Below are positions 1-64,000 of a DNA stretch of 64,000 bases, in pieces. The notes under the pieces were generated by a model. It saw only the letters and a program-made list of their open reading frames with translations, did no database searches and was not told the DNA's origin. The DNA is from Acinetobacter pragensis. GTDB taxonomy: Bacteria > Pseudomonadota > Gammaproteobacteria > Pseudomonadales > Moraxellaceae. Positions within the stretch are counted from its first letter, which is position 1, and every line of letters begins with the position of its first letter. Where the stretch lies: the NCBI RefSeq assembly GCF_001605895.1, contig NZ_LUAW01000034.1, forward strand, positions 54-64,053, given 5' to 3'. The position numbers and the translations under genes are program-made.

Positions 1-411
1 GCATATTTTTGCATTCAAAATTAAGGTTGGTCAGACGTTTTAGATTCCGAACTTTTGAATTGCGTATTGGCAATGTGCTTAGATTGAAAAACACGATAAA
101 AAACTGTCTTAATACTTAATCTATTTGATGAAATTATGCCAATTTTAGCTGTAAACAACAGGTTGATAATTACACATTGCAATGCCATTGGATGGCTGGA
201 ACTTCTTAATTAGTCCAACGAAACACATTAAAACCATTCGTTATTTTAATGATGGTTTGTCCATTATGAGCCAGTATTGTTTTTTATTTCAGCGCATTCG
301 TCCTTATGCAGAATATCGAGCCGCGAGTCGAAGTCAATCTTTAGCGGATAGCCCGAAGTTTGCAGATTGCTGTTTGTTTAAGTGGCAATATGCGGAACTG
401 GCTAAATGATT
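1..411. other. AT-rich flank, no supported gene
   Basis: No convincing gene is visible. A minus-strand frame of 55 codons (21-188) and a plus-strand frame (about 182-409) are open. Neither has a Shine-Dalgarno site, a recognisable domain or clear coding bias, and the plus-strand frame runs into the 3' end of the MerR gene. The plus-strand stretch from about 260 to 409 has the look of an old coding remnant, but no family was recognised. Confidence 0.3.
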
Positions 412-831
412 TTAGTCCAAAGACTCCAGCTGTTTTAAAATTTGGCAGTCATCTACGGTGCTTTGAGATGTGCAGGATTGACGCAGCTGCTGCAATTGAA
501 CTTGAAATTTTTGCAGCTCCGCAATTCGGTTTTCAACATGCCCTAAATGTTCATCAATTAAGTCATTGACGGCACAGCAGTCCTGTTCAGGGTTTTGCTC
601 GAGTTCAATCAGCCGCTGAATTTCTTTTAAGGTCATATCCAAGGCGCGGCAGCGCTGAATAAAAACTAATCTGCGCAGTGCATCGTCGTTGTAGTAGCGG
701 TAATTATTTGCGCCCCGCAGGCTGGGCTGAACGAGCTGTTTCTTTTCATAAAAGCGGATGGTATCAGCACTTAACCCCGTTTTATGCACTAAATCTTTTA
801 TTAAATATTCTGCAGGATTATTTGGGTTCAT
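412..831 (-). CDS. MerR-family heavy-metal regulator (CadR/PbrR/ZntR-like)
   Basis: Metal-sensing transcription activator of 139 residues, the usual size for CadR/ZntR proteins. The N-terminal winged helix-turn-helix (about residues 9-45) holds the family signature GLSADTIRFYEKKQL. A long dimerisation helix follows, then a C-terminal cysteine-rich part (Cys85, Cys86, Cys120, Cys129, with His95 and His98) suited to a thiolate metal such as Zn, Cd or Pb. The ATG at 831 is chosen because the longer frame to 918 would run through the shared promoter. It is divergent from a cation-diffusion transporter, the classic sensor/effector pairing. Which metal is sensed cannot be told from sequence; the regulator class is secure. 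Confidence 0.88.
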   Translation of the reverse strand: MNPNNPAEYLIKDLVHKTGLSADTIRFYEKKQLVQPSLRGANNYRYYNDDALRRLVFIQRCRALDMTLKEIQRLIELEQNPEQDCCAVNDLIDEHLGHVENRIAELQKFQVQLQQLRQSCTSQSTVDDCQILKQLESLD

Positions 832-836
832 AGAGC

Positions 837-868
837 TTGACCTTAGAGTTGGTCCATAGTTTTGAATA
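837..868 (+). promoter_or_regulatory. MerR-type divergent promoter for the cation transporter
   Basis: TTGACC at 837-842 serves as the -35 box. It is followed by an overlong 19-20 bp spacer and a weak -10 near 862-868 (TTGAATA). MerR activators act on such overlong spacers. The spacer holds an imperfect dyad (GACC at 839-842, GGTC at 851-854). The transcript would begin near 875, which rules out the upstream TTG at 862 as the transporter start. Confidence 0.6.
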
Positions 869-897
869 AGCATAATACATATCAGAGCGACTTGAAA

Positions 898-1542
898 ATG
901 GCTTGTACTTGCAGTCACGAACCCGCACCTCCAAAACCGGACAGTAAATTCAGAACGGCCCTTTGGATTGCACTAGTCATTAATTTGGCGATGTTTGGTG
1001 TGGAATTGATTGGTGGGGCTTATGCACATTCATCGGCGCTTTGGGCCGATGCCTTGGACTTCTTCGGCGATGCTGTGAATTATGGCGTGTCACTGGCTGT
1101 ATTGGGCGCGAGTCTATATTGGCGCGCATCCGTTGCATTGCTGAAAGGGCTTGTAATGGCTGGATTCGGCTTCATTGTGATCGCCAAGGTAATTTATGCC
1201 TACACGCAAGGCATACCGCCTGAAGCGATAACGATGGGGGCAATTGGTGTCTTGGCATTGGCAGCCAACATGTTTTGCGCGTTTATTCTTTATGCCTTCC
1301 GTGACGGTGATTCAAATATGAAATCTGTCTGGCTGTGCAGCCGAAATGATGCCATCGGCAATGTGGCGGTTATATTGGCAGCGGTCGGTGTTTTTGGTAC
1401 CGGAAGCATGCTGCCGGATATTATTGTGGCTGTCATTATGGCCGTTTTAGGCCTGACGGGCGGTTATCAAGTAATGAAAAAAGCCCAGCAGGAGCGTAAA
1501 GAAAGTTCGGACGAAAAACAGGCCTTTCAGTCCACAGAGTAA
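898..1542 (+). CDS. Small cation diffusion facilitator (CDF) transporter
   Basis: Inner-membrane metal exporter of 214 residues, probably removing Zn/Cd/Co-type ions under control of the divergent MerR protein. Six hydrophobic helices are visible between about residues 20 and 193. Helix 2 carries the DxxxD pair (Asp54, Asp58), matching the YiiP transport site. At the helix-5 position, where most CDF proteins have HxxxD, this protein has CxxxD (Cys147, Asp151). It has a Cys- and His-containing N-terminus (ACTCSHE) and lacks the cytoplasmic C-terminal domain of about 80 residues found in YiiP/ZitB. The ATG at 898 is preferred over the TTG at 862, which lies in the promoter. Family assignment is good; metal preference is unknown. 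Confidence 0.85.
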   Translation: MACTCSHEPAPPKPDSKFRTALWIALVINLAMFGVELIGGAYAHSSALWADALDFFGDAVNYGVSLAVLGASLYWRASVALLKGLVMAGFGFIVIAKVIYAYTQGIPPEAITMGAIGVLALAANMFCAFILYAFRDGDSNMKSVWLCSRNDAIGNVAVILAAVGVFGTGSMLPDIIVAVIMAVLGLTGGYQVMKKAQQERKESSDEKQAFQSTE

Positions 1543-1590
1543 TAGAAAAAATCTGCGCTTTAAAAATGAAGATGGTCGGCAGCATTTTTG

Positions 1591-1678
1591 CGAACAGCCA
1601 TTGTGCTGTTCGGCTTAAAATCAATGTTATGACCCTGATGAATAAACTTTGCCAGCTTCATGCTTATACTGGCAAAGT
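1591..1678. repeat. Two inverted repeats between convergent genes
   Basis: Two perfect hairpins lie between the converging transporter and HDO-like genes. CGAACAGC/GCTGTTCG has a 6-nt loop (about 1591-1612). ACTTTGCCAG/CTGGCAAAGT (1646-1678) has a 13-nt loop. Neither is followed by a strong T-run, so they are only weak terminator candidates. Confidence 0.4.
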
Positions 1679-1731
1679 ACTCTTTTGAAACATTTACGGC
1701 GGAAGAATGAAATTAGAAAAGCTGCTCATCT

Positions 1732-2586
1732 TTAAGCCAGCTGCTGGTTCATTTTGCTCCAAAAATTGTCCCAAAGTGCTAAATAGTCAGTTTGCAATTG
1801 CTGAAAGTGCAGCGCATTTTCAGATAAATAGCACTGTGTGAGCAATGCCCAAATGTCATCTTCATGGTTGTCATCATTGGCAAGGGTATTGCTTCCATCT
1901 GCTTCGGCAATGCCGTGGCAGGCATAGTAGCCTTGTGTGTAAATTTGCCCGTAGATTGAGATATTGCACCTCAGCGCTTCACTGAATTTAATCACCTGCA
2001 GTTCTGTGCACGCTAAAATCAGCAATAAATCTGCATACGAGTGCAGATGCTGCTGAATGAATTGCGCTAATGCAACCGCTTCATCTGCAGCTGCTTGCCG
2101 ATCTGCTGCATTCAGCTCAAGCTGCTGCATCAGTTTTAAAAAATAGACTAAATGTGATTTGGATGGGGAGCTTTGATCAAGCTGGCGAGTATTGAATCCC
2201 AATTCATCGATCAGATTCAGCGACAATAAATAGCGTGAATATATTTTTGATGCGATACGCTTTTCAGGATCAATATTATGGCAATTTTCTAAACTGCAGG
2301 CTTGATAAATCGCCATGCTCAGCGCATCGGTAAAATTTTTGACGATTGCCGTGAAGTAATTAATATGAATGAATTTCAACTGCTCAAGACTAAGCTGGCA
2401 CTGATTCAGCTTGTCTAGAATAGGATGTTTAAACAATATATGGCTTGCCGTTGAATGCTTTAATGCATTTACCGTTGCAGAATTGCTGTCCCATAATGCC
2501 GCTGCAGTAGAATTTTGAATAAAATGCAGAAGTTCTACACGGGTCAGTTCAGATTGAGTAAAAGAGAATGTATTCATATACTGCAT
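1732..2586 (-). CDS. Heme-oxygenase-like (HDO-type) iron-containing redox enzyme family protein
   Basis: Predicted all-helical cytoplasmic protein of 284 residues resembling the TenA/PqqC/HDO superfamily ('iron-containing redox enzyme'). The pattern is an FKHPILDKL segment, an IDELG motif (Glu129) followed by His145, a helix with Glu195 (ACTELQ), and a C-terminal YACH (His224). In typical HDO enzymes the last helix reads HxxxDxxH. Here it reads His224-xxx-Glu228, and the next histidine (His241) comes only after an Asp/Asn-rich insertion. A di-iron site is therefore possible but not assured. It stands alone, converging on the transporter gene. The start could be 2586 or the ATG at 2577. The substrate is unknown. 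Confidence 0.6.
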   Translation of the reverse strand: MQYMNTFSFTQSELTRVELLHFIQNSTAAALWDSNSATVNALKHSTASHILFKHPILDKLNQCQLSLEQLKFIHINYFTAIVKNFTDALSMAIYQACSLENCHNIDPEKRIASKIYSRYLLSLNLIDELGFNTRQLDQSSPSKSHLVYFLKLMQQLELNAADRQAAADEAVALAQFIQQHLHSYADLLLILACTELQVIKFSEALRCNISIYGQIYTQGYYACHGIAEADGSNTLANDDNHEDDIWALLTQCYLSENALHFQQLQTDYLALWDNFWSKMNQQLA

Positions 2587-2829
2587 TAAATTTTAATTTT
2601 TCATCTTTTTTTATCATAGTGAAAAAAACAGCAATCTTCCAGTTTTTTATTTTAAATAATTTATTATATTTCAGTATGTTGTAGATGTGCGTGCAGTATT
2701 TTTAATAAAAAGCCTAAGAAGTTCTGAATTTAAGATATAATTCACGCATAGAGGGGATGTAAATCTTATACATACAGTTGTTATGAGCCACTGGCTTAAT
2801 TTTAAAGTTTGGTGCATCAGGTAAAATAA

Positions 2830-3396
2830 ATGTCAAAAAAACAAGACATCATTAATACAGCGCTTAATCTCTTTAATTCGTATAGCTATAATTCAGTTGG
2901 TATCGATCGGATTATCAGTGAATCTGGCGTTGCGAAAATGACGTTTTATAAATATTTCCCGTCTAAAGCTAAATTGATAGAAGAATGTCTGGTGACCCGA
3001 AATCAAAATCTGCAGCAGTCTTTAGATGCGGCAATTGCTCAGTGCGACCCGAAAGATTACCTCTGCCATATCAGAACCATATTTGTATGGTACGACGCAT
3101 GGTTCCGCACGGCGGATTTTAACGGCTGCATGTTTCAAAAAGCCGTAGAAGAAATCTCAAAAATTTATCCGTCATCTTTACAGCCGGCAATTGACTATAA
3201 AGAATGGCTTAAAGCTCAGCTGAGCCATGCATTGCAGCATTTGGGCATTCCGCAGCCCGACCAGCTGGCTGCATTTTTATCCAGTATTTTAGATGGCATG
3301 ACCATTCAGGCGCAAATTGACCCGAATCAAGTTCATTTGGAGGACTACTGGAAAAGGGTGGATACACTGATTCAAATGGAATTAGCCAGTGCTTGA
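2830..3396 (+). CDS. TetR/AcrR-family transcriptional regulator
   Basis: Repressor of 188 residues. The N-terminal helix-turn-helix (about 8-50) ends in the family hallmark KMTFYKYFPSKAKL. The C-terminal ligand domain holds FNGCMFQKAVEEIS and a DGMTIQAQID stretch typical of small-molecule TetR proteins. It has its own promoter with TATAAT near 2736 and an AGGT ribosome site just before the ATG. No matching dyad occurs in its own upstream region. The best operator candidate is instead the ACAGAC/GTCTGT dyad at 3648-3661, 250 bp downstream of the gene. The ligand is unknown. Confidence 0.85.
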   Translation: MSKKQDIINTALNLFNSYSYNSVGIDRIISESGVAKMTFYKYFPSKAKLIEECLVTRNQNLQQSLDAAIAQCDPKDYLCHIRTIFVWYDAWFRTADFNGCMFQKAVEEISKIYPSSLQPAIDYKEWLKAQLSHALQHLGIPQPDQLAAFLSSILDGMTIQAQIDPNQVHLEDYWKRVDTLIQMELASA

Positions 3397-3472
3397 TCGT
3401 GGTTAAAACATTCAAATGAAGCACTTTTTAACTGAAATTGATATTTAGCGCTCAGATAAAAGCTTAAAAAAT

Positions 3473-3505
3473 AAAAAAGCGCGTTAACCGAAAGTTAAGC
3501 GCGCT
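3473..3505 (-). terminator. Rho-independent terminator (minus strand)
   Basis: Hairpin built from GCGCG-TTAAC and GTTAAGCGCGC with one bulge. On the minus strand it is followed by a T-rich tail (the A-run at 3473-3478 on the plus strand). It ends any transcript coming from the promoter at 3670-3697 or from the DUF2071 gene. Confidence 0.65.
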
Positions 3506-3576
3506 CTGCTGATAATGAGTTATAACCTGCAGCATTCATTTTGCTGTAAAAAATGAAAGCTGCGGCAGTGAGATAC

Positions 3577-3624
3577 TTAATGCATCTTCTTGTATTTATT
3601 TTGACCCTCTGAATGTTGGTTCAT
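3577..3624 (-). CDS. Possible 15-residue peptide in a TetR-operator transcript
   Basis: A short open frame, MNQHSEGQNKYKKMH, begins 39 nt downstream of the predicted start of the minus-strand transcript from the 3670-3697 promoter. It has no strong Shine-Dalgarno site (only TGAAAAAACGA upstream). It is the only ATG-led frame of note in that transcript. It may instead be a chance frame within a non-coding RNA. Confidence 0.2.
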   Translation of the reverse strand: MNQHSEGQNKYKKMH

Positions 3625-3647
3625 TCGTTTTTTCAGCAGTAAAATAG

Positions 3648-3697
3648 ACAGACTTGTCTGTTTGGTCAGATTATATAGAATTTGATGTAAAAAACAA
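3648..3697 (-). promoter_or_regulatory. Minus-strand promoter with TetR-type operator at +1
   Basis: Read on the minus strand, TTGTTT (3697-3692), a 16-bp spacer and a perfect TATAAT (3675-3670) form a strong promoter. The dyad ACAGAC-TT-GTCTGT (3648-3661) sits immediately downstream, at about +2 to +15, where a bound TetR protein would block transcription. The regulated unit appears to be only the ~190 nt up to the terminator at 3473-3505. Binding by the adjacent TetR protein is inference. Confidence 0.5.
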
Positions 3698-3770
3698 CAG
3701 ATACGGGATGAATCTGGCTGTTATTTATGCATTGTGGGTAAAATAAAAATAAATTGATCATTTTAGATGA

Positions 3771-4562
3771 TTATTTTTCCAAAATGGCCGGCGGTAAATA
3801 GATTGTGAACGCATTGATTGGCTCAATCAGGACACTGTACGGCTTTAGCTGATCTTCAAATGAAACCAGATTCATGCGGGCCAGCAATTCAAAACGCGCA
3901 TGATGCAGCTGAGCGGGTTTGGGCTGCAGCCGATCATGCCAAACGCGGTAAGTGCCTAACTGTCCATCACGGCGATGATAAAATCCAGCCAAGGGATGGG
4001 TTAAAAAGACCTGATAGCTTTCTAAATCCGGAAAGCCTTGGTATTGCCAAGCGTCTTCTTCAGATTGAGTTAAATGCAGTTCTGCGCCTGCCCATTCAGA
4101 GCGGGTCTGCATTTTGTATTGCTGATAAAGCCCCGAAGCATTTTGCTGGCAGTCAAATTCGAAATTTGCCGCATGCCAAGGCAATTGCCATAAATAGCGC
4201 GGCACTATCAATGTCCAAGAATCCAAAGTCGTGCCAATAAACCAGACACAGCGTTCCTGTGTTTTTTGATCAATGACGTAAACACGGTAATTGGTTTGTC
4301 CCATGGTAAATTTGGGAAATGGATAAACAGCAGACGTAAAATCGACATCAATAAACGGCACGACAGACATCAGCGCTTTTTCTGCGCCTTGATATTGAAT
4401 GGTATCCAGTTGAAAGCGTGCTGGAATGATGTCTTGGAAACGGGCTGGTTCTATCGCATAGGTAATTAATGCGAAATGCTGCAGTTTGCATTGCACATCA
4501 ATGCCTTTGGGCTGAGGGCGCGGATGCAGGAAATCTTGAAATTTTAATTGCGGGAATGTCAT
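3771..4562 (-). CDS. DUF2071 (YqjF-like) protein
   Basis: Cytoplasmic protein of 263 residues resembling the YqjF/DUF2071 family, which has an acetoacetate-decarboxylase-like fold. Recognisable parts are the ITYAIEPARFQDIIPARF segment (bacterial DUF2071 proteins typically describe 'P..f..dt.dG.a'), VVPFIDVDF, FPKFTMGQTNYRVYV, and the C-terminal half with HPLAGFYHRRDGQLGTYRVWH. No catalytic assignment is made. It is monocistronic, with no signal peptide or membrane segment. The start is the ATG at 4562. Confidence 0.7.
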   Translation of the reverse strand: MTFPQLKFQDFLHPRPQPKGIDVQCKLQHFALITYAIEPARFQDIIPARFQLDTIQYQGAEKALMSVVPFIDVDFTSAVYPFPKFTMGQTNYRVYVIDQKTQERCVWFIGTTLDSWTLIVPRYLWQLPWHAANFEFDCQQNASGLYQQYKMQTRSEWAGAELHLTQSEEDAWQYQGFPDLESYQVFLTHPLAGFYHRRDGQLGTYRVWHDRLQPKPAQLHHARFELLARMNLVSFEDQLKPYSVLIEPINAFTIYLPPAILEK

Positions 4563-4781
4563 AAATTTAATTTTCAGGTTTTATCATTGTGATTGAATCT
4601 TAGCAAATGAATGCGCAGCATAAATAATAGATAGCGCAGAAAGGAGTTTGTTTTTGAATACAATATTCAGTGAATTCAGCATGCTTTAGGTAAAATATGT
4701 GACCTGAATTGAACTATCTTTTCAATTGATTTTTCGCTTAATATGTCAGCTTGCTGCTGAAAATTAAAAACCGTTAAAACA

Positions 4782-5270
4782 ATGAAAACATTATATTTGC
4801 GTCAAATGCCTTTGCTGATGGTATTGTTGGCGGGCAGCCAGCACGGTATGGCAACCGTATCCGCTGGAAAAGCTTTTGCTGAATTGAATCATGAAAATTT
4901 GATCGGAAAATGGCGCTGCAGTTCGGAGATTGCCGAATATCAAATTAAAACCAATACACAGGATGAATACCGCGCTGACGGTGCATATTCATCTGAAAGT
5001 GTAACCGAGATTAAGCGGGGAGATACCGTTCAGCGGTCTTCAATTCAGGTAGAGGCGCAGTGGACCTTAAGCGGCAACAGCGTGCGCCTCAGTCAAATTC
5101 AGCTGAAAGCGGCACAGTCTGATGATCCTGCCTATGCTGTCCGTTTACAGGAGGTTTTTCAGAAGTTTGACTGGGCGGAAAACAGGGTATTGAGCATATC
5201 CCGCAGTTCATTGGTATTTTTGCCCCTTGCGCCAATGGCTTCAGATAGGCCGATTCATTGCCAGCGATAG
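4782..5270 (+). CDS. Secreted hypothetical protein
   Basis: Protein of 162 residues with a plausible signal peptide (hydrophobic PLLMVLLAGS, then GMATVSAGKA). The mature part begins with LIGKWRCSS, a pattern seen in lipocalin-like or DUF-type periplasmic proteins, and is rich in polar beta-strand-like sequence. Cysteines occur near both ends of the mature part (CSS and the C-terminal HCQR), which could form a disulfide. No family was recognised. It has its own upstream region and ends before a bidirectional terminator. Confidence 0.6.
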   Translation: MKTLYLRQMPLLMVLLAGSQHGMATVSAGKAFAELNHENLIGKWRCSSEIAEYQIKTNTQDEYRADGAYSSESVTEIKRGDTVQRSSIQVEAQWTLSGNSVRLSQIQLKAAQSDDPAYAVRLQEVFQKFDWAENRVLSISRSSLVFLPLAPMASDRPIHCQR

Positions 5271-5379
5271 AATTTTCGGCTGAATTAACAATGCAAATTA
5301 TTTTATCAGGCACAGTCTGGTTTTGAATGCTGTCACCGCGGTGCTGACGCTGAAGGGCGCATAATGTTGAATACAGCAT

Positions 5380-5407
5380 AAAAAAAGCGCACCGAAGTGC
5401 GCTTTTT
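5380..5407. terminator. Bidirectional terminator
   Basis: AAAAAAGCGCAC, a CGAA tetraloop and GTGCGCTTTTTT form a perfect stem with A- and T-runs on both sides. It separates the converging secreted-protein and fpr genes. Confidence 0.92.
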
Positions 5408-5424
5408 TGGAGTTTTAGTCCAAA

Positions 5425-6204
5425 TTATTTTTCAACGAAGGCGCGTTCAATCACGTAATCGCCAAGAACACCCATTTTAGGCGATTCTTTCAGGCCGTGC
5501 TGATCTAGAAGCGCAACAACATCATCAAGGAATGCTGGACTGCCGCAAAGCATAGCGCGGTCAGTTTCTGGGTTAAAGCGCGGCAAACCGATTTTTTCAA
5601 ACAGCTGTCCAGTTTCAATAGCTGTAGTTACACGGCCTTGAGTATGGAATTCTTCGCGGGTAACTGTTGGGTAGTAAACCAATTTGTCTTTAATGCCTAA
5701 TTCTTCAAAGAATTCATGGTTTGGCAGTTCATTAAGGATTAAATCTTGGTAAGCCAATTCAGAAATGAAGCGTGTGCCGTGCACAACAATCACTTTTTCA
5801 AAGCGTTCATAGGTTTCTGGGTCACGGATAGTTGACAAGAATGGCGCAAGACCTGTTCCTGAAGAAAGCAGATACAGGTTTTTACCCGGATTTAAATCAT
5901 CAAGAACCAAAGTGCCCGTCGGTTTTTTAGAAACCAAAATATCATCGCCCACTTTTACTTTTTGCAAAATAGAAGTTAAAGGGCCATCCGGCACTTTAAT
6001 AGAGAAAAACTCTAATTCTTCTTCATAGTTTGCGCTGGCGATAGAATACGCACGCATCAGTGGCTTGCCATTCACTTCAAGACCAATCATCACAAATTGA
6101 CCATTTTTAAAACGCAGCGCAGTATCGCGAGTGGTTTTAAAACTGAATAATGTGTCATTCCAGTGGTGTACGTGAGTAATCTTTTCGACGTTGAAAGCAG
6201 CCAT
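5425..6204 (-). CDS. fpr: Ferredoxin--NADP(+) reductase
   Basis: FAD flavoenzyme of 259 residues that passes electrons between NADPH and ferredoxin/flavodoxin. It has the FAD-binding RAYSIAS motif (about residues 49-55), the NADP-binding segment LSSGTGLAPFLSTIRDP, and a C-terminal MLCGSPAFLDD followed by the terminal aromatic-free VIERAFVEK of the subclass-I bacterial FPR family. The ATG at 6204 is used; a longer frame would begin at a TTG at 6216. It is monocistronic and divergent from trmO. FPRs commonly serve oxidative-stress and Fe-S repair. Confidence 0.9.
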   Translation of the reverse strand: MAAFNVEKITHVHHWNDTLFSFKTTRDTALRFKNGQFVMIGLEVNGKPLMRAYSIASANYEEELEFFSIKVPDGPLTSILQKVKVGDDILVSKKPTGTLVLDDLNPGKNLYLLSSGTGLAPFLSTIRDPETYERFEKVIVVHGTRFISELAYQDLILNELPNHEFFEELGIKDKLVYYPTVTREEFHTQGRVTTAIETGQLFEKIGLPRFNPETDRAMLCGSPAFLDDVVALLDQHGLKESPKMGVLGDYVIERAFVEK

Positions 6205-6309
6205 TAAAGGTCTCAATAAATTATCAAATTAGAACAGGTTGCTATTCTAATCTAAAATCATTCTCGATAAACTGAATATATTTAATTGAACTTATCAGAA
6301 AAAGTGATT

Positions 6310-7023
6310 ATGACAGGCTTAAATCTGCCAATTATTGGGTATATGAATTCTCCCTACAAAGAAAAGTTCGGGATTCCGCGCCAGCCTAACTTGGTGCAGG
6401 TGGAGTCGTATATCGAAATGCAGGCGCCGTATAATGATGTATTGGCATTTGAGGGTATTGATGAATTCAGCCATCTTTGGCTGGTGTGGCAATTTCATGA
6501 CAATAAAAATCAGCATGAACCAGTCAAATTCCGCCCGCAAGTACGTCCGCCGCGCTTAGGGGGCAATAAAAAAATAGGCGTGTTTGCGACACGCAGTATG
6601 TACCGTCCTGCACCGATTGGCTTATCCGTTGTGCAGCTGAAAGACGTCAAAAAAGTAGGCAAATCTGTTCGGGTGTATGTCACTGGCAGCGATTTGCTGG
6701 ATGGAACGCCCATTATTGATATTAAGCCTTATATTCAGTATTCAGATGCAGTCTTGAATGCACAAAGCGGCTATGCGCAGGCAGAACCTCAGCGAAAGGC
6801 TGTTATTTGGAGCAATGAAGCTGAAATCCAGCGTGATCAATATCTAAAAACACAGCAGTTGACTGCTCAGCTGATTGATGAGCTTGAGCAGGTGTTGAGC
6901 CTCGATCCGCGGCCAGCATATCAAGATGATGTAGACAGAGAATATGGCATGCTGTTTGCCGCATTTAACATTAAGTTTCAGGCGAATGATGAGCTGATTC
7001 AAATTACTGCCGTAGCGCTATAG
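6310..7023 (+). CDS. trmO: tRNA (N6-threonylcarbamoyladenosine(37)-N6)-methyltransferase
   Basis: TrmO methylates the N6 of t6A37 in certain tRNAs, using S-adenosylmethionine. The 237-residue protein has the single-sheeted beta-barrel TsaA/YaeB domain: GYMNSPYKEKFGIPRQP at the N-terminus, FSHLWLVWQFH, the strongly conserved VRPPRLGGNKKIGVFATRSMYRPAPIGLS region (residues about 78-106), and DLLDGTPIIDIKPYI. The C-terminal tail carries DPRPAYQ. The ATG at 6310 opens the family-typical start; the longer frame begins at a TTG. A terminator follows directly. Confidence 0.93.
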   Translation: MTGLNLPIIGYMNSPYKEKFGIPRQPNLVQVESYIEMQAPYNDVLAFEGIDEFSHLWLVWQFHDNKNQHEPVKFRPQVRPPRLGGNKKIGVFATRSMYRPAPIGLSVVQLKDVKKVGKSVRVYVTGSDLLDGTPIIDIKPYIQYSDAVLNAQSGYAQAEPQRKAVIWSNEAEIQRDQYLKTQQLTAQLIDELEQVLSLDPRPAYQDDVDREYGMLFAAFNIKFQANDELIQITAVAL

Positions 7024-7028
7024 AAAAG

Positions 7029-7057
7029 GAAAAAAGGAGCTTTAAAGCTCCTTTTTT
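7029..7057 (+). terminator. Terminator after trmO
   Basis: AAAAAGGAGC, a TTTAAA loop and GCTCCTTTTTT form a perfect hairpin with a T-run. The flanking A-run lets it also serve the converging lipoprotein gene. Confidence 0.9.
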
Positions 7058-7076
7058 AATACTGCCAATTGTGTAT

Positions 7077-8072
7077 TTATGGTTTCATATTGGCTTGAAT
7101 GAATTTTGCTGCAGTGTCGTTATACCAAGAACATTGATTATTTAAAGTCTCAATTTCTTCAATAGCCAGCTTACGTTCTGCTTCTGTTAAGGATGCATCT
7201 AATTGATCCTTTTCTTCTTGAATGTATTGAGCCAAACTGTATTCAACACCTTTTAAATAACGCCCAGCGCCGTAATAGCTGCCTTGATATTCAGCTGCGC
7301 CGTATGAAGCGCCTGCTTCTGTACTGTCATCTGAATATAAGTAAGCAATGGTGTCTTTATAAGTTTTTTTGAAGATATGTGAATTATTTTCAGCATATTT
7401 TTTAGCATAATCATCAAATCCATAGTCTTTGAGAGTACTGCCATTTGTATATAAATACAGATTTTCCTGATTATTGCTGCGCAGTGTATCCTGTAGGCAA
7501 GAAGAGCCTGCTGGGAAGTTTAAGTTATTGACTTTATTATAATAAGATTGACGCGTTGGGCCAAAGCTCGCATTTGGGCTGTTTGCAATCTCCCATTGAT
7601 CTCTTGACTCTAAAGTTGCTAAAGCATTTTTTCCGCTTAAATCAATTTTTTTGAATTGCGTCGTAAACATCAGGCCGCTCGATCCTACAGGAGAATAGGG
7701 CTTTTGGCTGAAGAGCAGATTATTAAAAGTGCCTGTTCCTGCTTCATATCCATATTTGGAATTTTGCGGGCCGAAATCTTGATATACACCATCTTGAGTA
7801 ATCAAATAATCATTATCAATTTCAGCTGAATCGTCTTGAAGATATAAATTGCCATGATCTAAGGTGATAACTTGATGAACTAATTCAAGCGCTTCATTAA
7901 CTGCATATCCGCCATTAAGTTCAAAATAATGCCATTGCTGAAAATCTTTATTTTCTTCAGCTGCTCCGCCATTGCTCCCTGTGTAATCACTTGAAGAACT
8001 TCCTCCTCCGCCTCCGCAGCCCATGAGTGTTAATGCTGTAATTATTGATAGGCTCAGGCTTTTCAGCTGCAT
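7077..8072 (-). CDS. Putative lipoprotein, unknown function
   Basis: Protein of 331 residues with a lipoprotein signal: ITALTLMGC puts the lipidated cysteine at about residue 19, followed by a glycine- and serine-rich linker (GGGGGSSSS). The mature part is Asn/Tyr-rich, with many aromatic beta-like stretches and a C-terminal helical segment rich in Glu and Lys (EEKDQLDASLTEAERKL). No known domain was recognised. A good GAGGG ribosome site lies 8 nt before the ATG at 8072. It is monocistronic. An envelope location is a firm inference; the role is unknown. Confidence 0.7.
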   Translation of the reverse strand: MQLKSLSLSIITALTLMGCGGGGGSSSSDYTGSNGGAAEENKDFQQWHYFELNGGYAVNEALELVHQVITLDHGNLYLQDDSAEIDNDYLITQDGVYQDFGPQNSKYGYEAGTGTFNNLLFSQKPYSPVGSSGLMFTTQFKKIDLSGKNALATLESRDQWEIANSPNASFGPTRQSYYNKVNNLNFPAGSSCLQDTLRSNNQENLYLYTNGSTLKDYGFDDYAKKYAENNSHIFKKTYKDTIAYLYSDDSTEAGASYGAAEYQGSYYGAGRYLKGVEYSLAQYIQEEKDQLDASLTEAERKLAIEEIETLNNQCSWYNDTAAKFIQANMKP

Positions 8073-8236
8073 TGGTTATACCCTCTGTTTTTTAATATTA
8101 ATAAATGCTTAAAGCACAGGGATAATATTGTAAATATTATGTAATAAAGAGAATTTTTATTTTAAGAAATGTTAATGGTTTTATTGTTACTGATGAATAG
8201 GATTGGCTGTTAAATGTTATTTAACAAAATCGGCTT

Positions 8237-9487
8237 TTATCTGTACAGAATCAGCAAACTGATTAATACGGCCATATGCAGAATCTGGACTGGTGCAAAA
8301 ACACGGAAATACTGCCAGCCGCCTGTCAGCAGTGCGTTGATAGATTTCGCAATAGCATGGGCAGCAAGACCTAAAATAAAAGCGTAAAAGACAGCAGTTT
8401 CAGCCGGGGATCCTTGCATGACGACTGTTGCCATCGCTGCATGAATCTCAAAGAGGGACGCAAGCAAAGTGCCGGCAATCAAGCCTGCATCACCCAGCCA
8501 CAGATTTAATCCATATACTCCCGCTTGAATGAGCGTTAAGGTGGCTGCAATTATTCCAGCTTCTTTCAGGCTGAACATGCGTGTATCGGCTTGCGGTATT
8601 TGTTCAGCAGGCGCGGCATTGCGCAGCTGCCAATAGGCGCAGCAGGCTAAAATAACGGTAGCAATGAGTGTTGGGATAATAATTGTTTTAAGCCACAGCA
8701 TACTGACGCCAGCCACTATAATCAGCAGCTGCAGCAGGGTGGCGACGCAGGACATTAAAGCCGCGCCAGCATTTGCTTTGGCGCTTGCCCGTCCGGAACG
8801 GACTTCCATGCCTAGGCTTGCAACCGCCGCAGTACTGGACACAAATCCTGAGGCGATAGAGGATAGAATCATGGCGTTTTTTGATGTCAGCAGGCGTTTT
8901 GCAATATGCGCCAATGATTGCACGGCTAAAATCAACGTCAGCAGCTTTAAAATAATATAGGGATTTAACGCCGAGCCCCAAAGCGGTGTATTCGGTGTTA
9001 AGGGCAAGGCAATCAGAATCAGCGCCAGCAAGAATAAGCCATCTCTAAATTCTGCTTCTGTAATCCACTTTCCGGCAATGCTGTGCATAGAGCGTTTCGC
9101 CATTAAAATTACAGTCAGAAATACCGCTAAGCCTGCAGCCAAAGGGGCATTCCATAAACACATGGCGCCTATAAAATAGGTCATGACAAATGCAAGTTCA
9201 GTGGTAATCCCAGGATCTTCCGGCTGATTTTTGATAGACAGCACTGTCATGCCGCCTACAATAATTGCACCCGCAATGCCGACAGCCGCACCCAGCAGAA
9301 AACACATTGCGCCCAGCAGCGCACAGATCGTAAAGGAGCGCAGGCCTGCAAAACTATGCTGATTTTCCCGCTGTTTGCTGCGTTCACGTTCTAGGCCAAT
9401 CAGCATCCCGCAGCCTAATGCGGATGCAAACATGGCGAGCAGTTCTTGAAATGAACTGCTATTGACCGAAAGCATTGAAAAATCCAA
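8237..9487 (-). CDS. MgtC/SapB family membrane protein with DUF4010 domain
   Basis: Polytopic inner-membrane protein of 416 residues. The N-terminal MgtC-like part has the motif GCGMLIGLERERSKQ, followed by AGLRSFTICALLGA. The C-terminal part is the DUF4010 module with repeated hydrophobic helices and SGFVSSTAAVASLGMEVRSGRA. About 11-12 transmembrane segments are visible. The likely start is the TTG at 9487, with GGAG six nt upstream; the next ATG at 9475 is too far from that site. Members are linked to magnesium or envelope physiology, but the substrate is uncertain. Confidence 0.85.
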   Translation of the reverse strand: MDFSMLSVNSSSFQELLAMFASALGCGMLIGLERERSKQRENQHSFAGLRSFTICALLGAMCFLLGAAVGIAGAIIVGGMTVLSIKNQPEDPGITTELAFVMTYFIGAMCLWNAPLAAGLAVFLTVILMAKRSMHSIAGKWITEAEFRDGLFLLALILIALPLTPNTPLWGSALNPYIILKLLTLILAVQSLAHIAKRLLTSKNAMILSSIASGFVSSTAAVASLGMEVRSGRASAKANAGAALMSCVATLLQLLIIVAGVSMLWLKTIIIPTLIATVILACCAYWQLRNAAPAEQIPQADTRMFSLKEAGIIAATLTLIQAGVYGLNLWLGDAGLIAGTLLASLFEIHAAMATVVMQGSPAETAVFYAFILGLAAHAIAKSINALLTGGWQYFRVFAPVQILHMAVLISLLILYR

Positions 9488-9723
9488 AGATTTCTCCGGA
9501 AAATAAAATCTGATGATTGAGTGAAATATAGGCGATGCGTAGAAGAATGATCAAGTGAAAATCACGCCAATGTGAATTAAACCATAAAATAAGTAAGGGA
9601 ATACTGCACAGCCAATGCATTTGCGCTGAATGATGTTCTGATGATGGCGCTTAAGGGGCTTTAATTGTTCAACACCGCAATGAAAACTTGCTATAGTTGG
9701 GGCATGTTTGGGGACATGAACGA

Positions 9724-11481
9724 ATGACATTTAATTTTGAAATTGACACCTCTTGGTGCCTAGAGCAATTACAAAAAGACGGCCGTATTACCGAACGTGA
9801 AAAAATGCTGATTCAAACCACGCACCGTCAGCGTGAACAGCTGAAATGGCATCCTTTGCAATGGATTGCCAATTTTAATTTACCCGATTTGGGCCATCCG
9901 CAATCAACGCTGACCCTGAACCGTTTATGTCAGTGGCTTTCAGAGAAATCTGAGGTGCCATTTTATGTGATTGATCCATTAAAAGCCGATGTTCAGGCGC
10001 TGACCAGTGTCATGTCGCAAGAATTTGCCATGCGCAATAAAATTTTGGCCGTGGAACTGCAAAATGAATTTGTGCTGATTGCGACGGATCAGCCTTACAA
10101 ATCGGAATGGATGACCAATTTAGAACGCACCGTGCTTCCAAGGAAGATTAAGCGGGTTCTGCTCAGCCCAGACCAGCTGCAGCGCTATTTGGTTGAATAT
10201 TATCAGGTAAGCCGTGCGGTGAATTCATCGCAAAAATCATCTACGTATGACCGTGAAAACAAAGGTGTAGAGGCTTTGTTGCAGCTGGGTGATTCACAAA
10301 ATCCAGATGCCAATGATCAGCATATTGTCAAATTGGTCGACTGGGTTTTGCAGTTCGCCTTTGAACAGGGCGCCAGCGATATTCATTTAGAGCCGCGTAA
10401 AGATACGGGTAAAGTGCGTTTCCGTATTGATGGCGTGCTGCATACAATTTACAACATGCCGGCCAATACACTGACTGCCGTCATTTCTCGGATTAAGATT
10501 TTAGGCCGGATGAACGTTGCGGAAAAGCGCAAGCCGCAGGATGGCCGTTTAAAAACCCGCACTCCGAAAGGGCAGGAAACCGAGCTGCGTTTATCGACGC
10601 TGCCGACCGCCTTCGGTGAAAAGCTGGTCATGCGTATTTTCGATCCGGAAGTGCTGGTGCGCAGCTTTCAGCAGCTGGGTTTTGAAGGTCGTTTGCAGGA
10701 GTCGTGGAATCAGCTGACCAGCCACAGCCACGGCATCATTTTAGTGACTGGCCCGACAGGTTCAGGTAAAACCACCACGCTGTATTCATCTTTAAAGCAG
10801 CTGGCGACCGAAGAAGTCAATGTCTGCACCATTGAAGACCCTATTGAAATGCTGGAGCCGAGCTTTAACCAAATGCAGGTCAATACCGGCATTGATTTGG
10901 GGTTTGCAGATGGTGTGCGGGCGCTGATGCGGCAGGATCCGGACATTATTATGGTCGGGGAAATTCGCGATCATGACACCGCCAATATGGCTATTCAGGC
11001 CGCTTTGACAGGGCATCTGGTTTTGTCGACACTGCATACCAATGATGCGCCCTCCAGTTTAACCCGTCTGCATGATTTAGGCGTTCAGCCATTTTTGACC
11101 GCCGCCACAATTTTAGGTGTGCTGGCGCAGCGCTTAGTGCGCCAGCTGTGTCCGCACTGTAAAGAGGAAACCTTTATCAATGATCAGGAATGGAAACACT
11201 TAACTTTTGACTATAATGTCAAAACGCCTGAATTTGTTTTTAAAGCAGTCGGCTGTGAAGCCTGCCGCCATACGGGCTATAAAGGCCGTGTCGGTATTTA
11301 TGAGTTTATGCCTTTAAGTTTAGAAACAAAGCACCTGATCGGCGCCAATGCTGATTTAGCGCAACTGCGCCAGCAGGCGCGCAAAGAAGGCATTGAACCG
11401 CTGCGGATTGCGGGTGCGCGTAAAGTGGTTGCCGGCATTACCACCTTAGAGGAAGTCTTGCGGGTTGTGCCGTTAAATTAA
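9724..11481 (+). CDS. gspE: GspE/PulE-family secretion ATPase
   Basis: Cytoplasmic hexameric ATPase of 585 residues that powers type II secretion (or, less likely, pilus assembly). The N-terminal MshEN/T2SSE-N-like region (1-160) precedes the ATPase core: Walker A GPTGSGKTT at about 343-351, the Walker B/Asp box region around 400-415 (DPDIIMVGEIRD), and the zinc-binding CxxC...CxxC (about 476/479 and 510/513) followed by GYKGRVGIYEF. No pilC or pilD neighbours are present, which argues for GspE; in Acinetobacter type II secretion genes are scattered. The ATG at 9724 has GGGGA eight nt upstream. Confidence 0.82.
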   Translation: MTFNFEIDTSWCLEQLQKDGRITEREKMLIQTTHRQREQLKWHPLQWIANFNLPDLGHPQSTLTLNRLCQWLSEKSEVPFYVIDPLKADVQALTSVMSQEFAMRNKILAVELQNEFVLIATDQPYKSEWMTNLERTVLPRKIKRVLLSPDQLQRYLVEYYQVSRAVNSSQKSSTYDRENKGVEALLQLGDSQNPDANDQHIVKLVDWVLQFAFEQGASDIHLEPRKDTGKVRFRIDGVLHTIYNMPANTLTAVISRIKILGRMNVAEKRKPQDGRLKTRTPKGQETELRLSTLPTAFGEKLVMRIFDPEVLVRSFQQLGFEGRLQESWNQLTSHSHGIILVTGPTGSGKTTTLYSSLKQLATEEVNVCTIEDPIEMLEPSFNQMQVNTGIDLGFADGVRALMRQDPDIIMVGEIRDHDTANMAIQAALTGHLVLSTLHTNDAPSSLTRLHDLGVQPFLTAATILGVLAQRLVRQLCPHCKEETFINDQEWKHLTFDYNVKTPEFVFKAVGCEACRHTGYKGRVGIYEFMPLSLETKHLIGANADLAQLRQQARKEGIEPLRIAGARKVVAGITTLEEVLRVVPLN

Positions 11482-11583
11482 GCTGAGGCGCGCTGTTAGC
11501 CTATAAAGCGCTCTTAAGGTTCAGTTCATTTGCAGTTGTTTTAATGACTTTAACGCAATACAACATAACGATGAGGCTAGAAC

Positions 11584-11979
11584 ATGAATACGTTCACTAA
11601 AGTCATTTTGGCTGCTGGTTTTACTGCTGTATCAGCGGTGTCTATGGCGAATACGGTAAAAGCGCCGGCAATGCCGGAACATGCAGCTCATGAAGCGGTC
11701 AATCATGCTTCTTTTGCCAAGGCGGTAACCGTAAAGCAGGCGCTGTCGTTGAAAGATGATACCAAGGTTGAATTGAAAGGCCATGTTGTGAAATCGCTGG
11801 GTGATGAAAAATATCAGTTCCGAGACAGCACGGGCACCATCACAGTCGAGATTGATGACAAGCTTTGGCATGGCAAAAAAGTATTGGCAAAAACCCCTGT
11901 AACGATCACAGGCGAAATTGATATTGACCATAAGCCTGCAAAACATGTCAGCATTGATGTGGATTCAGTGAAGTTCTAA
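11584..11979 (+). CDS. ygiW: YgiW/YdeI-type periplasmic OB-fold stress protein
   Basis: Secreted protein of 131 residues in the BOF (bacterial OB-fold) family. The signal peptide ends near VSMANT. The mature OB-fold carries VELKGHVVKSLGDEKYQFRD, TITVEIDDKLWHG, and VTITGEIDIDH. YgiW proteins are stress-induced and in enterobacteria are co-located with qseBC; the same order is seen here, with the response regulator 153 bp downstream. The mature N-terminus is His-rich (AHEAVNH). A terminator separates it from the regulator gene. Confidence 0.85.
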   Translation: MNTFTKVILAAGFTAVSAVSMANTVKAPAMPEHAAHEAVNHASFAKAVTVKQALSLKDDTKVELKGHVVKSLGDEKYQFRDSTGTITVEIDDKLWHGKKVLAKTPVTITGEIDIDHKPAKHVSIDVDSVKF

Positions 11980-12018
11980 TCTGCACAGCACAATGAACTG
12001 CAGTTTTTTAACAATATG

Positions 12019-12058
12019 ACAGCATGCCGCTATGATGATAGGCATGCTGTTTTTATTT
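12019..12058 (+). terminator. Terminator after ygiW-like gene
   Basis: ACAGCATGCC/GGCATGCTGT (10-bp perfect stem, 12-nt loop) followed by TTTTATTT. It lies between the OB-fold gene and the response regulator, so the two are probably separate or only partly coupled. Confidence 0.8.
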
Positions 12059-12132
12059 GTGTAATAACAATGCTATAAAGAATTTTAAGCAGTATCATAA
12101 ATCAAAAATAGCAATCAACAGGCAGAAGCTTT

Positions 12133-12798
12133 ATGAGAATTTTGCTGGCAGAAGACGATGTTTCTCAGGCGCAAAGCATTAAGACTTGGCTGGAAATGGA
12201 TGGCTACAGTATTGACTGGGTAGAACGCGGAGACTTTGCTATCTCAGCCATTAATCAGCATCAGTATGACTGTGTGCTGCTGGATCGCGGCCTGCCGAAG
12301 GCCACGGGGGATGAAATTCTGCAAGCCCTGCGCAAGAAACAGCTGAATACACCGGTTATATTTTTGACTGCACGCGACAGCGTGCAGGACCGCGTAGAAG
12401 GGCTTGATTTAGGCGCCAATGATTACTTGGTTAAGCCTTTCAGCCTAGAAGAGCTGTCAGCGCGGGTTCGTTCGCAAATACGCCAAAAGCATAGTGTAAA
12501 CAGCCAGCAAATTCATTTCGCTGATTTGACTTTGGATACGCAAGCCAAAATTTTGGTGCAAAATGGCGAAACGCTGACGCTGACAGCCAAAGAGTTCCAA
12601 ATTCTGTATAAGCTGATGCAGAAGCCAGAGCATGTGATTACCCGAGAACAATTGGAAGAGTCGCTATATGCCTGGGGAGATGAAATTGAAAGCAATGCCA
12701 TTGAAGTTTTTATTTATCAATTGCGTAAAAAAATCGGCAGCCAATACATCAAAACGATACGCGGATTAGGTTACCGCATGAATCAGCCGCAGGATTAG
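12133..12798 (+). CDS. qseB: OmpR/PhoB-type response regulator (QseB-like)
   Basis: Two-component regulator of 221 residues. The receiver domain (1-115) has the acidic pair at positions 8-9 (EDD), the phosphoacceptor Asp51 (LLDRGLP), Thr79 (FLTARD) and Lys101 (LVKPF). The C-terminal winged helix (about 128-218) binds DNA and ends in KTIRGLGYRMN. The gene is followed after 2 bp by its sensor kinase. The QseB name rests on similarity and on the adjacent ygiW-like gene; PmrA-like roles cannot be excluded. Confidence 0.88.
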   Translation: MRILLAEDDVSQAQSIKTWLEMDGYSIDWVERGDFAISAINQHQYDCVLLDRGLPKATGDEILQALRKKQLNTPVIFLTARDSVQDRVEGLDLGANDYLVKPFSLEELSARVRSQIRQKHSVNSQQIHFADLTLDTQAKILVQNGETLTLTAKEFQILYKLMQKPEHVITREQLEESLYAWGDEIESNAIEVFIYQLRKKIGSQYIKTIRGLGYRMNQPQD

Positions 12799-12800
12799 CC

Positions 12801-14162
12801 ATGCAGGATAAGCAAGCGGTTTCACTGCAGCATCGGCTGGTCAAAACGTCAGTTTTCAGTTCAATTGCTGCAGGCCTCATTTCTTTGCTGCTGCTATTGG
12901 GCATTTCTATTTATCAAACCATGCATCTGCAAGATGAAATCATGGATGAAATTTCAGATATGCTGCTGCTGACGGATATCACCAAATCATCAGGCCACCA
13001 AATTGATGAGCTGAGTGATCAGTTTGATATTCACTACCGCCTGATTTATGAGGGGCAAACCCTTACTCAGTCCGAAGATGCGCAAAATGATGTATTTAAA
13101 TATTTAATTCAGCATCCTGCAGAGCAGGGCTATTCCATCATGTGGCATAAGGAGCAGCTTTGGCGTACCTTTGTGCAAAATGAGTCGGATATGACCCTGT
13201 ATGCCGTCCAGCCCTTAAAAATCCGCTTCGAGGAAATTATTTCCACTGCAGCAGGATATGCGGCAATTTTAGCGGTACTGTGGTGCCTGCAGTGGCTGAT
13301 TGTACATATGTCTGTGAAAAGGCAATTCAAATCGATTCATGCGCTGTCTCATCAAATTTCTGAAAAAAGCGCGGACGATTTAGAGCCCATCATTTCGCCG
13401 CAACCTGAATTGGCAGAGCTGCAGCCGATGGTGCAGCAGCTGAACTATATGCTGGAGCGGGTAAAGCAGGCCTTAATTGCGGAGCAGCGCTTTACCGCTG
13501 ATGCCTCGCATGAGCTGCGTTCGCCGCTGTCTGCAATTCAAATGCGGGTACAGGTCCTGAATCGAAAATATCAGGATCATCCGCAGCTGCAAGCTGAATT
13601 GCTGCATATTCAGCAAGATGTCAGGCGCGGGACACAAGTGCTGGAAAATCTGCTGCTGCTGGCGCGGCTGGACCCGTCAAAACCGGATGATTTACCGAAA
13701 GCACAAATTGATTTGGCGGATGTGACCCATGATGTGCTGCTGGCGCTGGCGCCATTCATGCAGCAAAAAGATATTCATGTGGATACGCAAATGAATTCCT
13801 TAACGGTGTTCGCCAATGCGGAGCTGCTGTTTACCTGCTTGCGCAATTTGGTTGATAACGCCATGCGCTATAGCAATGCGCATGGACAGCTGCAGATTCA
13901 AATCCTTGATGCAGCCCAGCAGGCCACATGGATGATTGAGGACAACGGCACAGAGGTCACTGAGGACGTGCTGCAAAGAATGGGGGAACGCTTTTACAGG
14001 GCTTTAGGAACGCAGACCCAAGGTACAGGATTAGGGCTATCAATCTGTAAAAAAATTATTGAATTGCATAATGGAAAAATTGTCTTTTCTAAATCATCTT
14101 TGGGCGGTTTGAAAGTGCAGGTTGTATTGCCTAAACATACCGAATTCATTTCTTCGGTTTAA
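12801..14162 (+). CDS. qseC: Sensor histidine kinase (QseC-like)
   Basis: Inner-membrane sensor kinase of 453 residues. Transmembrane helices lie at about 16-38 and 148-170, enclosing a periplasmic sensor of about 110 residues. A short linker leads to the HisKA domain with the phosphoacceptor His237 in ADASHELRSP. The ATPase domain follows with its N box (NLVDNAMRYS), G1 (IEDNGTEV) and G2 (GTGLGLSICKKI). It is cotranscribed with the regulator 2 bp upstream. The signal is unknown. Confidence 0.88.
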   Translation: MQDKQAVSLQHRLVKTSVFSSIAAGLISLLLLLGISIYQTMHLQDEIMDEISDMLLLTDITKSSGHQIDELSDQFDIHYRLIYEGQTLTQSEDAQNDVFKYLIQHPAEQGYSIMWHKEQLWRTFVQNESDMTLYAVQPLKIRFEEIISTAAGYAAILAVLWCLQWLIVHMSVKRQFKSIHALSHQISEKSADDLEPIISPQPELAELQPMVQQLNYMLERVKQALIAEQRFTADASHELRSPLSAIQMRVQVLNRKYQDHPQLQAELLHIQQDVRRGTQVLENLLLLARLDPSKPDDLPKAQIDLADVTHDVLLALAPFMQQKDIHVDTQMNSLTVFANAELLFTCLRNLVDNAMRYSNAHGQLQIQILDAAQQATWMIEDNGTEVTEDVLQRMGERFYRALGTQTQGTGLGLSICKKIIELHNGKIVFSKSSLGGLKVQVVLPKHTEFISSV

Positions 14163-14186
14163 TTATATTTTTGAAGGTACGTCTTA

Positions 14187-14220
14187 AAAAGCAGTATGCG
14201 CTGATTCATACTGCTTGTTT
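14187..14220. terminator. Bidirectional terminator between qseC-like gene and hemP
   Basis: AAGCAGTATG/CATACTGCTT with an 8-nt loop. The minus strand reads into CTTTTTAAG and the plus strand into CTTGTTTCC, so it suits both converging genes. Confidence 0.75.
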
Positions 14221-14249
14221 CCACGTTTATTATTATTTCTCTGTTTTAA

Positions 14250-14420
14250 TTATTTTGTGAGAATGAGCCTATTGTTGCGTGTTAAGCGTAAGCGGTATTC
14301 TTCACCGGCATGCATAATGCGGATTTCACGGCCTAATGCAAATAAATTATTAGAATGCAGCATTGGAAGTGCATGATGAGATTCTGTGCTGCGTGTAAAC
14401 AAGCTAAATGGTGCGTTCAT
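14250..14420 (-). CDS. hemP: Hemin uptake protein HemP
   Basis: Small gene of 56 codons. The protein matches the HemP family in its second half: LGREIRIMHAGEEYRLRLTRNNRLILTK, read as two adjoining parts (LGREIRIMHAGEEY, then RLRLTRNNRLILTK). HemP proteins are short, basic and iron-regulated and are needed for heme or siderophore use in other bacteria. GGAG lies 8 nt before the ATG, and a Fur box lies about 30 bp upstream. No other iron gene adjoins it; it is free-standing. Confidence 0.88.
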   Translation of the reverse strand: MNAPFSLFTRSTESHHALPMLHSNNLFALGREIRIMHAGEEYRLRLTRNNRLILTK

Positions 14421-14450
14421 TCCGTTGACTCCGTGGTGTGTTTGAGTGAT

Positions 14451-14469
14451 TTAAATGATAATCATTATC
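14451..14469 (-). promoter_or_regulatory. Fur box upstream of hemP
   Basis: The 19-bp window matches 16 of 19 positions of the Fur consensus. It includes the perfect GATAAT-C-ATTATC core (14457-14469). Its place 31 bp upstream of the hemP ATG predicts repression by iron-loaded Fur. The mutT-like gene on the other side starts 93 bp away and could share it, but less convincingly. Confidence 0.82.
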
Positions 14470-14561
14470 GAATAGGCCTGTCAACGGTAAATGATAATAT
14501 TTTATAAAAAACTCAAATTTGCTTACACTCGGTAAAACTTTAATGAAATGGAAACCGTTTT

Positions 14562-15461
14562 ATGTCAAAGCCTAATCTTCATATTGCTATTGGTATTTTG
14601 CTGCATCATGGAAAAGTTTTGGTCGGTTGGCGTGAAGTATCGCAGCATCAGGGCAATAAGCATGAGTTTCCGGGCGGAAAGGTGGAAGAGGGTGAAACAC
14701 CCGTAGAGGCTTGCCGCCGTGAGATTTATGAAGAGGTGGGCATCGGGCTGCATGATTGGCAGGCATTTGATTTTATCCGTCATGAATATGACGATGTGAT
14801 TGTGAATTTGCATCTGTTTCAAGCGGCAGTTCCTGATGAATTACTGAATGAAATTCAGCCGCCTTGGGCTTGGTATAACCGGGATCAGCTACTGGATTTG
14901 AATTTTCCCAAAGCCAATAAGGCCATGCTGAAACGCCTGTATTGGCAGCGTTATATTAAAATATCCGATGATTTGTCTGCATTGGCGCAAATCAGTGAAC
15001 AGCAATTAATGTACTGGCGTACTGAGGCTACACCGGAAAAAATAAAAGATCTGGCCGAATGCAATATCAATCTGCTGGATAAATTAATCGTCAATATCGA
15101 GCTTTGGAAGCAGCTGAACAGCATACAGCAGCAAGGTATAGGCGCAGTTCATTTAAAACAGGCGCAATGCATGCAGCTAAAAAAAGGCGATTTAAAAATT
15201 GGCTGCCGCTATCTGGCGGCCTGCCATGATTTAATTTCGGCTTTGCATGCGCAATCCATTGGCTGCGACGCCATATTGCTGAGTCCTGTATTGCCGACAG
15301 AAACACATCCGGATGCTCCAGCATTGGGCTGGGAACAGTTTGAAATGATAGCAGCACAGCTGGATATTCCAGTTTTTGCTTTGGGCGGCATGAAACAGGA
15401 CAATTTAATAGATGCACAGCAGCACAAAGGCTATGGAGTTGCCGGTGTACGTTTCTTTTAA
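14562..15461 (+). CDS. mutT: MutT-type Nudix hydrolase fused to a ThiE-like domain
   Basis: Protein of 299 residues. The N-terminal Nudix domain (1-130) has an intact Nudix box: GGKVEEGE, then REIYEEVGI, fitting Gx5Ex7REUxEExGU. It probably removes oxidised nucleotides such as 8-oxo-dGTP. The C-terminal half (about 150-299) is a thiamine-phosphate-synthase-like barrel (CHDLISALHAQSIGCDAI, LSPVLPTETHP, LGWEQF, PVFALGGM). This fused layout is known in gammaproteobacteria; the second domain's activity is uncertain. The start is the ATG at 14562 with GGAAA upstream. Confidence 0.88.
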   Translation: MSKPNLHIAIGILLHHGKVLVGWREVSQHQGNKHEFPGGKVEEGETPVEACRREIYEEVGIGLHDWQAFDFIRHEYDDVIVNLHLFQAAVPDELLNEIQPPWAWYNRDQLLDLNFPKANKAMLKRLYWQRYIKISDDLSALAQISEQQLMYWRTEATPEKIKDLAECNINLLDKLIVNIELWKQLNSIQQQGIGAVHLKQAQCMQLKKGDLKIGCRYLAACHDLISALHAQSIGCDAILLSPVLPTETHPDAPALGWEQFEMIAAQLDIPVFALGGMKQDNLIDAQQHKGYGVAGVRFF

Positions 15462-15542
15462 GTATCTAAGCATCGAAAAGTAGAAACGCTTTAAAATGAT
15501 GAAGGTGCTTGCTGCAAAAGTATTTTAGAAGCATTGGAATAG

Positions 15543-15564
15543 AAAAGCCCATTAAAGGGCTTTT
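15543..15564 (-). terminator. Terminator overlapping the end of the TPR lipoprotein gene
   Basis: AAAAGCCC, an ATTAAA loop and GGGCTTTT. It overlaps the last codons and the stop of the minus-strand gene ending at 15552 and closes the mrcB operon. Confidence 0.7.
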
Positions 15565-16115
15565 AAGGCTTGCTGCGCTTTTTGAACGGTTTGGGTTTTA
15601 TTTTGCTTTTTCCCCGCTTGCAGAATGATATTCCACAGCTGCTTTTTCATCGGAGCGCTCTGAGCATAGCTTAAACCCCGCTGCGCTAAAGCCTCTGCAT
15701 TGGCCGGCTGATTTTTACGGTTGGCAATCATCGCAAGGTACATAAAGGTTTCCGCTGATTGCGGCGCCAGACGCTGCGCTTGCATTGCTGCAGTTTCAGC
15801 TTTACTCAATTCACCCTTTGCATAGGCTGTCTGCGTCTGCTGCATTAACTTTTTAAATGCAGGCAGGTTGCGGCCATCTTCAAACTTCTGAACCCGTTCC
15901 TGCTGTTTGGGAATGACTATCCGCTTGCGTTCAATATCCGGGTGGTCATAGGGATGAATAACGACCCCGGAAGGGCTGCGGATGTCTTTAGCAGAATCTT
16001 TGTCTATCTTTTTCTCAGGCGCACTTTGCTCCGGCGCAGGCAAGCTTTGACAGCCTGCAAGTCCGGCCAGCACTGTGCAGATAAGTATCTTTTTTAAAAT
16101 CAATTCAAACCTCAA
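15552..16115 (-). CDS. TPR-like lipoprotein downstream of mrcB
   Basis: Envelope lipoprotein of 187 residues. The signal ends in a lipobox (VLAGLAGC, Cys22). A charged linker follows, and residues about 95-187 form tetratricopeptide-like helices (SKAETAAMQAQRLAPQSAETFMYLAMIANRK). Its start overlaps the mrcB stop by 4 bp (ATGA), so the two are translated together. That coupling suggests an outer-membrane partner for PBP1b, comparable in role (not by homology) to LpoB or CpoB. This is inference; no direct evidence of interaction is visible. Confidence 0.75.
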   Translation of the reverse strand: MRFELILKKILICTVLAGLAGCQSLPAPEQSAPEKKIDKDSAKDIRSPSGVVIHPYDHPDIERKRIVIPKQQERVQKFEDGRNLPAFKKLMQQTQTAYAKGELSKAETAAMQAQRLAPQSAETFMYLAMIANRKNQPANAEALAQRGLSYAQSAPMKKQLWNIILQAGKKQNKTQTVQKAQQALKAL

Positions 16116-18505
16116 TTGTTGTAGCTTCCGCTGGAAATAACACGGGGATTGTCAGACATATCCTGATCCATGTTATTTTCACTCTCTTGAATGTAGTTGT
16201 CTAAACTATCATTTTTCGGAGCTGCTTCTTGAGGCGCTTCAGTATCGCTTGTGTAAGGCTGTACTTCATATTGTGTCTGACCGCATGCTGTTGCGCGGTT
16301 CGGAATAGAGCTGCGCAGCAGAGGAATATGAATTGCGCCTGCACAGCCAGCAGCAGACAGTTCGCCTGTATTGCTGTCCAGCCAGTGCCACTGCACATCG
16401 TCCGGCTGGCGTAAATTTACAGGTTTTTGACGCAGCTGCTTCATCACATTGATCCACACAGGCAGCGCGCCAGATGAACCTGTCAGTCCTGTAATCTTAT
16501 TGTCATCCAATCCTAGCCAAACGACAGCAGCATAGTTGCCGGAGTAGCCTGCAAACCATGAATCACGGGTATCATTTGTCGTACCTGATTTACCAGCAAG
16601 CTCCAAGGATGTTGGGAACGTATTATAGGCTGATTTACCTGTACCTGAAGACATAACCCGCTGCAAGCCATAATTGAGAACATAAGCGGCAGCAGGGTCA
16701 ATGGTCGGCTGCACAGAGAGGCTGTAGCGTTCCAAAATATGACCATTGCTGTCAACTACAGAACGGATGGATTTAACCGGATATTTAAAGCCGCCAGTAG
16801 CGAAGTTGCCATAAATACTCATCACTTCCATAGGCGACATGTCTACAGCGCCTAAATAAATAGATGGATAGCTCGGAATATTCGATGTTACGCCAAATTT
16901 TTTCAGATGGTTGATGAAGGTGGATATTCCAAATTCTTGACCTAAACGCACTGCAGACAGGTTGTATGAATGGGACAAGGCCTGAACCATTGGAACAACG
17001 CCGTGTTCACCGCCGCTGTAGTTTTTCGGCGTCCATGCTTTGCTTTCACTTTGAATGCTGATCGCGCTGTCTTGAATCTGGCTGGCCCAGTTATAGCGGC
17101 CTGTTTCAATTGCGCTAAGATAAATCACGGGTTTTAGCAGAGAGCCGACTTGGCGTTTAGCATCCACCGCACGGTTAAAGCCTGTGAAGTCTTGCGTAGA
17201 ACCCACAGCCGCGACCAATTCGCCATTTTCTGGATGGGTAATCAGCACAGCGCCTTGTAGCTCTTTTAAACGGTTCGGGTTGGCTTTGCTTAAGCGCGCT
17301 ACGGTTTCTTTAAAACTGTTTTGAATTCGGGTTTGCGCCAAGGGGTCTAAGGTTGTAAAAATCTTCAGGCCTTGATTGGTTAAATCACCTTCTTGATATT
17401 CTGTACGAAGCTGACGGCGCACAACATCTAAGAAATCCGGAAAGCGGGCAGGGCCAAGAGTCGGTTTGGCGATGACATTCAACGGGCGGGCAGTTTCTGT
17501 TTCATACTGCTGCTGGGTTAAATAGCCCATCACCAGCATATTGTTCAGCACAATGTCACGGCGTTTTTTAGCCGCTTCAGGATTGCGCCAAGGATTATAT
17601 AAAGTCGGGCCTTGAACTAAACCGACCAAATAAGCCTGCTGGGCAATATTCAGCTCACGCAAAGGCAGACCAAAATAAAATTGCGACGCCAAGCCATAAC
17701 CGTTAATGGAATAGTTGCCATTTTGCCCTAAATTCACTTCATTTAAATATGCTTCAAGAATTTCATCTTTGTCATAATGCAGTTCAATTAACAGCGCCAT
17801 CAGCGCTTCATTCACTTTACGCTTTAAAGTTTTCTCAGGACTTAAGTAAAAGTTTTTGACCAGCTGCTGGGTTAGGGTTGAACCGCCCTGACGTTTTCCG
17901 CCAGTCACGTTGCTGACAATAGCACGCGCGGTTCCGCGAACAGACACGCCATGATGATGGTAGAAATTGCGGTCTTCTGTAGCGATCAAAGCTTCGATCA
18001 GCGGTTTAGGCACATTTTTCAGCTTAATCAGCACACGGTCTTCATTGTGCTGCGGATAAATGCCGCCAATTAATAAAGGCTCTAGACGCGCGATGCCGCT
18101 AGACGAAGGCTTGGTCGCGCTGACATCTGCCACCGTATCTTTGCCGAATGAAATCTTTAAAACTTGCTCAGGTTCTACACTGTCGCCAAAGTCAAAACCG
18201 CGGGTATGCACATATAGTTCATTGCCTGATGCAACAAAACTGCCTGTTTTTGCATAGCTTTCAGCATTTTTGTAGCCAAGCATTTTCAGTTCTTCACGCA
18301 AATCATCCTGACTGACAGGCGCATTGGTGTAGATTTCCAACGGACGTGCAAAAACCTTCGCAGGGATATCCCAGCGCTGGCCTTCAAATTTGGCTCTGAC
18401 GACATTGTCTATTTTAATCAGATAAATACTGAATGCGACGAATGCGCAAATAACCAAAACACAGAAAATGAATGCAATAGTGCCGATGCCACGTTCAGAC
18501 TTCAT
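16112..18505 (-). CDS. mrcB: Penicillin-binding protein 1b (bifunctional transglycosylase/transpeptidase)
   Basis: Class A PBP of 797 residues that polymerises and cross-links peptidoglycan. It has a short cytoplasmic N-terminus, one transmembrane helix (about 8-28) and a UB2H-like region. The glycosyltransferase domain carries EDRNFYHHHGVS, with the catalytic Glu, and GGSTLTQQLVKN. The transpeptidase domain has its active Ser in VGSLLKP, the second motif SYN and the third KSGTT. The C-terminal tail is acidic and low-complexity. Its stop overlaps the next lipoprotein gene. Confidence 0.95.
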   Translation of the reverse strand: MKSERGIGTIAFIFCVLVICAFVAFSIYLIKIDNVVRAKFEGQRWDIPAKVFARPLEIYTNAPVSQDDLREELKMLGYKNAESYAKTGSFVASGNELYVHTRGFDFGDSVEPEQVLKISFGKDTVADVSATKPSSSGIARLEPLLIGGIYPQHNEDRVLIKLKNVPKPLIEALIATEDRNFYHHHGVSVRGTARAIVSNVTGGKRQGGSTLTQQLVKNFYLSPEKTLKRKVNEALMALLIELHYDKDEILEAYLNEVNLGQNGNYSINGYGLASQFYFGLPLRELNIAQQAYLVGLVQGPTLYNPWRNPEAAKKRRDIVLNNMLVMGYLTQQQYETETARPLNVIAKPTLGPARFPDFLDVVRRQLRTEYQEGDLTNQGLKIFTTLDPLAQTRIQNSFKETVARLSKANPNRLKELQGAVLITHPENGELVAAVGSTQDFTGFNRAVDAKRQVGSLLKPVIYLSAIETGRYNWASQIQDSAISIQSESKAWTPKNYSGGEHGVVPMVQALSHSYNLSAVRLGQEFGISTFINHLKKFGVTSNIPSYPSIYLGAVDMSPMEVMSIYGNFATGGFKYPVKSIRSVVDSNGHILERYSLSVQPTIDPAAAYVLNYGLQRVMSSGTGKSAYNTFPTSLELAGKSGTTNDTRDSWFAGYSGNYAAVVWLGLDDNKITGLTGSSGALPVWINVMKQLRQKPVNLRQPDDVQWHWLDSNTGELSAAGCAGAIHIPLLRSSIPNRATACGQTQYEVQPYTSDTEAPQEAAPKNDSLDNYIQESENNMDQDMSDNPRVISSGSYNN

Positions 18506-18683
18506 AAATTGTTATAAGATCCTGAGAAATTTCGCTAATCATGCGAAGCTTTTACGTAATTTGCAATATTTAAACTGTATATGTATGCAAAATATCAAGG
18601 CTTCGGTCAGATTAATTAGCAAATCAAAGTTTTTTTAAATCAAAAGCGTTAATGCTATGATAAGCATGAGGCGTAGCGGAGCA

Positions 18684-19595
18684 ATGGCGCAGGTGCAAAT
18701 TTCACATAAGACTTTTCGTAATATCGGACTAATTGGACGTCCTGACAAATCGTCAGTGGTAGAAACCTTATGCCTGATACATGATCATTTATTAAGTTTA
18801 GGGCTGCATCCGGTTTTTGATACGGAAACAGCTCAATTGGTTCCCTACACCAATACCCAAACTGTCAGTAAAGCTTTGCTGGGTGAAGTGGTTGATTTGG
18901 TTATTGTTGTGGGCGGTGACGGTTCTTTGCTGCATGCCGCGCGCTCATTGGTCAAGTTCAATACCCCCGTCATCGGGGTCAACCGCGGACGTTTAGGCTT
19001 TCTAACTGACATCAAGCCGACGGAAGTTATTTTTAAGCTTGATCAGGTGTTGAAAGGTGAGTTTCAGCAGGACCGCCGTTTTTTGCTGGAAATTGAAATT
19101 CGCTCTAAAGGCGAAACCATTTATGATGCGATTGCTTTAAATGATGTCGTGCTGCATTCGGGAAAATCAGTGCATATGATTGACTTTGAGCTGAATATTG
19201 ACGGTCAGTACGTATACCGCCAGCACAGTGACGGCTTAATCGTATCGACTCCGACAGGTTCAACAGCGTATGCATTGTCCGGCGGTGGGCCTATTGTTCA
19301 TCCAAGCATGGATGCCATTGCATTGGTGCCGATGCATCCGCATACTTTGTCATCCCGTCCGATTGTGGTCGGCGGTCAAAGTGAAATTAAGATTATTATC
19401 CGTGAAAACCGTGTACTGCCCATGGTCAGTGCGGATGGCCAGCACAGTGTAACGCTGGGTGTTGGCGACAGCTTACACATCCGTAAGCATCCATTTAAAC
19501 TAAATTTGCTTCATCCGCCAGGGTATGATTTTTATATCGCATGCCGTACTAAACTTGGCTGGAATCAAGACTTTGACTCATTTAAACAGGATTAG
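18684..19595 (+). CDS. nadK: NAD kinase
   Basis: Makes NADP+ by ATP-dependent phosphorylation of NAD+. The 303-residue protein shows the GGDGSLLHAAR motif (phosphate and ATP contact), NRGRLGFLTDI, and the NAD-binding STPTGSTAYALSGGGPIVHP block. The ATG at 18684 is preferred because GCGGAG stands a few nt upstream; the earlier ATGs at 18657 and 18666 lack a ribosome site. It is followed 3 bp later by the YeaC-like gene and is divergent from mrcB. Confidence 0.95.
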   Translation: MAQVQISHKTFRNIGLIGRPDKSSVVETLCLIHDHLLSLGLHPVFDTETAQLVPYTNTQTVSKALLGEVVDLVIVVGGDGSLLHAARSLVKFNTPVIGVNRGRLGFLTDIKPTEVIFKLDQVLKGEFQQDRRFLLEIEIRSKGETIYDAIALNDVVLHSGKSVHMIDFELNIDGQYVYRQHSDGLIVSTPTGSTAYALSGGGPIVHPSMDAIALVPMHPHTLSSRPIVVGGQSEIKIIIRENRVLPMVSADGQHSVTLGVGDSLHIRKHPFKLNLLHPPGYDFYIACRTKLGWNQDFDSFKQD

Positions 19596-19598
19596 CCC

Positions 19599-19865
19599 AT
19601 GAATATTGAACAAATGCTTGCCGTATTGGATCCTGAAATCGTTGCGCGTTTAAAAACTGCGATTGAAATTGGTAAATGGCCCAATGGTGTAGCGCTAAGT
19701 CCAGAACAGCGTAAGACCTGCATGCAGGCGGTATATGCGTGGGAAATTAAAAACCTGCCTGAAACTGAGCGCAGCGGCTATATTGACCGCGGTACCAAAG
19801 AAGAAGACGAACATTGCGATTCTCATGTAGAAGAACCAGAGTTCAAGCCAATCCGCTTTGTATAA
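19599..19865 (+). CDS. yeaC: YeaC-like DUF1315 protein
   Basis: Small cytoplasmic protein of 88 residues. The conserved core AIEIGKWPNGVALSPEQRKTC is shared with E. coli YeaC. The C-terminus is acidic (EEDEHCDSHVEEPE). It lies 3 bp after nadK, so the two are cotranscribed, and is followed by a strong terminator. The function of the family is not established. Confidence 0.88.
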   Translation: MNIEQMLAVLDPEIVARLKTAIEIGKWPNGVALSPEQRKTCMQAVYAWEIKNLPETERSGYIDRGTKEEDEHCDSHVEEPEFKPIRFV

Positions 19866-19922
19866 AGCCGTGGAAGTGCATAGCGTTAAAGTAACTGATG
19901 ATACTATTGTTAAGCGCACAGC

Positions 19923-19952
19923 AAAAAAACCAGCTTCGGGCTGGTTTTTTTA
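19923..19952. terminator. Bidirectional terminator after yeaC
   Basis: AAAAAAACCAGC, a TTCG tetraloop and GCTGGTTTTTTT. It also overlaps the stop codon of the converging minus-strand gene. Confidence 0.93.
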
Positions 19953-20318
19953 ATTGGCGATACTGATGCTGTACATTTGGCTCTGTTCAAAACTGACACA
20001 TAAGGCGTAAATGCTGACATCTGCAGGCAAGATAAAATCTAAATGATTTTCATGAAATAGACGTTCATCTTCAGTGAGCTCATCTGCATTTAAAAATGAA
20101 CGGTCATCCAATTCCAATTTTTCAATAATTTGTTCTGTACTGGGTTTGGGCGTACCGAAATGCGCTGTCCAATAAGCTGCAGGAACAGTATCTAAATGAT
20201 GCTGAATAAACTGCATGACCACTTGGGTAAAAACATTTCTAAAACTGATGGCGTCATATAATGCGTTGCGGGCCAATGTCTCTTTTTCTGTGACATTGCT
20301 GTTCAGGGTAATTGTCAT
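19950..20318 (-). CDS. Conserved hypothetical protein
   Basis: Cytoplasmic protein of 122 residues with no signal peptide. It is acidic and helical at the front (TARNALYDAISFRNVFTQVVMQFIQHHL) and ends in a possible beta region (YALCVSFEQSQMYSISIAN). No domain was recognised. The ATG at 20318 has AGAGGA 7 nt upstream and is preferred over the in-frame ATG at 20360. It is a single gene between ybiB and the nadK-yeaC pair. Confidence 0.6.
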   Translation of the reverse strand: MTITLNSNVTEKETLARNALYDAISFRNVFTQVVMQFIQHHLDTVPAAYWTAHFGTPKPSTEQIIEKLELDDRSFLNADELTEDERLFHENHLDFILPADVSIYALCVSFEQSQMYSISIAN

Positions 20319-20437
20319 GTGGATTCCTCTTTTTTTATATTTGTGATAACGGATGCACACAATTAAATTAGCATTAATGATCCGCTATGCCTAGCGGATC
20401 TCTCTGCGGTCTGTATAAATCTTGCAGCAGTTAAATC

Positions 20438-21448
20438 TTAAAATGATTGAGCTGAATTTCGGCCCAGCCACATTGCTTCAGCTTGCTGCATGGCATCGTC
20501 AAAGCTTGACGCTGCACCCATGGCATATAATGCGATTCCCATGGTTTCCACGACTGCTATTTCACCGTATTCGTGATTTTGTGTGCCTTCCCAAACGGCT
20601 TTAAATACAGCAAGGTCTAATTCTTCTTCTACAGGGCTGCGGTTGCTGGTGAGTTTCGGCAGTTCGTGTTCATACATTTCGCCTTCTTTAATACCGCAAA
20701 TTAATGTTTTGGCATCCGGATTGCGTTCGAACTCTCCGCCTTCGCCTTTTATAACGGCACTGTTTTGGTAGCCGAGTTTAAAAGCGGACTGTTGGTGAGA
20801 ACTGCGGTATGCCGGGTGGAAAATAGCCTGCATGGTGGCTTTGGCATTAAATGGATTGATTAGGCGCGCTAATGTATGAATAGGGGAGCGCAACCCCATA
20901 ACATTACGCAGTGAAATTAAATCACTTAAAATTGGGGAAATTGCATGCAGGGGCAGATAGGCAAAATTGCGCTCTGTCAGCTGCGCTTCAACGTCGGTAT
21001 CGTTGCTGCAAATTGGGTAGCTGAGATATTCTAAAACCTGTTCGGTGTACAGCCGGTTTAAAGTATGGCCAGATGCGCCGTGCATAACTATTTTATAGCC
21101 ATGATGCGCCAGTGTCAGCGCTGCCAGTAAAAACCACGGATAATGCTTGCGTTTGCCGGCATAAGAAGACCAGTCTAAATCGACCTGTAAAGGCTGGAAA
21201 TTCAGCTGATCACGGGTCGCCTGCACAAAGCCGGCCAGTTCATCTACAGATTCTTCTTTAACCCGCAGCAGCATCAGAAACGCGCCTAACTGAACGTCAA
21301 GCACTTCATCTTTTAAAATCATGCTGAACGCTTGATAGGCTTCGTCATAGCTCAATGAACGGGCCCCATTTTTCCCTTTGCCGATAATGCGGATAAATTG
21401 GGCAAATGGATGTTCAAAATCTTTATAGATATTTCGTTTGATATTCAT
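20438..21448 (-). CDS. ybiB: YbiB/TrpD2-type nucleic-acid-binding protein
   Basis: Protein of 336 residues with the anthranilate phosphoribosyltransferase (TrpD) fold: an N-terminal helical domain (RSLSYDEAYQAFSMILKDEVLDVQLGAFLMLLRVKEES, read in two parts) and a glycosyltransferase family 3 core. The phosphoribosyl-pyrophosphate motif of true TrpD is degraded: GDTG is replaced by GASGHTLN. It therefore belongs with YbiB, which binds single-stranded nucleic acid and is tied to the SOS response, not with tryptophan synthesis. It is monocistronic. Confidence 0.82.
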   Translation of the reverse strand: MNIKRNIYKDFEHPFAQFIRIIGKGKNGARSLSYDEAYQAFSMILKDEVLDVQLGAFLMLLRVKEESVDELAGFVQATRDQLNFQPLQVDLDWSSYAGKRKHYPWFLLAALTLAHHGYKIVMHGASGHTLNRLYTEQVLEYLSYPICSNDTDVEAQLTERNFAYLPLHAISPILSDLISLRNVMGLRSPIHTLARLINPFNAKATMQAIFHPAYRSSHQQSAFKLGYQNSAVIKGEGGEFERNPDAKTLICGIKEGEMYEHELPKLTSNRSPVEEELDLAVFKAVWEGTQNHEYGEIAVVETMGIALYAMGAASSFDDAMQQAEAMWLGRNSAQSF

Positions 21449-21887
21449 GGCGCCGGATTTTAAAAAGTATTAGCAAACATTAAAGTATAGGTGAACCTTG
21501 TAGTCTACTTTTTCACTCGGTATTTTTCAGTCAAATTTTAGTGCCCATTTAGTTGGTGCTAGACTATAGTCTAATAAAAAATGCGTATTTATTAATCAAA
21601 CTTAACATTTAAGGCCAAAACTCGGCTTTAGAAATTGGTAAAATTTAACCGTATTTCTGTGTGTTCTTCATCTCCCGACCATTTGCTGCATGCAATTTTG
21701 GCTTGGCGTGGTTTTTTTCCCTTAAAAATCACACTCACACTTTTTAAGATTTTTTAAGTATTGGATGATACTCAATACGATAGTGCTCTTTTGTCAGCGG
21801 CAAATGAGTTTGGGCTGTTTATTTTCTTAGGAAATAAACATAAAAATGGAAACTTCTGGAAACAGAAGCTGATCGTGAAGTATTCTC
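21449..21887. promoter_or_regulatory. Divergent intergenic region between ybiB and dctA with dyads
   Basis: No gene is visible in this 439 bp. It holds a perfect 14-bp palindrome TAGACTATAGTCTA (21560-21573), a half-copy TAGTCTA (21501-21507), and a dyad GTATTG-N9-CAATAC (21758-21778) about 110 bp before dctA. These are candidate operator sites, since carboxylate transporters are normally controlled. No sigma-54 promoter (TGGC-N9-TTGC) was found. Confidence 0.35.
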
Positions 21888-23234
21888 ATGACGAAAAAAC
21901 CAATTTATAAGTCGCTGTATTTTCAGGTGATTGTAGCTATTATTTTGGGTGTTCTGGTGGGGCATTTCTCACCAAGTTCCACTGAAATTGTGAACGGCGT
22001 AAAACAAAGCGTGCCTGGATTGGGTGAGCAATTAAAACCACTGGGTGATGCTTTCATCAAGCTGATTAAGATGATTATCGCGCCAGTGATTTTCTGTACG
22101 GTTGTCAGCGGTATTGCCGGCATGGAAAGCATGAAATCTGTCGGTAAAACCGGCGGTATTGCGCTGCTTTACTTTGAAGTTGTGTCTACGCTGGCATTAA
22201 TTATCGGTCTGGTGGTGATTAATATCGCCAAGCCGGGTGCAGGCATGAACATTGATCCTGCGACTTTAGATGTATCAGGCATCTCTAAGTACGTTGAATC
22301 CGGCGCTTCGCAATCCACTGTTGATTTCTTGCTGCATATTATTCCAAATACAGTGGTTGGCGCCTTTGCTGAAGGTGAAATTCTGCAAGTCCTGCTGTTT
22401 GCGCTGCTGTTTGGTTTTGCGCTGCATAAGTTAGGCGATGCCGGTAAGCCTGTATTGAAATTTATTGATCAAATTTCACATGTGTTCTTTAACATTGTAA
22501 ACATGATCATGAAGCTTGCTCCGATTGGCGCATTCGGTGCGATGGCATTCACTATTGGCAAATACGGCATTGGTTCGCTGGCTCAATTGGCGCAATTGAT
22601 TATCTGCTTCTACGTGACTTGCCTGCTGTTCATTTTCATTGTGTTGGGTTCGATTGCCCGTTTCTGCGGTTTCAGCATTTTAAAAATGATCCGCATGATC
22701 CGCGAAGAATTGCTGATTGTACTTGGAACATCTTCATCTGAATCTGTATTGCCGCGCATGCTGAAAAAGCTGGAAATTGCCGGCTGCGAAAAATCTGTGG
22801 TTGGTTTGGTTATTCCTACAGGTTATTCATTCAACTTGGACGGTACCTCAATTTATTTAACAATGGCTGCCATCTTTATTGCGCAAGCAACCAATACACA
22901 GTTGGATTTAGCACATGAAATTACGCTTTTAGCGGTTCTGCTGATTTCATCTAAAGGCGCTGCAGGCGTAACAGGTTCAGGCTTTATTGTTATGGCGGCG
23001 ACGTTGTCTGCTGTCGGCCATATTCCTGTTGCCGGTTTGGCATTGATTTTAGGTATTGACCGCTTCATGTCAGAAGCCCGTGCATTAACCAACTTAGTCG
23101 GCAACTCCTTGGCCACTATTGTGGTTGCAAAATGGGTCGGCCAATTAGATACCGCTAAGCTGAATGATGCATTGAATAATCCTGCAGAAGTTGACCGCAA
23201 AATGCTTGAAGAAAACAATCAAGCCCACGCTTAA
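21888..23234 (+). CDS. dctA: C4-dicarboxylate/cation symporter DctA
   Basis: Inner-membrane carrier of 448 residues for fumarate, succinate or malate driven by Na+ or H+. It shows the DAACS family layout: eight helices with two re-entrant loops. The first loop holds [21 protein letters not shown], the serine-rich tip is [12 protein letters not shown], and the second holds [16 protein letters not shown] followed by [12 protein letters not shown]. These match DctA more closely than GltP. It has a long upstream region and a terminator just after the gene. Confidence 0.88.
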
Positions 23235-23269
23235 TTCTTCATGCCATTACTGAATCTTAGGATTCACTG

Positions 23270-23296
23270 AAAAAGGAAGCTTCGGCTTCCTTTTTT
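23270..23296 (+). terminator. Terminator after dctA
   Basis: AAAAAGGAAGC, TTCG loop, GCTTCCTTTTTTG. Perfect hairpin with T-run. Confidence 0.93.
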
Positions 23297-23425
23297 GTTG
23301 CTGCAGGTTTGGGCGGTATGTATTTTTATAAAATTTGAACGCGCAGTTTTCCCGCATGACACTTACTCAAAACTTCACTAGGATGGAGGCAATCAAAAAC
23401 AACAAGCTCTACAAGGAAGAATGCA

Positions 23426-24568
23426 ATGCTGGCATATGATGCAGATTTAGAATTATTTAGAGACAACTTCCGCCGTTTTATGCAGGAACAGATTGCACCG
23501 CATTATGATCAATGGGAGCGGGAAGGCCTGATGCCGCGTTCGGTATGGACTGCGTTGGGCGAAAATGGTTTTCTGTGTGTAGATGTGCCTGAAGAATATG
23601 GTGGATACGGTGTTCCTACGCACTATTCGCTGATGCTGGTTGAAGAATCTGCCCGTGCAGGCTTCAGCGCATTATCGACGGGTATTTCGTGCCATTCTGA
23701 AATTGCAGCGCCGTATATTCTGCACATCGGTTCAGAGGAACAAAAGCAGCATTGGCTTCCTAAAATGGTCAGCGGCGAAGTCGTGGGCGCTATTGGCATG
23801 ACCGAACCTGGGGCCGGTTCAGATTTACAGTCCATGCGCAGCAGCGCTATTTTGCAAGGTGATCATTATCTGCTGAATGGTTCTAAAACATTTATTTCAA
23901 ATGGCCAGCATGCAGATTTAGTCGTGCTGGCGGCGAAAACTGATCCGCAAGCGCGGGCAAAAGGTGTTTCGCTGCTATTGGTCGATACGCATCTGGAAGG
24001 CTTTAAGAAGGGAACGAATTTAGACAAAATTGGCCTGCATTCACAGGATACCTCAGAGCTGTTTTATGACAATGTCAAAGTGCCCAAAGAGCAGCTGTTA
24101 GGCCAGCCGGGTCAAGGCTTTGCGTATTTGATGCAGGAATTGCCGCGTGAGCGCACGGCAATTGCCTCGACTGCAATTGGCGCAATCCGAGGTTCAATTG
24201 AATTGGCTGCTCAATATGTCAAAGAGCGCCAAGCGTTTGGTCAGGCAGTAGGCCAGTTTCAAAATACCCGTTTTGTACTGGCGCAGGCTAAAATTGACGA
24301 GCTGGCGACCGCGGCATTTTATGAGCGCAATGTTGAACTGTATATGCAGGGCAAGCTGGATGTAGAAACCGCTGCCGCATTGAAAAGCTTTTCAACGGAT
24401 ATGCAGATGAAAGTGGCGGACAACTTGTTGCAGCTGTTCGGCGGCTACGGATATATGACTGAATATCCAATTTCACGTTTCTTTGTCGATGCGCGTATTC
24501 AGCGGATTTATGGCGGCACCAATGAAATTATGAAAGAGATTGTAGCGCGCGGCATATTGGGGCGCTAA
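23426..24568 (+). CDS. Acyl-CoA dehydrogenase
   Basis: FAD enzyme of 380 residues that introduces the alpha-beta double bond in acyl-CoA. The three domains are clear: an N-terminal helical part, the middle part with GAIGMTEPGAGSDL, and the C-terminal part ending in LFGGYGYMTEYP and RIYGGTNEIMKEI. The Glu of the medium-chain-type signature (YEGT) is Gly here, as in the long-chain and isovaleryl subgroups, whose base sits on another helix. Substrate length is unknown. GGAAG lies upstream of the ATG, and a terminator follows. It is monocistronic. Confidence 0.9.
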   Translation: MLAYDADLELFRDNFRRFMQEQIAPHYDQWEREGLMPRSVWTALGENGFLCVDVPEEYGGYGVPTHYSLMLVEESARAGFSALSTGISCHSEIAAPYILHIGSEEQKQHWLPKMVSGEVVGAIGMTEPGAGSDLQSMRSSAILQGDHYLLNGSKTFISNGQHADLVVLAAKTDPQARAKGVSLLLVDTHLEGFKKGTNLDKIGLHSQDTSELFYDNVKVPKEQLLGQPGQGFAYLMQELPRERTAIASTAIGAIRGSIELAAQYVKERQAFGQAVGQFQNTRFVLAQAKIDELATAAFYERNVELYMQGKLDVETAAALKSFSTDMQMKVADNLLQLFGGYGYMTEYPISRFFVDARIQRIYGGTNEIMKEIVARGILGR

Positions 24569-24579
24569 ATTTGCAGTGT

Positions 24580-24606
24580 AAAAAAAGAGCCTAAAGGCTC
24601 TTTTTT
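24580..24606. terminator. Bidirectional terminator
   Basis: AAAAAAAGAGCC, TAAA, GGCTCTTTTTT between the converging acyl-CoA dehydrogenase and PfpI-like genes. Confidence 0.9.
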
Positions 24607-24620
24607 ATTTCAATTCTGTT

Positions 24621-25139
24621 TTATTGGCTGAGGACATGCAGGGTTTCACGGATAAATTCAGGCAGGTCATCTGGCGCGCGTGACGTAATGTATAGGTTAT
24701 TGTCATTGACGACAGGCTGATCAAAAAATACAGCGCCCGCATCCATCAGTTCGCTAATTAGGGGTTCGATGGATGTCATTCTGCGGCCTTTAACGACTTG
24801 CGCATTAATCAGCAGTTTAGGACCATAGCAAATACACATAATAGGTTTATATGCGCCGGCAAAATTGCGGACAAAATCGACATAGCGTTCATCTGCACGA
24901 AGAGTTTCTGGAGAATAGCCGCCGGGAATGAGCAATGCATCAAAATCATGGATAGAGGCGAGGTCTATACTTTGGTCGATGGTAACAGCAGATTTCCGGT
25001 TTTTCCCATATACAATATTGCCAGCATGATGCTCAATATTTGAAATGCAGTGGCGTGCAGCGCGAAAAGCTTCGACAGGCTCGAGATACTCTGAATCCTC
25101 AAAGTCATGGGTCACAAGTACTGCAATTCTTTTGCGCAT
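24621..25139 (-). CDS. DJ-1/PfpI-family protein
   Basis: Protein of 172 residues with the type-1 glutamine amidotransferase-like fold. The N-terminal VLVTHDFEDSEYLEPVEAF corresponds to the region holding the conserved acidic residue, LLIPGGYSPETLR is a family hallmark, and Cys104 occupies the nucleophile position. The usual partner after the nucleophile (CHGP) is Tyr here (CYGP), which is unusual for proteases of the group. Some members are glyoxalases, chaperones or deglycases; the activity here is unknown. It is monocistronic. Confidence 0.82.
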   Translation of the reverse strand: MRKRIAVLVTHDFEDSEYLEPVEAFRAARHCISNIEHHAGNIVYGKNRKSAVTIDQSIDLASIHDFDALLIPGGYSPETLRADERYVDFVRNFAGAYKPIMCICYGPKLLINAQVVKGRRMTSIEPLISELMDAGAVFFDQPVVNDNNLYITSRAPDDLPEFIRETLHVLSQ

Positions 25140-25670
25140 GATGGAAAACTCCTGTACTGCATTTTAAAAGATTATCGGAAAAATATTAAAAGTTCGTGAT
25201 TGCTTTGTAGTTGCTTGGTCTAAAAACGTTATTGTGAGTTTTGATTTTGAATCGCCATTTCTTATTGAAGTTTTTTATTTCGGCTGGCTGATATCAGCCA
25301 AATATATTCAATATATAAAAAGAATTGAATCAGGTTTTTATACATTCTTCTGTTTTAAATCTAATCAATAATGCCAAAAAAGACCATCTCTATTTGCAGT
25401 TTCTTATCGCTAAAATATCTGTGCTCATCGAAAAATACTCAAATGGACTGAAATTCAATTCGGATAAAATCTGTAGCCGACAATATTGGGGTTTTGTCTG
25501 TTCATGTATATGCGGATATCAGCTTTATTTATGATGGCTTTCAGCCATGCTGATGGTTTAAACAACTGTATGTTTTTAAGGCTGATTCAATGAAAGTCTT
25601 ATTGCGCAACATTTGAAAGCTAACTATTGTTATAATGTTTGCAACCATGATTTTGAAGGGCGATATAACA
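25140..25670. other. 531-bp intergenic region upstream of pheA
   Basis: No gene is supported. A TTG-started frame (25325-25534) has no ribosome site and no recognisable motif. The region contains the perfect 16-bp palindrome TGGCTGATATCAGCCA (25285-25300) and, near its end, the pheA promoter. Confidence 0.5.
25628..25636 (+). promoter_or_regulatory. Extended -10 promoter of the pheA operon
   Basis: TGT directly before TATAAT (25631-25636) gives an extended -10 element; a -35 match is weak. Transcription would start near 25643. That excludes the in-frame codon at 25635 and supports the ATG at 25671 as the pheA start. No leader peptide rich in Phe or Tyr was seen in the short 5' leader. Confidence 0.65.
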
Positions 25671-26780
25671 ATGATCAATGACGATCAAAACTCTACGGCT
25701 TCTCTTGACCTAGTTCAAATCCGCGAAGATATTGACTCGGTTGATATGCAGATTCAACAATTGATTAATCGCCGTGCAAAATTGGCAGAAGCCGTGGCTA
25801 AAGCGAAATTTGCTGCTGAAGAGAACCCGCTGTTTTACCGTCCTGAACGTGAAGCGCAAGTTTTACGCAAAGTTATGGAGCGCAATGAAGGCCCGCTGTC
25901 CGATTCAACAATGGCGCGCCTATTTCGAGAAATTATGTCGGCTTGTCTCGCGCTGGAAGCTCCGCAAAGCATTGCGTTTTTAGGCCCGGTCGGCACTTAT
26001 ACACATTCTGCTGTGCTCAAGCATTTTGGTCAGGATGCTGTAATCCGTCCACTGCCGACCATTGATGAGGTTTTCCGTGAAGTTGAAGCGGGCAGTGCGC
26101 ATTATGGCTTAGTGCCGGTAGAAAACTCGTCTGAAGGCGTGGTTAACCACACCTTGGATTGCTTTAAAACCTCTCATTTAAACGTGATTGGTGAAGTTGA
26201 ATTGCCAATTCATCATCAATTCCTTATTTCTGAAAATACCCGCAAAGACAGCATTAAGCAGATTTATGCGCATCAGCAAACTTTGGCGCAGTGCCGCAGC
26301 TGGCTGGACGCGCATTATCCTGGTGTTGAGCGCGTAGCACTCAGTTCAAATGCAGAAGCGGCGCGGCGTATCCGCAATGAATGGCATTCAGCCGCCATTG
26401 CCTCAGAAGTGGCAGCCAATATCTACAGTTTAGAAATTCTGCACAGCAACATTGAAGACAACCCGGAAAATACGACACGTTTCTTGGTGATTGGCCGTGA
26501 AAAAATTCCGCAAAGCGGCAATGATAAGACCTCCCTGCTGATTTCTGCACATGACCGCGCTGGGGCGTTGCTGGAAATTTTAGCGCCGTTTGCGAAGCAT
26601 AAAATCAGTTTAACCAGTATCGAAACCCGCCCGGCTTTGCCGGAAAAATGGGCCTATGTCTTCTTTATCGATTTAGAAGGCCATGTCGAACAGGACAATG
26701 TGAAAGCAGCGCTTGAAGAAATCCGCCCGCTGGTTAAAGAGCTTCGCGTACTGGGTTCATATCCTATTGCTGTTTTATAA
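25671..26780 (+). CDS. pheA: Chorismate mutase/prephenate dehydratase
   Basis: Bifunctional P-protein of 369 residues for phenylalanine synthesis. The N-terminal chorismate mutase (about 10-95) has VQIREDIDSVDMQIQQLINRR. The prephenate dehydratase domain (about 100-285) includes FLGPVGTYTHSAVLKHFG and the VPVENSSEGVVNHTLD block. The ACT domain (about 295-369) has GALLEILAPFA and TSIETRP, the phenylalanine-feedback site. The ATG at 25671 has AAGGGCG upstream. It opens the pheA-hisC-tyrA/aroA operon. Confidence 0.95.
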   Translation: MINDDQNSTASLDLVQIREDIDSVDMQIQQLINRRAKLAEAVAKAKFAAEENPLFYRPEREAQVLRKVMERNEGPLSDSTMARLFREIMSACLALEAPQSIAFLGPVGTYTHSAVLKHFGQDAVIRPLPTIDEVFREVEAGSAHYGLVPVENSSEGVVNHTLDCFKTSHLNVIGEVELPIHHQFLISENTRKDSIKQIYAHQQTLAQCRSWLDAHYPGVERVALSSNAEAARRIRNEWHSAAIASEVAANIYSLEILHSNIEDNPENTTRFLVIGREKIPQSGNDKTSLLISAHDRAGALLEILAPFAKHKISLTSIETRPALPEKWAYVFFIDLEGHVEQDNVKAALEEIRPLVKELRVLGSYPIAVL

Positions 26781-26849
26781 ATTAGAGCTGCATTGAATGC
26801 TGCATTGGCGTTCAGTGCATTTGTCACTTGAAATCATCGGAAGTGTAAA

Positions 26850-27941
26850 ATGACGTTTGTTCCAGCCAATGAAGGTATTGCAAAATTAAAGCCTTATCAA
26901 CCAGGTAAGCCGATCAGTGAACTTGAACGTGAACTGGGCATGACGGATATTGTTAAATTAGCCTCAAATGAAAACCCTTTGGGCTGTTCTGACAAAGTCA
27001 AAGAAGCTGTGGCTGCGGAACTTGCGGAAATTGGCCGATATCCCGATGGCGGCGGTTTTATCTTAAAAGACCAAGTGCAGGCGCAATTTGGTGTTGCGCA
27101 TGACCGTATTACTTTGGGCAATGGTTCAAACGATCTTCTGGAAATTTTTGCGCGCGCTTTTGTATCTTCAAGCGATTCTGTGGTCTACAGCCAGCATGCA
27201 TTTGCGGTGTACAGCCTTGTGACCCAAGCGATTAATGCAGAAGCAGTTGAAGTGCCGGCAAAAGGCTTTGCGCACGATTTGGATGCCATGGCCGTAGCGG
27301 TGAAAGCCAATACCAAATTGATCTTCATTGCGAATCCGAACAACCCGACGGGCACTTGGTTTGAAGAATCTGAATTTGATGCTTTCATGCAAAAAGTGCC
27401 AGCAAATGTCATAGTGGTGCTGGATGAAGCTTATGTCGAGTATTTCCCAGAAAACTTCAACAGTTTGAAATTCTTGGAAGATTATCCGAATCTGATTGTC
27501 AGCCGCACAATGTCCAAATGCTATGGTCTGGCAGCGCTTCGGGTTGGTTTTGCTTTGGCTTCTGCGGAAGTGACAAATTACTTGAACCGTATCCGCCAGC
27601 CGTTCAACGTGAACCATTTGGCGATGGTTGCGGCAGTGGCGGCGCTGAAAGACGAATCATTCATTGAACTTTCGCGTGAAGTGAACAAAGCGGGAATGGC
27701 GCAGCTGCAGGCTGGTTTTGAAAAGCTGGGCTTGAATTATGTGCCGTCACGCGCCAACTTTATTTTGGTAGATGTTCAGGCTGATCCTGCTCAAACTTTT
27801 AATGGCTTGCTGAAAGAAGGTGTTATTGTGCGTCCTGTCGGCATTGCCAATCATCTGCGCGTATCTATTGGTACGGAAGCTGAAAATGCGAAGTTCTTGG
27901 CGGCTTTGGCAAAGGTGCTTGAATTAGAGGCTGTTGCATAA
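26850..27941 (+). CDS. hisC: Histidinol-phosphate/aromatic aminotransferase
   Basis: PLP enzyme of 363 residues. It belongs to the class-II HisC family: LASNENPLGCSDKV at the front, the NPNNPTGTWF turn, and the PLP lysine in SRTMSKCYGLAALRVG. Its position between pheA and tyrA suggests it transaminates aromatic 2-keto acids as well as, or instead of, histidinol phosphate; both are known for this family. It lies 69 bp after pheA and 3 bp before the fusion gene. Confidence 0.9.
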   Translation: MTFVPANEGIAKLKPYQPGKPISELERELGMTDIVKLASNENPLGCSDKVKEAVAAELAEIGRYPDGGGFILKDQVQAQFGVAHDRITLGNGSNDLLEIFARAFVSSSDSVVYSQHAFAVYSLVTQAINAEAVEVPAKGFAHDLDAMAVAVKANTKLIFIANPNNPTGTWFEESEFDAFMQKVPANVIVVLDEAYVEYFPENFNSLKFLEDYPNLIVSRTMSKCYGLAALRVGFALASAEVTNYLNRIRQPFNVNHLAMVAAVAALKDESFIELSREVNKAGMAQLQAGFEKLGLNYVPSRANFILVDVQADPAQTFNGLLKEGVIVRPVGIANHLRVSIGTEAENAKFLAALAKVLELEAVA

Positions 27942-27944
27942 GTT

Positions 27945-30194
27945 ATGTCTGCACCATTGTTTGAAAAAGTGGCTTTTATTGGGCTTGGGCTGATTGGTTC
28001 AAGCCTTGCCCGTGTGATGATTGCTGAAAATTTGGCAAATCAAATTGTCGCATCGACCCGTTCTCAAAAAACATTAGATGATGCAAAGGCATTGGGCTTG
28101 ATTCAAGAGGGCTATAGTGACCCGATTGAAGCGGTCAAAGGCGCAGATCTCGTGATACTGGCATTGCCAGTGCGCGCTACGCAAAAAGTGCTGGAAAGCA
28201 TTCAGCCGTATTTGTCTGAAAATGTGATTTTGACTGATGTCGGCAGCACCAAAGGCAATGTGGTCGATGCGGCTAAAGCAGTGTTTGGCGAGCATCTGCC
28301 TGCCGGCTTTGTGCCAGGGCATCCGATTGCTGGGGCTGAGCATACGGGCGTACATGCAGGCAAGGTGGATTTATTTGCCAATCATAAAGTGATTTTGACC
28401 CCGCTGCCGAGCAGTGCAGATTGGGCGGTCGAAAAGCTGATTCAACTGTGGCAGGCCGCCAAGGCAGAAGTGATTTGCATGGATGTCGACAAGCATGATG
28501 AAGTGCTGGCGCATACCAGTCATCTTCCGCACTTAATGGCCTTTAATTTGGTTGAGCAATTGGCCAACCGTGAAGACAATTTAGATATATTCCGGTATGC
28601 CGCTGGCGGTTTCCGCGATTTTTCCAGAATTGCAGCCAGTGATCCGCAAATGTGGCATGACATCTTTTTTGCCAATAAAAAAGCAATTTTAAATGCAGTC
28701 GATGGCTTTGAAAAACAGCTCGCGACATTGCGCAAATTGATTGAAGATGAAAACTCGCAGGCGCTCATGGGGCTACTGGGGCATGCACAGGCTGCCCGCC
28801 AGCACTTCAATCATATGCTCGCCAACAAACCTTTGATGGAGAAAAACAAAGTGACGACACAGCAATTTACTATTTTACCGGGCCAAAAAAAATTCCAAGG
28901 TAAATTTACCGTGCCAGGCGACAAATCTGTGTCACACCGCTCTATTATGTTTGGCGCCATTGCAGAAGGCACAACGCATGTAACAGGCTTTCTTGAAGGT
29001 GAGGATGCATTGGCGACATTGCAGGCGTTCCGTGATATGGGTGTGAGCATTGAAGGTCCAAAAAATGGCGAAGTGACCATTCATGGCGTTGGCATGCATG
29101 GTTTAAAAGCGCCTGCAAGCGCACTGTATATGGGCAACTCAGGCACATCCATGCGTCTGCTTTCAGGCATGCTGGCAGCGCAGAAATTTGATTCTGTCAT
29201 GACTGGCGATGCCTCACTGACTAAACGCCCAATGGAGCGTATTGCCAAACCATTGCGTGAAATGGGCGCGCTGATCCAAACGACAGGTGAGCGCGGTACA
29301 CCGCCCGTATCAATCTCTGGCAGCCAACAGCTCAAAGGCATTCAATATGATTTGCCGATGGCGTCTGCACAGGTGAAATCAGGTATTTTGCTGGCCGGCC
29401 TTTGGGCAGAAGGTGAAACAGCGGTGACTGAGCCTGAACCAACTCGCGATCACTCAGAACGCATGCTGCGCGCCTTTGGTTATGACGTAAAAACAGAAGG
29501 CAACCGTATTTCACTGCAAGGCGGCGGAAAATTAGTGGCGACCGAAATTCAAGTGCCATCTGATATCTCTTCTGCAGCCTTCTTTATGGTGGGCGCTGCC
29601 ATTACTGAAGGTTCAGATGTAACACTGGAAGCAGTGGGCATTAATCCGACCCGCACAGGTGTCATAGAAATTTTAAAACAGATGGGCGCTGACCTGACTG
29701 TAGAAAATGAACGCATTGCGGGCGGAGAGCCGATTGCGGATATCCGCATACGCGGTTCGCGCACATTAAAGGGCATTCACATGCCGGAAGATCAAGTGCC
29801 ATTGGCGATTGATGAGTTCCCGGCGCTATTTATTGCGGCTGCTTGCGCAGAAGGGCAAACGATTCTGACTGGGGCTGCAGAGCTTCGCGTAAAAGAATCT
29901 GACCGTATTCAAGTGATGGCGAATGGCCTAAAAATTATGGGCATTGACTGCACCCCGACAGATGACGGGATCATCATTGAAGGGAAAGGCAAAGCTGGCG
30001 AGTGGGGTGCAATCTTTACTGGCGGTGAAATTGAATCGCATCATGATCACCGTATTGCCATGAGCTTTTCTATGGCGGGTCTGCGGACTTCGGGTGAAAT
30101 CAAAATTGTGGGCACAGAAACAGTAGCGACCAGCTTCCCGACATTTACAGCGTTGGCGAATCAAGCCGGCTTGCCAATTCAAGTTGCTGAATAG
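27945..30194 (+). CDS. tyrA-aroA: Fused prephenate dehydrogenase/EPSP synthase
   Basis: Bifunctional protein of 749 residues. Residues 1 to about 290 form prephenate dehydrogenase (TyrA): Rossmann GLGLIGSSLAR, VGSTKGNVVDA, and HPIAGAEHTG. Residues about 310-749 form 3-phosphoshikimate 1-carboxyvinyltransferase (AroA): VPGDKSVSHRSIMFGA, GNSGTSMRLLSGML, RPMERIAKPL and SHHDHRIAMSF. The fusion joins a pre-chorismate step with the tyrosine branch in one chain and is known from Acinetobacter and Pseudomonas. The glyphosate-site Gly/Pro region is typical in appearance. It is the last gene of the operon and is followed by a terminator. Confidence 0.96.
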   Translation: MSAPLFEKVAFIGLGLIGSSLARVMIAENLANQIVASTRSQKTLDDAKALGLIQEGYSDPIEAVKGADLVILALPVRATQKVLESIQPYLSENVILTDVGSTKGNVVDAAKAVFGEHLPAGFVPGHPIAGAEHTGVHAGKVDLFANHKVILTPLPSSADWAVEKLIQLWQAAKAEVICMDVDKHDEVLAHTSHLPHLMAFNLVEQLANREDNLDIFRYAAGGFRDFSRIAASDPQMWHDIFFANKKAILNAVDGFEKQLATLRKLIEDENSQALMGLLGHAQAARQHFNHMLANKPLMEKNKVTTQQFTILPGQKKFQGKFTVPGDKSVSHRSIMFGAIAEGTTHVTGFLEGEDALATLQAFRDMGVSIEGPKNGEVTIHGVGMHGLKAPASALYMGNSGTSMRLLSGMLAAQKFDSVMTGDASLTKRPMERIAKPLREMGALIQTTGERGTPPVSISGSQQLKGIQYDLPMASAQVKSGILLAGLWAEGETAVTEPEPTRDHSERMLRAFGYDVKTEGNRISLQGGGKLVATEIQVPSDISSAAFFMVGAAITEGSDVTLEAVGINPTRTGVIEILKQMGADLTVENERIAGGEPIADIRIRGSRTLKGIHMPEDQVPLAIDEFPALFIAAACAEGQTILTGAAELRVKESDRIQVMANGLKIMGIDCTPTDDGIIIEGKGKAGEWGAIFTGGEIESHHDHRIAMSFSMAGLRTSGEIKIVGTETVATSFPTFTALANQAGLPIQVAE

Positions 30195-30225
30195 AAAACG
30201 GGTTAAAATTGTACACTTGTTAGAC

Positions 30226-30258
30226 AACAGCCAAGCAAACGCTTGGCTGTTTTGTTTT
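30226..30258 (+). terminator. Terminator of the pheA-hisC-tyrA/aroA operon
   Basis: AACAGCCAAGC, AAAC loop, GCTTGGCTGTT then TTGTTTT. An 11-bp perfect stem. Confidence 0.9.
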
Positions 30259-30306
30259 AATTGCTTATTCTAAAACCATACAACAATAAAGCCTTTAGGG
30301 TATACG

Positions 30307-30672
30307 ATGAGAAAATTACAATTTGCAGCCAACTGCGAGCATCAGGCGGATAAAGATGATTTCAGTGCGGCGCAAAAGCAGGTGGCCGATTTATTGGTGA
30401 ATAAACTAGGCCAATATGGTTTTGAGACACTGTCACAAAGTGGTGATCAGGTGGCCGTAAGCGTGGATAATCATGCATTGCCGTTGTCGATTACTTGTCA
30501 GGGGCATGATTCTGCTGGCCATTTGGTTTGTGAAATTACGTCATACCCAGATGAAGATCAAGATTGGCTGGACCGCATTACAGAACAAAGCCTGCTCAAT
30601 CAATTGGCGCAAGCGGTTGAAAATACTCTTAAAGAAGATGAAGCATTTAGCAAGTTTGAGTGGAAAGGCTGA
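30307..30672 (+). CDS. Conserved hypothetical protein
   Basis: Cytoplasmic acidic protein of 121 residues without signal peptide or membrane segment. It alternates helix-prone (AQKQVADLLVNKLGQYGF) and strand-prone stretches (ALPLSITCQGHD, HLVCEITSYP) and ends in a helix. No family was recognised. It sits alone after the aromatic operon, separated by its terminator. Confidence 0.65.
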   Translation: MRKLQFAANCEHQADKDDFSAAQKQVADLLVNKLGQYGFETLSQSGDQVAVSVDNHALPLSITCQGHDSAGHLVCEITSYPDEDQDWLDRITEQSLLNQLAQAVENTLKEDEAFSKFEWKG

Positions 30673-30817
30673 ATAAATTGCTAAAGATGCAAAACGGCAG
30701 CATTCATGAGAATTTGCCGTTTTGCATGTAAATATTGGAAATGGCTATAAAATAATAGCTTAAACAATATTTTATATAATGGCCTATTCGATTATTCAGC
30801 TATTTTAGAGTTGCATT

Positions 30818-31258
30818 TTATTCCACACGCAGCCAAGTCTGATTGCGTCCTACTGCAGAAACACCCATATAACCGCGAAGAAATAATTTTTTGCCGCTTG
30901 GGTTTAACTTGCCTTTTAAGCTGTAAATTTTCCCGGAAACAGGATCAATGATTTTTCCATGGGTATAGTTGGTGCCATCTGCTGTTTTTAATCCTTGAAT
31001 GACCTGCATGCCGATGATGGGTTTGTTGGTGTAAGGTGCAGGGCAATTGGTGCAAAATTCTTTTGGCGTATAGCCTGTGCGCGGTGTTGCTTTTAGGGCT
31101 GTGCCGGCATAAGTGCCGTCCGCTTGCTGTTCAATTTTAACCAGCCCTTTAGCTTCACCGGTTTTGTCATCCATGTAGCGCCAAGTCCCAGAAATATTTT
31201 GTGCCATAGCAGTAGAACATAACGCGGCGATGCTGAGTAATCCCAAAATAATTTTCAT
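30818..31258 (-). CDS. DUF2147 periplasmic protein
   Basis: Secreted protein of 146 residues. The signal peptide ends at STAMAQ. The mature domain matches DUF2147: ISGTWRYMDDKTGEAKGLVKI, a CTNCPAPYTNKPIIGMQVI stretch with a CxxC pair, GKIIDPVSGKIYSLKGKL, LRGYMGVSAVGRNQTW. DUF2147 proteins are small envelope beta-barrels of unknown role, often seen in Acinetobacter and Bacteroidetes. It is monocistronic. Confidence 0.88.
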   Translation of the reverse strand: MKIILGLLSIAALCSTAMAQNISGTWRYMDDKTGEAKGLVKIEQQADGTYAGTALKATPRTGYTPKEFCTNCPAPYTNKPIIGMQVIQGLKTADGTNYTHGKIIDPVSGKIYSLKGKLNPSGKKLFLRGYMGVSAVGRNQTWLRVE

Positions 31259-31456
31259 AGTTTCCCTTATAACTGCAATAAATTTTATGGCTAAACCCCA
31301 GCCATATTTGACTAGAGGACGATTATATTTTGTAAAGATGGCTGAATAAATTGCAATAGAGCTTAATTGTGAGTCAATTTATTTATATTTTTCTTACATT
31401 TGAAGAAATTTTGTTTTGAGTTTTCATTATAAAACCACGTGAAAAATAATGGTTGA

Positions 31457-31618
31457 ATTGGTCTTTTAAGCGATCAAAACAGCATTGAAATAAAGCAAAA
31501 ACTGAATGCGCTGTACGAAAATATTTTGAAATCTGCAGTGCTGGTCCATACCTTGGCTAACATGCATGCAGAAAAAAGCCCAGACAATACTGAGCTTTGT
31601 ATTTATAAGAATCTTTAG
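31457..31618 (+). pseudogene. Orphan coding remnant without a start codon
   Basis: A 53-codon open frame reads like a real protein tail (IKQKLNALYENILKSAVLV, then HTLANMHAEKSP). It is bounded by a UGA at 31454 just upstream in frame and has no ATG, GTG or TTG before the well-formed part. A GTG-led stub lies in the same frame before the UGA. It looks like the end of a degraded small gene; the family is not recognised. The rest of 31259-31658 holds nothing else visible. Confidence 0.3.
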
Positions 31619-31658
31619 ATTTTTAATTGGATTACCAAAAGCAGCGCCGATGAAACGC

Positions 31659-32288
31659 TTAAGAAACTAGATAGCGTGAAATAGCGATACGCAGCTGTTT
31701 TAAATAGCCTGTAAAGAAGTGGTTTGCGCCTGGCAGTACGGTCAGTAGATGACGCTGCGGCTTCGCCCATGCGATTAAATCGGACAGCAGTGTAACTTCA
31801 TCGGCTTCGCCGTGAATGAAAAGAATGTCGCCCTTAATGGCCGGTGTCACATAGTGGCGTACACCAGCAACTGTCGCTGTCGGCAGGCCGCATAAAATAG
31901 TTTGTTTTGGACGGATTTCTTCTTGCAGTGAATGGTAGCATTTTGCCATGACGTGCGCGCCAAAGCTGAAACCGCCTGCATAGAAAGGAAGCGTTGTATG
32001 CATGGCGCGGACGTGCTTAATCAACTCAAGAACATCTTCAGTCTCGCCGTACCCTTCATCATGTATGCCGTCGCTTTGACCTGCACCGCGGAAACTTGGA
32101 CGATAGACAATACAGCCGCGCTCTAAAAACATTTGCGCGAGCAGTACTGGAACTTTGTGCAGAGGTGTACCGCCTTGCAGCGGGTGAGGGTGAGTCACGA
32201 CCGCGAATCCTTTCACTTCACCCTGTGGATAATCTACAAAAACTTCAATTTGGCCGGCATGGCCTTGAATGAAAATTTGTTCAGACAT
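31659..32288 (-). CDS. Alpha/beta hydrolase
   Basis: Cytoplasmic serine hydrolase-like protein of 209 residues. It has the HPHPLQGGTPLHKVP oxyanion-side stretch, RPSFRGAGQSDG, the nucleophile elbow GGFSFGA (Ser near residue 108), an acid in HGEADEVT and the His in PGANHFF. The layout matches the bacterial 'CocE-like/KANL3-Tex30' small hydrolases. Substrate is unknown. It has its own promoter and is divergent from yaaA. Confidence 0.85.
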   Translation of the reverse strand: MSEQIFIQGHAGQIEVFVDYPQGEVKGFAVVTHPHPLQGGTPLHKVPVLLAQMFLERGCIVYRPSFRGAGQSDGIHDEGYGETEDVLELIKHVRAMHTTLPFYAGGFSFGAHVMAKCYHSLQEEIRPKQTILCGLPTATVAGVRHYVTPAIKGDILFIHGEADEVTLLSDLIAWAKPQRHLLTVLPGANHFFTGYLKQLRIAISRYLVS

Positions 32289-32411
32289 AAAAATAGATTA
32301 AATGGCAGGAGAATGAACTATTCTACCGATAATGCTCAGTAAAAACACAGATTGGAAATAAAATAAGTCTACTGTTATAGTTTGTTTACTTAAATTTTAA
32401 TCAAGTTATTT

Positions 32412-33191
32412 ATGCTCGCTTTAATTTCCCCTGCAAAAACCTTAGATTATGAAACTGCGCTGCCTACAGATCAAAATACATTACCAAGACTGCTGGATCA
32501 TTCACAAGCGCTTATCGACGTAAGTCGTAAGCTGTCAGCTTCAGATATTGCCAGTTTGATGAGTGTGAGTGAAAAAATCGCGAATTTGAATGCTGAGCGC
32601 TTCCGGGACTGGCAATCTGACTTGAATTTCTCCAACGCCCGTCAAGCGCTGTTTGCCTTCAAAGGCGATGTATATACAGGGCTGGATGCTTACAGTTTAA
32701 ATGATCATCAAATTGCTTATGCTCAAAAGCACTTGCGTATGCTTTCTGGCTTGTATGGGTTGCTGCGGCCTTTAGACTTAATGATGCCGTACCGCCTGGA
32801 AATGGGAACAAAACTGCCAAACCAGCGCGGTCATAATCTGTATGACTTCTGGGGAGATGACATCACAAAAATGATTAATGCAGATTTAGCCCAAGCGGGG
32901 TCTGAGCTGCTGGTGAATATAGCTTCCGATGAATATTATAAGTCGGTCAAGCAGAATAAAATTCAGGCCGAGATTATTAAGCCAGTGTTCTTAGACCAGA
33001 AAAACGGCAAATATAAAGTCATCAGTTTTTATGCGAAAAAGGCCCGCGGTTTAATGGCGCGCTACATTATTGAACATAAAGTGGACCGTGCAGAAGATTT
33101 GAAATCCTTTAATACTGATGGCTACTATTTTGACGCTGACAGCTCGCTGAAGGGTGAACTGGTCTTTAAGCGAGATGAAAAAGCGGCATAG
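32412..33191 (+). CDS. yaaA: Peroxide stress protein YaaA
   Basis: Protein of 259 residues of the DUF328/UPF0246 family, which limits free iron and oxidative DNA damage after peroxide exposure and binds DNA. It is recognised by [15 protein letters not shown] at the start, [54 protein letters not shown], and [17 protein letters not shown]. The HD-domain gene follows 54 bp later on the same strand. Confidence 0.95.
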
Positions 33192-33245
33192 TCTTAGAAA
33201 GCCGTATTCTGCTGAGGTGGTTTTTGATTGTGTTGAGGAAATTGT

Positions 33246-33881
33246 ATGCCGGACATTCAGCGCCAATTTGAATATTTTTGGAATTTATTTTCTCAGCGCT
33301 ATGCTTTGCCTGCAGAGCAGAGCGCTGATATTTTTCAACTATTGCTGACGGCGTATTCAGAGCCCCAGCGCTATTATCATACGGTGCTGCATATTGTCGA
33401 ATGCCTGCAATTATTTCATGAAATTAAAGAACAGCTGCGCAATGCACAGGCTGTTGAGCTGGCGCTGTGGTTTCATGATGCTGTATATGATCCTCAATCA
33501 GCGCAGAATGAAGAAAACAGCGCTTTGCTGATGCGTCAGAGTTGTGCGGGCATATTTCCCGATGCAGTGCTAGGTAAAGCTTCAGATTGGATATGCGCGA
33601 CTCAGCTGCACGCGCAAACTGATGATGCCGATTTACAATTTTTATTGGATATCGATTTGGCTATTTTGGCGGCAAATACAGATAGATTTAACCGTTATGA
33701 ATCTGAAATTAGAAAAGAATATAGCTGGGTGGATCAAACTGCATATCAGTCTGGACGGCTTAAAGTGATGACAGCTTTCTATCAGGCAGAACGGTTGTAT
33801 CAATCGGCTTACTTTCATCGGAAATATGAGCAGCGGGCCAAGCAGAATTTGGCGCCTTATCTTAAAAATTTCATAACGTAA
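33246..33881 (+). CDS. HD-domain metal-dependent phosphohydrolase
   Basis: Cytoplasmic protein of 211 residues. The HD metal site is visible: His in YYHTVLHIVECL, and the paired HD in ALWFHDAVYDPQS, followed by a conserved Asp in FLLDIDLAIL. The C-terminal part includes KVMTAFYQAERLYQSAYFHRKYE. The family is widespread but its substrate is unknown. It is probably in an operon with yaaA (54-bp gap). Confidence 0.85.
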   Translation: MPDIQRQFEYFWNLFSQRYALPAEQSADIFQLLLTAYSEPQRYYHTVLHIVECLQLFHEIKEQLRNAQAVELALWFHDAVYDPQSAQNEENSALLMRQSCAGIFPDAVLGKASDWICATQLHAQTDDADLQFLLDIDLAILAANTDRFNRYESEIRKEYSWVDQTAYQSGRLKVMTAFYQAERLYQSAYFHRKYEQRAKQNLAPYLKNFIT

Positions 33882-34045
33882 GCTTGTTACTTATAGTAAG
33901 CCTTATGTGCTGCAGATTGTTGAAGCACACATTAATCATTAAGCTTAATAAAAGAACCAAATTTCATAAATGTTAAATTCATCACACTCTTTTGTTTTAA
34001 TTTTGTTATTATAATAAATAGTTTGGTGAATAATAAATTACAGTC

Positions 34046-34186
34046 ATGAAAAGTCTTATGATTCCGCTCTTTATTTTTTTGGTTGGTGTGCTGGGTTTTA
34101 TGGTGCATAAAGAGACCCAATCAAGAAAACAAATAGAGGTTAATCAATTGCTGCAGGAAGCTGATCAGCCTCAAAAAAATAAATAG
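34046..34186 (+). CDS. Small predicted membrane protein
   Basis: A 46-codon gene candidate: one hydrophobic helix (MIPLFIFLVGVLGFMV) followed by a short charged cytoplasmic tail (ETQSRKQIEVNQLLQEAD). A TATAAT stands at 34010-34015, about 30 bp upstream, but no clear Shine-Dalgarno sequence is visible. The amino acid makeup fits many bacterial small membrane proteins. The function is unknown and it may be spurious. Confidence 0.4.
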   Translation: MKSLMIPLFIFLVGVLGFMVHKETQSRKQIEVNQLLQEADQPQKNK

Positions 34187-34354
34187 TGAAAGCCCTTAGT
34201 TAGTAAATTCTGTATTGCCGATGAAAAATCCATTAATTAATGACGCATGAATAAGTTTTTTATCAATAAAAAGGATTTCTTTTAAATAAAACCAATATGT
34301 TAAATATACTGGATTTAGCATTATCATAAATTTTAGAAACAATAAAAATCAATG

Positions 34355-34363
34355 TGTTATAAT
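34355..34363 (+). promoter_or_regulatory. Extended -10 promoter of the leader RNA
   Basis: TGT followed by TATAAT (34358-34363), with a 4-of-6 -35 match (TAGAAA, 34334-34339). Transcription would start near 34370, giving an ~89-nt RNA if it ends at the 34428-34458 terminator. Confidence 0.5.
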
Positions 34364-34369
34364 TTGTTA

Positions 34370-34458
34370 AATGTGAAATTAGGTCAGAAATCCGCTGAAT
34401 AAGCATCTGATTTAATACAGGTAAATGAAGCTGCATAAACACTATATGCAGCTTTTTT
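34370..34458 (+). ncRNA. Candidate ~89-nt small RNA or attenuated leader
   Basis: The stretch between the extended -10 promoter and a perfect terminator (AAGCTGCATA/TATGCAGCTT with TTTTTT) could be a free small RNA or the 5' portion of the permease mRNA. A second, nearly identical hairpin follows it, permitting alternative pairing. No matching RNA family was recognised. Confidence 0.4.
34428..34458 (+). terminator. Terminator-like hairpin in the permease leader
   Basis: Perfect stem GCTGCATA/TATGCAGC (extended to 10 bp by AA/TT) followed by six T residues. It lies about 180 nt upstream of the permease start codon. Confidence 0.75.
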
Positions 34459-34472
34459 GTTGATGCCGATTG

Positions 34473-34493
34473 AGCTGTATGAATAATGCAGCT
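34473..34493 (+). promoter_or_regulatory. Second leader hairpin, near-copy of the first
   Basis: AGCTGTAT, GAATA loop, ATGCAGCT (8 bp including one G-U pair). Its left arm can pair with the right arm of the terminator hairpin (34446-34453), giving an alternative fold that would prevent the terminator. It has no T-run of its own. Confidence 0.45.
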
Positions 34494-34641
34494 TAACTGG
34501 CTGATTGCGCAAATAAATTTCCTGCGGTATGAAAATGCTGGCATACAGATTGCTAGAACATCGACAAAATTAATGATGCTTTTCTTGTGATTAATTTTGT
34601 GGAGTGCTTAGGGCATAAAGTTTACTCAATAGGGGCAGGTC

Positions 34642-35964
34642 ATGACGACTCCTAATCCATCTTCAGAAAATATACTGGAACGACTGTTTAAGCTGAGTGA
34701 AAATAAAACCAGCTTTAAAACAGAGGTGTTAGCCGGTGTAACAACATTCCTTACGATGTGTTACATCATTATTGTCAATCCGATGATTTTGTCCGAAACG
34801 GGCATGGATCATGGGGCTGTCTTTGTTGCAACTTGCCTTGCAGCGGCAATCGGCTGTTTAGTCATGGGTTTAGTGGCGAACTATCCTATTGCGCTGGCAC
34901 CCGGTATGGGCTTAAACGCCTACTTTACCTACTCGGTATGTTTAGGCATGGGCGTGCCTTGGCAAACTGCGTTGGCTGCGGTTTTTGTATCAGGCTTGGT
35001 ATTTATCGCCATCAGCATGTTTAAAATCCGAGAAGCGATTGTCAATGCAATTCCAATGTCGCTCAAACTGGCGATTGGCGGCGGTATTGGCTTATTCCTA
35101 GCGCTGGTTGCGCTGAAAAATTCGGGCATTATTGTTAAAAATGATGCCACTTTGGTCGGTTTGGGTGATCTGAGCCAGCCTTCGGTCATTTTGGCGCTGT
35201 TTGGCTTTTTACTGATTGTCATCATGCACCAGTTCAAAGTACGCGGTTCAATTATTATCAGTATTTTGGCGGTAACTGCAATCGCAACTGTTTTGGGCTA
35301 TAACCAGTTCCAAGGCATTGTGGGAGAAATTCCTTCCATTGCTCCGACATTTATGCAAATGGATTTTTCCGGCTTGTTTGAAGCCAGCTTGATTGGCGTG
35401 ATCTTTGTATTCTTCCTGGTTGATTTATTTGACTCTACAGGGACATTGGTTGGGGTTTCACACCGTGCCGGCTTGTTAAAAGACGGCAAATTGCCGCGTT
35501 TGAAAAAGGCGCTATTTGCAGATTCAACAGCTATTGTTGCCGGCGCTGCATTGGGAACATCTTCTACTACACCGTATATTGAATCTTCAGCTGGTGTAGC
35601 TGCAGGCGGTCGTACCGGCTTAACTGCAGTAGTCGTAGCCGTACTGTTTGTTCTATGTTTATTCTTGGCGCCATTAGCGCAGTCTGTGCCTGGTTTTGCA
35701 ACTGCGCCAGCATTGCTGTTTGTTGGTGTGCTGATGATTCAGGGAATTGTGCATATTGAATGGGATGATATTACAGAAGCTGTACCTGCTTTTTTAACCA
35801 TCATCTTTATGCCATTTGCGTATTCAATTGCTGACGGTATTGCAATGGGCTTTATTAGCTATGCATTGATTAAGCTGTTTACAGGCAAAGCGAAAACTGT
35901 ACCGTATATGGTGTGGATTATTGCTGCGCTTTGGGCATTAAAATTTGCGATGTTTGGCGGTTAA
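34642..35964 (+). CDS. NCS2-family purine permease (AzgA-like)
   Basis: Inner-membrane transporter of 440 residues. It matches the AzgA/guanine-hypoxanthine-adenine permease group: EVLAGVTTFLTMCYIIIVNP, APGMGLNAYFTYSV, LKLAIGGGIGLFLALVALKNSGI, FFLVDLFDSTGTLVGVS, and GTSSTTPYIESSAGVAAGGRTGL. About 12-14 helices. It imports adenine, guanine or hypoxanthine; the adjacent adenine-deaminase-type enzyme favours adenine or hypoxanthine salvage. An AGGGG ribosome site lies before the ATG. Confidence 0.92.
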   Translation: MTTPNPSSENILERLFKLSENKTSFKTEVLAGVTTFLTMCYIIIVNPMILSETGMDHGAVFVATCLAAAIGCLVMGLVANYPIALAPGMGLNAYFTYSVCLGMGVPWQTALAAVFVSGLVFIAISMFKIREAIVNAIPMSLKLAIGGGIGLFLALVALKNSGIIVKNDATLVGLGDLSQPSVILALFGFLLIVIMHQFKVRGSIIISILAVTAIATVLGYNQFQGIVGEIPSIAPTFMQMDFSGLFEASLIGVIFVFFLVDLFDSTGTLVGVSHRAGLLKDGKLPRLKKALFADSTAIVAGAALGTSSTTPYIESSAGVAAGGRTGLTAVVVAVLFVLCLFLAPLAQSVPGFATAPALLFVGVLMIQGIVHIEWDDITEAVPAFLTIIFMPFAYSIADGIAMGFISYALIKLFTGKAKTVPYMVWIIAALWALKFAMFGG

Positions 35965-36028
35965 TTTTCCAGACAGATCAAAGGGTGTAAACTCAGTTTG
36001 CACCCTTTTTTTATTTTTATGAGGATAA

Positions 36029-37033
<1,005 letters not shown>

Positions 37034-37044
37034 TTGCTGAGCTG

Positions 37045-37072
37045 AAAAAAGGCAGCACAGGCTGCCTTTTTT
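37045..37072 (+). terminator. Terminator after the purine operon
   Basis: AAAAAAGGCAGC, ACAG, GCTGCCTTTTTT. Strong hairpin. Confidence 0.92.
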
Positions 37073-37105
37073 ATTTTAAATTATCGGACAGATTGAATAT
37101 AAATA

Positions 37106-37456
37106 ATGAAAACCATTTTGAAAACTGCGGTTATGGCCAGCGCTGTCAGCTGTTTCGCGCAAGTACAGGCAGGGCAATCAGCTGTGCAGAAAATGCTGAA
37201 ACCGGTCATTGAGCATCAATGCAGTATGGAATTGAAAGACTCTAACTTATGGAAAGCTTCTACATTTTTAATGACTGAGCGCAATAAGCAGCAGTTTCAG
37301 CAGGAGGTTTGCAGCTGTGTGGGAGAGAATGCATTAAATGAAGTGCCTGCGGCTGAACTGGCGCATGCTGCTGTCAGTACGGAAGCAAAGAATCAGCTGA
37401 TTCATAAAGCCGTGCTGAATACCGTTAAAGGCTGTGTCATCCAGCTGAAAAGATAA
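37106..37456 (+). CDS. Secreted four-cysteine protein, paralogue A
   Basis: Periplasmic protein of 116 residues. The signal peptide ends at VQAGQ. The mature part has four cysteines, Cys39, Cys69, Cys71 and Cys110. The CxC lies in EVCSCVGENA. The same spacing (30, 2, 39) occurs in the lipoprotein at 38342, with further matches (W.AS/T..MT, VxxxELAxAAV/LATAAL). Function is unknown; conserved cysteines suggest disulfides or metal binding. The stop codon lies inside a 25-bp inverted repeat. Confidence 0.72.
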   Translation: MKTILKTAVMASAVSCFAQVQAGQSAVQKMLKPVIEHQCSMELKDSNLWKASTFLMTERNKQQFQQEVCSCVGENALNEVPAAELAHAAVSTEAKNQLIHKAVLNTVKGCVIQLKR

Positions 37457-37493
37457 AAGCGCTTCATGAGCGCTTTTATCTTTTCAGCTGGAT
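37439..37493. repeat. 25-bp perfect inverted repeat overlapping a stop codon
   Basis: The two 25-bp arms (37439-37463 and 37469-37493) are perfect complements around a 5-nt loop (TCATG). The left arm covers the last codons and the TAA of the four-Cys gene. The inner 13 bp (AAAAGCGCT side) resemble an ordinary terminator; the outer part extends it unusually far. Confidence 0.9.
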
Positions 37494-37574
37494 TGCTGAT
37501 ATTTATGGGTCAAAGTCTGTAGATGTAGAATAGCGATGTCAAATATTTATCGCATTGTGCTGACAGAGAAAATG

Positions 37575-38129
37575 TTATTTTCCTTGGCGAATCATGCTTT
37601 TTAAGACATTGTCCTTATCAATAAAATGATGTTTCAGCGCGGCTAAGATATGCCCCGCGAGCAATAAGCCGGCTGCCCATGAAATGTAAATATGCAGCGG
37701 CTTGACCACAGCCAAAATGTCCGAATCTTCCTGTACTAAGCGCGGTATATCAAATAAATACAGCACAGGCGCTGGGTGTCCTGCGCTCCAGCTGAATAAG
37801 CAGCCTGTAATTGGCAGTGCCAGCAGCACTAAATACAATGCTAAATGACCCAAATGCGCCAGTTTTTTCATCAGCGGGGACATGCTGTCCGGCAGTTCAG
37901 GCGCGGGATGCGTATACCGCCAGAAAATTCGAATGATCACTAAAAAGATGATGGTTGTTGCTATGTTTTTATGCAGGGTGATGACTTGGCCTTTGAAACT
38001 GCCGTCGGTTTCGTAGCTTAAAAAATTACCGCTGTAAAAGCCGATAAGCCATGCGGCGATAAAAATAATCGCCATCAGCCAGTGCAGCAGCTGCGCTGTA
38101 CGCGTGTAGTATCCAGTTGTATTTTTCAT
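37575..38129 (-). CDS. cybB: Cytochrome b561 family protein
   Basis: Di-heme inner-membrane protein of 184 residues with four helices. Heme ligand histidines fit AQLLHWLMAIIFIAAW (helix 1), VITLHKNIATTIIFLV (helix 2), and the C-terminal HIYISWAAGLLLAGHILAALKHHF (helices 3-4). E. coli CybB oxidises quinol and passes electrons to superoxide. It is flanked by the two four-Cys proteins on the opposite strand, which is intriguing but unproven as a link. Confidence 0.9.
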   Translation of the reverse strand: MKNTTGYYTRTAQLLHWLMAIIFIAAWLIGFYSGNFLSYETDGSFKGQVITLHKNIATTIIFLVIIRIFWRYTHPAPELPDSMSPLMKKLAHLGHLALYLVLLALPITGCLFSWSAGHPAPVLYLFDIPRLVQEDSDILAVVKPLHIYISWAAGLLLAGHILAALKHHFIDKDNVLKSMIRQGK

Positions 38130-38341
38130 TTTGCATCAAGCTATTTTAGGTTGATGCATGCTATTTTATCTCGGACTTTAAAAAAAGTGAAATTTAGGAA
38201 CATAGCGTTGAAAATCTGCAACGCTCAGTAGTGTTTTATTAATGTACATTCGCGGTGTATTTGTATATTGGCTATTTCTTAATTTTTCGTCTTTGGGCAA
38301 AATAGCCTGCCGAATTTTATAAATACATTAAGGAACAAATT

Positions 38342-38737
38342 GTGAAAAAACTTCTTGCTGCTATGGCGCCTTTAGCACTTGTTCTTTCAGCGTGCACTGC
38401 AACAGGCACATCGACTGGAACCGCATCTTCTGCAGGAACCGCGCAGTCAGCAACACAGCAGCTGGGTATGACTGCAATTAAAATTGCTATTAATGCAAAA
38501 TGCACTACAGAGCTGAATACCCTTCCTGCTTGGAAAACCGCAACTAAAGTAATGACTTCTACTCAGCAGCAAAATATTCAATCTGAAATTTGCGGCTGCG
38601 TGAGTGAAAAAGCGCCTGAAAGTGTAACCGCTGTAGATTTGGCGACAGCTGCGCTGGACCCGAACGCGCGTGCTACAATTGTAAGCAATGTGGTTTCTAA
38701 AACAATTAATGCCTGTGTACAAGAAGCTGTAAGCTAA
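38342..38737 (+). CDS. Four-cysteine lipoprotein, paralogue B
   Basis: Lipoprotein of 131 residues: lipobox VLSAC (Cys18), then a Thr/Ser/Gly linker, then a domain with Cys54, Cys84, Cys86 and Cys125. The CxC is in EICGCVSEK. The domain is a paralogue of the protein at 37106 with identical cysteine spacing. The start ATG lies at the end of an AT-rich promoter region. Function is unknown; an envelope location is well supported. Confidence 0.75.
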   Translation: MKKLLAAMAPLALVLSACTATGTSTGTASSAGTAQSATQQLGMTAIKIAINAKCTTELNTLPAWKTATKVMTSTQQQNIQSEICGCVSEKAPESVTAVDLATAALDPNARATIVSNVVSKTINACVQEAVS

Positions 38738-38846
38738 GCATTGAAATGCCTGAGTGAAAAACGGGCATTATGCGCGAGGCAATTTAATTGTTTCGCGGTT
38801 CAATTGTCATTATTCAGAAATCACTGAATGGTGAGAGATGATATAG

Positions 38847-38879
38847 AAATAGGCTGGCAGAAGTTCGGCCTATTTTTTT
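38847..38879 (+). terminator. Terminator after the lipoprotein gene
   Basis: AAATAGGC and GCCTATTT (8-bp perfect stem) with a loop of about 13 nt and a T-run. Confidence 0.75.
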
Positions 38880-38900
38880 GCAAATGAATAGGTAAATAAG

Positions 38901-39473
38901 ATGAAAATTGCAGGTGCTGATGAAGCGGGGCGCGGGCCATTGGTTGGTTCTGTGGTGGCTGCGGCAGTTATATTGGATCCGAATAATCCGATTGAGGGTT
39001 TAAATGACTCAAAAAAACTGACAGAAAAAAAACGTGAAAAACTGTTTGTGGAAATTCAGGAAAAAGCCTTGGCATGGGCGATTGCTGAATGTTCTGCTGC
39101 TGAAATTGACGAATACAATATTTTGCAGGCATCTTTGCTGGCCATGCGCCGCGCTGTCGAAAAACTTGAAGTTCAGCCCGAACATTTGCTGGTGGACGGC
39201 AATAAAGTGCCGCAAGGCCTAAGCATGAGCTGTGATGCTGTGATTGGCGGAGATGCGATACATCCCGAAATTTCTGCAGCCAGTATTTTGGCCAAGGTTA
39301 GCCGGGATCGTGAGATGGTTGCATTGGATACGCTCTATCCGCAGTATGGCTTTGCCAAGCACAAGGGCTATCCAACCAAAGCGCATTTCGAGGCGATTGC
39401 AGAACATGGGGTGATTTCAGAGCACCGCAGAAGTTTTGGGCCCGTCCGTAAAGCGTTAGAGCAGGGAAATTAA
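38901..39473 (+). CDS. rnhB: Ribonuclease HII
   Basis: Cuts the RNA strand in RNA-DNA hybrids and removes misincorporated ribonucleotides. The 190-residue protein begins [21 protein letters not shown], with the catalytic Asp7 and Glu8, then [20 protein letters not shown] (third Asp) and [14 protein letters not shown]. The start ATG is well placed, and the length is normal for bacterial RnhB. A hairpin terminator follows. Confidence 0.95.
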
Positions 39474-39507
39474 GATATGCCTCATTTATTAGGTATATAA
39501 AAAACTT

Positions 39508-39532
39508 AAAGCGGCTGAATAGCCGCTTTACT
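39508..39532. terminator. Bidirectional terminator between rnhB and csrA
   Basis: TAAAGCGGCT, ATTC loop, AGCCGCTTTA (minus strand) with a T-rich tail (AAGTTTTTTATA). It also closes rnhB on the plus strand. Confidence 0.8.
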
Positions 39533-39551
39533 TTCACTTCTAACTTTAATA

Positions 39552-39806
39552 TTAGCGATTAAAGTTGTTCTGTGACAGATTATCATCTTCAAAAGAAGGC
39601 TGATAATCTTGATCGAGATGTTGAAGATGTTCGTGCATAGCGCGTTCATGTTGAATACGTTGGTAAATTTCTTCACGATGAACGGATACTTCTTTTGGAG
39701 CATTTACGCCTATACGCACTTGATTGCCTTTAACGCCAAGAACAGTCACGCTGACTTGGTCCCCAATCATCAATGTTTCTCCGACACGTCGAGTCAGAAT
39801 CAGCAT
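39552..39806 (-). CDS. csrA: Carbon storage regulator CsrA with extended C-terminus
   Basis: Post-transcriptional RNA-binding regulator of 84 residues. The core [49 protein letters not shown] is canonical. The C-terminal tail of about 25 residues ([20 protein letters not shown]) exceeds the roughly 61 residues of E. coli CsrA and is polar and probably disordered. The ATG at 39806 has an AAGGAG site. It sits downstream of lysC, separated by a strong hairpin. Confidence 0.95.
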
Positions 39807-39957
39807 GTTTATCTCCTTGCAAAACGCTAAACCTGCAATTGATCTAGAATGTAAAATCACAACCTGAAAAAGCAAAGAAAATTTATTAAATTATAGTAAC
39901 TATCGTGGTTACAGATTTAATTTTAATAAATTTTCTAAAAATCCTCAGGCTTAATAT

Positions 39958-39995
39958 AGCAGAGCCACTATACGAAAAACTATAGTGGCTCTGCT
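39958..39995. repeat. 15-bp perfect inverted repeat between csrA and lysC
   Basis: AGCAGAGCCACTATA and its exact complement (39981-39995) flank an 8-nt loop. The plus strand runs into TTTATTTG, the minus strand into ATATTAAG. It may end lysC transcripts or mark an RNA end. Confidence 0.8.
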
Positions 39996-40050
39996 TTATT
40001 TGTAATGTTTTTCAAAAACTGTCTAACAATGACAATTGATGACACATTAT

Positions 40051-41331
40051 TTACGCACGTACACTTGACTCGCCGTGTTCACGGTCTAGGCCAAAGGCTG
40101 TATGCAGTGTGCGGACAGCAAGTTCTAAATAATTTTCTTCAATGATCACTGAAATTTTAATTTCAGAAGTCGAGATCATTAAAATATTAATGCCTTCATC
40201 AGCCAATGCCGTAAACATTTTGCTTGCGACGCCTGCATGTGAGCGCATGCCTACGCCAACAATAGATACTTTTACGATGTCATCGCGGGTAGCGACTTCG
40301 CGTGCGCCAATTGCTTTGGCTGTCGCTTCTAGAATCGCTTTAGCTTTCGCTAACTCACCGCGGTTTACTGTAAACGTGAAGTCAGTGGTGCCGTCTTCTT
40401 CAACGTTTTGAATAATCATGTCTACTTCGATGTTGGCAGCGCCAATCGGAGAGAGGATTTTAGACGCAATGCCCGGTTCATCAGGAACACCTAAAATCGT
40501 TAATTTTGCTTCGTCACGGTTAAACGCGATACCTGAGATAATTGGTTGTTCCATGTTGTCTTCCGCTTCAGTGGTGATCAGTGTTCCGACGTTTTGTTTG
40601 AAATTATCGTCGAATGCGCCATCATCGTCATTATCAAAACTTGATAATACGCGTAAAGGCACTTGGTATTTTCCAGCAAATTCTACAGAACGGATTTGCA
40701 GAACTTTAGAACCAAGTGATGCCATTTCCAGCATTTCTTCAAATGAAATGCGGTCTACTTTCTTTGCTTTTGGAGCAACGCGCGGATCGGTGGTATAAAC
40801 ACCGTCTACATCTGTGTAAATTTGGCATTCATCTGCTTTTAGTGCAGCAGCCAGCGCTACGCCTGAAGTATCAGAGCCGCCGCGGCCTAGTGTTGTTGTA
40901 TTGCCTTCAGCATCAAAGCCTTGGAAGCCGGCAACAACAATGACACGGCCTGCGTCTAAGTGCGCAGTCATGACATCTGTATCGATAGATTCAATACGTG
41001 CTTTGGTAAAGGCGTTGTCGGTTTTAATGCCAACTTGACGGCCTGTTAATGATTTAGCTTCTACGCCAATTGAATTCAGCGCCATTGCCAACATCGAAAT
41101 CGTTACCTGTTCACCTGTAGAGACCATCTGGTCTAATTCACGAGGGTCAGGGGTGTCCGTAATGGCTTTCGCTAAAGCAAGCAGGCGATTGGTTTCGCCA
41201 CTCATTGCTGAAACTACAACTACGACCTTGTGGCCGTGATCATGCCAGCGCTTTACACGACGAGCAACATTTAAAATGCGCTCTGGAGTACCCATTGAGG
41301 TACCGCCATATTTTTGAACGATTAATGCCAT
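40051..41331 (-). CDS. lysC: Aspartate kinase
   Basis: First enzyme of lysine, threonine and methionine synthesis: phosphorylates aspartate. The 426-residue protein has MALIVQKYGGTSMGTPERI at the start, VVVSAMSGETNRLLALA, GRGGSDTSGVALAAAL and two C-terminal ACT domains for amino acid feedback (ILGVPDEPGIASKILSPIG; VSIVGVGMRSHAGVASKMF). The ATG at 41331 is the family start; the longer frame begins at a non-standard upstream codon. Confidence 0.95.
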   Translation of the reverse strand: MALIVQKYGGTSMGTPERILNVARRVKRWHDHGHKVVVVVSAMSGETNRLLALAKAITDTPDPRELDQMVSTGEQVTISMLAMALNSIGVEAKSLTGRQVGIKTDNAFTKARIESIDTDVMTAHLDAGRVIVVAGFQGFDAEGNTTTLGRGGSDTSGVALAAALKADECQIYTDVDGVYTTDPRVAPKAKKVDRISFEEMLEMASLGSKVLQIRSVEFAGKYQVPLRVLSSFDNDDDGAFDDNFKQNVGTLITTEAEDNMEQPIISGIAFNRDEAKLTILGVPDEPGIASKILSPIGAANIEVDMIIQNVEEDGTTDFTFTVNRGELAKAKAILEATAKAIGAREVATRDDIVKVSIVGVGMRSHAGVASKMFTALADEGINILMISTSEIKISVIIEENYLELAVRTLHTAFGLDREHGESSVRA

Positions 41332-41523
41332 AACTATCCTTACCAAGTAAATAAGTCTAACGACTTAAAGCACTTACACATATTTGAAGCGAACTGTATT
41401 GAGCAGCTCCAAAATACCACGCAGCTCCTAAATTGCAATTCAGATTGCAATTTATCGGGATACTTTGTGCCTGACACCTTCAAAAAACAGTAATCAGACT
41501 TCATCTTGATTATTCAGCGGCTG

Positions 41524-41667
41524 TCATTGTGTGATTTCAGCATAAATATTGTTTGCAGCGCCATATATTTTCGGCATCTGCTTAAAGCTGTGCTGTTCAG
41601 CGCCGCGCTGTTTAAAACAGAATTGGCAGGCTGAACTGGCTAAGGCAAAAGCCAATAATATGACCAG
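41524..41667 (-). CDS. Possible small lipoprotein, non-ATG start
   Basis: A 47-residue frame begins with KLVILLAFALASSAC, a good lipoprotein signal with cysteine, then QFCFKQRGAEQHSF and KQMPKIYGAANNIY. An in-frame stop precedes it, so the only start is CTG at 41667, which has AAGG seven nt upstream; no ATG, GTG or TTG precedes the signal (a TTG lies within it). It follows the alaS stop by about 30 bp. It may be a CTG-started gene or a decayed one. Confidence 0.35.
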   Translation of the reverse strand: MVILLAFALASSACQFCFKQRGAEQHSFKQMPKIYGAANNIYAEITQ

Positions 41668-41696
41668 CTTTTACCTTGAGTGACTTGCAGTTTGAC

Positions 41697-44390
41697 TTAT
41701 TTCTGTTCAAGCCAAGCAGCTACGCTTGCCATAACAGGCGCAAGCTTGTCGCTGTATGGTGCGCCGCCTTGAGCCATATCTGGCTTGCCGCCGCCTTTAC
41801 CGCCAAGTTCTTGACCCAGATGCTTGATGATGTCGCCGGCTTTAACCGCTGAAGTGTATTCTTTGGCAACAGAGGCAATGAGGCTGACTTTGTCAGCATC
41901 AACAGCCGCGATGACAATCACAGCATTGTCTAATTTAGATTTAACACCGTCGTGCAGGTTGCGCAGTGATTTTGCATCAACACCTTGAACAGTGGTAATC
42001 AGCGTTTGACGGCCCGCAATTGTTTGAACTTGACTTAATAATTCAGCTGCTTGGAAGCTTGCTAATTTTTGATTCAATTGTTCAATTTGTTTTTGCAGGC
42101 TAGAAGCTGTATGAGCTAAAGATTCAACCTTTTCTAGGGTTTGATCTTTCTGCGCTTTGAGCAAATCATTAATTGCGTGAATATCGCGATCCGCTTTTTG
42201 AGATGCTTCAACAGCCTTAGTGCCTGTTACTGCTTCAATACGGCGAATGCCGGCTGCCACACCGCCTTCAGAGGTGATTTTGAATAGGCCGATGTCACCC
42301 GTGCGTTTCACGTGAATACCGCCGCATAGCTCAATTGAGAAGTTTTTATCTTCAATGATTGAACCCATAGACAATACACGTACTTCATCACCGTATTTTT
42401 CACCGAACAGCATCATCGCGCCTTTTTCTTTAGCCGCTTCGATGTCTAAAAGTTCTGTGGAAACTGCTGTGTTTGCAATCACTTCGCGGTTGACGATACG
42501 CTCAATTTCTTGAAGCTGTTCAAAAGTTACAGGCTGGTCATTGGCAAAGTCGAAACGTAAAAGTTCACTTGCAACCAATGAACCTTTTTGCTGTACATGC
42601 GAACCTAAAACTTGACGTAAAGCGGCATGCAGAAGGTGGGTTGCAGAGTGGTTACGTGCAGTGGCTGCACGGATATCCGCTTTGACAATCGCTTCTACAG
42701 CTTGAGCCGCTTTTAAGCTGCCCATGGTCACAATGCCTTGGTGGACGAATGCACCGCCGGATTTTTTGGTATCTTGAACTTCAAAAATACCTGTTTCGTT
42801 TTTGAAGATACCTGTATCGCCGACTTGACCGCCGCTTTCTGCGTAGAAAGGAGTCTGGTTCAATACAATCAGCGCTTCATCGCCTTCAGCAACTTCATCG
42901 ACCTGTTCGCCATCTTTATAGATTGCGATAATTTGACCTTGGCCGTCTGTCGCTTCATAGCCATCGAATTGAGTTTCGCCATCAACTTTTACAATTGAGT
43001 TGTAGTCGATTGCGAATTTACCTGCATCGCGCGCGCGTTGGCGCTGAGCAGCCATTTCGACTTCAAAGCCAGCTTCATCAATAGTCAATTCACGCTCACG
43101 CGCAATATCAGCAGTTAAGTCAGCAGGGAAGCCGTAAGTGTCATACAGCTTAAACACTACTGCGCCCGGAATAACTGAACCTTTCAGATTTGCAAGTTCA
43201 CCTTCAAGCAATTTCAGTCCTTGCTCAAGTGTTTTTGCAAATTGTTCTTCTTCTTTCAGCAGCTGGGCTTCAATACGGGCCTTTTGCGCTTCAAGTTCAG
43301 GATAGGCTTCACCCATCACAGCAATTAAAGGCTGCAGCATTTTGTGGAAGAAAGAGCCTGTTGCGCCTAATTTATTGCCATGACGCACTGCGCGGCGGAT
43401 GATGCGGCGAAGCACATAGCCGCGGCCTTCGTTTGAAGGGTTTACGCCGTCTGCAATTAAGAAGCAGCATGAACGCGCATGGTCAGCAACGACTTTCAGT
43501 GAAGCAGGGTAGTCTACGGGCTTGTTGGCTTCTTTGGCTTTTGCATCAATTTCAGCCGTATCCAGACCAATAATGTCAGCAGCATCTTTTAATAGGTTTT
43601 GGAACAGGTCAATTTCATAGTTTGAGTTGACATGCTGTAAAACTGCAGAAATTCGCTCTAAGCCCATGCCGGTATCGACAGAAGGTGCAGGCAGAGCATG
43701 CAATACGCCATCAGCAGTACGGTTGAACTGCATGAATACGTTGTTCCAGATTTCAATGAAACGGTCGCCGTCTTCTTCAGGAGTGCCCGGCAGGCCGCCC
43801 CAAATGTGGTCGCCGTGGTCAAAGAAAATTTCAGAACAAGGGCCGCAAGGGCCAGTATCACCCATAGCCCAGAAGTTATCGGAAGCGTATTTTTCGCCTT
43901 TGTTATCGCCAATACGGATAATACGGCTGGCATCTAGGCCAATTTCTTTGTTCCAAATATCAAATGCTTCGTCATCTGTATGGTAAACAGTGGCATAGAG
44001 TTTATCTTTTGGCAGCGCAAGCCAGTTGTCGCCAGTTAAGAACTCCCACGCGAATTTAATCGCATCGCGTTTGAAGTAATCCCCAAAGGAGAAGTTGCCC
44101 AGCATTTCAAAGAATGTGTGATGGCGCGCTGTGTAGCCGACGTTATCTAAGTCGTTGTGCTTGCCGCCTGCGCGTACGCATTTTTGTGAACTTGTTGCGC
44201 GGACATAATCACGTTTTTCTAGACCGAGGAAGCAGTCTTTGAACTGGTTCATACCAGCATTTGTAAATAATAATGTTGGGTCGTTGGCAGGAACCAGAGA
44301 ACTCGACGCGACACGTGTATGCCCTTGCGATTCAAAATAGCTTAAAAAAGCTTCGCGAATTTCAGCTGATGTCATAAAACGAGTACTCAC
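41697..44390 (-). CDS. alaS: Alanyl-tRNA synthetase
   Basis: Charges tRNA-Ala. The 897-residue protein has the class-II aminoacylation core (residues 1-about 460): [37 protein letters not shown]. The editing domain has [11 protein letters not shown] and [11 protein letters not shown] (zinc/editing His and Cys). The C-terminal C-Ala domain ends in [16 protein letters not shown]. The start at 44390 is GTG with GGAG nine nt upstream; ATG at 44375 is the alternative. Confidence 0.97.
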
Positions 44391-44717
44391 ACCAAGTCAC
44401 TCCATAAATCTTGAATTTGGCTAATAGCATGTCAAGCAAGTCTTACATATAGATAAAGCTGGCTTGAGATACTGGCTTAAAATTTTAAAACGACAAATTA
44501 TAACGGAAAAAGCCACTGCGACCAATGATTTTCAGTTATCTCTATGACTTTTTATACAATTCATCTGAATTCATGCATTTCTCTGAAAATTGTCAAATTT
44601 TTGATTAATTTTTATTTCGGATTGTTTTGCATTTTTACATTGGCCACTCAGCGCCATTTGACTGGTTTTGATATTCAAATTTATTTGTATTTTGCAAAAA
44701 TAAATTGCGTGTGAATA
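44391..44717. other. Intergenic region upstream of alaS
   Basis: The 327-bp AT-rich stretch carries the alaS promoter and the 3' flank of the frame-broken gene. No further gene or repeat was found. Confidence 0.4.
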
Positions 44718-45544
44718 TTAATATTCCAAGTCATTTTTCGTGATCTGTTGTATTGGATAATCTGTGCCATTGAATTGGATTTGATACGTTTTTTGATGTT
44801 TTGAAATTTCAGCATGGCATGATTTTTGGTCGTAATCGTTATCAATTATGTGTTCTTTAATGCGTAAAATAGGGAGCTGATTTTTATTTTTTCCTGTTAA
44901 ATGAATCGTACGCTTCAATTCAACTGTATTCCAGTCATCACAGTTATTATTTGAAGTGCTGCTTTGATAATTGGTCATAAGCCCATTTAAAACTTGTTTA
45001 ATACTGCTCTGTTGGTTGGTCGAATACAGGTTGAGCAAACGTCTGGATGAATTTATCCCGCCGATATGTGATTGATAAATTGCAATCCCCACTAAATCCT
45101 GTTGTGGAGAATAGGGGTTTCTATCAAATTTAATGGCATCCAAACGACTCGCAGGAACGATTTGTTTAACGGGTTGAAATTGATTCAATATTTTTAGTGT
45201 TGTTGGGTGAAGCAAAGTGGTGGTTAAATCGTAATTGCCTGCATTATTTTGGATTGTGCCAATAGGGCGGCCGCTTAGCGTAAGAATAGATTTATTCTGC
45301 TGCACGTACATGCAGTCAAAAAATACGGGTTCTTCCGTTTGCACCGAACTTTTTTTGCAGACGTGGTCGCTGATTTTGTTTGGATTTTTGAAGCTCGGCG
45401 GCAGAGCAAGGTTGAAACATACCGGCAGAACTAAAACTGGAATAGGTGGCTGTACCAATGATTAAGGGTGCTGAAAGTTGGAGCTTCAACGTTGTGTGCA
45501 ATTCTTTGCAGCCCTAATCTTGGAATAAGGTTTCTTTTTTTCAT
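44718..45544 (-). pseudogene. Frame-disrupted secreted protein gene
   Basis: A minus-strand frame of 246 residues (44718-45458) has no proper start. Its first residues come from a TTG in non-natural sequence, while the later part (LALPPSFKNPNKISDH; CKKSSVQTEEPVFFDCMY) looks genuine. Just upstream, a frame from an ATG at 45544 (MKKRNLIPRLGLQRIA) and a second frame with a signal-like segment (APLIIGTATYSSFSSAG) lie in the two other frames. Two frameshifts would join them, so the gene is probably inactive. The family is not recognised. Confidence 0.5.
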
Positions 45545-45675
45545 TGTTCATCTCTTTTTTATTAAAAATAAAAATACTGCCAAATAAGCCTTAAATGAAT
45601 TAATGATAACGGTTGATAATAGAAATCCATTAATATATAGGCGCTTTTTAATTGTTTCAAAATGAAGGATAAGTC

Positions 45676-46698
45676 ATGCAGCGAGTGGCAATCAATGGGT
45701 TTGGCCGAATTGGGCGTAATGTGCTTCGCGCGTGGTTTGAAAATCCAAAGCAGTTTCATTTTGAAATTATTGCCATTAATGATATTGCAGACATTGAAAC
45801 CTTACTGCATTTATTTAAATACGATTCTGCCCATGGCCGCTTTCACGGCACTGCAGAAATTGATGCAGATGAAGGCAAGCAGTATTTAAAGATTCAAGCG
45901 GGAGATTCGGCGTTAAGGGTGCAAGTGCTGCGCAGCGCTGAGCCTTCACAGTTGCCTTGGCAAGAGCTGAATATTGATGTCGTGCTGGAATGTACGGGCT
46001 TATTCCGTTCGCGGGAAGCGGCGACACAGCATATTGCTGCAGGGGCAAAACGCGTGATCATTGGCGCAGCGCCATTTGACAGTGTTGATGCCGCGATTGT
46101 GTATGGTGTTAATCATCATGAAGTCAAAGCTGCGGATCAGATCATTTCCAGCGTATCGTGCACCACGCAGGCTTTAGTACCATTGGTGAAAATTATTGAT
46201 GATGCTTTTGGCATAGAATCTGCGCTCATGACTGAAATTCATGCCGTGACTGCGGATCAGTCGGTGCTGGATCATGCGCACCGTGATTTGCGGCGTGCCC
46301 GAGCATCGGGTCAGAATATTATTCCAACGACATCGTCTGCTTTAGGCGCCTTAAAACGCGTTATGCCGAAAATGGAAAACCGTATTGATGGGTTTTCAAT
46401 CCGTGTTCCGACCATTAATGTAGCGGCCATCGATCTGACCTTTATCTCTCAGTCGCCGATAACTGTGCATAGCATCAATGAGGTTTTGGTGAAATCCGCC
46501 GCGCAAGATTATGCCTCAATTATGTCGGTGACAGACGAACCGCTGGTTTCGAGTGATTTTAACCATTCTCCTTATTCTTTGGTTGTGGACTTAGGGCAAA
46601 CCATGACAGTCGGACGGCAGGCCAAAGTCTTTGCTTGGTATGATAATGAGTGGGGCTATGCCAACCGCCTGCTGGATTTATGCGAATCCTTTGCATAG
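45676..46698 (+). CDS. epd: Erythrose-4-phosphate/glyceraldehyde-3-phosphate dehydrogenase family
   Basis: NAD-dependent aldehyde dehydrogenase of 340 residues. The Rossmann start INGFGRIGRNVLR and the catalytic Cys in SVSCTTQALVP with the paired His in TEIHAVTADQ are present. The C-terminal block SSDFNHSPYSLVVD and DNEWGYANRLLDL, and DLRRARASGQNIIP, resemble E. coli Epd more than GapA. The motif SCTTN is SCTTQ here. It may make 4-phosphoerythronate for pyridoxal phosphate or act as a GAPDH; the choice is open. It is monocistronic with a terminator after it. Confidence 0.7.
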   Translation: MQRVAINGFGRIGRNVLRAWFENPKQFHFEIIAINDIADIETLLHLFKYDSAHGRFHGTAEIDADEGKQYLKIQAGDSALRVQVLRSAEPSQLPWQELNIDVVLECTGLFRSREAATQHIAAGAKRVIIGAAPFDSVDAAIVYGVNHHEVKAADQIISSVSCTTQALVPLVKIIDDAFGIESALMTEIHAVTADQSVLDHAHRDLRRARASGQNIIPTTSSALGALKRVMPKMENRIDGFSIRVPTINVAAIDLTFISQSPITVHSINEVLVKSAAQDYASIMSVTDEPLVSSDFNHSPYSLVVDLGQTMTVGRQAKVFAWYDNEWGYANRLLDLCESFA

Positions 46699-46718
46699 CA
46701 GTGTTTGCTATATGCATT

Positions 46719-46747
46719 GAAGGCGCCTTTGGGCGCTTTATTTTTAT
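46719..46747 (+). terminator. Terminator after epd-like gene
   Basis: AAGGCGCC, TTTG, GGCGCTTT with T-rich tail (one G-U pair). Confidence 0.8.
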
Positions 46748-46872
46748 TTAAAGAATAAAGCGCTTGGATTGCACGGTTAATCATAAAAGTGAGGAAATCA
46801 CTGTTTTTTCTAAAAAACATTTTAAAAATTAGGTAAGATGAAGCAAATAAATGATTAAAAAGAGCAAGACTG

Positions 46873-47172
46873 ATGATTTTACTGTGGGCATTTATCTTTT
46901 TACTTTCAATGGCCGTTATTTTTCTGATTTGGTTGCAGTTTAAAAATCAAGATGATAATGCTGAAGTTCAAGCTAATTTTCAATTGGAAGAAAAAATTGT
47001 CCATTTGGAAGCGAATTTGAAGAAGACCTTAGAAATTATGCAGGACTTGGCCAAGAAAATGCATGTTCAGCAGGAAGCAATGGATCAAACCTCTCATAAG
47101 CTGCAGCAGGTCGAACTGCAAAATGCCGAGCTGGTCAATTTATTGACCAAAGTGATGACGCCAAAAGAGTGA
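46873..47172 (+). CDS. Small membrane-anchored coiled-coil protein
   Basis: Protein of 99 residues. A single N-terminal transmembrane helix (LLWAFIFLLSMAVIFLIWLQF) is followed by an acidic, Gln-rich coiled coil from about residue 35 to 95 (heptad-like LEEKIVHLEANLKKTLEIM, then QLEKM/LQQVELQNAEL-type repeats). No family was recognised. It resembles anchored scaffolds but the role is unknown. Monocistronic, followed by a hairpin (47181-47218). Confidence 0.65.
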   Translation: MILLWAFIFLLSMAVIFLIWLQFKNQDDNAEVQANFQLEEKIVHLEANLKKTLEIMQDLAKKMHVQQEAMDQTSHKLQQVELQNAELVNLLTKVMTPKE

Positions 47173-47180
47173 TTGGCCAT

Positions 47181-47218
47181 GCAGAGCTTCATCCGTGAAT
47201 GAAGCTTTGCACTTTTCA
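47181..47218 (+). terminator. Terminator after coiled-coil gene
   Basis: GCAGAGCTTCAT, CCGTGA, ATGAAGCTTTGC then ACTTTTC. Nearly perfect 12-bp stem with a weak tail. Confidence 0.55.
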
Positions 47219-47318
47219 TTAGGATTCCTTCTGAGCAATTGCTGTCAAAGGGCATCCTGCTTTGCGCAAAAGAACAGCGCAGACTAATTAAAAGAAACAT
47301 GCCGATAAAGTGTAAAAA

Positions 47319-47618
47319 TTAAGTCAGCGCTAAGCGCAGCAACGCTGCAGAAGCCATGCTGATGGCAACAGTGGGCAGTAAAGAAAAACGTGCTGCAGCC
47401 AGCAAGGTAATGACAATGGCAAGCATATCTGCAGGATTGTCTTGAACAAAATAGGGCGCAATGACAGAAATCAGCACACAGCCCGGCACAACTTCCAAAA
47501 TTTGTCGCTGTTTATTGCTGAGGGTTTTATTTTTCAGTAAGACATAGCCAAGAATTCGCGTGAGATAGGTCGTGGCGGCAATGAAAATAATGGCAATGAG
47601 TGTAGTCGAGTGAATCAT
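47319..47618 (-). CDS. azlD: AzlD-type branched-chain amino acid transport subunit
   Basis: Inner-membrane protein of 99 residues with four hydrophobic helices. It starts in the TGA/ATG overlap of azlC (4 bp). The family motif includes IIFIAATTYLTRILGYVLL. Paired AzlC/AzlD proteins export branched-chain amino acids. It is the second gene of the azlCD operon. Confidence 0.85.
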   Translation of the reverse strand: MIHSTTLIAIIFIAATTYLTRILGYVLLKNKTLSNKQRQILEVVPGCVLISVIAPYFVQDNPADMLAIVITLLAAARFSLLPTVAISMASAALLRLALT

Positions 47619-48361
47619 GCATCATCTCCAGTTAAAAATACCGCAGAAACAATGCCGCTGATGGCGCCAATTGGAACGTACCAGCCAGACGGCAGGTATA
47701 AATAAGCGAATGCCGCCGCAATTAAGCTGATCAGCCATGGCCGGGCAGCGCGGACGCCTTTCCACATGCCGCGCAATAACACTAAAAAGACCGCTGGAAA
47801 TGCCATGTCAAAGCCAAAACGGCTGACATCACCCAAAACAGGCCCAATCATTGCGCCTAGCGTTGTAAAACCTACCCACATGATGTAAAGCGCAAAACAT
47901 AGCCCTGCATAGAACAGCATGCTGAACGCGCGCTGATAGCCTAAATAGGGCTGTTTTTTCTGTGCATCGGCTAGGCTGACTGCCCAGCTTTCATCCACCA
48001 TAAAAAACAGCGCTGTAAATGCAGTTTTATTGGGCAGGTGCCGTAAGTATGGCGCCAAGCTTGCACCCATCAGCAAATGCCGGCTGTTCACTAAAAAGGT
48101 AATGAAGATCAGCATGATGATGTTTGGCGGGTTGCTCCATACTTCTAAAATGGCAAATTCAGAGCCGCCAGCGAAGTTTAAGCCGGTCAATAAAGGAACT
48201 TCAAGCAATGACAAGCCTTTATTGGTGGCTTGAGCGCCAAGCACTAAGGCAAAGGGAATAATGCCTAACAGCAGTGGAACGGAGGTTTTCAGACCGCGTT
48301 TAAATTCTGAGAATCTATCAGAAGTTTTGATATCAGCAGCATCGGTCCGAAAGGTCAACAT
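47615..48361 (-). CDS. azlC: AzlC-type branched-chain amino acid exporter subunit
   Basis: Inner-membrane protein of 248 residues. Recognisable AzlC segments are VPLLLGIIPFALVLGAQATNKGLS, LTGLNFAGGSEFAILEVW, FLVNSRHLLMGASLAPYLR and ALFFMVDESWAVSLADAQ. The ATG at 48361 has GGAAAG just upstream and is chosen over the ATG at 48385. It is transcribed divergently from the Lrp gene. Confidence 0.88.
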   Translation of the reverse strand: MLTFRTDAADIKTSDRFSEFKRGLKTSVPLLLGIIPFALVLGAQATNKGLSLLEVPLLTGLNFAGGSEFAILEVWSNPPNIIMLIFITFLVNSRHLLMGASLAPYLRHLPNKTAFTALFFMVDESWAVSLADAQKKQPYLGYQRAFSMLFYAGLCFALYIMWVGFTTLGAMIGPVLGDVSRFGFDMAFPAVFLVLLRGMWKGVRAARPWLISLIAAAFAYLYLPSGWYVPIGAISGIVSAVFLTGDDA

Positions 48362-48508
48362 AAGGCTTTCCAAGCAATAAGTCATAAAGAAAACAATTGT
48401 AAAAGTTTCGTTGTGGCATTTGGCGCTGAATTTAATTTATCTGGATTTGTTTTTGGCATAATATGCTGCATATGGATAAAATATTGGCATTAAATGCTGA
48501 GGTTTAAG

Positions 48509-48964
48509 ATGGATCATATTGATAAAAGAATACTTCTGGAAATTCAGCGCAATGGTCGGCTTCAGAATGTCGAGCTGGCTCAAAAAGTAGGGCTGTCACC
48601 ATCACCCTGTCTTCGCCGTGTCAAACAGCTGGAAGATGATGGCATTATTGAAAAATATGTTGCGCTGCTGAATCCGCAGAAGATTAACTTAGGATTGACA
48701 GTGTTTGCCCGTATTTGGCTAAAAGGTCAGGATGAAAAAACTGTCAATGCATTTGTAGATGCGATTCAGTCCATGGATGAGGTGGTGGAATGTCAGTTAA
48801 TGGCAGGGGATTGTGATTTTTTCTTGCGAATTATGGTGGCGGATTTGGATGCCTACCGTAAATTTCAAATTCAGCGCTTAAACAAAATCAGCAGTATTCA
48901 AAACGTAAAGACTGAAATTCCTTTGCAAAAAATTAAACAAACCACTGAATTGCCTTTGGGTTGA
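48509..48964 (+). CDS. Lrp/AsnC-family regulator of azlCD
   Basis: Regulator of 151 residues: N-terminal helix-turn-helix (DHIDKRILLEIQRNGRLQNV, then GLSPSPCLRRVKQLEDDGII), C-terminal RAM ligand domain (VVECQLMAGDCDFFLRIMVADLDAYRKF). Its divergent position fits control of the AzlCD exporter by an amino acid such as leucine or isoleucine. The ATG at 48509 with GAGG upstream is chosen over that at 48494. Confidence 0.9.
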   Translation: MDHIDKRILLEIQRNGRLQNVELAQKVGLSPSPCLRRVKQLEDDGIIEKYVALLNPQKINLGLTVFARIWLKGQDEKTVNAFVDAIQSMDEVVECQLMAGDCDFFLRIMVADLDAYRKFQIQRLNKISSIQNVKTEIPLQKIKQTTELPLG

Positions 48965-49410
48965 CGAAATGCAGTAATCATGAATACGGTTTATCCGCAC
49001 TATTTATTCAGCTCCACCACTCGGATATCTTGATACGGGCTTTTCACAACAGCATTTTCCAACGGCAGGAGTGTCACAAGAAAATCTTGCTAAATTGGCT
49101 CGCTAAGCAAGCTGCCAGCATACTTGTCATTCTATAGCTATAGTACACGACGGAGGTTTTTGCATATTTAAATTGACCAATTGGTTGAAAATAAGGTTTT
49201 GCATCAATAAATTTATGTAAAATTGCCAAAATAAAAGCATCTAACTCCTTTGATTTTTAAATCGCAGACATTCGGGCCTTAAAAATATACAAATCTGAAA
49301 AAAGTCTGATGCATGGCTAAATCGAACGTGATAGACTATGAGAAATCGGGTGTGTTCCCGATTTTTTTATGCGGATTACTTCCGCGCTGACAAGTATTTA
49401 GGTTTACAAC
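48965..49410. other. Intergenic region before hisZ
   Basis: The 446-bp gap contains only short frames without starts (for example a 40-codon frame ending near 49107 that lacks an ATG). A hairpin with T-run stands at 49343-49368. No other gene is supported. Confidence 0.4.
49343..49368 (+). terminator. Hairpin with T-run just upstream of hisZ
   Basis: AAATCGGG, TGTGTT loop, CCCGATTTTTTT. It is 42 bp before the hisZ ATG, so it could end upstream read-through or act as an attenuator of hisZ. Confidence 0.75.
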
Positions 49411-50577
49411 ATGCCCATTTCAGAGACATGGTTATTACCTGATGGTGTAGCTGATGTATTACCAGAACAAGCGCAAGTAATTGAAGCTTTGCGCCGTGAA
49501 GCATTGGATTTCCTCGCAACTCGAGGTTATCAGCTGGTGTACACGCCATTTATCGAATACATCGAATCTCTTTCTTCTCTCTCAGAATCGAATCAAGATT
49601 TAGACTTAGCCACTTTTAAAGTTATCGACCAATTATCTGGCCGTTTACTTGGTGTGCGTGCCGATATGACACCGCAAGTGGCCCGTATCGATGCGCATGT
49701 ACATCCAGTCGAAGGCGTAGCGCGTTATTGCTATGCTGGCACGGTTTTGCATACGAAACCTCAGGGTTTTAATACCACACGCGCCCCGCTGCAGCTGGGT
49801 GCAGAATTATTTGGTTCAGATAGTATCGACGCTGATGTAGAAATGGTCGATGTGATGCTGGGCCTGCTTGAAAAATCAGGACTGGCAGATAGCATTCATC
49901 TGGATTTAGGCCATGTCGGTTTATTCCGCAGTCTGGTGAAGCATGCGGGCTTATCTAAAGCGACAGAGCGTCAGCTTTCAGATATGTATCAGCGTAAAGC
50001 CTTGCCTGAACTTGCAGAGTTTACTCAAGACCTGAAATGCGGTTCAGATTTTTATAATTTAGGGCGTTATGCAAGTGACTTGGATGCGCTCCAAGCGAAT
50101 TTAAGTGTTGAAATATTTGAAAATCTTGAGTTTAAGCAAGCATTTGATGCAGTTAAGCAAACTCAGTCAGAGATTCAATCCCGCTGGCCAGCGCTGCATA
50201 TTGGTATTGATGTTGTAGAACTCCGTTCATATCACTACCACACAGGTTTAATGTATGCAGTATATGCGCCGAATCGGGCAGCGCCGCTGGCTCAAGGCGG
50301 CCGCTATGACGGTATCGGTGAACACTTTGGGCGTGCGCGTCCAGCAACAGGCTTCTCTTGTGACTTGTACGCGCTGAGCGCGGGGCAGTTCAAGCAGATT
50401 CAGAAAGTCGTTGCGCCTAAAGGCACAGATAAGGCATTGCTAGAAGCAATTGCGCAGGTCCGTGCACAAGGTTTAAGCGTCATTCAGCTGCTTGGTGATG
50501 ATGATTTAAGCTCTGTGCCGAATGCAACTCACCGATTGGTGAATGCTGGCGCTGAGTGGAAAGTCGAAGCAGTTTAG
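49411..50577 (+). CDS. hisZ: ATP phosphoribosyltransferase regulatory subunit
   Basis: HisRS-like protein of 388 residues without aminoacylation role. It partners with short-form HisG in the first step of histidine synthesis. The class-II core is visible: LPDGVADVLPEQA, VIDQLSGRLLGVRADMTPQVARI, YCYAGTVLH, LAQGGRYDGIGEHFGRARPATGFSCDL. The catalytic arginine of true HisRS motif 2 is not conserved in the usual way. The gene precedes purA by 84 bp, a common arrangement in Acinetobacter and Pseudomonas. Confidence 0.92.
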   Translation: MPISETWLLPDGVADVLPEQAQVIEALRREALDFLATRGYQLVYTPFIEYIESLSSLSESNQDLDLATFKVIDQLSGRLLGVRADMTPQVARIDAHVHPVEGVARYCYAGTVLHTKPQGFNTTRAPLQLGAELFGSDSIDADVEMVDVMLGLLEKSGLADSIHLDLGHVGLFRSLVKHAGLSKATERQLSDMYQRKALPELAEFTQDLKCGSDFYNLGRYASDLDALQANLSVEIFENLEFKQAFDAVKQTQSEIQSRWPALHIGIDVVELRSYHYHTGLMYAVYAPNRAAPLAQGGRYDGIGEHFGRARPATGFSCDLYALSAGQFKQIQKVVAPKGTDKALLEAIAQVRAQGLSVIQLLGDDDLSSVPNATHRLVNAGAEWKVEAV

Positions 50578-50646
50578 TCGAAACAATTTAATGGCAAGGC
50601 TGAATGTTCATGTCATTCAGCTTTACTTTCAATTTTAACAGCATGA

Positions 50647-51981
<1,335 letters not shown>

Positions 51982-52003
51982 TCCGCTTAGAATCCTGATG
52001 TTG

Positions 52004-52033
52004 AAAAAGCTCCGCATAGGCGGGGCTTTTTTT
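52004..52033 (+). terminator. Terminator after purA
   Basis: AAAAAGCTCCGC, ATAG, GCGGGGCTTTTTTT. Strong hairpin with one mismatch. Confidence 0.9.
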
Positions 52034-52159
52034 ATGCAGATAGGGAAGCATTCAGGTGTATATAGATAAAAATCAAGACTAAAGTTGCAGTACTGTTTGC
52101 TGTACAGCAGAAAGGGAATTGCTAAAATGCCTTTTACCTAAATTTTCAGGCAATGCAGG

Positions 52160-52468
52160 ATGCAGAAGTATATTTCCGGAACGATTTTTTATTCATTGCT
52201 GTTTGCAATGGGCGGAGCGCCGACGATTGCCATGATGATCATTCGCGCGCAGACGCAAAATCCAGAAATTATTTATAAAGCGCTGGTCGGGCTGTCAGTC
52301 ATTATTGCCTGCATTCTAGTGCCTATTATTTTAATTCAAAATGCCTATCTGTTTTTTAAACGCAATAATGCGGCAGTTGAGGCCAAAGTTGAGCCGCTGT
52401 GCAAAGTCTATTTATTTTTAAATGCCTGCTGTTTGATTTACTGGCTGTATATTCAGTTCATTGGATAA
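52160..52468 (+). CDS. Small hypothetical membrane protein
   Basis: Protein of 102 residues with three predicted helices (FYSLLFAMGGAPTIAMMII, ALVGLSVIIACILVPIILI, LCKVYLFLNACCLIYWLYI) and a basic/acidic loop. No family was recognised. It is a single gene between purA and the protease gene. Confidence 0.65.
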   Translation: MQKYISGTIFYSLLFAMGGAPTIAMMIIRAQTQNPEIIYKALVGLSVIIACILVPIILIQNAYLFFKRNNAAVEAKVEPLCKVYLFLNACCLIYWLYIQFIG

Positions 52469-52585
52469 ACCTATTTTACATAAATCATATGATAATGCGC
52501 TTTAACTTTATTTAACCTCCTAAATTTAAAGAATATAATTGCTATAATTTATGCATGTTAGATTGTGGGTCTGGAGTCCTGAATA

Positions 52586-53359
52586 ATGAATAAAAATATA
52601 TTAATGAGCTTATGCGCTGCCAGTGCTGTAACAATTTCTGGCTGTACAACCGTAGCGGATATGGCAGGTGCAGATACAGCTACATTAAACGCCGCAGCAA
52701 CACAGGGTTTTAATAAAACAGTCACTGAAGCGCGCGGCAATAATACTTTGGATACGTCATCTGCGACCTATAAGCGCATTTACAGCGTATTCACCCGCAT
52801 TAAGCCTTATGCAGATCAAATGAACCAAACGGGCACGAAGTTTGATTGGCAGCTTGCTGTATTAAAGTCTTCACAAGTGAATGCTTATGTGGCGCCAGGC
52901 GGTAAAGTGGTGTTCTATACCGGTATTGTTACTAAGCTGAATTTAACAGATGCGGAAATTGCGGCAGTGATGGGCCATGAAATGGTGCATGCGCTGGAAG
53001 AGCATTCTAAGAATAAAGTGGGGGCGCAAGCTTTGACTGATTTGGCGCTTGGCATAGGCCTTAGCGCGGCAGGCGTTGGTCAAACCGGCGCTGCAGCGGC
53101 GCAGCTGGGCAGCCAAATTGGTATCGGTTTGCCATATTCGCGGAACTTGGAAAGCCGTGCAGACCAAGGCGGATTAATGCTGATGGCGCGCGCAGGCTAC
53201 AATCCGCAAGCCGCGATTACCTTGTGGGAAAAAATGAACAAACTTGATGGCGCGGGCGGCTCTTCATTCTTGTCGACTCACCCGTCAAATGGCCAGCGTA
53301 TAGAGGCCATGCGCAAGAACTTGCCAGCGGCGCAAGCAATTTACAATCAGCGGAAATAA
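52586..53359 (+). CDS. M48-family metalloprotease lipoprotein
   Basis: Outer-membrane-associated protease of 257 residues. The lipobox is TISGC (Cys20). The zinc motif HEMVHALEEH (HExxH near residues 131-135) and the third ligand in SRADQGGLMLMARAGYNP are intact. This resembles E. coli LoiP (YggG)/YcaL, which degrade damaged envelope proteins such as LptD intermediates. It has its own promoter (TATAAT near 52543). A terminator follows. Confidence 0.9.
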   Translation: MNKNILMSLCAASAVTISGCTTVADMAGADTATLNAAATQGFNKTVTEARGNNTLDTSSATYKRIYSVFTRIKPYADQMNQTGTKFDWQLAVLKSSQVNAYVAPGGKVVFYTGIVTKLNLTDAEIAAVMGHEMVHALEEHSKNKVGAQALTDLALGIGLSAAGVGQTGAAAAQLGSQIGIGLPYSRNLESRADQGGLMLMARAGYNPQAAITLWEKMNKLDGAGGSSFLSTHPSNGQRIEAMRKNLPAAQAIYNQRK

Positions 53360-53381
53360 AGCGATCTATCTAAGTGAATTG

Positions 53382-53411
53382 AAAAAAGCAGGGCATAGGC
53401 TCTGCTTTTTT
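53382..53411 (+). terminator. Terminator after the M48 protease gene
   Basis: AAAAAAGCAG and CTGCTTTTTT around an imperfect loop region; T-run on the plus strand. Confidence 0.8.
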
Positions 53412-53456
53412 ATGTCTTTGACTGCATATTTAAAAGTGCGGTCTAAACTTAAGGGC

Positions 53457-53489
53457 GCAAAAAAGGCAAAGTAAAACTTTGCCTTTTGC
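53457..53489. terminator. Bidirectional terminator near slyD
   Basis: AAAAGGCAAAG, TAAAA, CTTTGCCTTTT. It serves the converging M48 and slyD genes. Confidence 0.88.
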
Positions 53490-53507
53490 ACGTCAGATCA
53501 TAAGATC

Positions 53508-53990
53508 TTAGTGGTGGTGGCCACCTGCACCGTGTACGTGACCGTGATCTAATTCTTCTTGAGAAGGTTCACGGATTTCTACAATTTCAACTTCGAAAGT
53601 CAAATCTTGGCCAGCAAGCGGGAAGTTTGCATCAACAACAACATTGTCGCCTTCAACTGCTTTAACAGTAACAATTTGAACGCCGTCATCTGTTTGCGCT
53701 TGGAATTGCATGCCAGCTTGAATGTTGTCAACGCCTTGGAACATTTGAGCAGGAACTTCTTGAACTAAATCAGGATTATATTCGCCATAGCCTTCTGCAG
53801 CAGGAACATTTACAGTGAATTTTTCACCTACAGTTTTGCCTTCTAAAGCTTTTTCAAGACCAGGAATGATATTGCCAGCGCCGTGCAAATAGGCAAGCGG
53901 CTCACCTTGAGATTGGTCAAGTGTTTCACCTTCAGCATTAGTTAATGTGTAGTGGAAAGACACCACAAGGTTATTTGCAATAGCAGTCAT
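53508..53990 (-). CDS. slyD: FKBP-type peptidyl-prolyl isomerase SlyD
   Basis: Proline isomerase and chaperone of 160 residues. The FKBP domain (about 6-70 and 130-150) has FHYTLTNAEGETLDQS, PLAYLHGAGNIIPGLEKALEG; the insert-in-flap domain lies between (FTVNVPAAEGYGEYNPDLVQEVP). The C-terminus is short but His-rich (HGHVHGAGGHHH), suited to nickel or zinc. SlyD supports nickel enzymes and folding. It is monocistronic. Confidence 0.93.
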   Translation of the reverse strand: MTAIANNLVVSFHYTLTNAEGETLDQSQGEPLAYLHGAGNIIPGLEKALEGKTVGEKFTVNVPAAEGYGEYNPDLVQEVPAQMFQGVDNIQAGMQFQAQTDDGVQIVTVKAVEGDNVVVDANFPLAGQDLTFEVEIVEIREPSQEELDHGHVHGAGGHHH

Positions 53991-54126
53991 GTTAATGATC
54001 CATTCAATTTTTTAAAGGGTACATCATAAAGTGAAATTGCATTTTTGTAGACTAAATTTACTAAAAAATTGCATTTTTACTATTTAGATGATGGTTTTTT
54101 CATTAATCGGGGTGAATATTAAAATT

Positions 54127-55428
54127 TCAATGCAATTTTATTTTTGGCGTGATTTTTTTGCTCATAAAATCTTTTACGGTTAATAAACCCGCATGTGTAT
54201 AGCCGTGGATGGCGGCTTGATGCATGCGGTATAAAGAGACGTACATAGATTTTGCAATGAAGCCTTGTACATTGACTTGCCCCAATAATTCACCGACGGC
54301 TTTATTTTTGCTTAAAGAAACCAAAGAGCCTTTATCGGAAAAATTAAACATCGGCAGCTGCTGGCCGCGCAGGCGGGCTTTTATCGCCTCGGTTAAAAAT
54401 GCAGCCTGCTGGCTGGCCACTTGCGCGCGCGGGCCAAGTACTGCTTCATCTGCACGCGGCTGGCAATGCGCACAGTCACCGAAGGCAAAAATATCAGGAT
54501 CAGCTTTAGTCTGCAGCGTCGCATAGACTTCTAAGCGGCCTAGGCGGTCTTTTGCAAAACCGTTTAAATCCGCAATCACTGCGGGCACTTTAATGCCGGC
54601 GGCCCAGACTTTGAGTTCCGCATGAATTCTGCTGCCGTCAGTGAAATAAATTTTTTCGGCATCCACCTTTTCAACGCGTTTGGATGTGTGAATGTCTATG
54701 CTCATCCGTTCTAATTGCTTCTGCGCATGATCGGCCAGCTTTTCAGGCAGGGCCGGCAGGATTCTATCTGCACCTTCGATTAGATTGATTTGCACATTTT
54801 GAGGCAGAATCTTGTTCAAGCCGTATTTGTAGAAGTTCTGCTTTGCCTGCACCAGCTCTGCAGCAAGTTCCACCCCAGTCGCACCCGCGCCAATAATGCC
54901 GATATTCAGCTGGCGCGGTTCATGGCTGCCTTGAGCATCTAAATAAAGGCGCAGCATGTCTTGCTGGAAAATTTCAGCCTGCTGCAGGCTGTCGAGATAG
55001 TGGCAATGCTCAAGCACGCCTGCTGTGCCAAAATCATTGGACACCGAACCTACGGCTAAAATTAAAGTGTCGTAATTGAGTGTGAGCTTTTCATTCGAGC
55101 TGCCGTATTTTCCTAATCGGGTTGGACTCAGGATGATTTGTTTTTTGGCCGGAAGAATGTCCTCTAAGCAGCCTAAAACGAATTCATAATGATGTTTGGC
55201 TGCATGGCTGTAGTAATTGGTTTCTTCTTCATTGATATTCATTGTGCCGGCTGCAATTTCATGCAGCAGCGGTTTCCAGACGTGTGTCAGTTTCATATCA
55301 ATCAGCGTGATATGCGCTTTACTTGATTTTCCAATACTGTCACCCAATTGAGTAACCAATTCCAAGCCGCCTGCACCGCCGCCGACAATAACAATTCTGT
55401 GCAGTTCATTTTGCTGTTGCTGGTTCAT
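54127..55428 (-). CDS. ndh: Type II NADH dehydrogenase (NDH-2) family oxidoreductase
   Basis: Membrane-associated flavoenzyme of 433 residues that oxidises NADH and reduces quinone without pumping protons. FAD-binding GGGAGGLELVTQLG (N-terminus), a second NADH Rossmann motif GIIGAGATGVELAAELV and the conserved DIFAFGDCAHCQP with QVASQQAAFL. The C-terminal end is amphipathic (KSMYVSLYRMHQAAIHGY) as expected for membrane contact. The dacC-like gene is upstream, separated by a terminator. Confidence 0.9.
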   Translation of the reverse strand: MNQQQQNELHRIVIVGGGAGGLELVTQLGDSIGKSSKAHITLIDMKLTHVWKPLLHEIAAGTMNINEEETNYYSHAAKHHYEFVLGCLEDILPAKKQIILSPTRLGKYGSSNEKLTLNYDTLILAVGSVSNDFGTAGVLEHCHYLDSLQQAEIFQQDMLRLYLDAQGSHEPRQLNIGIIGAGATGVELAAELVQAKQNFYKYGLNKILPQNVQINLIEGADRILPALPEKLADHAQKQLERMSIDIHTSKRVEKVDAEKIYFTDGSRIHAELKVWAAGIKVPAVIADLNGFAKDRLGRLEVYATLQTKADPDIFAFGDCAHCQPRADEAVLGPRAQVASQQAAFLTEAIKARLRGQQLPMFNFSDKGSLVSLSKNKAVGELLGQVNVQGFIAKSMYVSLYRMHQAAIHGYTHAGLLTVKDFMSKKITPKIKLH

Positions 55429-55451
55429 TCGAAATGCCTATTTTTATTGTA

Positions 55452-55489
55452 AAAAAAAGAAGATGGCAGGAGTATGCCATCTTCTTTTT
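55452..55489 (-). terminator. Terminator between dacC-like gene and ndh
   Basis: AAAAAGAAGATGGCA, GGAGTA, TGCCATCTTCTTTTT: a 15-bp perfect stem with T-runs, on the path from the dacC-like gene toward ndh. Confidence 0.9.
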
Positions 55490-55541
55490 CAGGGTGTTTT
55501 TGAATTGTCTTACAAGTTACACAATGCCATCCGAAGTATAT

Positions 55542-56852
55542 CTATTGCGACAAAGGGTAGGTTTTAACAGCGCCTGCATCGGCTGAGAAAAGACCGAAAA
55601 TACTTTTAATCCAAAATAAGAAGCGTTCAAAAACATTAGCTTCTTCAATATTGACGTCATCTTCAATATCAATGGTATTGATCAGCTGGTTGTTTTGATA
55701 CACGTTGACAGTGACGAGTTTCATGACCTGAGTCAAAGGCGCAGTCAGCAGTTTTTCATTTACTTCAATATTCATCTGGGTCTGGGTTTGCTGAAGCGGC
55801 TCTATGGTTTGAACAAGGCTGCCCGTATTCAGCATGATGCGCTGATGCGGCTGGTCAAAAGTATTCAGGTCAATAGTCTGTGCAGGATCGAATAATGACG
55901 TGGTAATAATTTGCGGTTTTTTCGTTTCTACCTTAAACATTTTCAAAGTCGATTTAATGACGGGCAATTCCGCTACCAGCTGCTTGTCTTTAATTGCAAC
56001 TTCATTGCGGCTATAGGTATAAGCCAGATTCATCAGTTTATGAGCAACCTCGGCGCGCTTTAAGCCGCTTTTAGTGCCCATAACCACTACAATTAAACGG
56101 CGGTCAGGGACATTGTGCAGTCCGGACGGGCGGTTTGCCGTTAAAGCCAAGTTATAGCCGGCAGCTTTGGTAAAGCCTGTTTTCATGCCGTCGACGGTTG
56201 GATCTTGCTTGAGCAGAATATTGGTGGCTTTATGAAAATGATTGTTATAGCTGAAACTGGTCTGTTTGGAATAATTGAGATAGTCTGGTGTTTCCTGTAC
56301 CAGCGCACGCCCTAAACGGGCCAAATCAGATGCTGACGAATAATGGTCCGGCATGGTGATGCCGGCGGGGTTTTGGAAATGTGTGTCATTCATGCCCAGC
56401 GCTTTGGCTTCTTTATTCATCCGGTCAATAAACTGCGGAAGGCCGCCAGAAATTTTTTCTGCCAAAGTGACTGCGGCATCATTGGCTGACATCACAATCA
56501 AGCCGGCCAAAAGATGGTCTACAGTAATTTGTTCACCTTCTTTTAGGTACATCTGGGATTCATCCCACTGCACGACATTCACTACGGGTGTTGCAGTAAG
56601 GACATCATTCTTATTTAAGTGGCCTGCCTGAATCTCCTTTAAGGCGATATAGGCTACCATCATCTTGGTTAATGATGCAGGAGCGCGCTGCACATGGCTG
56701 TTATGCTCAGCAATGACTTGGCCTGACTGCGGGTCAAGAATGGTCCATGCTTCAGCTTCTACGGTTTCTGGATTGATGTTAAGCAGTGCAGCATTTGCTA
56801 TCGTGGAGCATAAAGCGAATAGCGCCAGGATGAAGTAGATCACGCGTTTCAA
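55542..56852 (-). CDS. dacC: D-alanyl-D-alanine carboxypeptidase (PBP5/6 type)
   Basis: Periplasmic low-molecular-mass PBP of 436 residues that trims the terminal D-Ala of peptidoglycan. Signal peptide (LFALCSTIANA), active-site APASLTKMMVAY (SxxK), VMSANDAAVTLAE (SxN), DGMKTGFTKAAG (KTG). The C-terminal PBP5-C-like beta domain is followed by an amphipathic helix (FERFLFWIKSIFGLF) that would anchor it at the membrane. It is monocistronic. Confidence 0.93.
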   Translation of the reverse strand: MKRVIYFILALFALCSTIANAALLNINPETVEAEAWTILDPQSGQVIAEHNSHVQRAPASLTKMMVAYIALKEIQAGHLNKNDVLTATPVVNVVQWDESQMYLKEGEQITVDHLLAGLIVMSANDAAVTLAEKISGGLPQFIDRMNKEAKALGMNDTHFQNPAGITMPDHYSSASDLARLGRALVQETPDYLNYSKQTSFSYNNHFHKATNILLKQDPTVDGMKTGFTKAAGYNLALTANRPSGLHNVPDRRLIVVVMGTKSGLKRAEVAHKLMNLAYTYSRNEVAIKDKQLVAELPVIKSTLKMFKVETKKPQIITTSLFDPAQTIDLNTFDQPHQRIMLNTGSLVQTIEPLQQTQTQMNIEVNEKLLTAPLTQVMKLVTVNVYQNNQLINTIDIEDDVNIEEANVFERFLFWIKSIFGLFSADAGAVKTYPLSQ

Positions 56853-57031
56853 TGAGGTTCCTTAAGACCCATCCCTGAGTCCAAAAATACGAAAAAATTA
56901 GTGGAATGCTATGCCTTTTTTTTTCTGCTGACTAGTCATAATTGTAGACAATTGCGACAGTCCTGCATCGTTCAGCTAAAAAATGTTAAGCTTATTGTTA
57001 AGTTAACATTTTTTATTTTGTATTGCCCATT

Positions 57032-58735
57032 ATGCTGCATTATCAAATCGAATTTGACGATTATCGTCAGCACCTTATTCATGTCACTGCACGTTTTCTG
57101 GCAGACCCGACGCAAGTTTTATCACTTCCAACTTGGATACCGGGAAGCTATTTAATTCGTGAGTTTTCAAAACATATTGAATCTGTCCGAGCTTATGATG
57201 AAGACGGGCGGGTTTTGCAGATTCAGAAATTTGAAAAGAATAAATGGCGTTTATTCAATACCGATCATGAGCTGATTACCGTTGAATATGATGTTTACGC
57301 CTATGATCTGTCTGTGCGCGGCGCTTATGTCGATCAAAACCGATTATATGTAAATCCGGCTTGCGCATGTTTAGGGCTGGATGGACAAGAGGGCAAAGCG
57401 GTTGAAGTTGAAGTGTTTCTGCCAAAGGAGTTGCGGCATTTTCAATTGGCGACCGGTTTAAAATCTAAAACCTTGGTGAAAGGCCGCTATACCTTATATG
57501 CCGACAGTTATGCACAGCTGATTGATTCACCATTTGAGCTGGCGGATCAAAGCCGTTTCAGTTTTGAAGCCAATGGCATTCCACATGAATTTGTGGTTTC
57601 AGGCAAGCACGCAATGAATGCGCAGCGTATGCAGCAGGATATTGAAAAAATCTGCAGCACAGAAATTTCAATGTTTGGTTCTGCGCCATTCAAAGACTAT
57701 ACGTTTATGACCATGGCAACAGGCAACAGCTATGGCGGATTGGAACATCCAAACAGCACCAGTCTGATTACGCCGCGTGATGACCTGCCGAAAGCCAATG
57801 AGCCAGAACAGCCGTCAAAAGACTATCAGCGTTTCTTAGGTCTTTGCAGCCATGAATATTTCCATTCTTGGCTGGTGAAGTTTATCCGTCCGGAAAATTT
57901 CGTGAATTATGATCTGAACAAAGAAGGCTATACCTCTTTATTGTGGATTTTTGAAGGCTTCACATCGTATTACGATGACCTGATTTTATTGCGCAGCGGC
58001 GTGATTAATCAGGATGCTTATTTAAGCTTGTTAAAAGCGCAAATTGACCGCTATTTGCAAAACCCTGGCCGTTTGGTTCAGTCTGTATCTGAATCAAGTT
58101 TTGATGCGTGGGTGAAGTTCTACCGTCAGGATGAAAACTCCAACAATGCCGGTACCAGCTATTACAACAAAGGCTGTTTAGTTGCGTTGTGTTTGGACTT
58201 AGGTCTGCGTCTTCGCGGTTCTAGTCTAGATGCCTTAATGCGTAAGCTGTATGAAAATGCGCAAAATGGCATTCAAGTGAATGAGCGTACCATTTTCAAT
58301 TTATGCAATGAATTGACGGGTGATGATTGGTTAGAGCAAATCAATCACTTGATTAATACCACTGATGAATTGCCGCTGGATCAGCTGTTTCCTGAGTTTG
58401 GTGTCAGTTTTACCTTGAAAAATGACAAGTCATTGCCATTGGGTTTAAAGCTGGCAGATAAGCCTGAAGGTGTGCTGGTTCAATCTGCCCGCCGTGATGG
58501 TGCTGGAACAAACGCAGGGCTTTCCGCCAATGATGTGATTGTTGCCATTGACGGTTTAAAAGCGACTGTGAAACTTGTTGAGCAATATGCGAAGCTGGAG
58601 GGCACATATTCTGTTTATGCGTTCCGCCGTGATGAGTTTATGCAGTTTGAGGTTCAGTCCGCAGGTTCTGAATTGGCAGAAGTGGAATTAAAGATTGAAG
58701 ATCAAGTTAAAGCGGAGAAGTGGCTGACAGCTTAA
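57032..58735 (+). CDS. M61-family glycyl aminopeptidase with PDZ domain
   Basis: Peptidase of 567 residues. The zinc motif is SHEYFHSWLVKFIRP (HExxH near residue 274) and the downstream Glu in WIFEGFTSYYDDLILLR; upstream MATGNSYGGLEHPNST is a family block. The C-terminal PDZ domain (about 480-560) has GAGTNAGLSANDVIVAIDGLK. It has no signal peptide, so it is probably cytoplasmic. The ATG at 57032 is used; a TTG at 57023 extends the frame. Substrate preference for N-terminal Gly/Ala is known for the family. Confidence 0.9.
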   Translation: MLHYQIEFDDYRQHLIHVTARFLADPTQVLSLPTWIPGSYLIREFSKHIESVRAYDEDGRVLQIQKFEKNKWRLFNTDHELITVEYDVYAYDLSVRGAYVDQNRLYVNPACACLGLDGQEGKAVEVEVFLPKELRHFQLATGLKSKTLVKGRYTLYADSYAQLIDSPFELADQSRFSFEANGIPHEFVVSGKHAMNAQRMQQDIEKICSTEISMFGSAPFKDYTFMTMATGNSYGGLEHPNSTSLITPRDDLPKANEPEQPSKDYQRFLGLCSHEYFHSWLVKFIRPENFVNYDLNKEGYTSLLWIFEGFTSYYDDLILLRSGVINQDAYLSLLKAQIDRYLQNPGRLVQSVSESSFDAWVKFYRQDENSNNAGTSYYNKGCLVALCLDLGLRLRGSSLDALMRKLYENAQNGIQVNERTIFNLCNELTGDDWLEQINHLINTTDELPLDQLFPEFGVSFTLKNDKSLPLGLKLADKPEGVLVQSARRDGAGTNAGLSANDVIVAIDGLKATVKLVEQYAKLEGTYSVYAFRRDEFMQFEVQSAGSELAEVELKIEDQVKAEKWLTA

Positions 58736-58760
58736 GTTCTTAAGAATGTAACTGTCATGT

Positions 58761-58790
58761 AAAACCGATGCTTTAGCGTCGGTTTTTTTA
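58761..58790 (+). terminator. Terminator after the M61 peptidase gene
   Basis: AACCGATGC, TTTA, GCGTCGGTTTTTTTA. Strong hairpin with one G-U pair. Confidence 0.9.
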
Positions 58791-58969
58791 TTTTTTAGTG
58801 AAAGTGATTAATATTTTATTTGAAGGGATATTGGGCTGTAATTACATTTTATGATGTATAGCTACATATGAAGCGATTGGTGAGCAAGCAGATCAGAGAG
58901 GCTTTTTTGCGGGTATTTAGCGCAAGATATTTAATCATGCGCTAAAAATCGAGATTACATTTGAATTGG

Positions 58970-59962
58970 TTAATGCTTTGCAAGCAGCGCATATTCAGCC
59001 TTTTGAGATGGAGGTGAAGCGAGGTCAACTTCATGGATAATTCTATTATTCATATCTTGCTTTTCAATTTGGCTAAATATATTTGCAGTAGACTTTATTT
59101 GCGCTGCTGTTTTACGCTGAATTAAATGCTGGTCTAAATATTTGCCGATTAAACTAGAAATTACCTGTTCATTGAAGCAAATTGATGTAACAACACGGCC
59201 TGTATGAATAGCTTCCGCCAGCATGGTCACGCTGTCTTCAGTCACAAAGATGTAATGGCTTTTAGTCAGGCTGTCCATAATAGGTATGTCCTTGCTGAAT
59301 GCTTTGAATTCCACTGCATGCTGCTGCATTAAGTCCAAGCTTTGCTGCGATAAATTGGGAGTTCTTCTTGAACAGATAATTGTGCCAGTCAAGTGCCGCC
59401 CTTGAGTGAACTGAATGAAGTTCATAATCATTAATTCAAAATCTTTGTCTTGAAAGGGATATTCAGTCGTGCTGCCGCCCAGCATTAACACCGCATGCTC
59501 ACTAAACGGAAGATTTTGAAGCTGGCTGAATTTTTGCAGCACTGGAGGGGTTGGGAGAATGATTTGTTTGCAGCTGCACTCCTGATGCATTGCGCTGATG
59601 CTCCAATCTATAAAATGGGCGTTAAAATTTCGAACATTTCCTGCATAGATTAAAGGGATATTGAAGCGCTGTGACAAGTATGCCGCGTAGATAAGATTAG
59701 GCATGCCCGAGCAGACAATGACTTTAGTATTTTTTAAATTGGGAGGAATAGACTTGAATAATAAAGGCGACAGAAGTTTGAACAGCCAAGGGAAATGAGA
59801 TGCTTTTTTTAATAGGCTGGTCAGCCGCTTGGACGTCATACTATTTTGCTTATAGTTTTGAATGGAAAATGCATATTGAGTTTGCAATATTTCAGCAATG
59901 GCTAATGACGGATTGTGATGTCCATTACGCCCATCATGGATAACTAAAATATTTTGATTCAT
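58970..59962 (-). CDS. ELM1/GtrOC1-like glycosyltransferase-type protein
   Basis: Protein of 330 residues resembling the bacterial 'mitochondrial fission ELM1' family, which has a glycosyltransferase GT-B-like fold. Recognised by LVIHDGRNGHHNPSLAIAE at the N-terminus, VIVCSGMPNLIYAAYLSQRFNIPLIY-type stretch (read in parts), MLGGSTTEYPF and the end motif FVTEDSVTMLAEAIHTGRVV. Family members adjoin lipopolysaccharide or capsule loci elsewhere; here it stands alone. Donor and acceptor are unknown. Confidence 0.75.
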   Translation of the reverse strand: MNQNILVIHDGRNGHHNPSLAIAEILQTQYAFSIQNYKQNSMTSKRLTSLLKKASHFPWLFKLLSPLLFKSIPPNLKNTKVIVCSGMPNLIYAAYLSQRFNIPLIYAGNVRNFNAHFIDWSISAMHQECSCKQIILPTPPVLQKFSQLQNLPFSEHAVLMLGGSTTEYPFQDKDFELMIMNFIQFTQGRHLTGTIICSRRTPNLSQQSLDLMQQHAVEFKAFSKDIPIMDSLTKSHYIFVTEDSVTMLAEAIHTGRVVTSICFNEQVISSLIGKYLDQHLIQRKTAAQIKSTANIFSQIEKQDMNNRIIHEVDLASPPSQKAEYALLAKH

Positions 59963-60150
59963 TTGATGAACCTTTCTTTAATCAATTTATTCATTAAAGA
60001 TAGGCTAAGATTTTTTGCTTAAAGTATTCTTAATCTTCTGTGATAATTATTTGACATTTAACATCTGGCCTTATAGCAGGTAAGGATATAAGTGGCTTTA
60101 AGGGTATTGTATATTTTTATCTAATTCATAATATTATGATTGATTACAAT

Positions 60151-60216
60151 ATATTAAAGATAAGTATGAATAATATTAAAGATAAGTATGAATAATATTA
60201 AAGATAAGTATGAATA
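60151..60216. repeat. Three perfect 22-bp tandem repeats
   Basis: The unit ATATTAAAGATAAGTATGAA plus TA occurs three times head to tail (60151-60172, 60173-60194, 60195-60216) with no mismatch. It lies 190-250 bp upstream of the ELM1-like gene. A repeat this regular can change copy number by slippage. Confidence 0.95.
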
Positions 60217-60223
60217 ATAAATA

Positions 60224-60245
60224 AAGCCCACTTACGTGAGCTTTA
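60224..60245 (-). terminator. Terminator after rluE
   Basis: Minus-strand AAAGCTCAC, GTAA, GTGGGCTTT then ATTTATT. One G-U pair. Confidence 0.8.
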
Positions 60246-60273
60246 ATTTTAAACAAATTTTTAAGATTCCAGC

Positions 60274-61065
60274 TTAACGCCCATTACGCCCGCGGCCGCG
60301 CGGCGCTTTGGTATTTGGGCGTGTTGTACCATTGGTGCGGCGTTTTGGCTTTTCGCTGTCATCCATTTGCCAAATACGCTTCGTGCCCGACGTTTTCTTC
60401 ACAGAACCATCTTTGTTTTTACGTACCATTGGCTTACCGCCTGTACCGCCTGGTTTTTTCACGTAAGAACGTGAACGATATGGTTCTTCGGCAGGAATAT
60501 TTTGGAAATCCGGATAAAGAAGCGGTTCAATTTCCTTGGTTTCGCCCGGCTGTAAGGCCATTTGAACCAAATCAATAGCACCGATTTTTGTGCGGATTAA
60601 GCGCAATGTCGGAAAACCGATGGCTGCTGTCATGCGGCGAACTTGACGGTTGCGGCCTTCACAGATTGAAATTTCAATCCAAGAAGTAGGAACAGAGGCG
60701 CGGAAACGAACAGGAGGATCTCGTTCCCATAACCATGCTGGCTGTTCAACTTTGGCTGCTTTTGCGGGCAATGTCATGCCGTCTTTCAGCTCAACACCTT
60801 GGCGGAGCTGCTCAAGCGCTTCTTCAGTGACATCACCTTCAACCTGAACCAAGTAAGTTTTAAATTTCTTATTTTCAGGGTTGGTAATGTACTGGTTCAG
60901 GCCGCCGTGGTCGGTCAGAAAAACTAAACCTTCAGAGTCCATATCTAAACGGCCAGCCAAACGCAAAGTCGGGTCGTCTACGAAGTCGGACATGGTCATG
61001 TGCGCTTCATCTTTACGGAATTGGGAGAGCACGTCATAAGGCTTATTGAGAATGACGATTTTCAT
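60274..61065 (-). CDS. rluE: 23S rRNA pseudouridine(2457) synthase
   Basis: RsuA-family pseudouridine synthase. The 263-residue protein has ILNKPYDVLSQF, the catalytic LAGRLDMDSEGLVFLT (Asp in GRLDMDSEGL), TYLVQVEG, EPAWLWERDPPVR-type stretch (seen as EQPAWLWERDPPVR), and EGRNRQVRRMTAAIGFPTLRLIR. These match RluE, which modifies U2457 in 23S rRNA. It has an extra basic, Lys/Arg/Gly-rich C-terminal tail of about 70 residues. It is divergent from icd. Confidence 0.92.
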   Translation of the reverse strand: MKIVILNKPYDVLSQFRKDEAHMTMSDFVDDPTLRLAGRLDMDSEGLVFLTDHGGLNQYITNPENKKFKTYLVQVEGDVTEEALEQLRQGVELKDGMTLPAKAAKVEQPAWLWERDPPVRFRASVPTSWIEISICEGRNRQVRRMTAAIGFPTLRLIRTKIGAIDLVQMALQPGETKEIEPLLYPDFQNIPAEEPYRSRSYVKKPGGTGGKPMVRKNKDGSVKKTSGTKRIWQMDDSEKPKRRTNGTTRPNTKAPRGRGRNGR

Positions 61066-61260
61066 ATGAAATGGCTTCTTCACTAATATAAATAAAAGAA
61101 ACATCGAGTTTTATTTAAGCGGAAAATAGAGTTATTTCCCTTATAAATCTCAAAGATGTTTGAATTCGATTAATCTATTATGCGTGAAGATAGATTGAAA
61201 GTATTGCAAATTGGCAATTATTTTTAAATTGCCGGATGAATAATAAGGAGAATAGACCGA

Positions 61261-62514
61261 ATGGGTTATCAAAAAATTGTGGTGCCAGTGGATGGCAGTA
61301 AAATTACCGTAAATTCAGATTTATCTTTAAATGTGCCTAATCAGCCGATTATTCCTTTTATTGAAGGCGACGGCATCGGCATTGATATTACACCAGCAAT
61401 GAAAACCGTGGTTGATGCCGCGGTGCAAAAAGCCTATAGCGGCAAGCGTTCTATTGAATGGATGGAAGTGTATTGCGGTGAAAAAGCCAATAAAATTTAC
61501 GGTACGTATATGCCGGATGAAACCTTAGAAGCGTTGCGTGAATATGTCGTATCGATTAAAGGGCCGCTTACAACGCCAGTGGGTGGAGGTATTCGTTCCC
61601 TGAATGTGGCGCTGCGCCAAGAATTGGATTTGTACGTTTGTGTGCGCCCTGTGCGCTGGTTTAAAGGTGTGCCATCGCCGGTGCAGCATCCTGAACAGAC
61701 CGACATGGTTATTTTCCGTGAAAACTCAGAAGATATTTATGCTGGAATTGAATGGAAAGCCGATTCTGCTGAAGCGAAAAAAGTCATTAAATTTTTAAAA
61801 GAAGAAATGGGTGTAACCAAGATCCGATTTGAAGAGAACTGCGGCATTGGCATTAAACCGGTCTCTAAAGAAGGCACGCAGCGTTTGGTGCGTAAAGCGA
61901 TTCAATTTGCTATAGATAATAACAAGCCTTCAGTGACCTTAGTTCATAAAGGCAACATTATGAAATATACCGAAGGCGCGTTTAAAGAGTGGGGCTATGA
62001 GCTTGCAATGGAGCGTTTCTGCGGTGAATTGATTGACGGCGGCCCTTGGGTCAAAATTAAGAACCCGAAAACCGGCAAGGATATTATTATTAAAGATGTG
62101 ATTGCAGACGCATTCCTGCAGCAGATTTTAATGCGCCCAGCAGATTATTCCGTCATTGCGACGCTGAATTTAAATGGCGACTATATTTCTGATGCACTGG
62201 CGGCTGAAGTCGGCGGCATCGGGATTGCCCCAGGCGCCAATATTGGCGGCGCTGTTCAAGTCTATGAAGCGACACATGGCACTGCGCCAAAATATGCAGG
62301 ACAAGATAAAGTCAATCCGGGCTCAATCATTCTTTCTGCGGAAATGATGCTGCGTGATATGGGCTGGATTGAAGCGGCTGACTTAATCATTAAAGGGATC
62401 TCAGGGGCAATAGCGGCTAAAACCGTGACCTATGATTTTGAGCGCTTAATGCCGGATGCAACCCTGCTGCGCTGTTCTGAATTTGGGCAGGCTATCATCG
62501 ACAACATGGAATAG
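61261..62514 (+). CDS. icd: NADP-dependent isocitrate dehydrogenase
   Basis: TCA-cycle enzyme of 417 residues. The family blocks are present: [15 protein letters not shown], the substrate-binding [33 protein letters not shown], and [18 protein letters not shown]. It is the dimeric E. coli-type (IDH-I). The ATG at 61261 follows AAGGAG. It is monocistronic, with a terminator after it. Confidence 0.95.
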
Positions 62515-62539
62515 CCTGAGTAAGATCAAGAGAATGTGA

Positions 62540-62570
62540 AATACCCCGCAGCCTTTGCGGGGTATTTATT
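62540..62570 (+). terminator. Terminator after icd
   Basis: AATACCCCGCA, GCCTT, TGCGGGGTATT with T-rich tail. Confidence 0.92.
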
Positions 62571-62633
62571 TGTAAAAACTAGAACTTTAAATAACTTGAT
62601 GATATTTTGTACGAAAATTATAAGGGGAATACA

Positions 62634-62936
62634 ATGAAAAGCAGCGGGACAATTTTATTATTGCTGGCAATGCCTGTATTGGCGCAAGCTGGCGCAGTGT
62701 ATAAGTGCAATATAAAAGGATCTGTGATTTATCAGTCTAAGCCTTGCTCAGGCGCTACTGCTGATGCGCGTTTTCAGCAAGAACAGCGTCTTTATAGCCG
62801 TACCGCTGCTTCAAGCCCGCCAAAAGCCAAAAACGGCACAAGCAATGAAATTCCAGATACCGAAGAAGGTAAAAAGAAAAGTTTAGCAATTGCACAAGAA
62901 GCTTATCAATCAGCGAAAGAGCGTCCAGCGCAATAG
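62634..62936 (+). CDS. DUF4124 secreted protein
   Basis: Protein of 100 residues: signal peptide (ILLLLAMPVLAQA), then a DUF4124 domain in GAVYKCNIKGSVIYQSKPC, which usually contains two cysteines (Cys25, Cys40). The rest is polar and helix-like (EEGKKKSLAIAQEAYQSAKE). The ribosome site AAGGGG precedes the ATG by 6 nt. The domain is found across gammaproteobacteria but its role is unknown. Confidence 0.85.
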   Translation: MKSSGTILLLLAMPVLAQAGAVYKCNIKGSVIYQSKPCSGATADARFQQEQRLYSRTAASSPPKAKNGTSNEIPDTEEGKKKSLAIAQEAYQSAKERPAQ

Positions 62937-63462
62937 TCATGCTAAATGGTTTTTCAAAACTAAAAGTATGAACAGCATAATATGATGCTGTCTGATCATT
63001 CAAAAAGTGCTTTAGCTTATAGACGAGCCCGCTTTATAGCGGGTTTTATATTGTTTTAAATTTGGGTTGAGGGACAGGGCGTTCTTGAGACTGAAAACGA
63101 AGAAAATGCTGTCTATATGCACAGCCAGAAGCATAAATTATTTGTACAGAAGCCCTGCATGCGTAAAGTGTTTCAGCCAGCTGAATGTTTCGTTTAATTA
63201 AGTTTGTATATTTAGCAGAAGCGTTAATTCAGTAAATGTTCAATTATTGCCCCCGCTGAATTTATTCACTTTATTTAAAGTGTAATTACATTGAAGCAAT
63301 TTGAAACAGCTCAGGGCTTGGAAAGATGGATTTCTAGGCTAAAGTGGTTATTGCCCAGATGTTGAATAAGGAAGCTCGAACCAACAGGTATTGTTACATC
63401 GTTGGATGTGTGCATTTAGGTGTATGCATTGATTTAATATCACTGAACAGGAGTTGCATGAA
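62937..63462. other. Intergenic region between DUF4124 and Q/N-rich genes
   Basis: The 526-bp stretch includes a hairpin terminator near 63026-63050 (AGCCCGC, TTTATA, GCGGGTTTTA). No gene was seen; the frames beginning near 63344 are shadows of the Q/N-rich repeat. Confidence 0.5.
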
Positions 63463-63648
63463 ATGTCCCGCCATCAGCAGCAACAGCAAAACCAACAGCA
63501 AAACCAACAGCAGAAAAATCAACAGCAGCAGAACCAGCAAGAGCAACAGCAACAACAGCAGCAACAGCAAGATCAGAATCAGCAAAATCAGAAGTCGGAT
63601 AAACAGCAGCATAACCAGAAAAATCAACGCAATCAGCAACAGCGTTAA
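63463..63648 (+). CDS. Q/N-rich microprotein
   Basis: A 61-residue frame, almost entirely Gln with interspersed Asn and Lys and few acidic residues (for example QNQQEQQQQQQQQQDQNQ). It begins MSRHQ, and AGGAG lies nine nt upstream. CAG and CAA alternate freely in this frame, which leaves the protein unchanged; in the other frames the same changes would alter residues. That pattern favours this frame. It is followed by three small hairpins (63707-63747, 63761-63772, 63774-63814). Function is unknown. Confidence 0.6.
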   Translation: MSRHQQQQQNQQQNQQQKNQQQQNQQEQQQQQQQQQDQNQQNQKSDKQQHNQKNQRNQQQR

Positions 63649-63773
63649 GGTTTCAGCTGAGTTGAAATGATCGGGCTTATATGAATTTCTAAAGATTTAA
63701 GCTCAATAGCCAAAACGTTGCACAGGAAAGAATATGTGTTTTGGCTAAGGATAAAACCCATAGCAAAAGCTAT

Positions 63774-63814
63774 AAAATAAACAGGCGCCAAGGGATTTGA
63801 CGCCTGTTTATTTT
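63774..63814. terminator. Bidirectional terminator before the partial transporter gene
   Basis: AAAATAAACAGGCG and its perfect 14-bp complement CGCCTGTTTATTTT around a 13-nt loop, with T-runs on both strands. Confidence 0.9.
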
Positions 63815-63878
63815 TTGCCGTATGCCATATATCGGCAGCATAGATTATTCTGCTGGGCAATGAACGCATGCATTAAAA

Positions 63879-64000
63879 CTACTGAGCTGCGGTATGTAAA
63901 TGCCGGCGGGTGACCCAGAATAATTGCAAAGTGCCAAGCAGCAGCACGGCTGAAGCAATCATAAATTGCTGATGATAGCTGATGCCAAAATGCTGCAATG
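63879..64000 (-). CDS. Partial gene: C-terminal end of a membrane transporter
   Basis: The last 40 codons of a minus-strand gene, cut at the window edge. The frame reads FGISYHQQFMIASAVLLL and then LFWVTRRHLHTAAQ before the stop: a final transmembrane helix and a short basic tail. This fits an MFS or related transporter. Nothing further can be said from the fragment. Confidence 0.55.
   Translation of the reverse strand, partial: LQHFGISYHQQFMIASAVLLLGTLQLFWVTRRHLHTAAQ

Follow-up and report, generated by a model that had tools for sequence, protein, structure and literature searches.

A convergent tetR gene and a predicted structured small RNA with a putative operator over its start in Acinetobacter

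Introduction

In the local regulator/small RNA pairs GcvA-GcvB, OxyR-OxyS and SgrR-SgrS, the gene of the regulator adjoins the RNA that the regulator controls. A TetR-family repressor that acts on a small RNA gene is known from Vibrio, where LuxT acts on qrr1.

In Acinetobacter baumannii, the TetR-family regulators of the ABUW_1645 type form a group of 11 proteins, the helix-turn-helix of which is highly conserved with that of ABUW_1645. Their overexpression results in translucent colonies, and three of them that were tested showed no autoregulation (PMC9802203, accessible part of the text). These regulators belong to the same genus and the same broad family as the one considered here. The accessible part of that paper mentions no small RNA gene adjacent to them, and the small RNA SrvS that it names is plasmid-borne (PMC9802203).

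Here, we analyze a 64,000-nucleotide stretch of Acinetobacter pragensis DNA (the window), in which a tetR gene faces a putative small RNA gene on the opposite strand. The source genome, G000, consists of 72 contigs with 3,706,388 bases in total, and 175 congeneric genomes were used for comparison.

Results

Promoter, dyad and terminator of the small RNA gene

The minus strand of the window contains a TATAAT box at 3670-3675, which puts the transcription start (+1) of a predicted RNA near 3663. A perfect dyad, ACAGAC-TT-GTCTGT, is located at 3648-3661 and would thus extend from about +2 to +15. A hairpin at 3478-3505, accompanied by a run of U residues at about 3464-3478 (T residues on the minus strand), has the appearance of an intrinsic terminator, as a base-pairing small RNA should have. 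The RNA delimited by these elements (3472-3663, minus strand) would be about 190 nt long. The original prediction had described the same architecture, namely a perfect TATAAT, a dyad at about +2 to +15 and a terminator about 190 nt downstream, and all three were found where it had placed them.

A candidate -35 element, TTGTTT at 3692-3697 (minus strand), was read from the sequence 16 nt from the -10 box, but it is weak. A generic consensus scan for promoters and terminators returned neither the promoter nor the terminator of the small RNA, probably because TTGTTT contains only three of the six consensus bases and the terminator stem is bulged.

The dyad is the sole match in the window at one mismatch or fewer (0.01 expected from shuffled sequences), and the exact pattern occurs once in the whole 3.7-Mb genome. 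With one mismatch allowed, five further sites appear in the genome, three of them inside ORFs, compared to four for a reversed control pattern. The set of dyad, promoter and terminator was judged to be above chance on the strength of its conservation in relatives, which is described below.

The tetR gene

The tetR gene (2830-3396, plus strand) and a DUF2071 gene (3771-4562, minus strand) are convergent and separated by 374 bp. The 188-residue product of tetR carries an N-terminal TetR_N helix-turn-helix domain (PF00440, E 2.9e-12, 46.6 bits against a cut-off of 24). Its closest named relative is the tetR of A. bouvetii with 92% identity. Homologues with E<=1e-40 were found in 79 of the 175 congeners, and a protein search of the genome of origin gave a single match at this threshold.

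A probable -10 box of tetR is located at 2736-2741 (plus strand) and has no dyad nearby. As the original prediction had stated, tetR has no similar dyad of its own: none is present in the window within 300 bp upstream of the gene at two mismatches or fewer. The upstream regions of tetR in the 12 loci of group A (defined below) and in locus L074 were also inspected by reading. An autoregulatory role of such a dyad at tetR was ruled out for the window by its absence from these 300 bp. As no such dyad is present in these 300 bp and the sole exact site in the genome is at the RNA promoter, the locus does not resemble an autoregulated or efflux-type TetR unit, in which the operator precedes tetR or an adjacent transporter gene. 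The missing dyad fits the lack of autoregulation of the three A. baumannii regulators mentioned above (PMC9802203, accessible part of the text).

Two cysteines, at positions 53 and 100, do not vary among 11 aligned TetR proteins, and it is conceivable from these residues that the protein is a sensor of redox state or of electrophiles. The closest solved TetR structures (8z6d, 9llq and 8z6e) provided no clue as to the ligand, and a literature search with two of these codes gave no publication.

Two neighborhood features are described here for completeness. A gene for a 284-residue protein (1732-2586, minus strand) is divergent from tetR, and its relatives adjoin tetR in several clades; the protein has no match in Pfam, NCBIfam or the PDB. 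Elsewhere in the window, genes for a MerR-type regulator (412-918, minus strand) and a cation efflux protein (862-1542, plus strand) are divergent, and as their listed ORFs overlap at 862-918, at least one of the two starts is probably located further in.

Conservation of the dyad, the promoter and the terminator

When the intergenic region was used as a DNA query, matches were found in 26 of the 175 congeners. Besides the window's own match, 11 were substantial (E 1.2e-6 or better) and 14 consisted of short pieces only. All 11 substantial matches adjoin a tetR gene of 80-92% identity. We then compared the best locus from each of the 79 tetR genomes and the first 11 further matches, which are paralogues with about 50% identity.

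In 74 of the 79 loci, the sequence behind tetR contains a dyad of the form ACAGA-N4-TCTGT or ACAGA-N4-TATGT with a terminator after it. In two more, L062 and L087, both elements are present on reading, and the terminator pattern had missed them. With L109, which is described below, counted in, a dyad occupies this place in 77 of the 79 loci. In one of the two loci without it, L091, the sequence is truncated by the end of the contig. The other, L074 from genome G020, has kept tetR and the RNA and has lost the dyad, which counts against control of the RNA by TetR through this site. Among 74 loci, the best -10 hexamer in front of the dyad, picked from a 13-step window, is identical to TATAAT in 61 and differs from it by one base in the other 13. 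The original prediction had called for a comparison of the dyad, the TATAAT and the terminator across Acinetobacter genomes; all three are conserved in relatives that keep tetR, and the general lack of the dyad that it had named as contrary evidence was not observed.

The paralogues are different in this respect, since eight of the 11 have no dyad within three mismatches in the 700 nt downstream, and the remaining three have a match with three mismatches. In nine loci that were read, the gene beyond the RNA varies by clade and tetR is constant. The variable gene encodes a DUF2071 protein, an ArsR-like regulator or a ferredoxin-reductase-like protein, the latter two being named from reading of the proteins and not from family searches.

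Two loci deserve separate description. In the natural operator loss (L074/L248, G020), a dyad-like sequence, AAATACAGGTCTGT, with two mismatches is located about 125 bp upstream of tetR instead. In L109 (G099), tetR is broken by stop codons and frameshifts, and a shorter RNA with a shifted dyad persists.

Specificity of the dyad

The exact dyad pattern has 62 sites in 60 of the 175 genomes, and the reversed control pattern has 14 sites. RNA promoters that adjoin tetR account for 43 of the 62, and 41 of these 43 genomes contain no other exact site. The other 19 sites are distributed between ORFs (14) and intergenic regions (5). One of these five, in genome G003, starts 52 bp before the start codon of a distant tetR homologue (41.5% identity) and lies between this gene and a divergent gene that resembles the gene for the 284-residue protein of the window. 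An independent association of this kind speaks for the dyad being the operator of this group of TetR proteins. Overall, the comparative evidence supports the earlier claim that the site belongs with the convergent tetR and not with an efflux gene.

Intergenic exact dyads also occur away from tetR, at position 1448 of L293 (G098) and position 1473 of L292 (G085), and one of the two is extended to a long palindrome; these are possible sites of related TetR regulators. In L249 (G090), an intergenic dyad-like sequence, ACATACAGGTCTGTATA, is located near position 1501 and was reached via a weak match to the covariance model R1 described below.

RNA fold and covariation

The whole small RNA is predicted to fold with an energy of -54.5 kcal/mol (z -5.6), and none of 200 shuffled sequences folds as well. 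For the covariation analysis, the loci were divided into groups A (12 loci, one of them the window), B (12), C (29, among them L062 and L087), D (4), E (3, from A. baylyi and A. soli) and F (16, from the calcoaceticus-baumannii complex), with L074, L091 and L109 kept apart.

In group A, which comprises 12 species, two-sided changes that keep the pairing were found in 19 of the 37 predicted pairs. The mean for shuffles was 9.4, and none of 500 reached the observed count; slid versions of the structure, used as a control, gave 3-7 such pairs. On the minus strand of the window, the hairpin GAATG/CATTC at 3611-3626 (helix 2) has 95% of its alignment cells paired and a two-sided change in one of five pairs. 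The signal is stronger in hairpin 3 (3571-3587), where five of six pairs show two-sided changes, and in hairpin 4 (3526-3565), where all ten do. The terminator (helix 5) has 97% of the cells paired and two-sided changes in three of 11 pairs. The operator hairpin is a poor test of RNA structure as its helix hardly varies, which is to be expected of a DNA site.

The region at 3586-3610 (minus strand) consists of an unpaired conserved AGAGGGU and an A-rich tail. AGAGGGU is invariant in all 12 group A loci and was also seen in groups B and C, but not in groups E and F. Together with the tail, it is a candidate site for base pairing or for Hfq.

The joint alignment of groups E and F (16 sequences, 15 of them distinct, from 16 of the 19 loci) has two-sided changes in five of 24 pairs. 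This count was reached by 20 of 500 shuffles and the number of pair types by 259 of 500, whereas none of the 500 reached the number of two-sided cells or the covariation score. Groups B and C add little, as two-sided changes are present in only two of 39 and three of 31 pairs, respectively (22 of the 29 group C loci were aligned).

A closing helix, CUGCUGA/UCAGCAG, is predicted to connect the 5' region (3633-3639, minus strand) with an element that precedes the terminator (3506-3512). A comparison of 73 sequences with their shuffles, L034 being left out, placed this helix beyond the shuffles in groups A (1%) and B (3%) only. It was not clearly beyond them in groups C (24%), D (46%), E (6%) and F (10%).

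Covariance models and distribution

Covariance models were built from tetR-adjacent loci of group A (R1), group C (R2) and groups E and F (R3) and were searched against the 175 genomes at E<=0.01. The number of matches that are convergent with this tetR and no further than 450 nt from it was 26 of 36 for R1, 33 of 33 for R2 and 49 of 49 for R3. R2 and R3 had no match in the 96 genomes that lack a tetR match. The matches beyond the training genomes (14 for R1, 11 for R2 and 33 for R3) are in many cases weak (E 0.001-0.01) but are found at the same place. Of the ten R1 matches elsewhere, all with E-values of 2.5e-4 or weaker, one corresponds to the G104 locus read on the opposite strand, and two fall in genomes without a tetR match (G173 and G042); the one in G173, which is one of three that were read, resembles the end of another gene.

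Between them, the three models account for 77 of the 79 genomes with tetR, and in the remaining two (G088 and G109) a dyad and a terminator are visible. A search of the A. baumannii-like genome G006 for another copy of the RNA gave weak fragments only (E 0.09 or worse), and the search for a plasmid copy gave no match. No Rfam family scored above its gathering score in the window or in five relatives; the four sub-threshold matches (E 0.012-0.066) were far below the gathering scores.

Among 149 genomes from the family, the tetR relatives outside the genus had E-values of only 2.0e-47 to 4.3e-54, compared to 1.6e-102 or better for orthologues in the same sample. Judging from these weaker E-values, the tetR/RNA pair seems to be confined to Acinetobacter, where tetR indicates its presence in 79 of 175 species. 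At the level of sequence, the locus has the composition of a local regulator/small RNA pair, with an adjacent regulator and an RNA that has its own promoter and terminator.

Discussion

The most likely explanation of these findings, to which we assign a probability of roughly 0.8, is that a dedicated convergent TetR protein represses a structured non-coding RNA via one operator over the start of the RNA. The promoter box, the dyad, the terminator, the conserved and covarying RNA structure and the co-occurrence with tetR are all directly visible in the genomes. A dyad that covers +2 to +15 has the classical placement of a repressor site, and it is from the placement and conservation of the dyad that we infer the control by TetR.

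The proposed mechanism is as follows. The repressor made from the convergent tetR gene would bind to its single dedicated operator at +2 to +15 of the RNA gene. Upon release of TetR by a ligand or by stress, the RNA of about 190 nt would be made, and its intrinsic terminator would end it before the 3' end of tetR is reached. The RNA would then use conserved unpaired stretches, AGAGGGU being one of them, to act by base pairing. Transcription of the RNA, binding by TetR, repression as opposed to activation and action by base pairing are thus all predictions from sequence.

An extension of this explanation is a mutual switch, in which the RNA is not only repressed by TetR but itself reduces the expression of tetR, either through antisense pairing or through collision of polymerases. 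The two genes are convergent in the 79 loci, and the distance between the end of the RNA terminator and the tetR stop codon is 10 nt or less in 25 of 74. Furthermore, 11 of 16 scanned loci have no tetR terminator in the next 500 nt and two have one only inside the RNA gene, so the transcripts may overlap in many species. These are all matters of geometry, however, and the RNA stops before tetR, so that an overlap requires read-through from tetR. A terminator-like hairpin is found directly behind tetR in L057 and beyond the RNA in L043 and L047, and pairing between the RNA and the tetR start region in 12 loci is within about 1.1 standard deviations of mononucleotide shuffles. We therefore consider a mutual switch unlikely. 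Equally doubtful is its bolder form, a bistable toggle in which TetR silences the RNA, the RNA silences tetR, and which could account for the stochastic on/off behavior of the TetR proteins that govern the switching of colony type and virulence in Acinetobacter.

Another explanation is that the dyad is bound by a TetR regulator other than the neighbor. Related TetR proteins have much of the helix-turn-helix in common, and the regulons of the A. baumannii group overlap (PMC9802203, accessible part of the text). Nevertheless, the genome of origin has one tetR match at E<=1e-40, the linkage is constant in the 79 loci, and the distant homologue in G003 has the dyad in front of its own gene, all of which makes another binder quite improbable.

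The RNA could also be mainly a 3' end product of a DUF2071 transcript, as the DUF2071 gene is located upstream on the same strand and the consensus scan noticed no terminator between the two. This is very improbable given that the RNA has its own conserved TATAAT and dyad and that most of nine other loci have a different gene beyond the RNA, often pointing away from it. The original prediction had left a choice between a small RNA and a 15-residue peptide: an operator over a short minus-strand transcript is supported by the comparison, but a peptide under TetR control was rejected as scarcely credible since the 15-codon frame in the window is not conserved, the longest frames in relatives vary in place, sequence and length (with only five codons in four group B loci), and the RNA hairpins covary.

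Control of a structured RNA by the convergent TetR would add to the known repertoire a small RNA family without an Rfam match, together with its likely dedicated regulator. Distant members of this family escape a plain DNA search and are exposed by their constant neighbor, tetR. For research on small RNAs in Acinetobacter, it offers a defined pair that lends itself to experiments in A. baylyi, a species that is harmless and readily transformed. If the TetR protein turns out to be one of the colony-switching regulators of A. baumannii, a link that we regard as a lead, these regulators would have a natural operator, and the RNA would be a direct output open to measurement.

Published transcripts provide a second lead. 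Using rnpB and SRP RNA in G006, which we assumed to be A. baumannii, we estimated that the locus in strain AB5075 should be on the reverse strand at about 2.08-2.23 Mb. A small RNA of AB5075, ABUWs040 (art37), with a length of 153 nt at 2.261 Mb, fits the A. baumannii-like homologue in size and strand, but its position is just outside the estimate; ABUWs039, with 90 nt at 2.131 Mb, is inside it (PMC5320573, accessible part). ABUWs040 is therefore the best-sized published candidate in a comparison by size, strand and position alone. The RNA may also be listed under a number in RIL-seq or Hi-GRIL-seq papers. In the open-access literature, the accessible main-text parts of which include PMC9802203, PMC10878099, PMC12802169, PMC11472050, PMC3976366, PMC12646401 and PMC5320573, we found no description of a tetR-linked small RNA in Acinetobacter.

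Pairs of a regulator and an RNA are already known, and it is the convergent, TetR-linked pair that is new as far as we have found. Like GcvA-GcvB, OxyR-OxyS and SgrR-SgrS, the locus has a regulator gene beside a small RNA that is predicted to be transcribed independently. However, the classical pairs are divergent, an order that is usual but does not strictly define them, and their regulators belong to other families, whereas here the regulator is of the TetR type and all 82 R2 and R3 matches in the 175 genomes adjoin this tetR in convergent order. Unlike in those pairs, the probable operator is located over the start site of the RNA, and the RNA is unrelated to theirs as far as Rfam shows. 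The locus resembles LuxT and qrr1 in that a TetR-family repressor would act on a small RNA gene, but LuxT and qrr1 are from another genus, involve another RNA and do not form a dedicated adjacent pair, as tetR and the small RNA of Acinetobacter appear to do.
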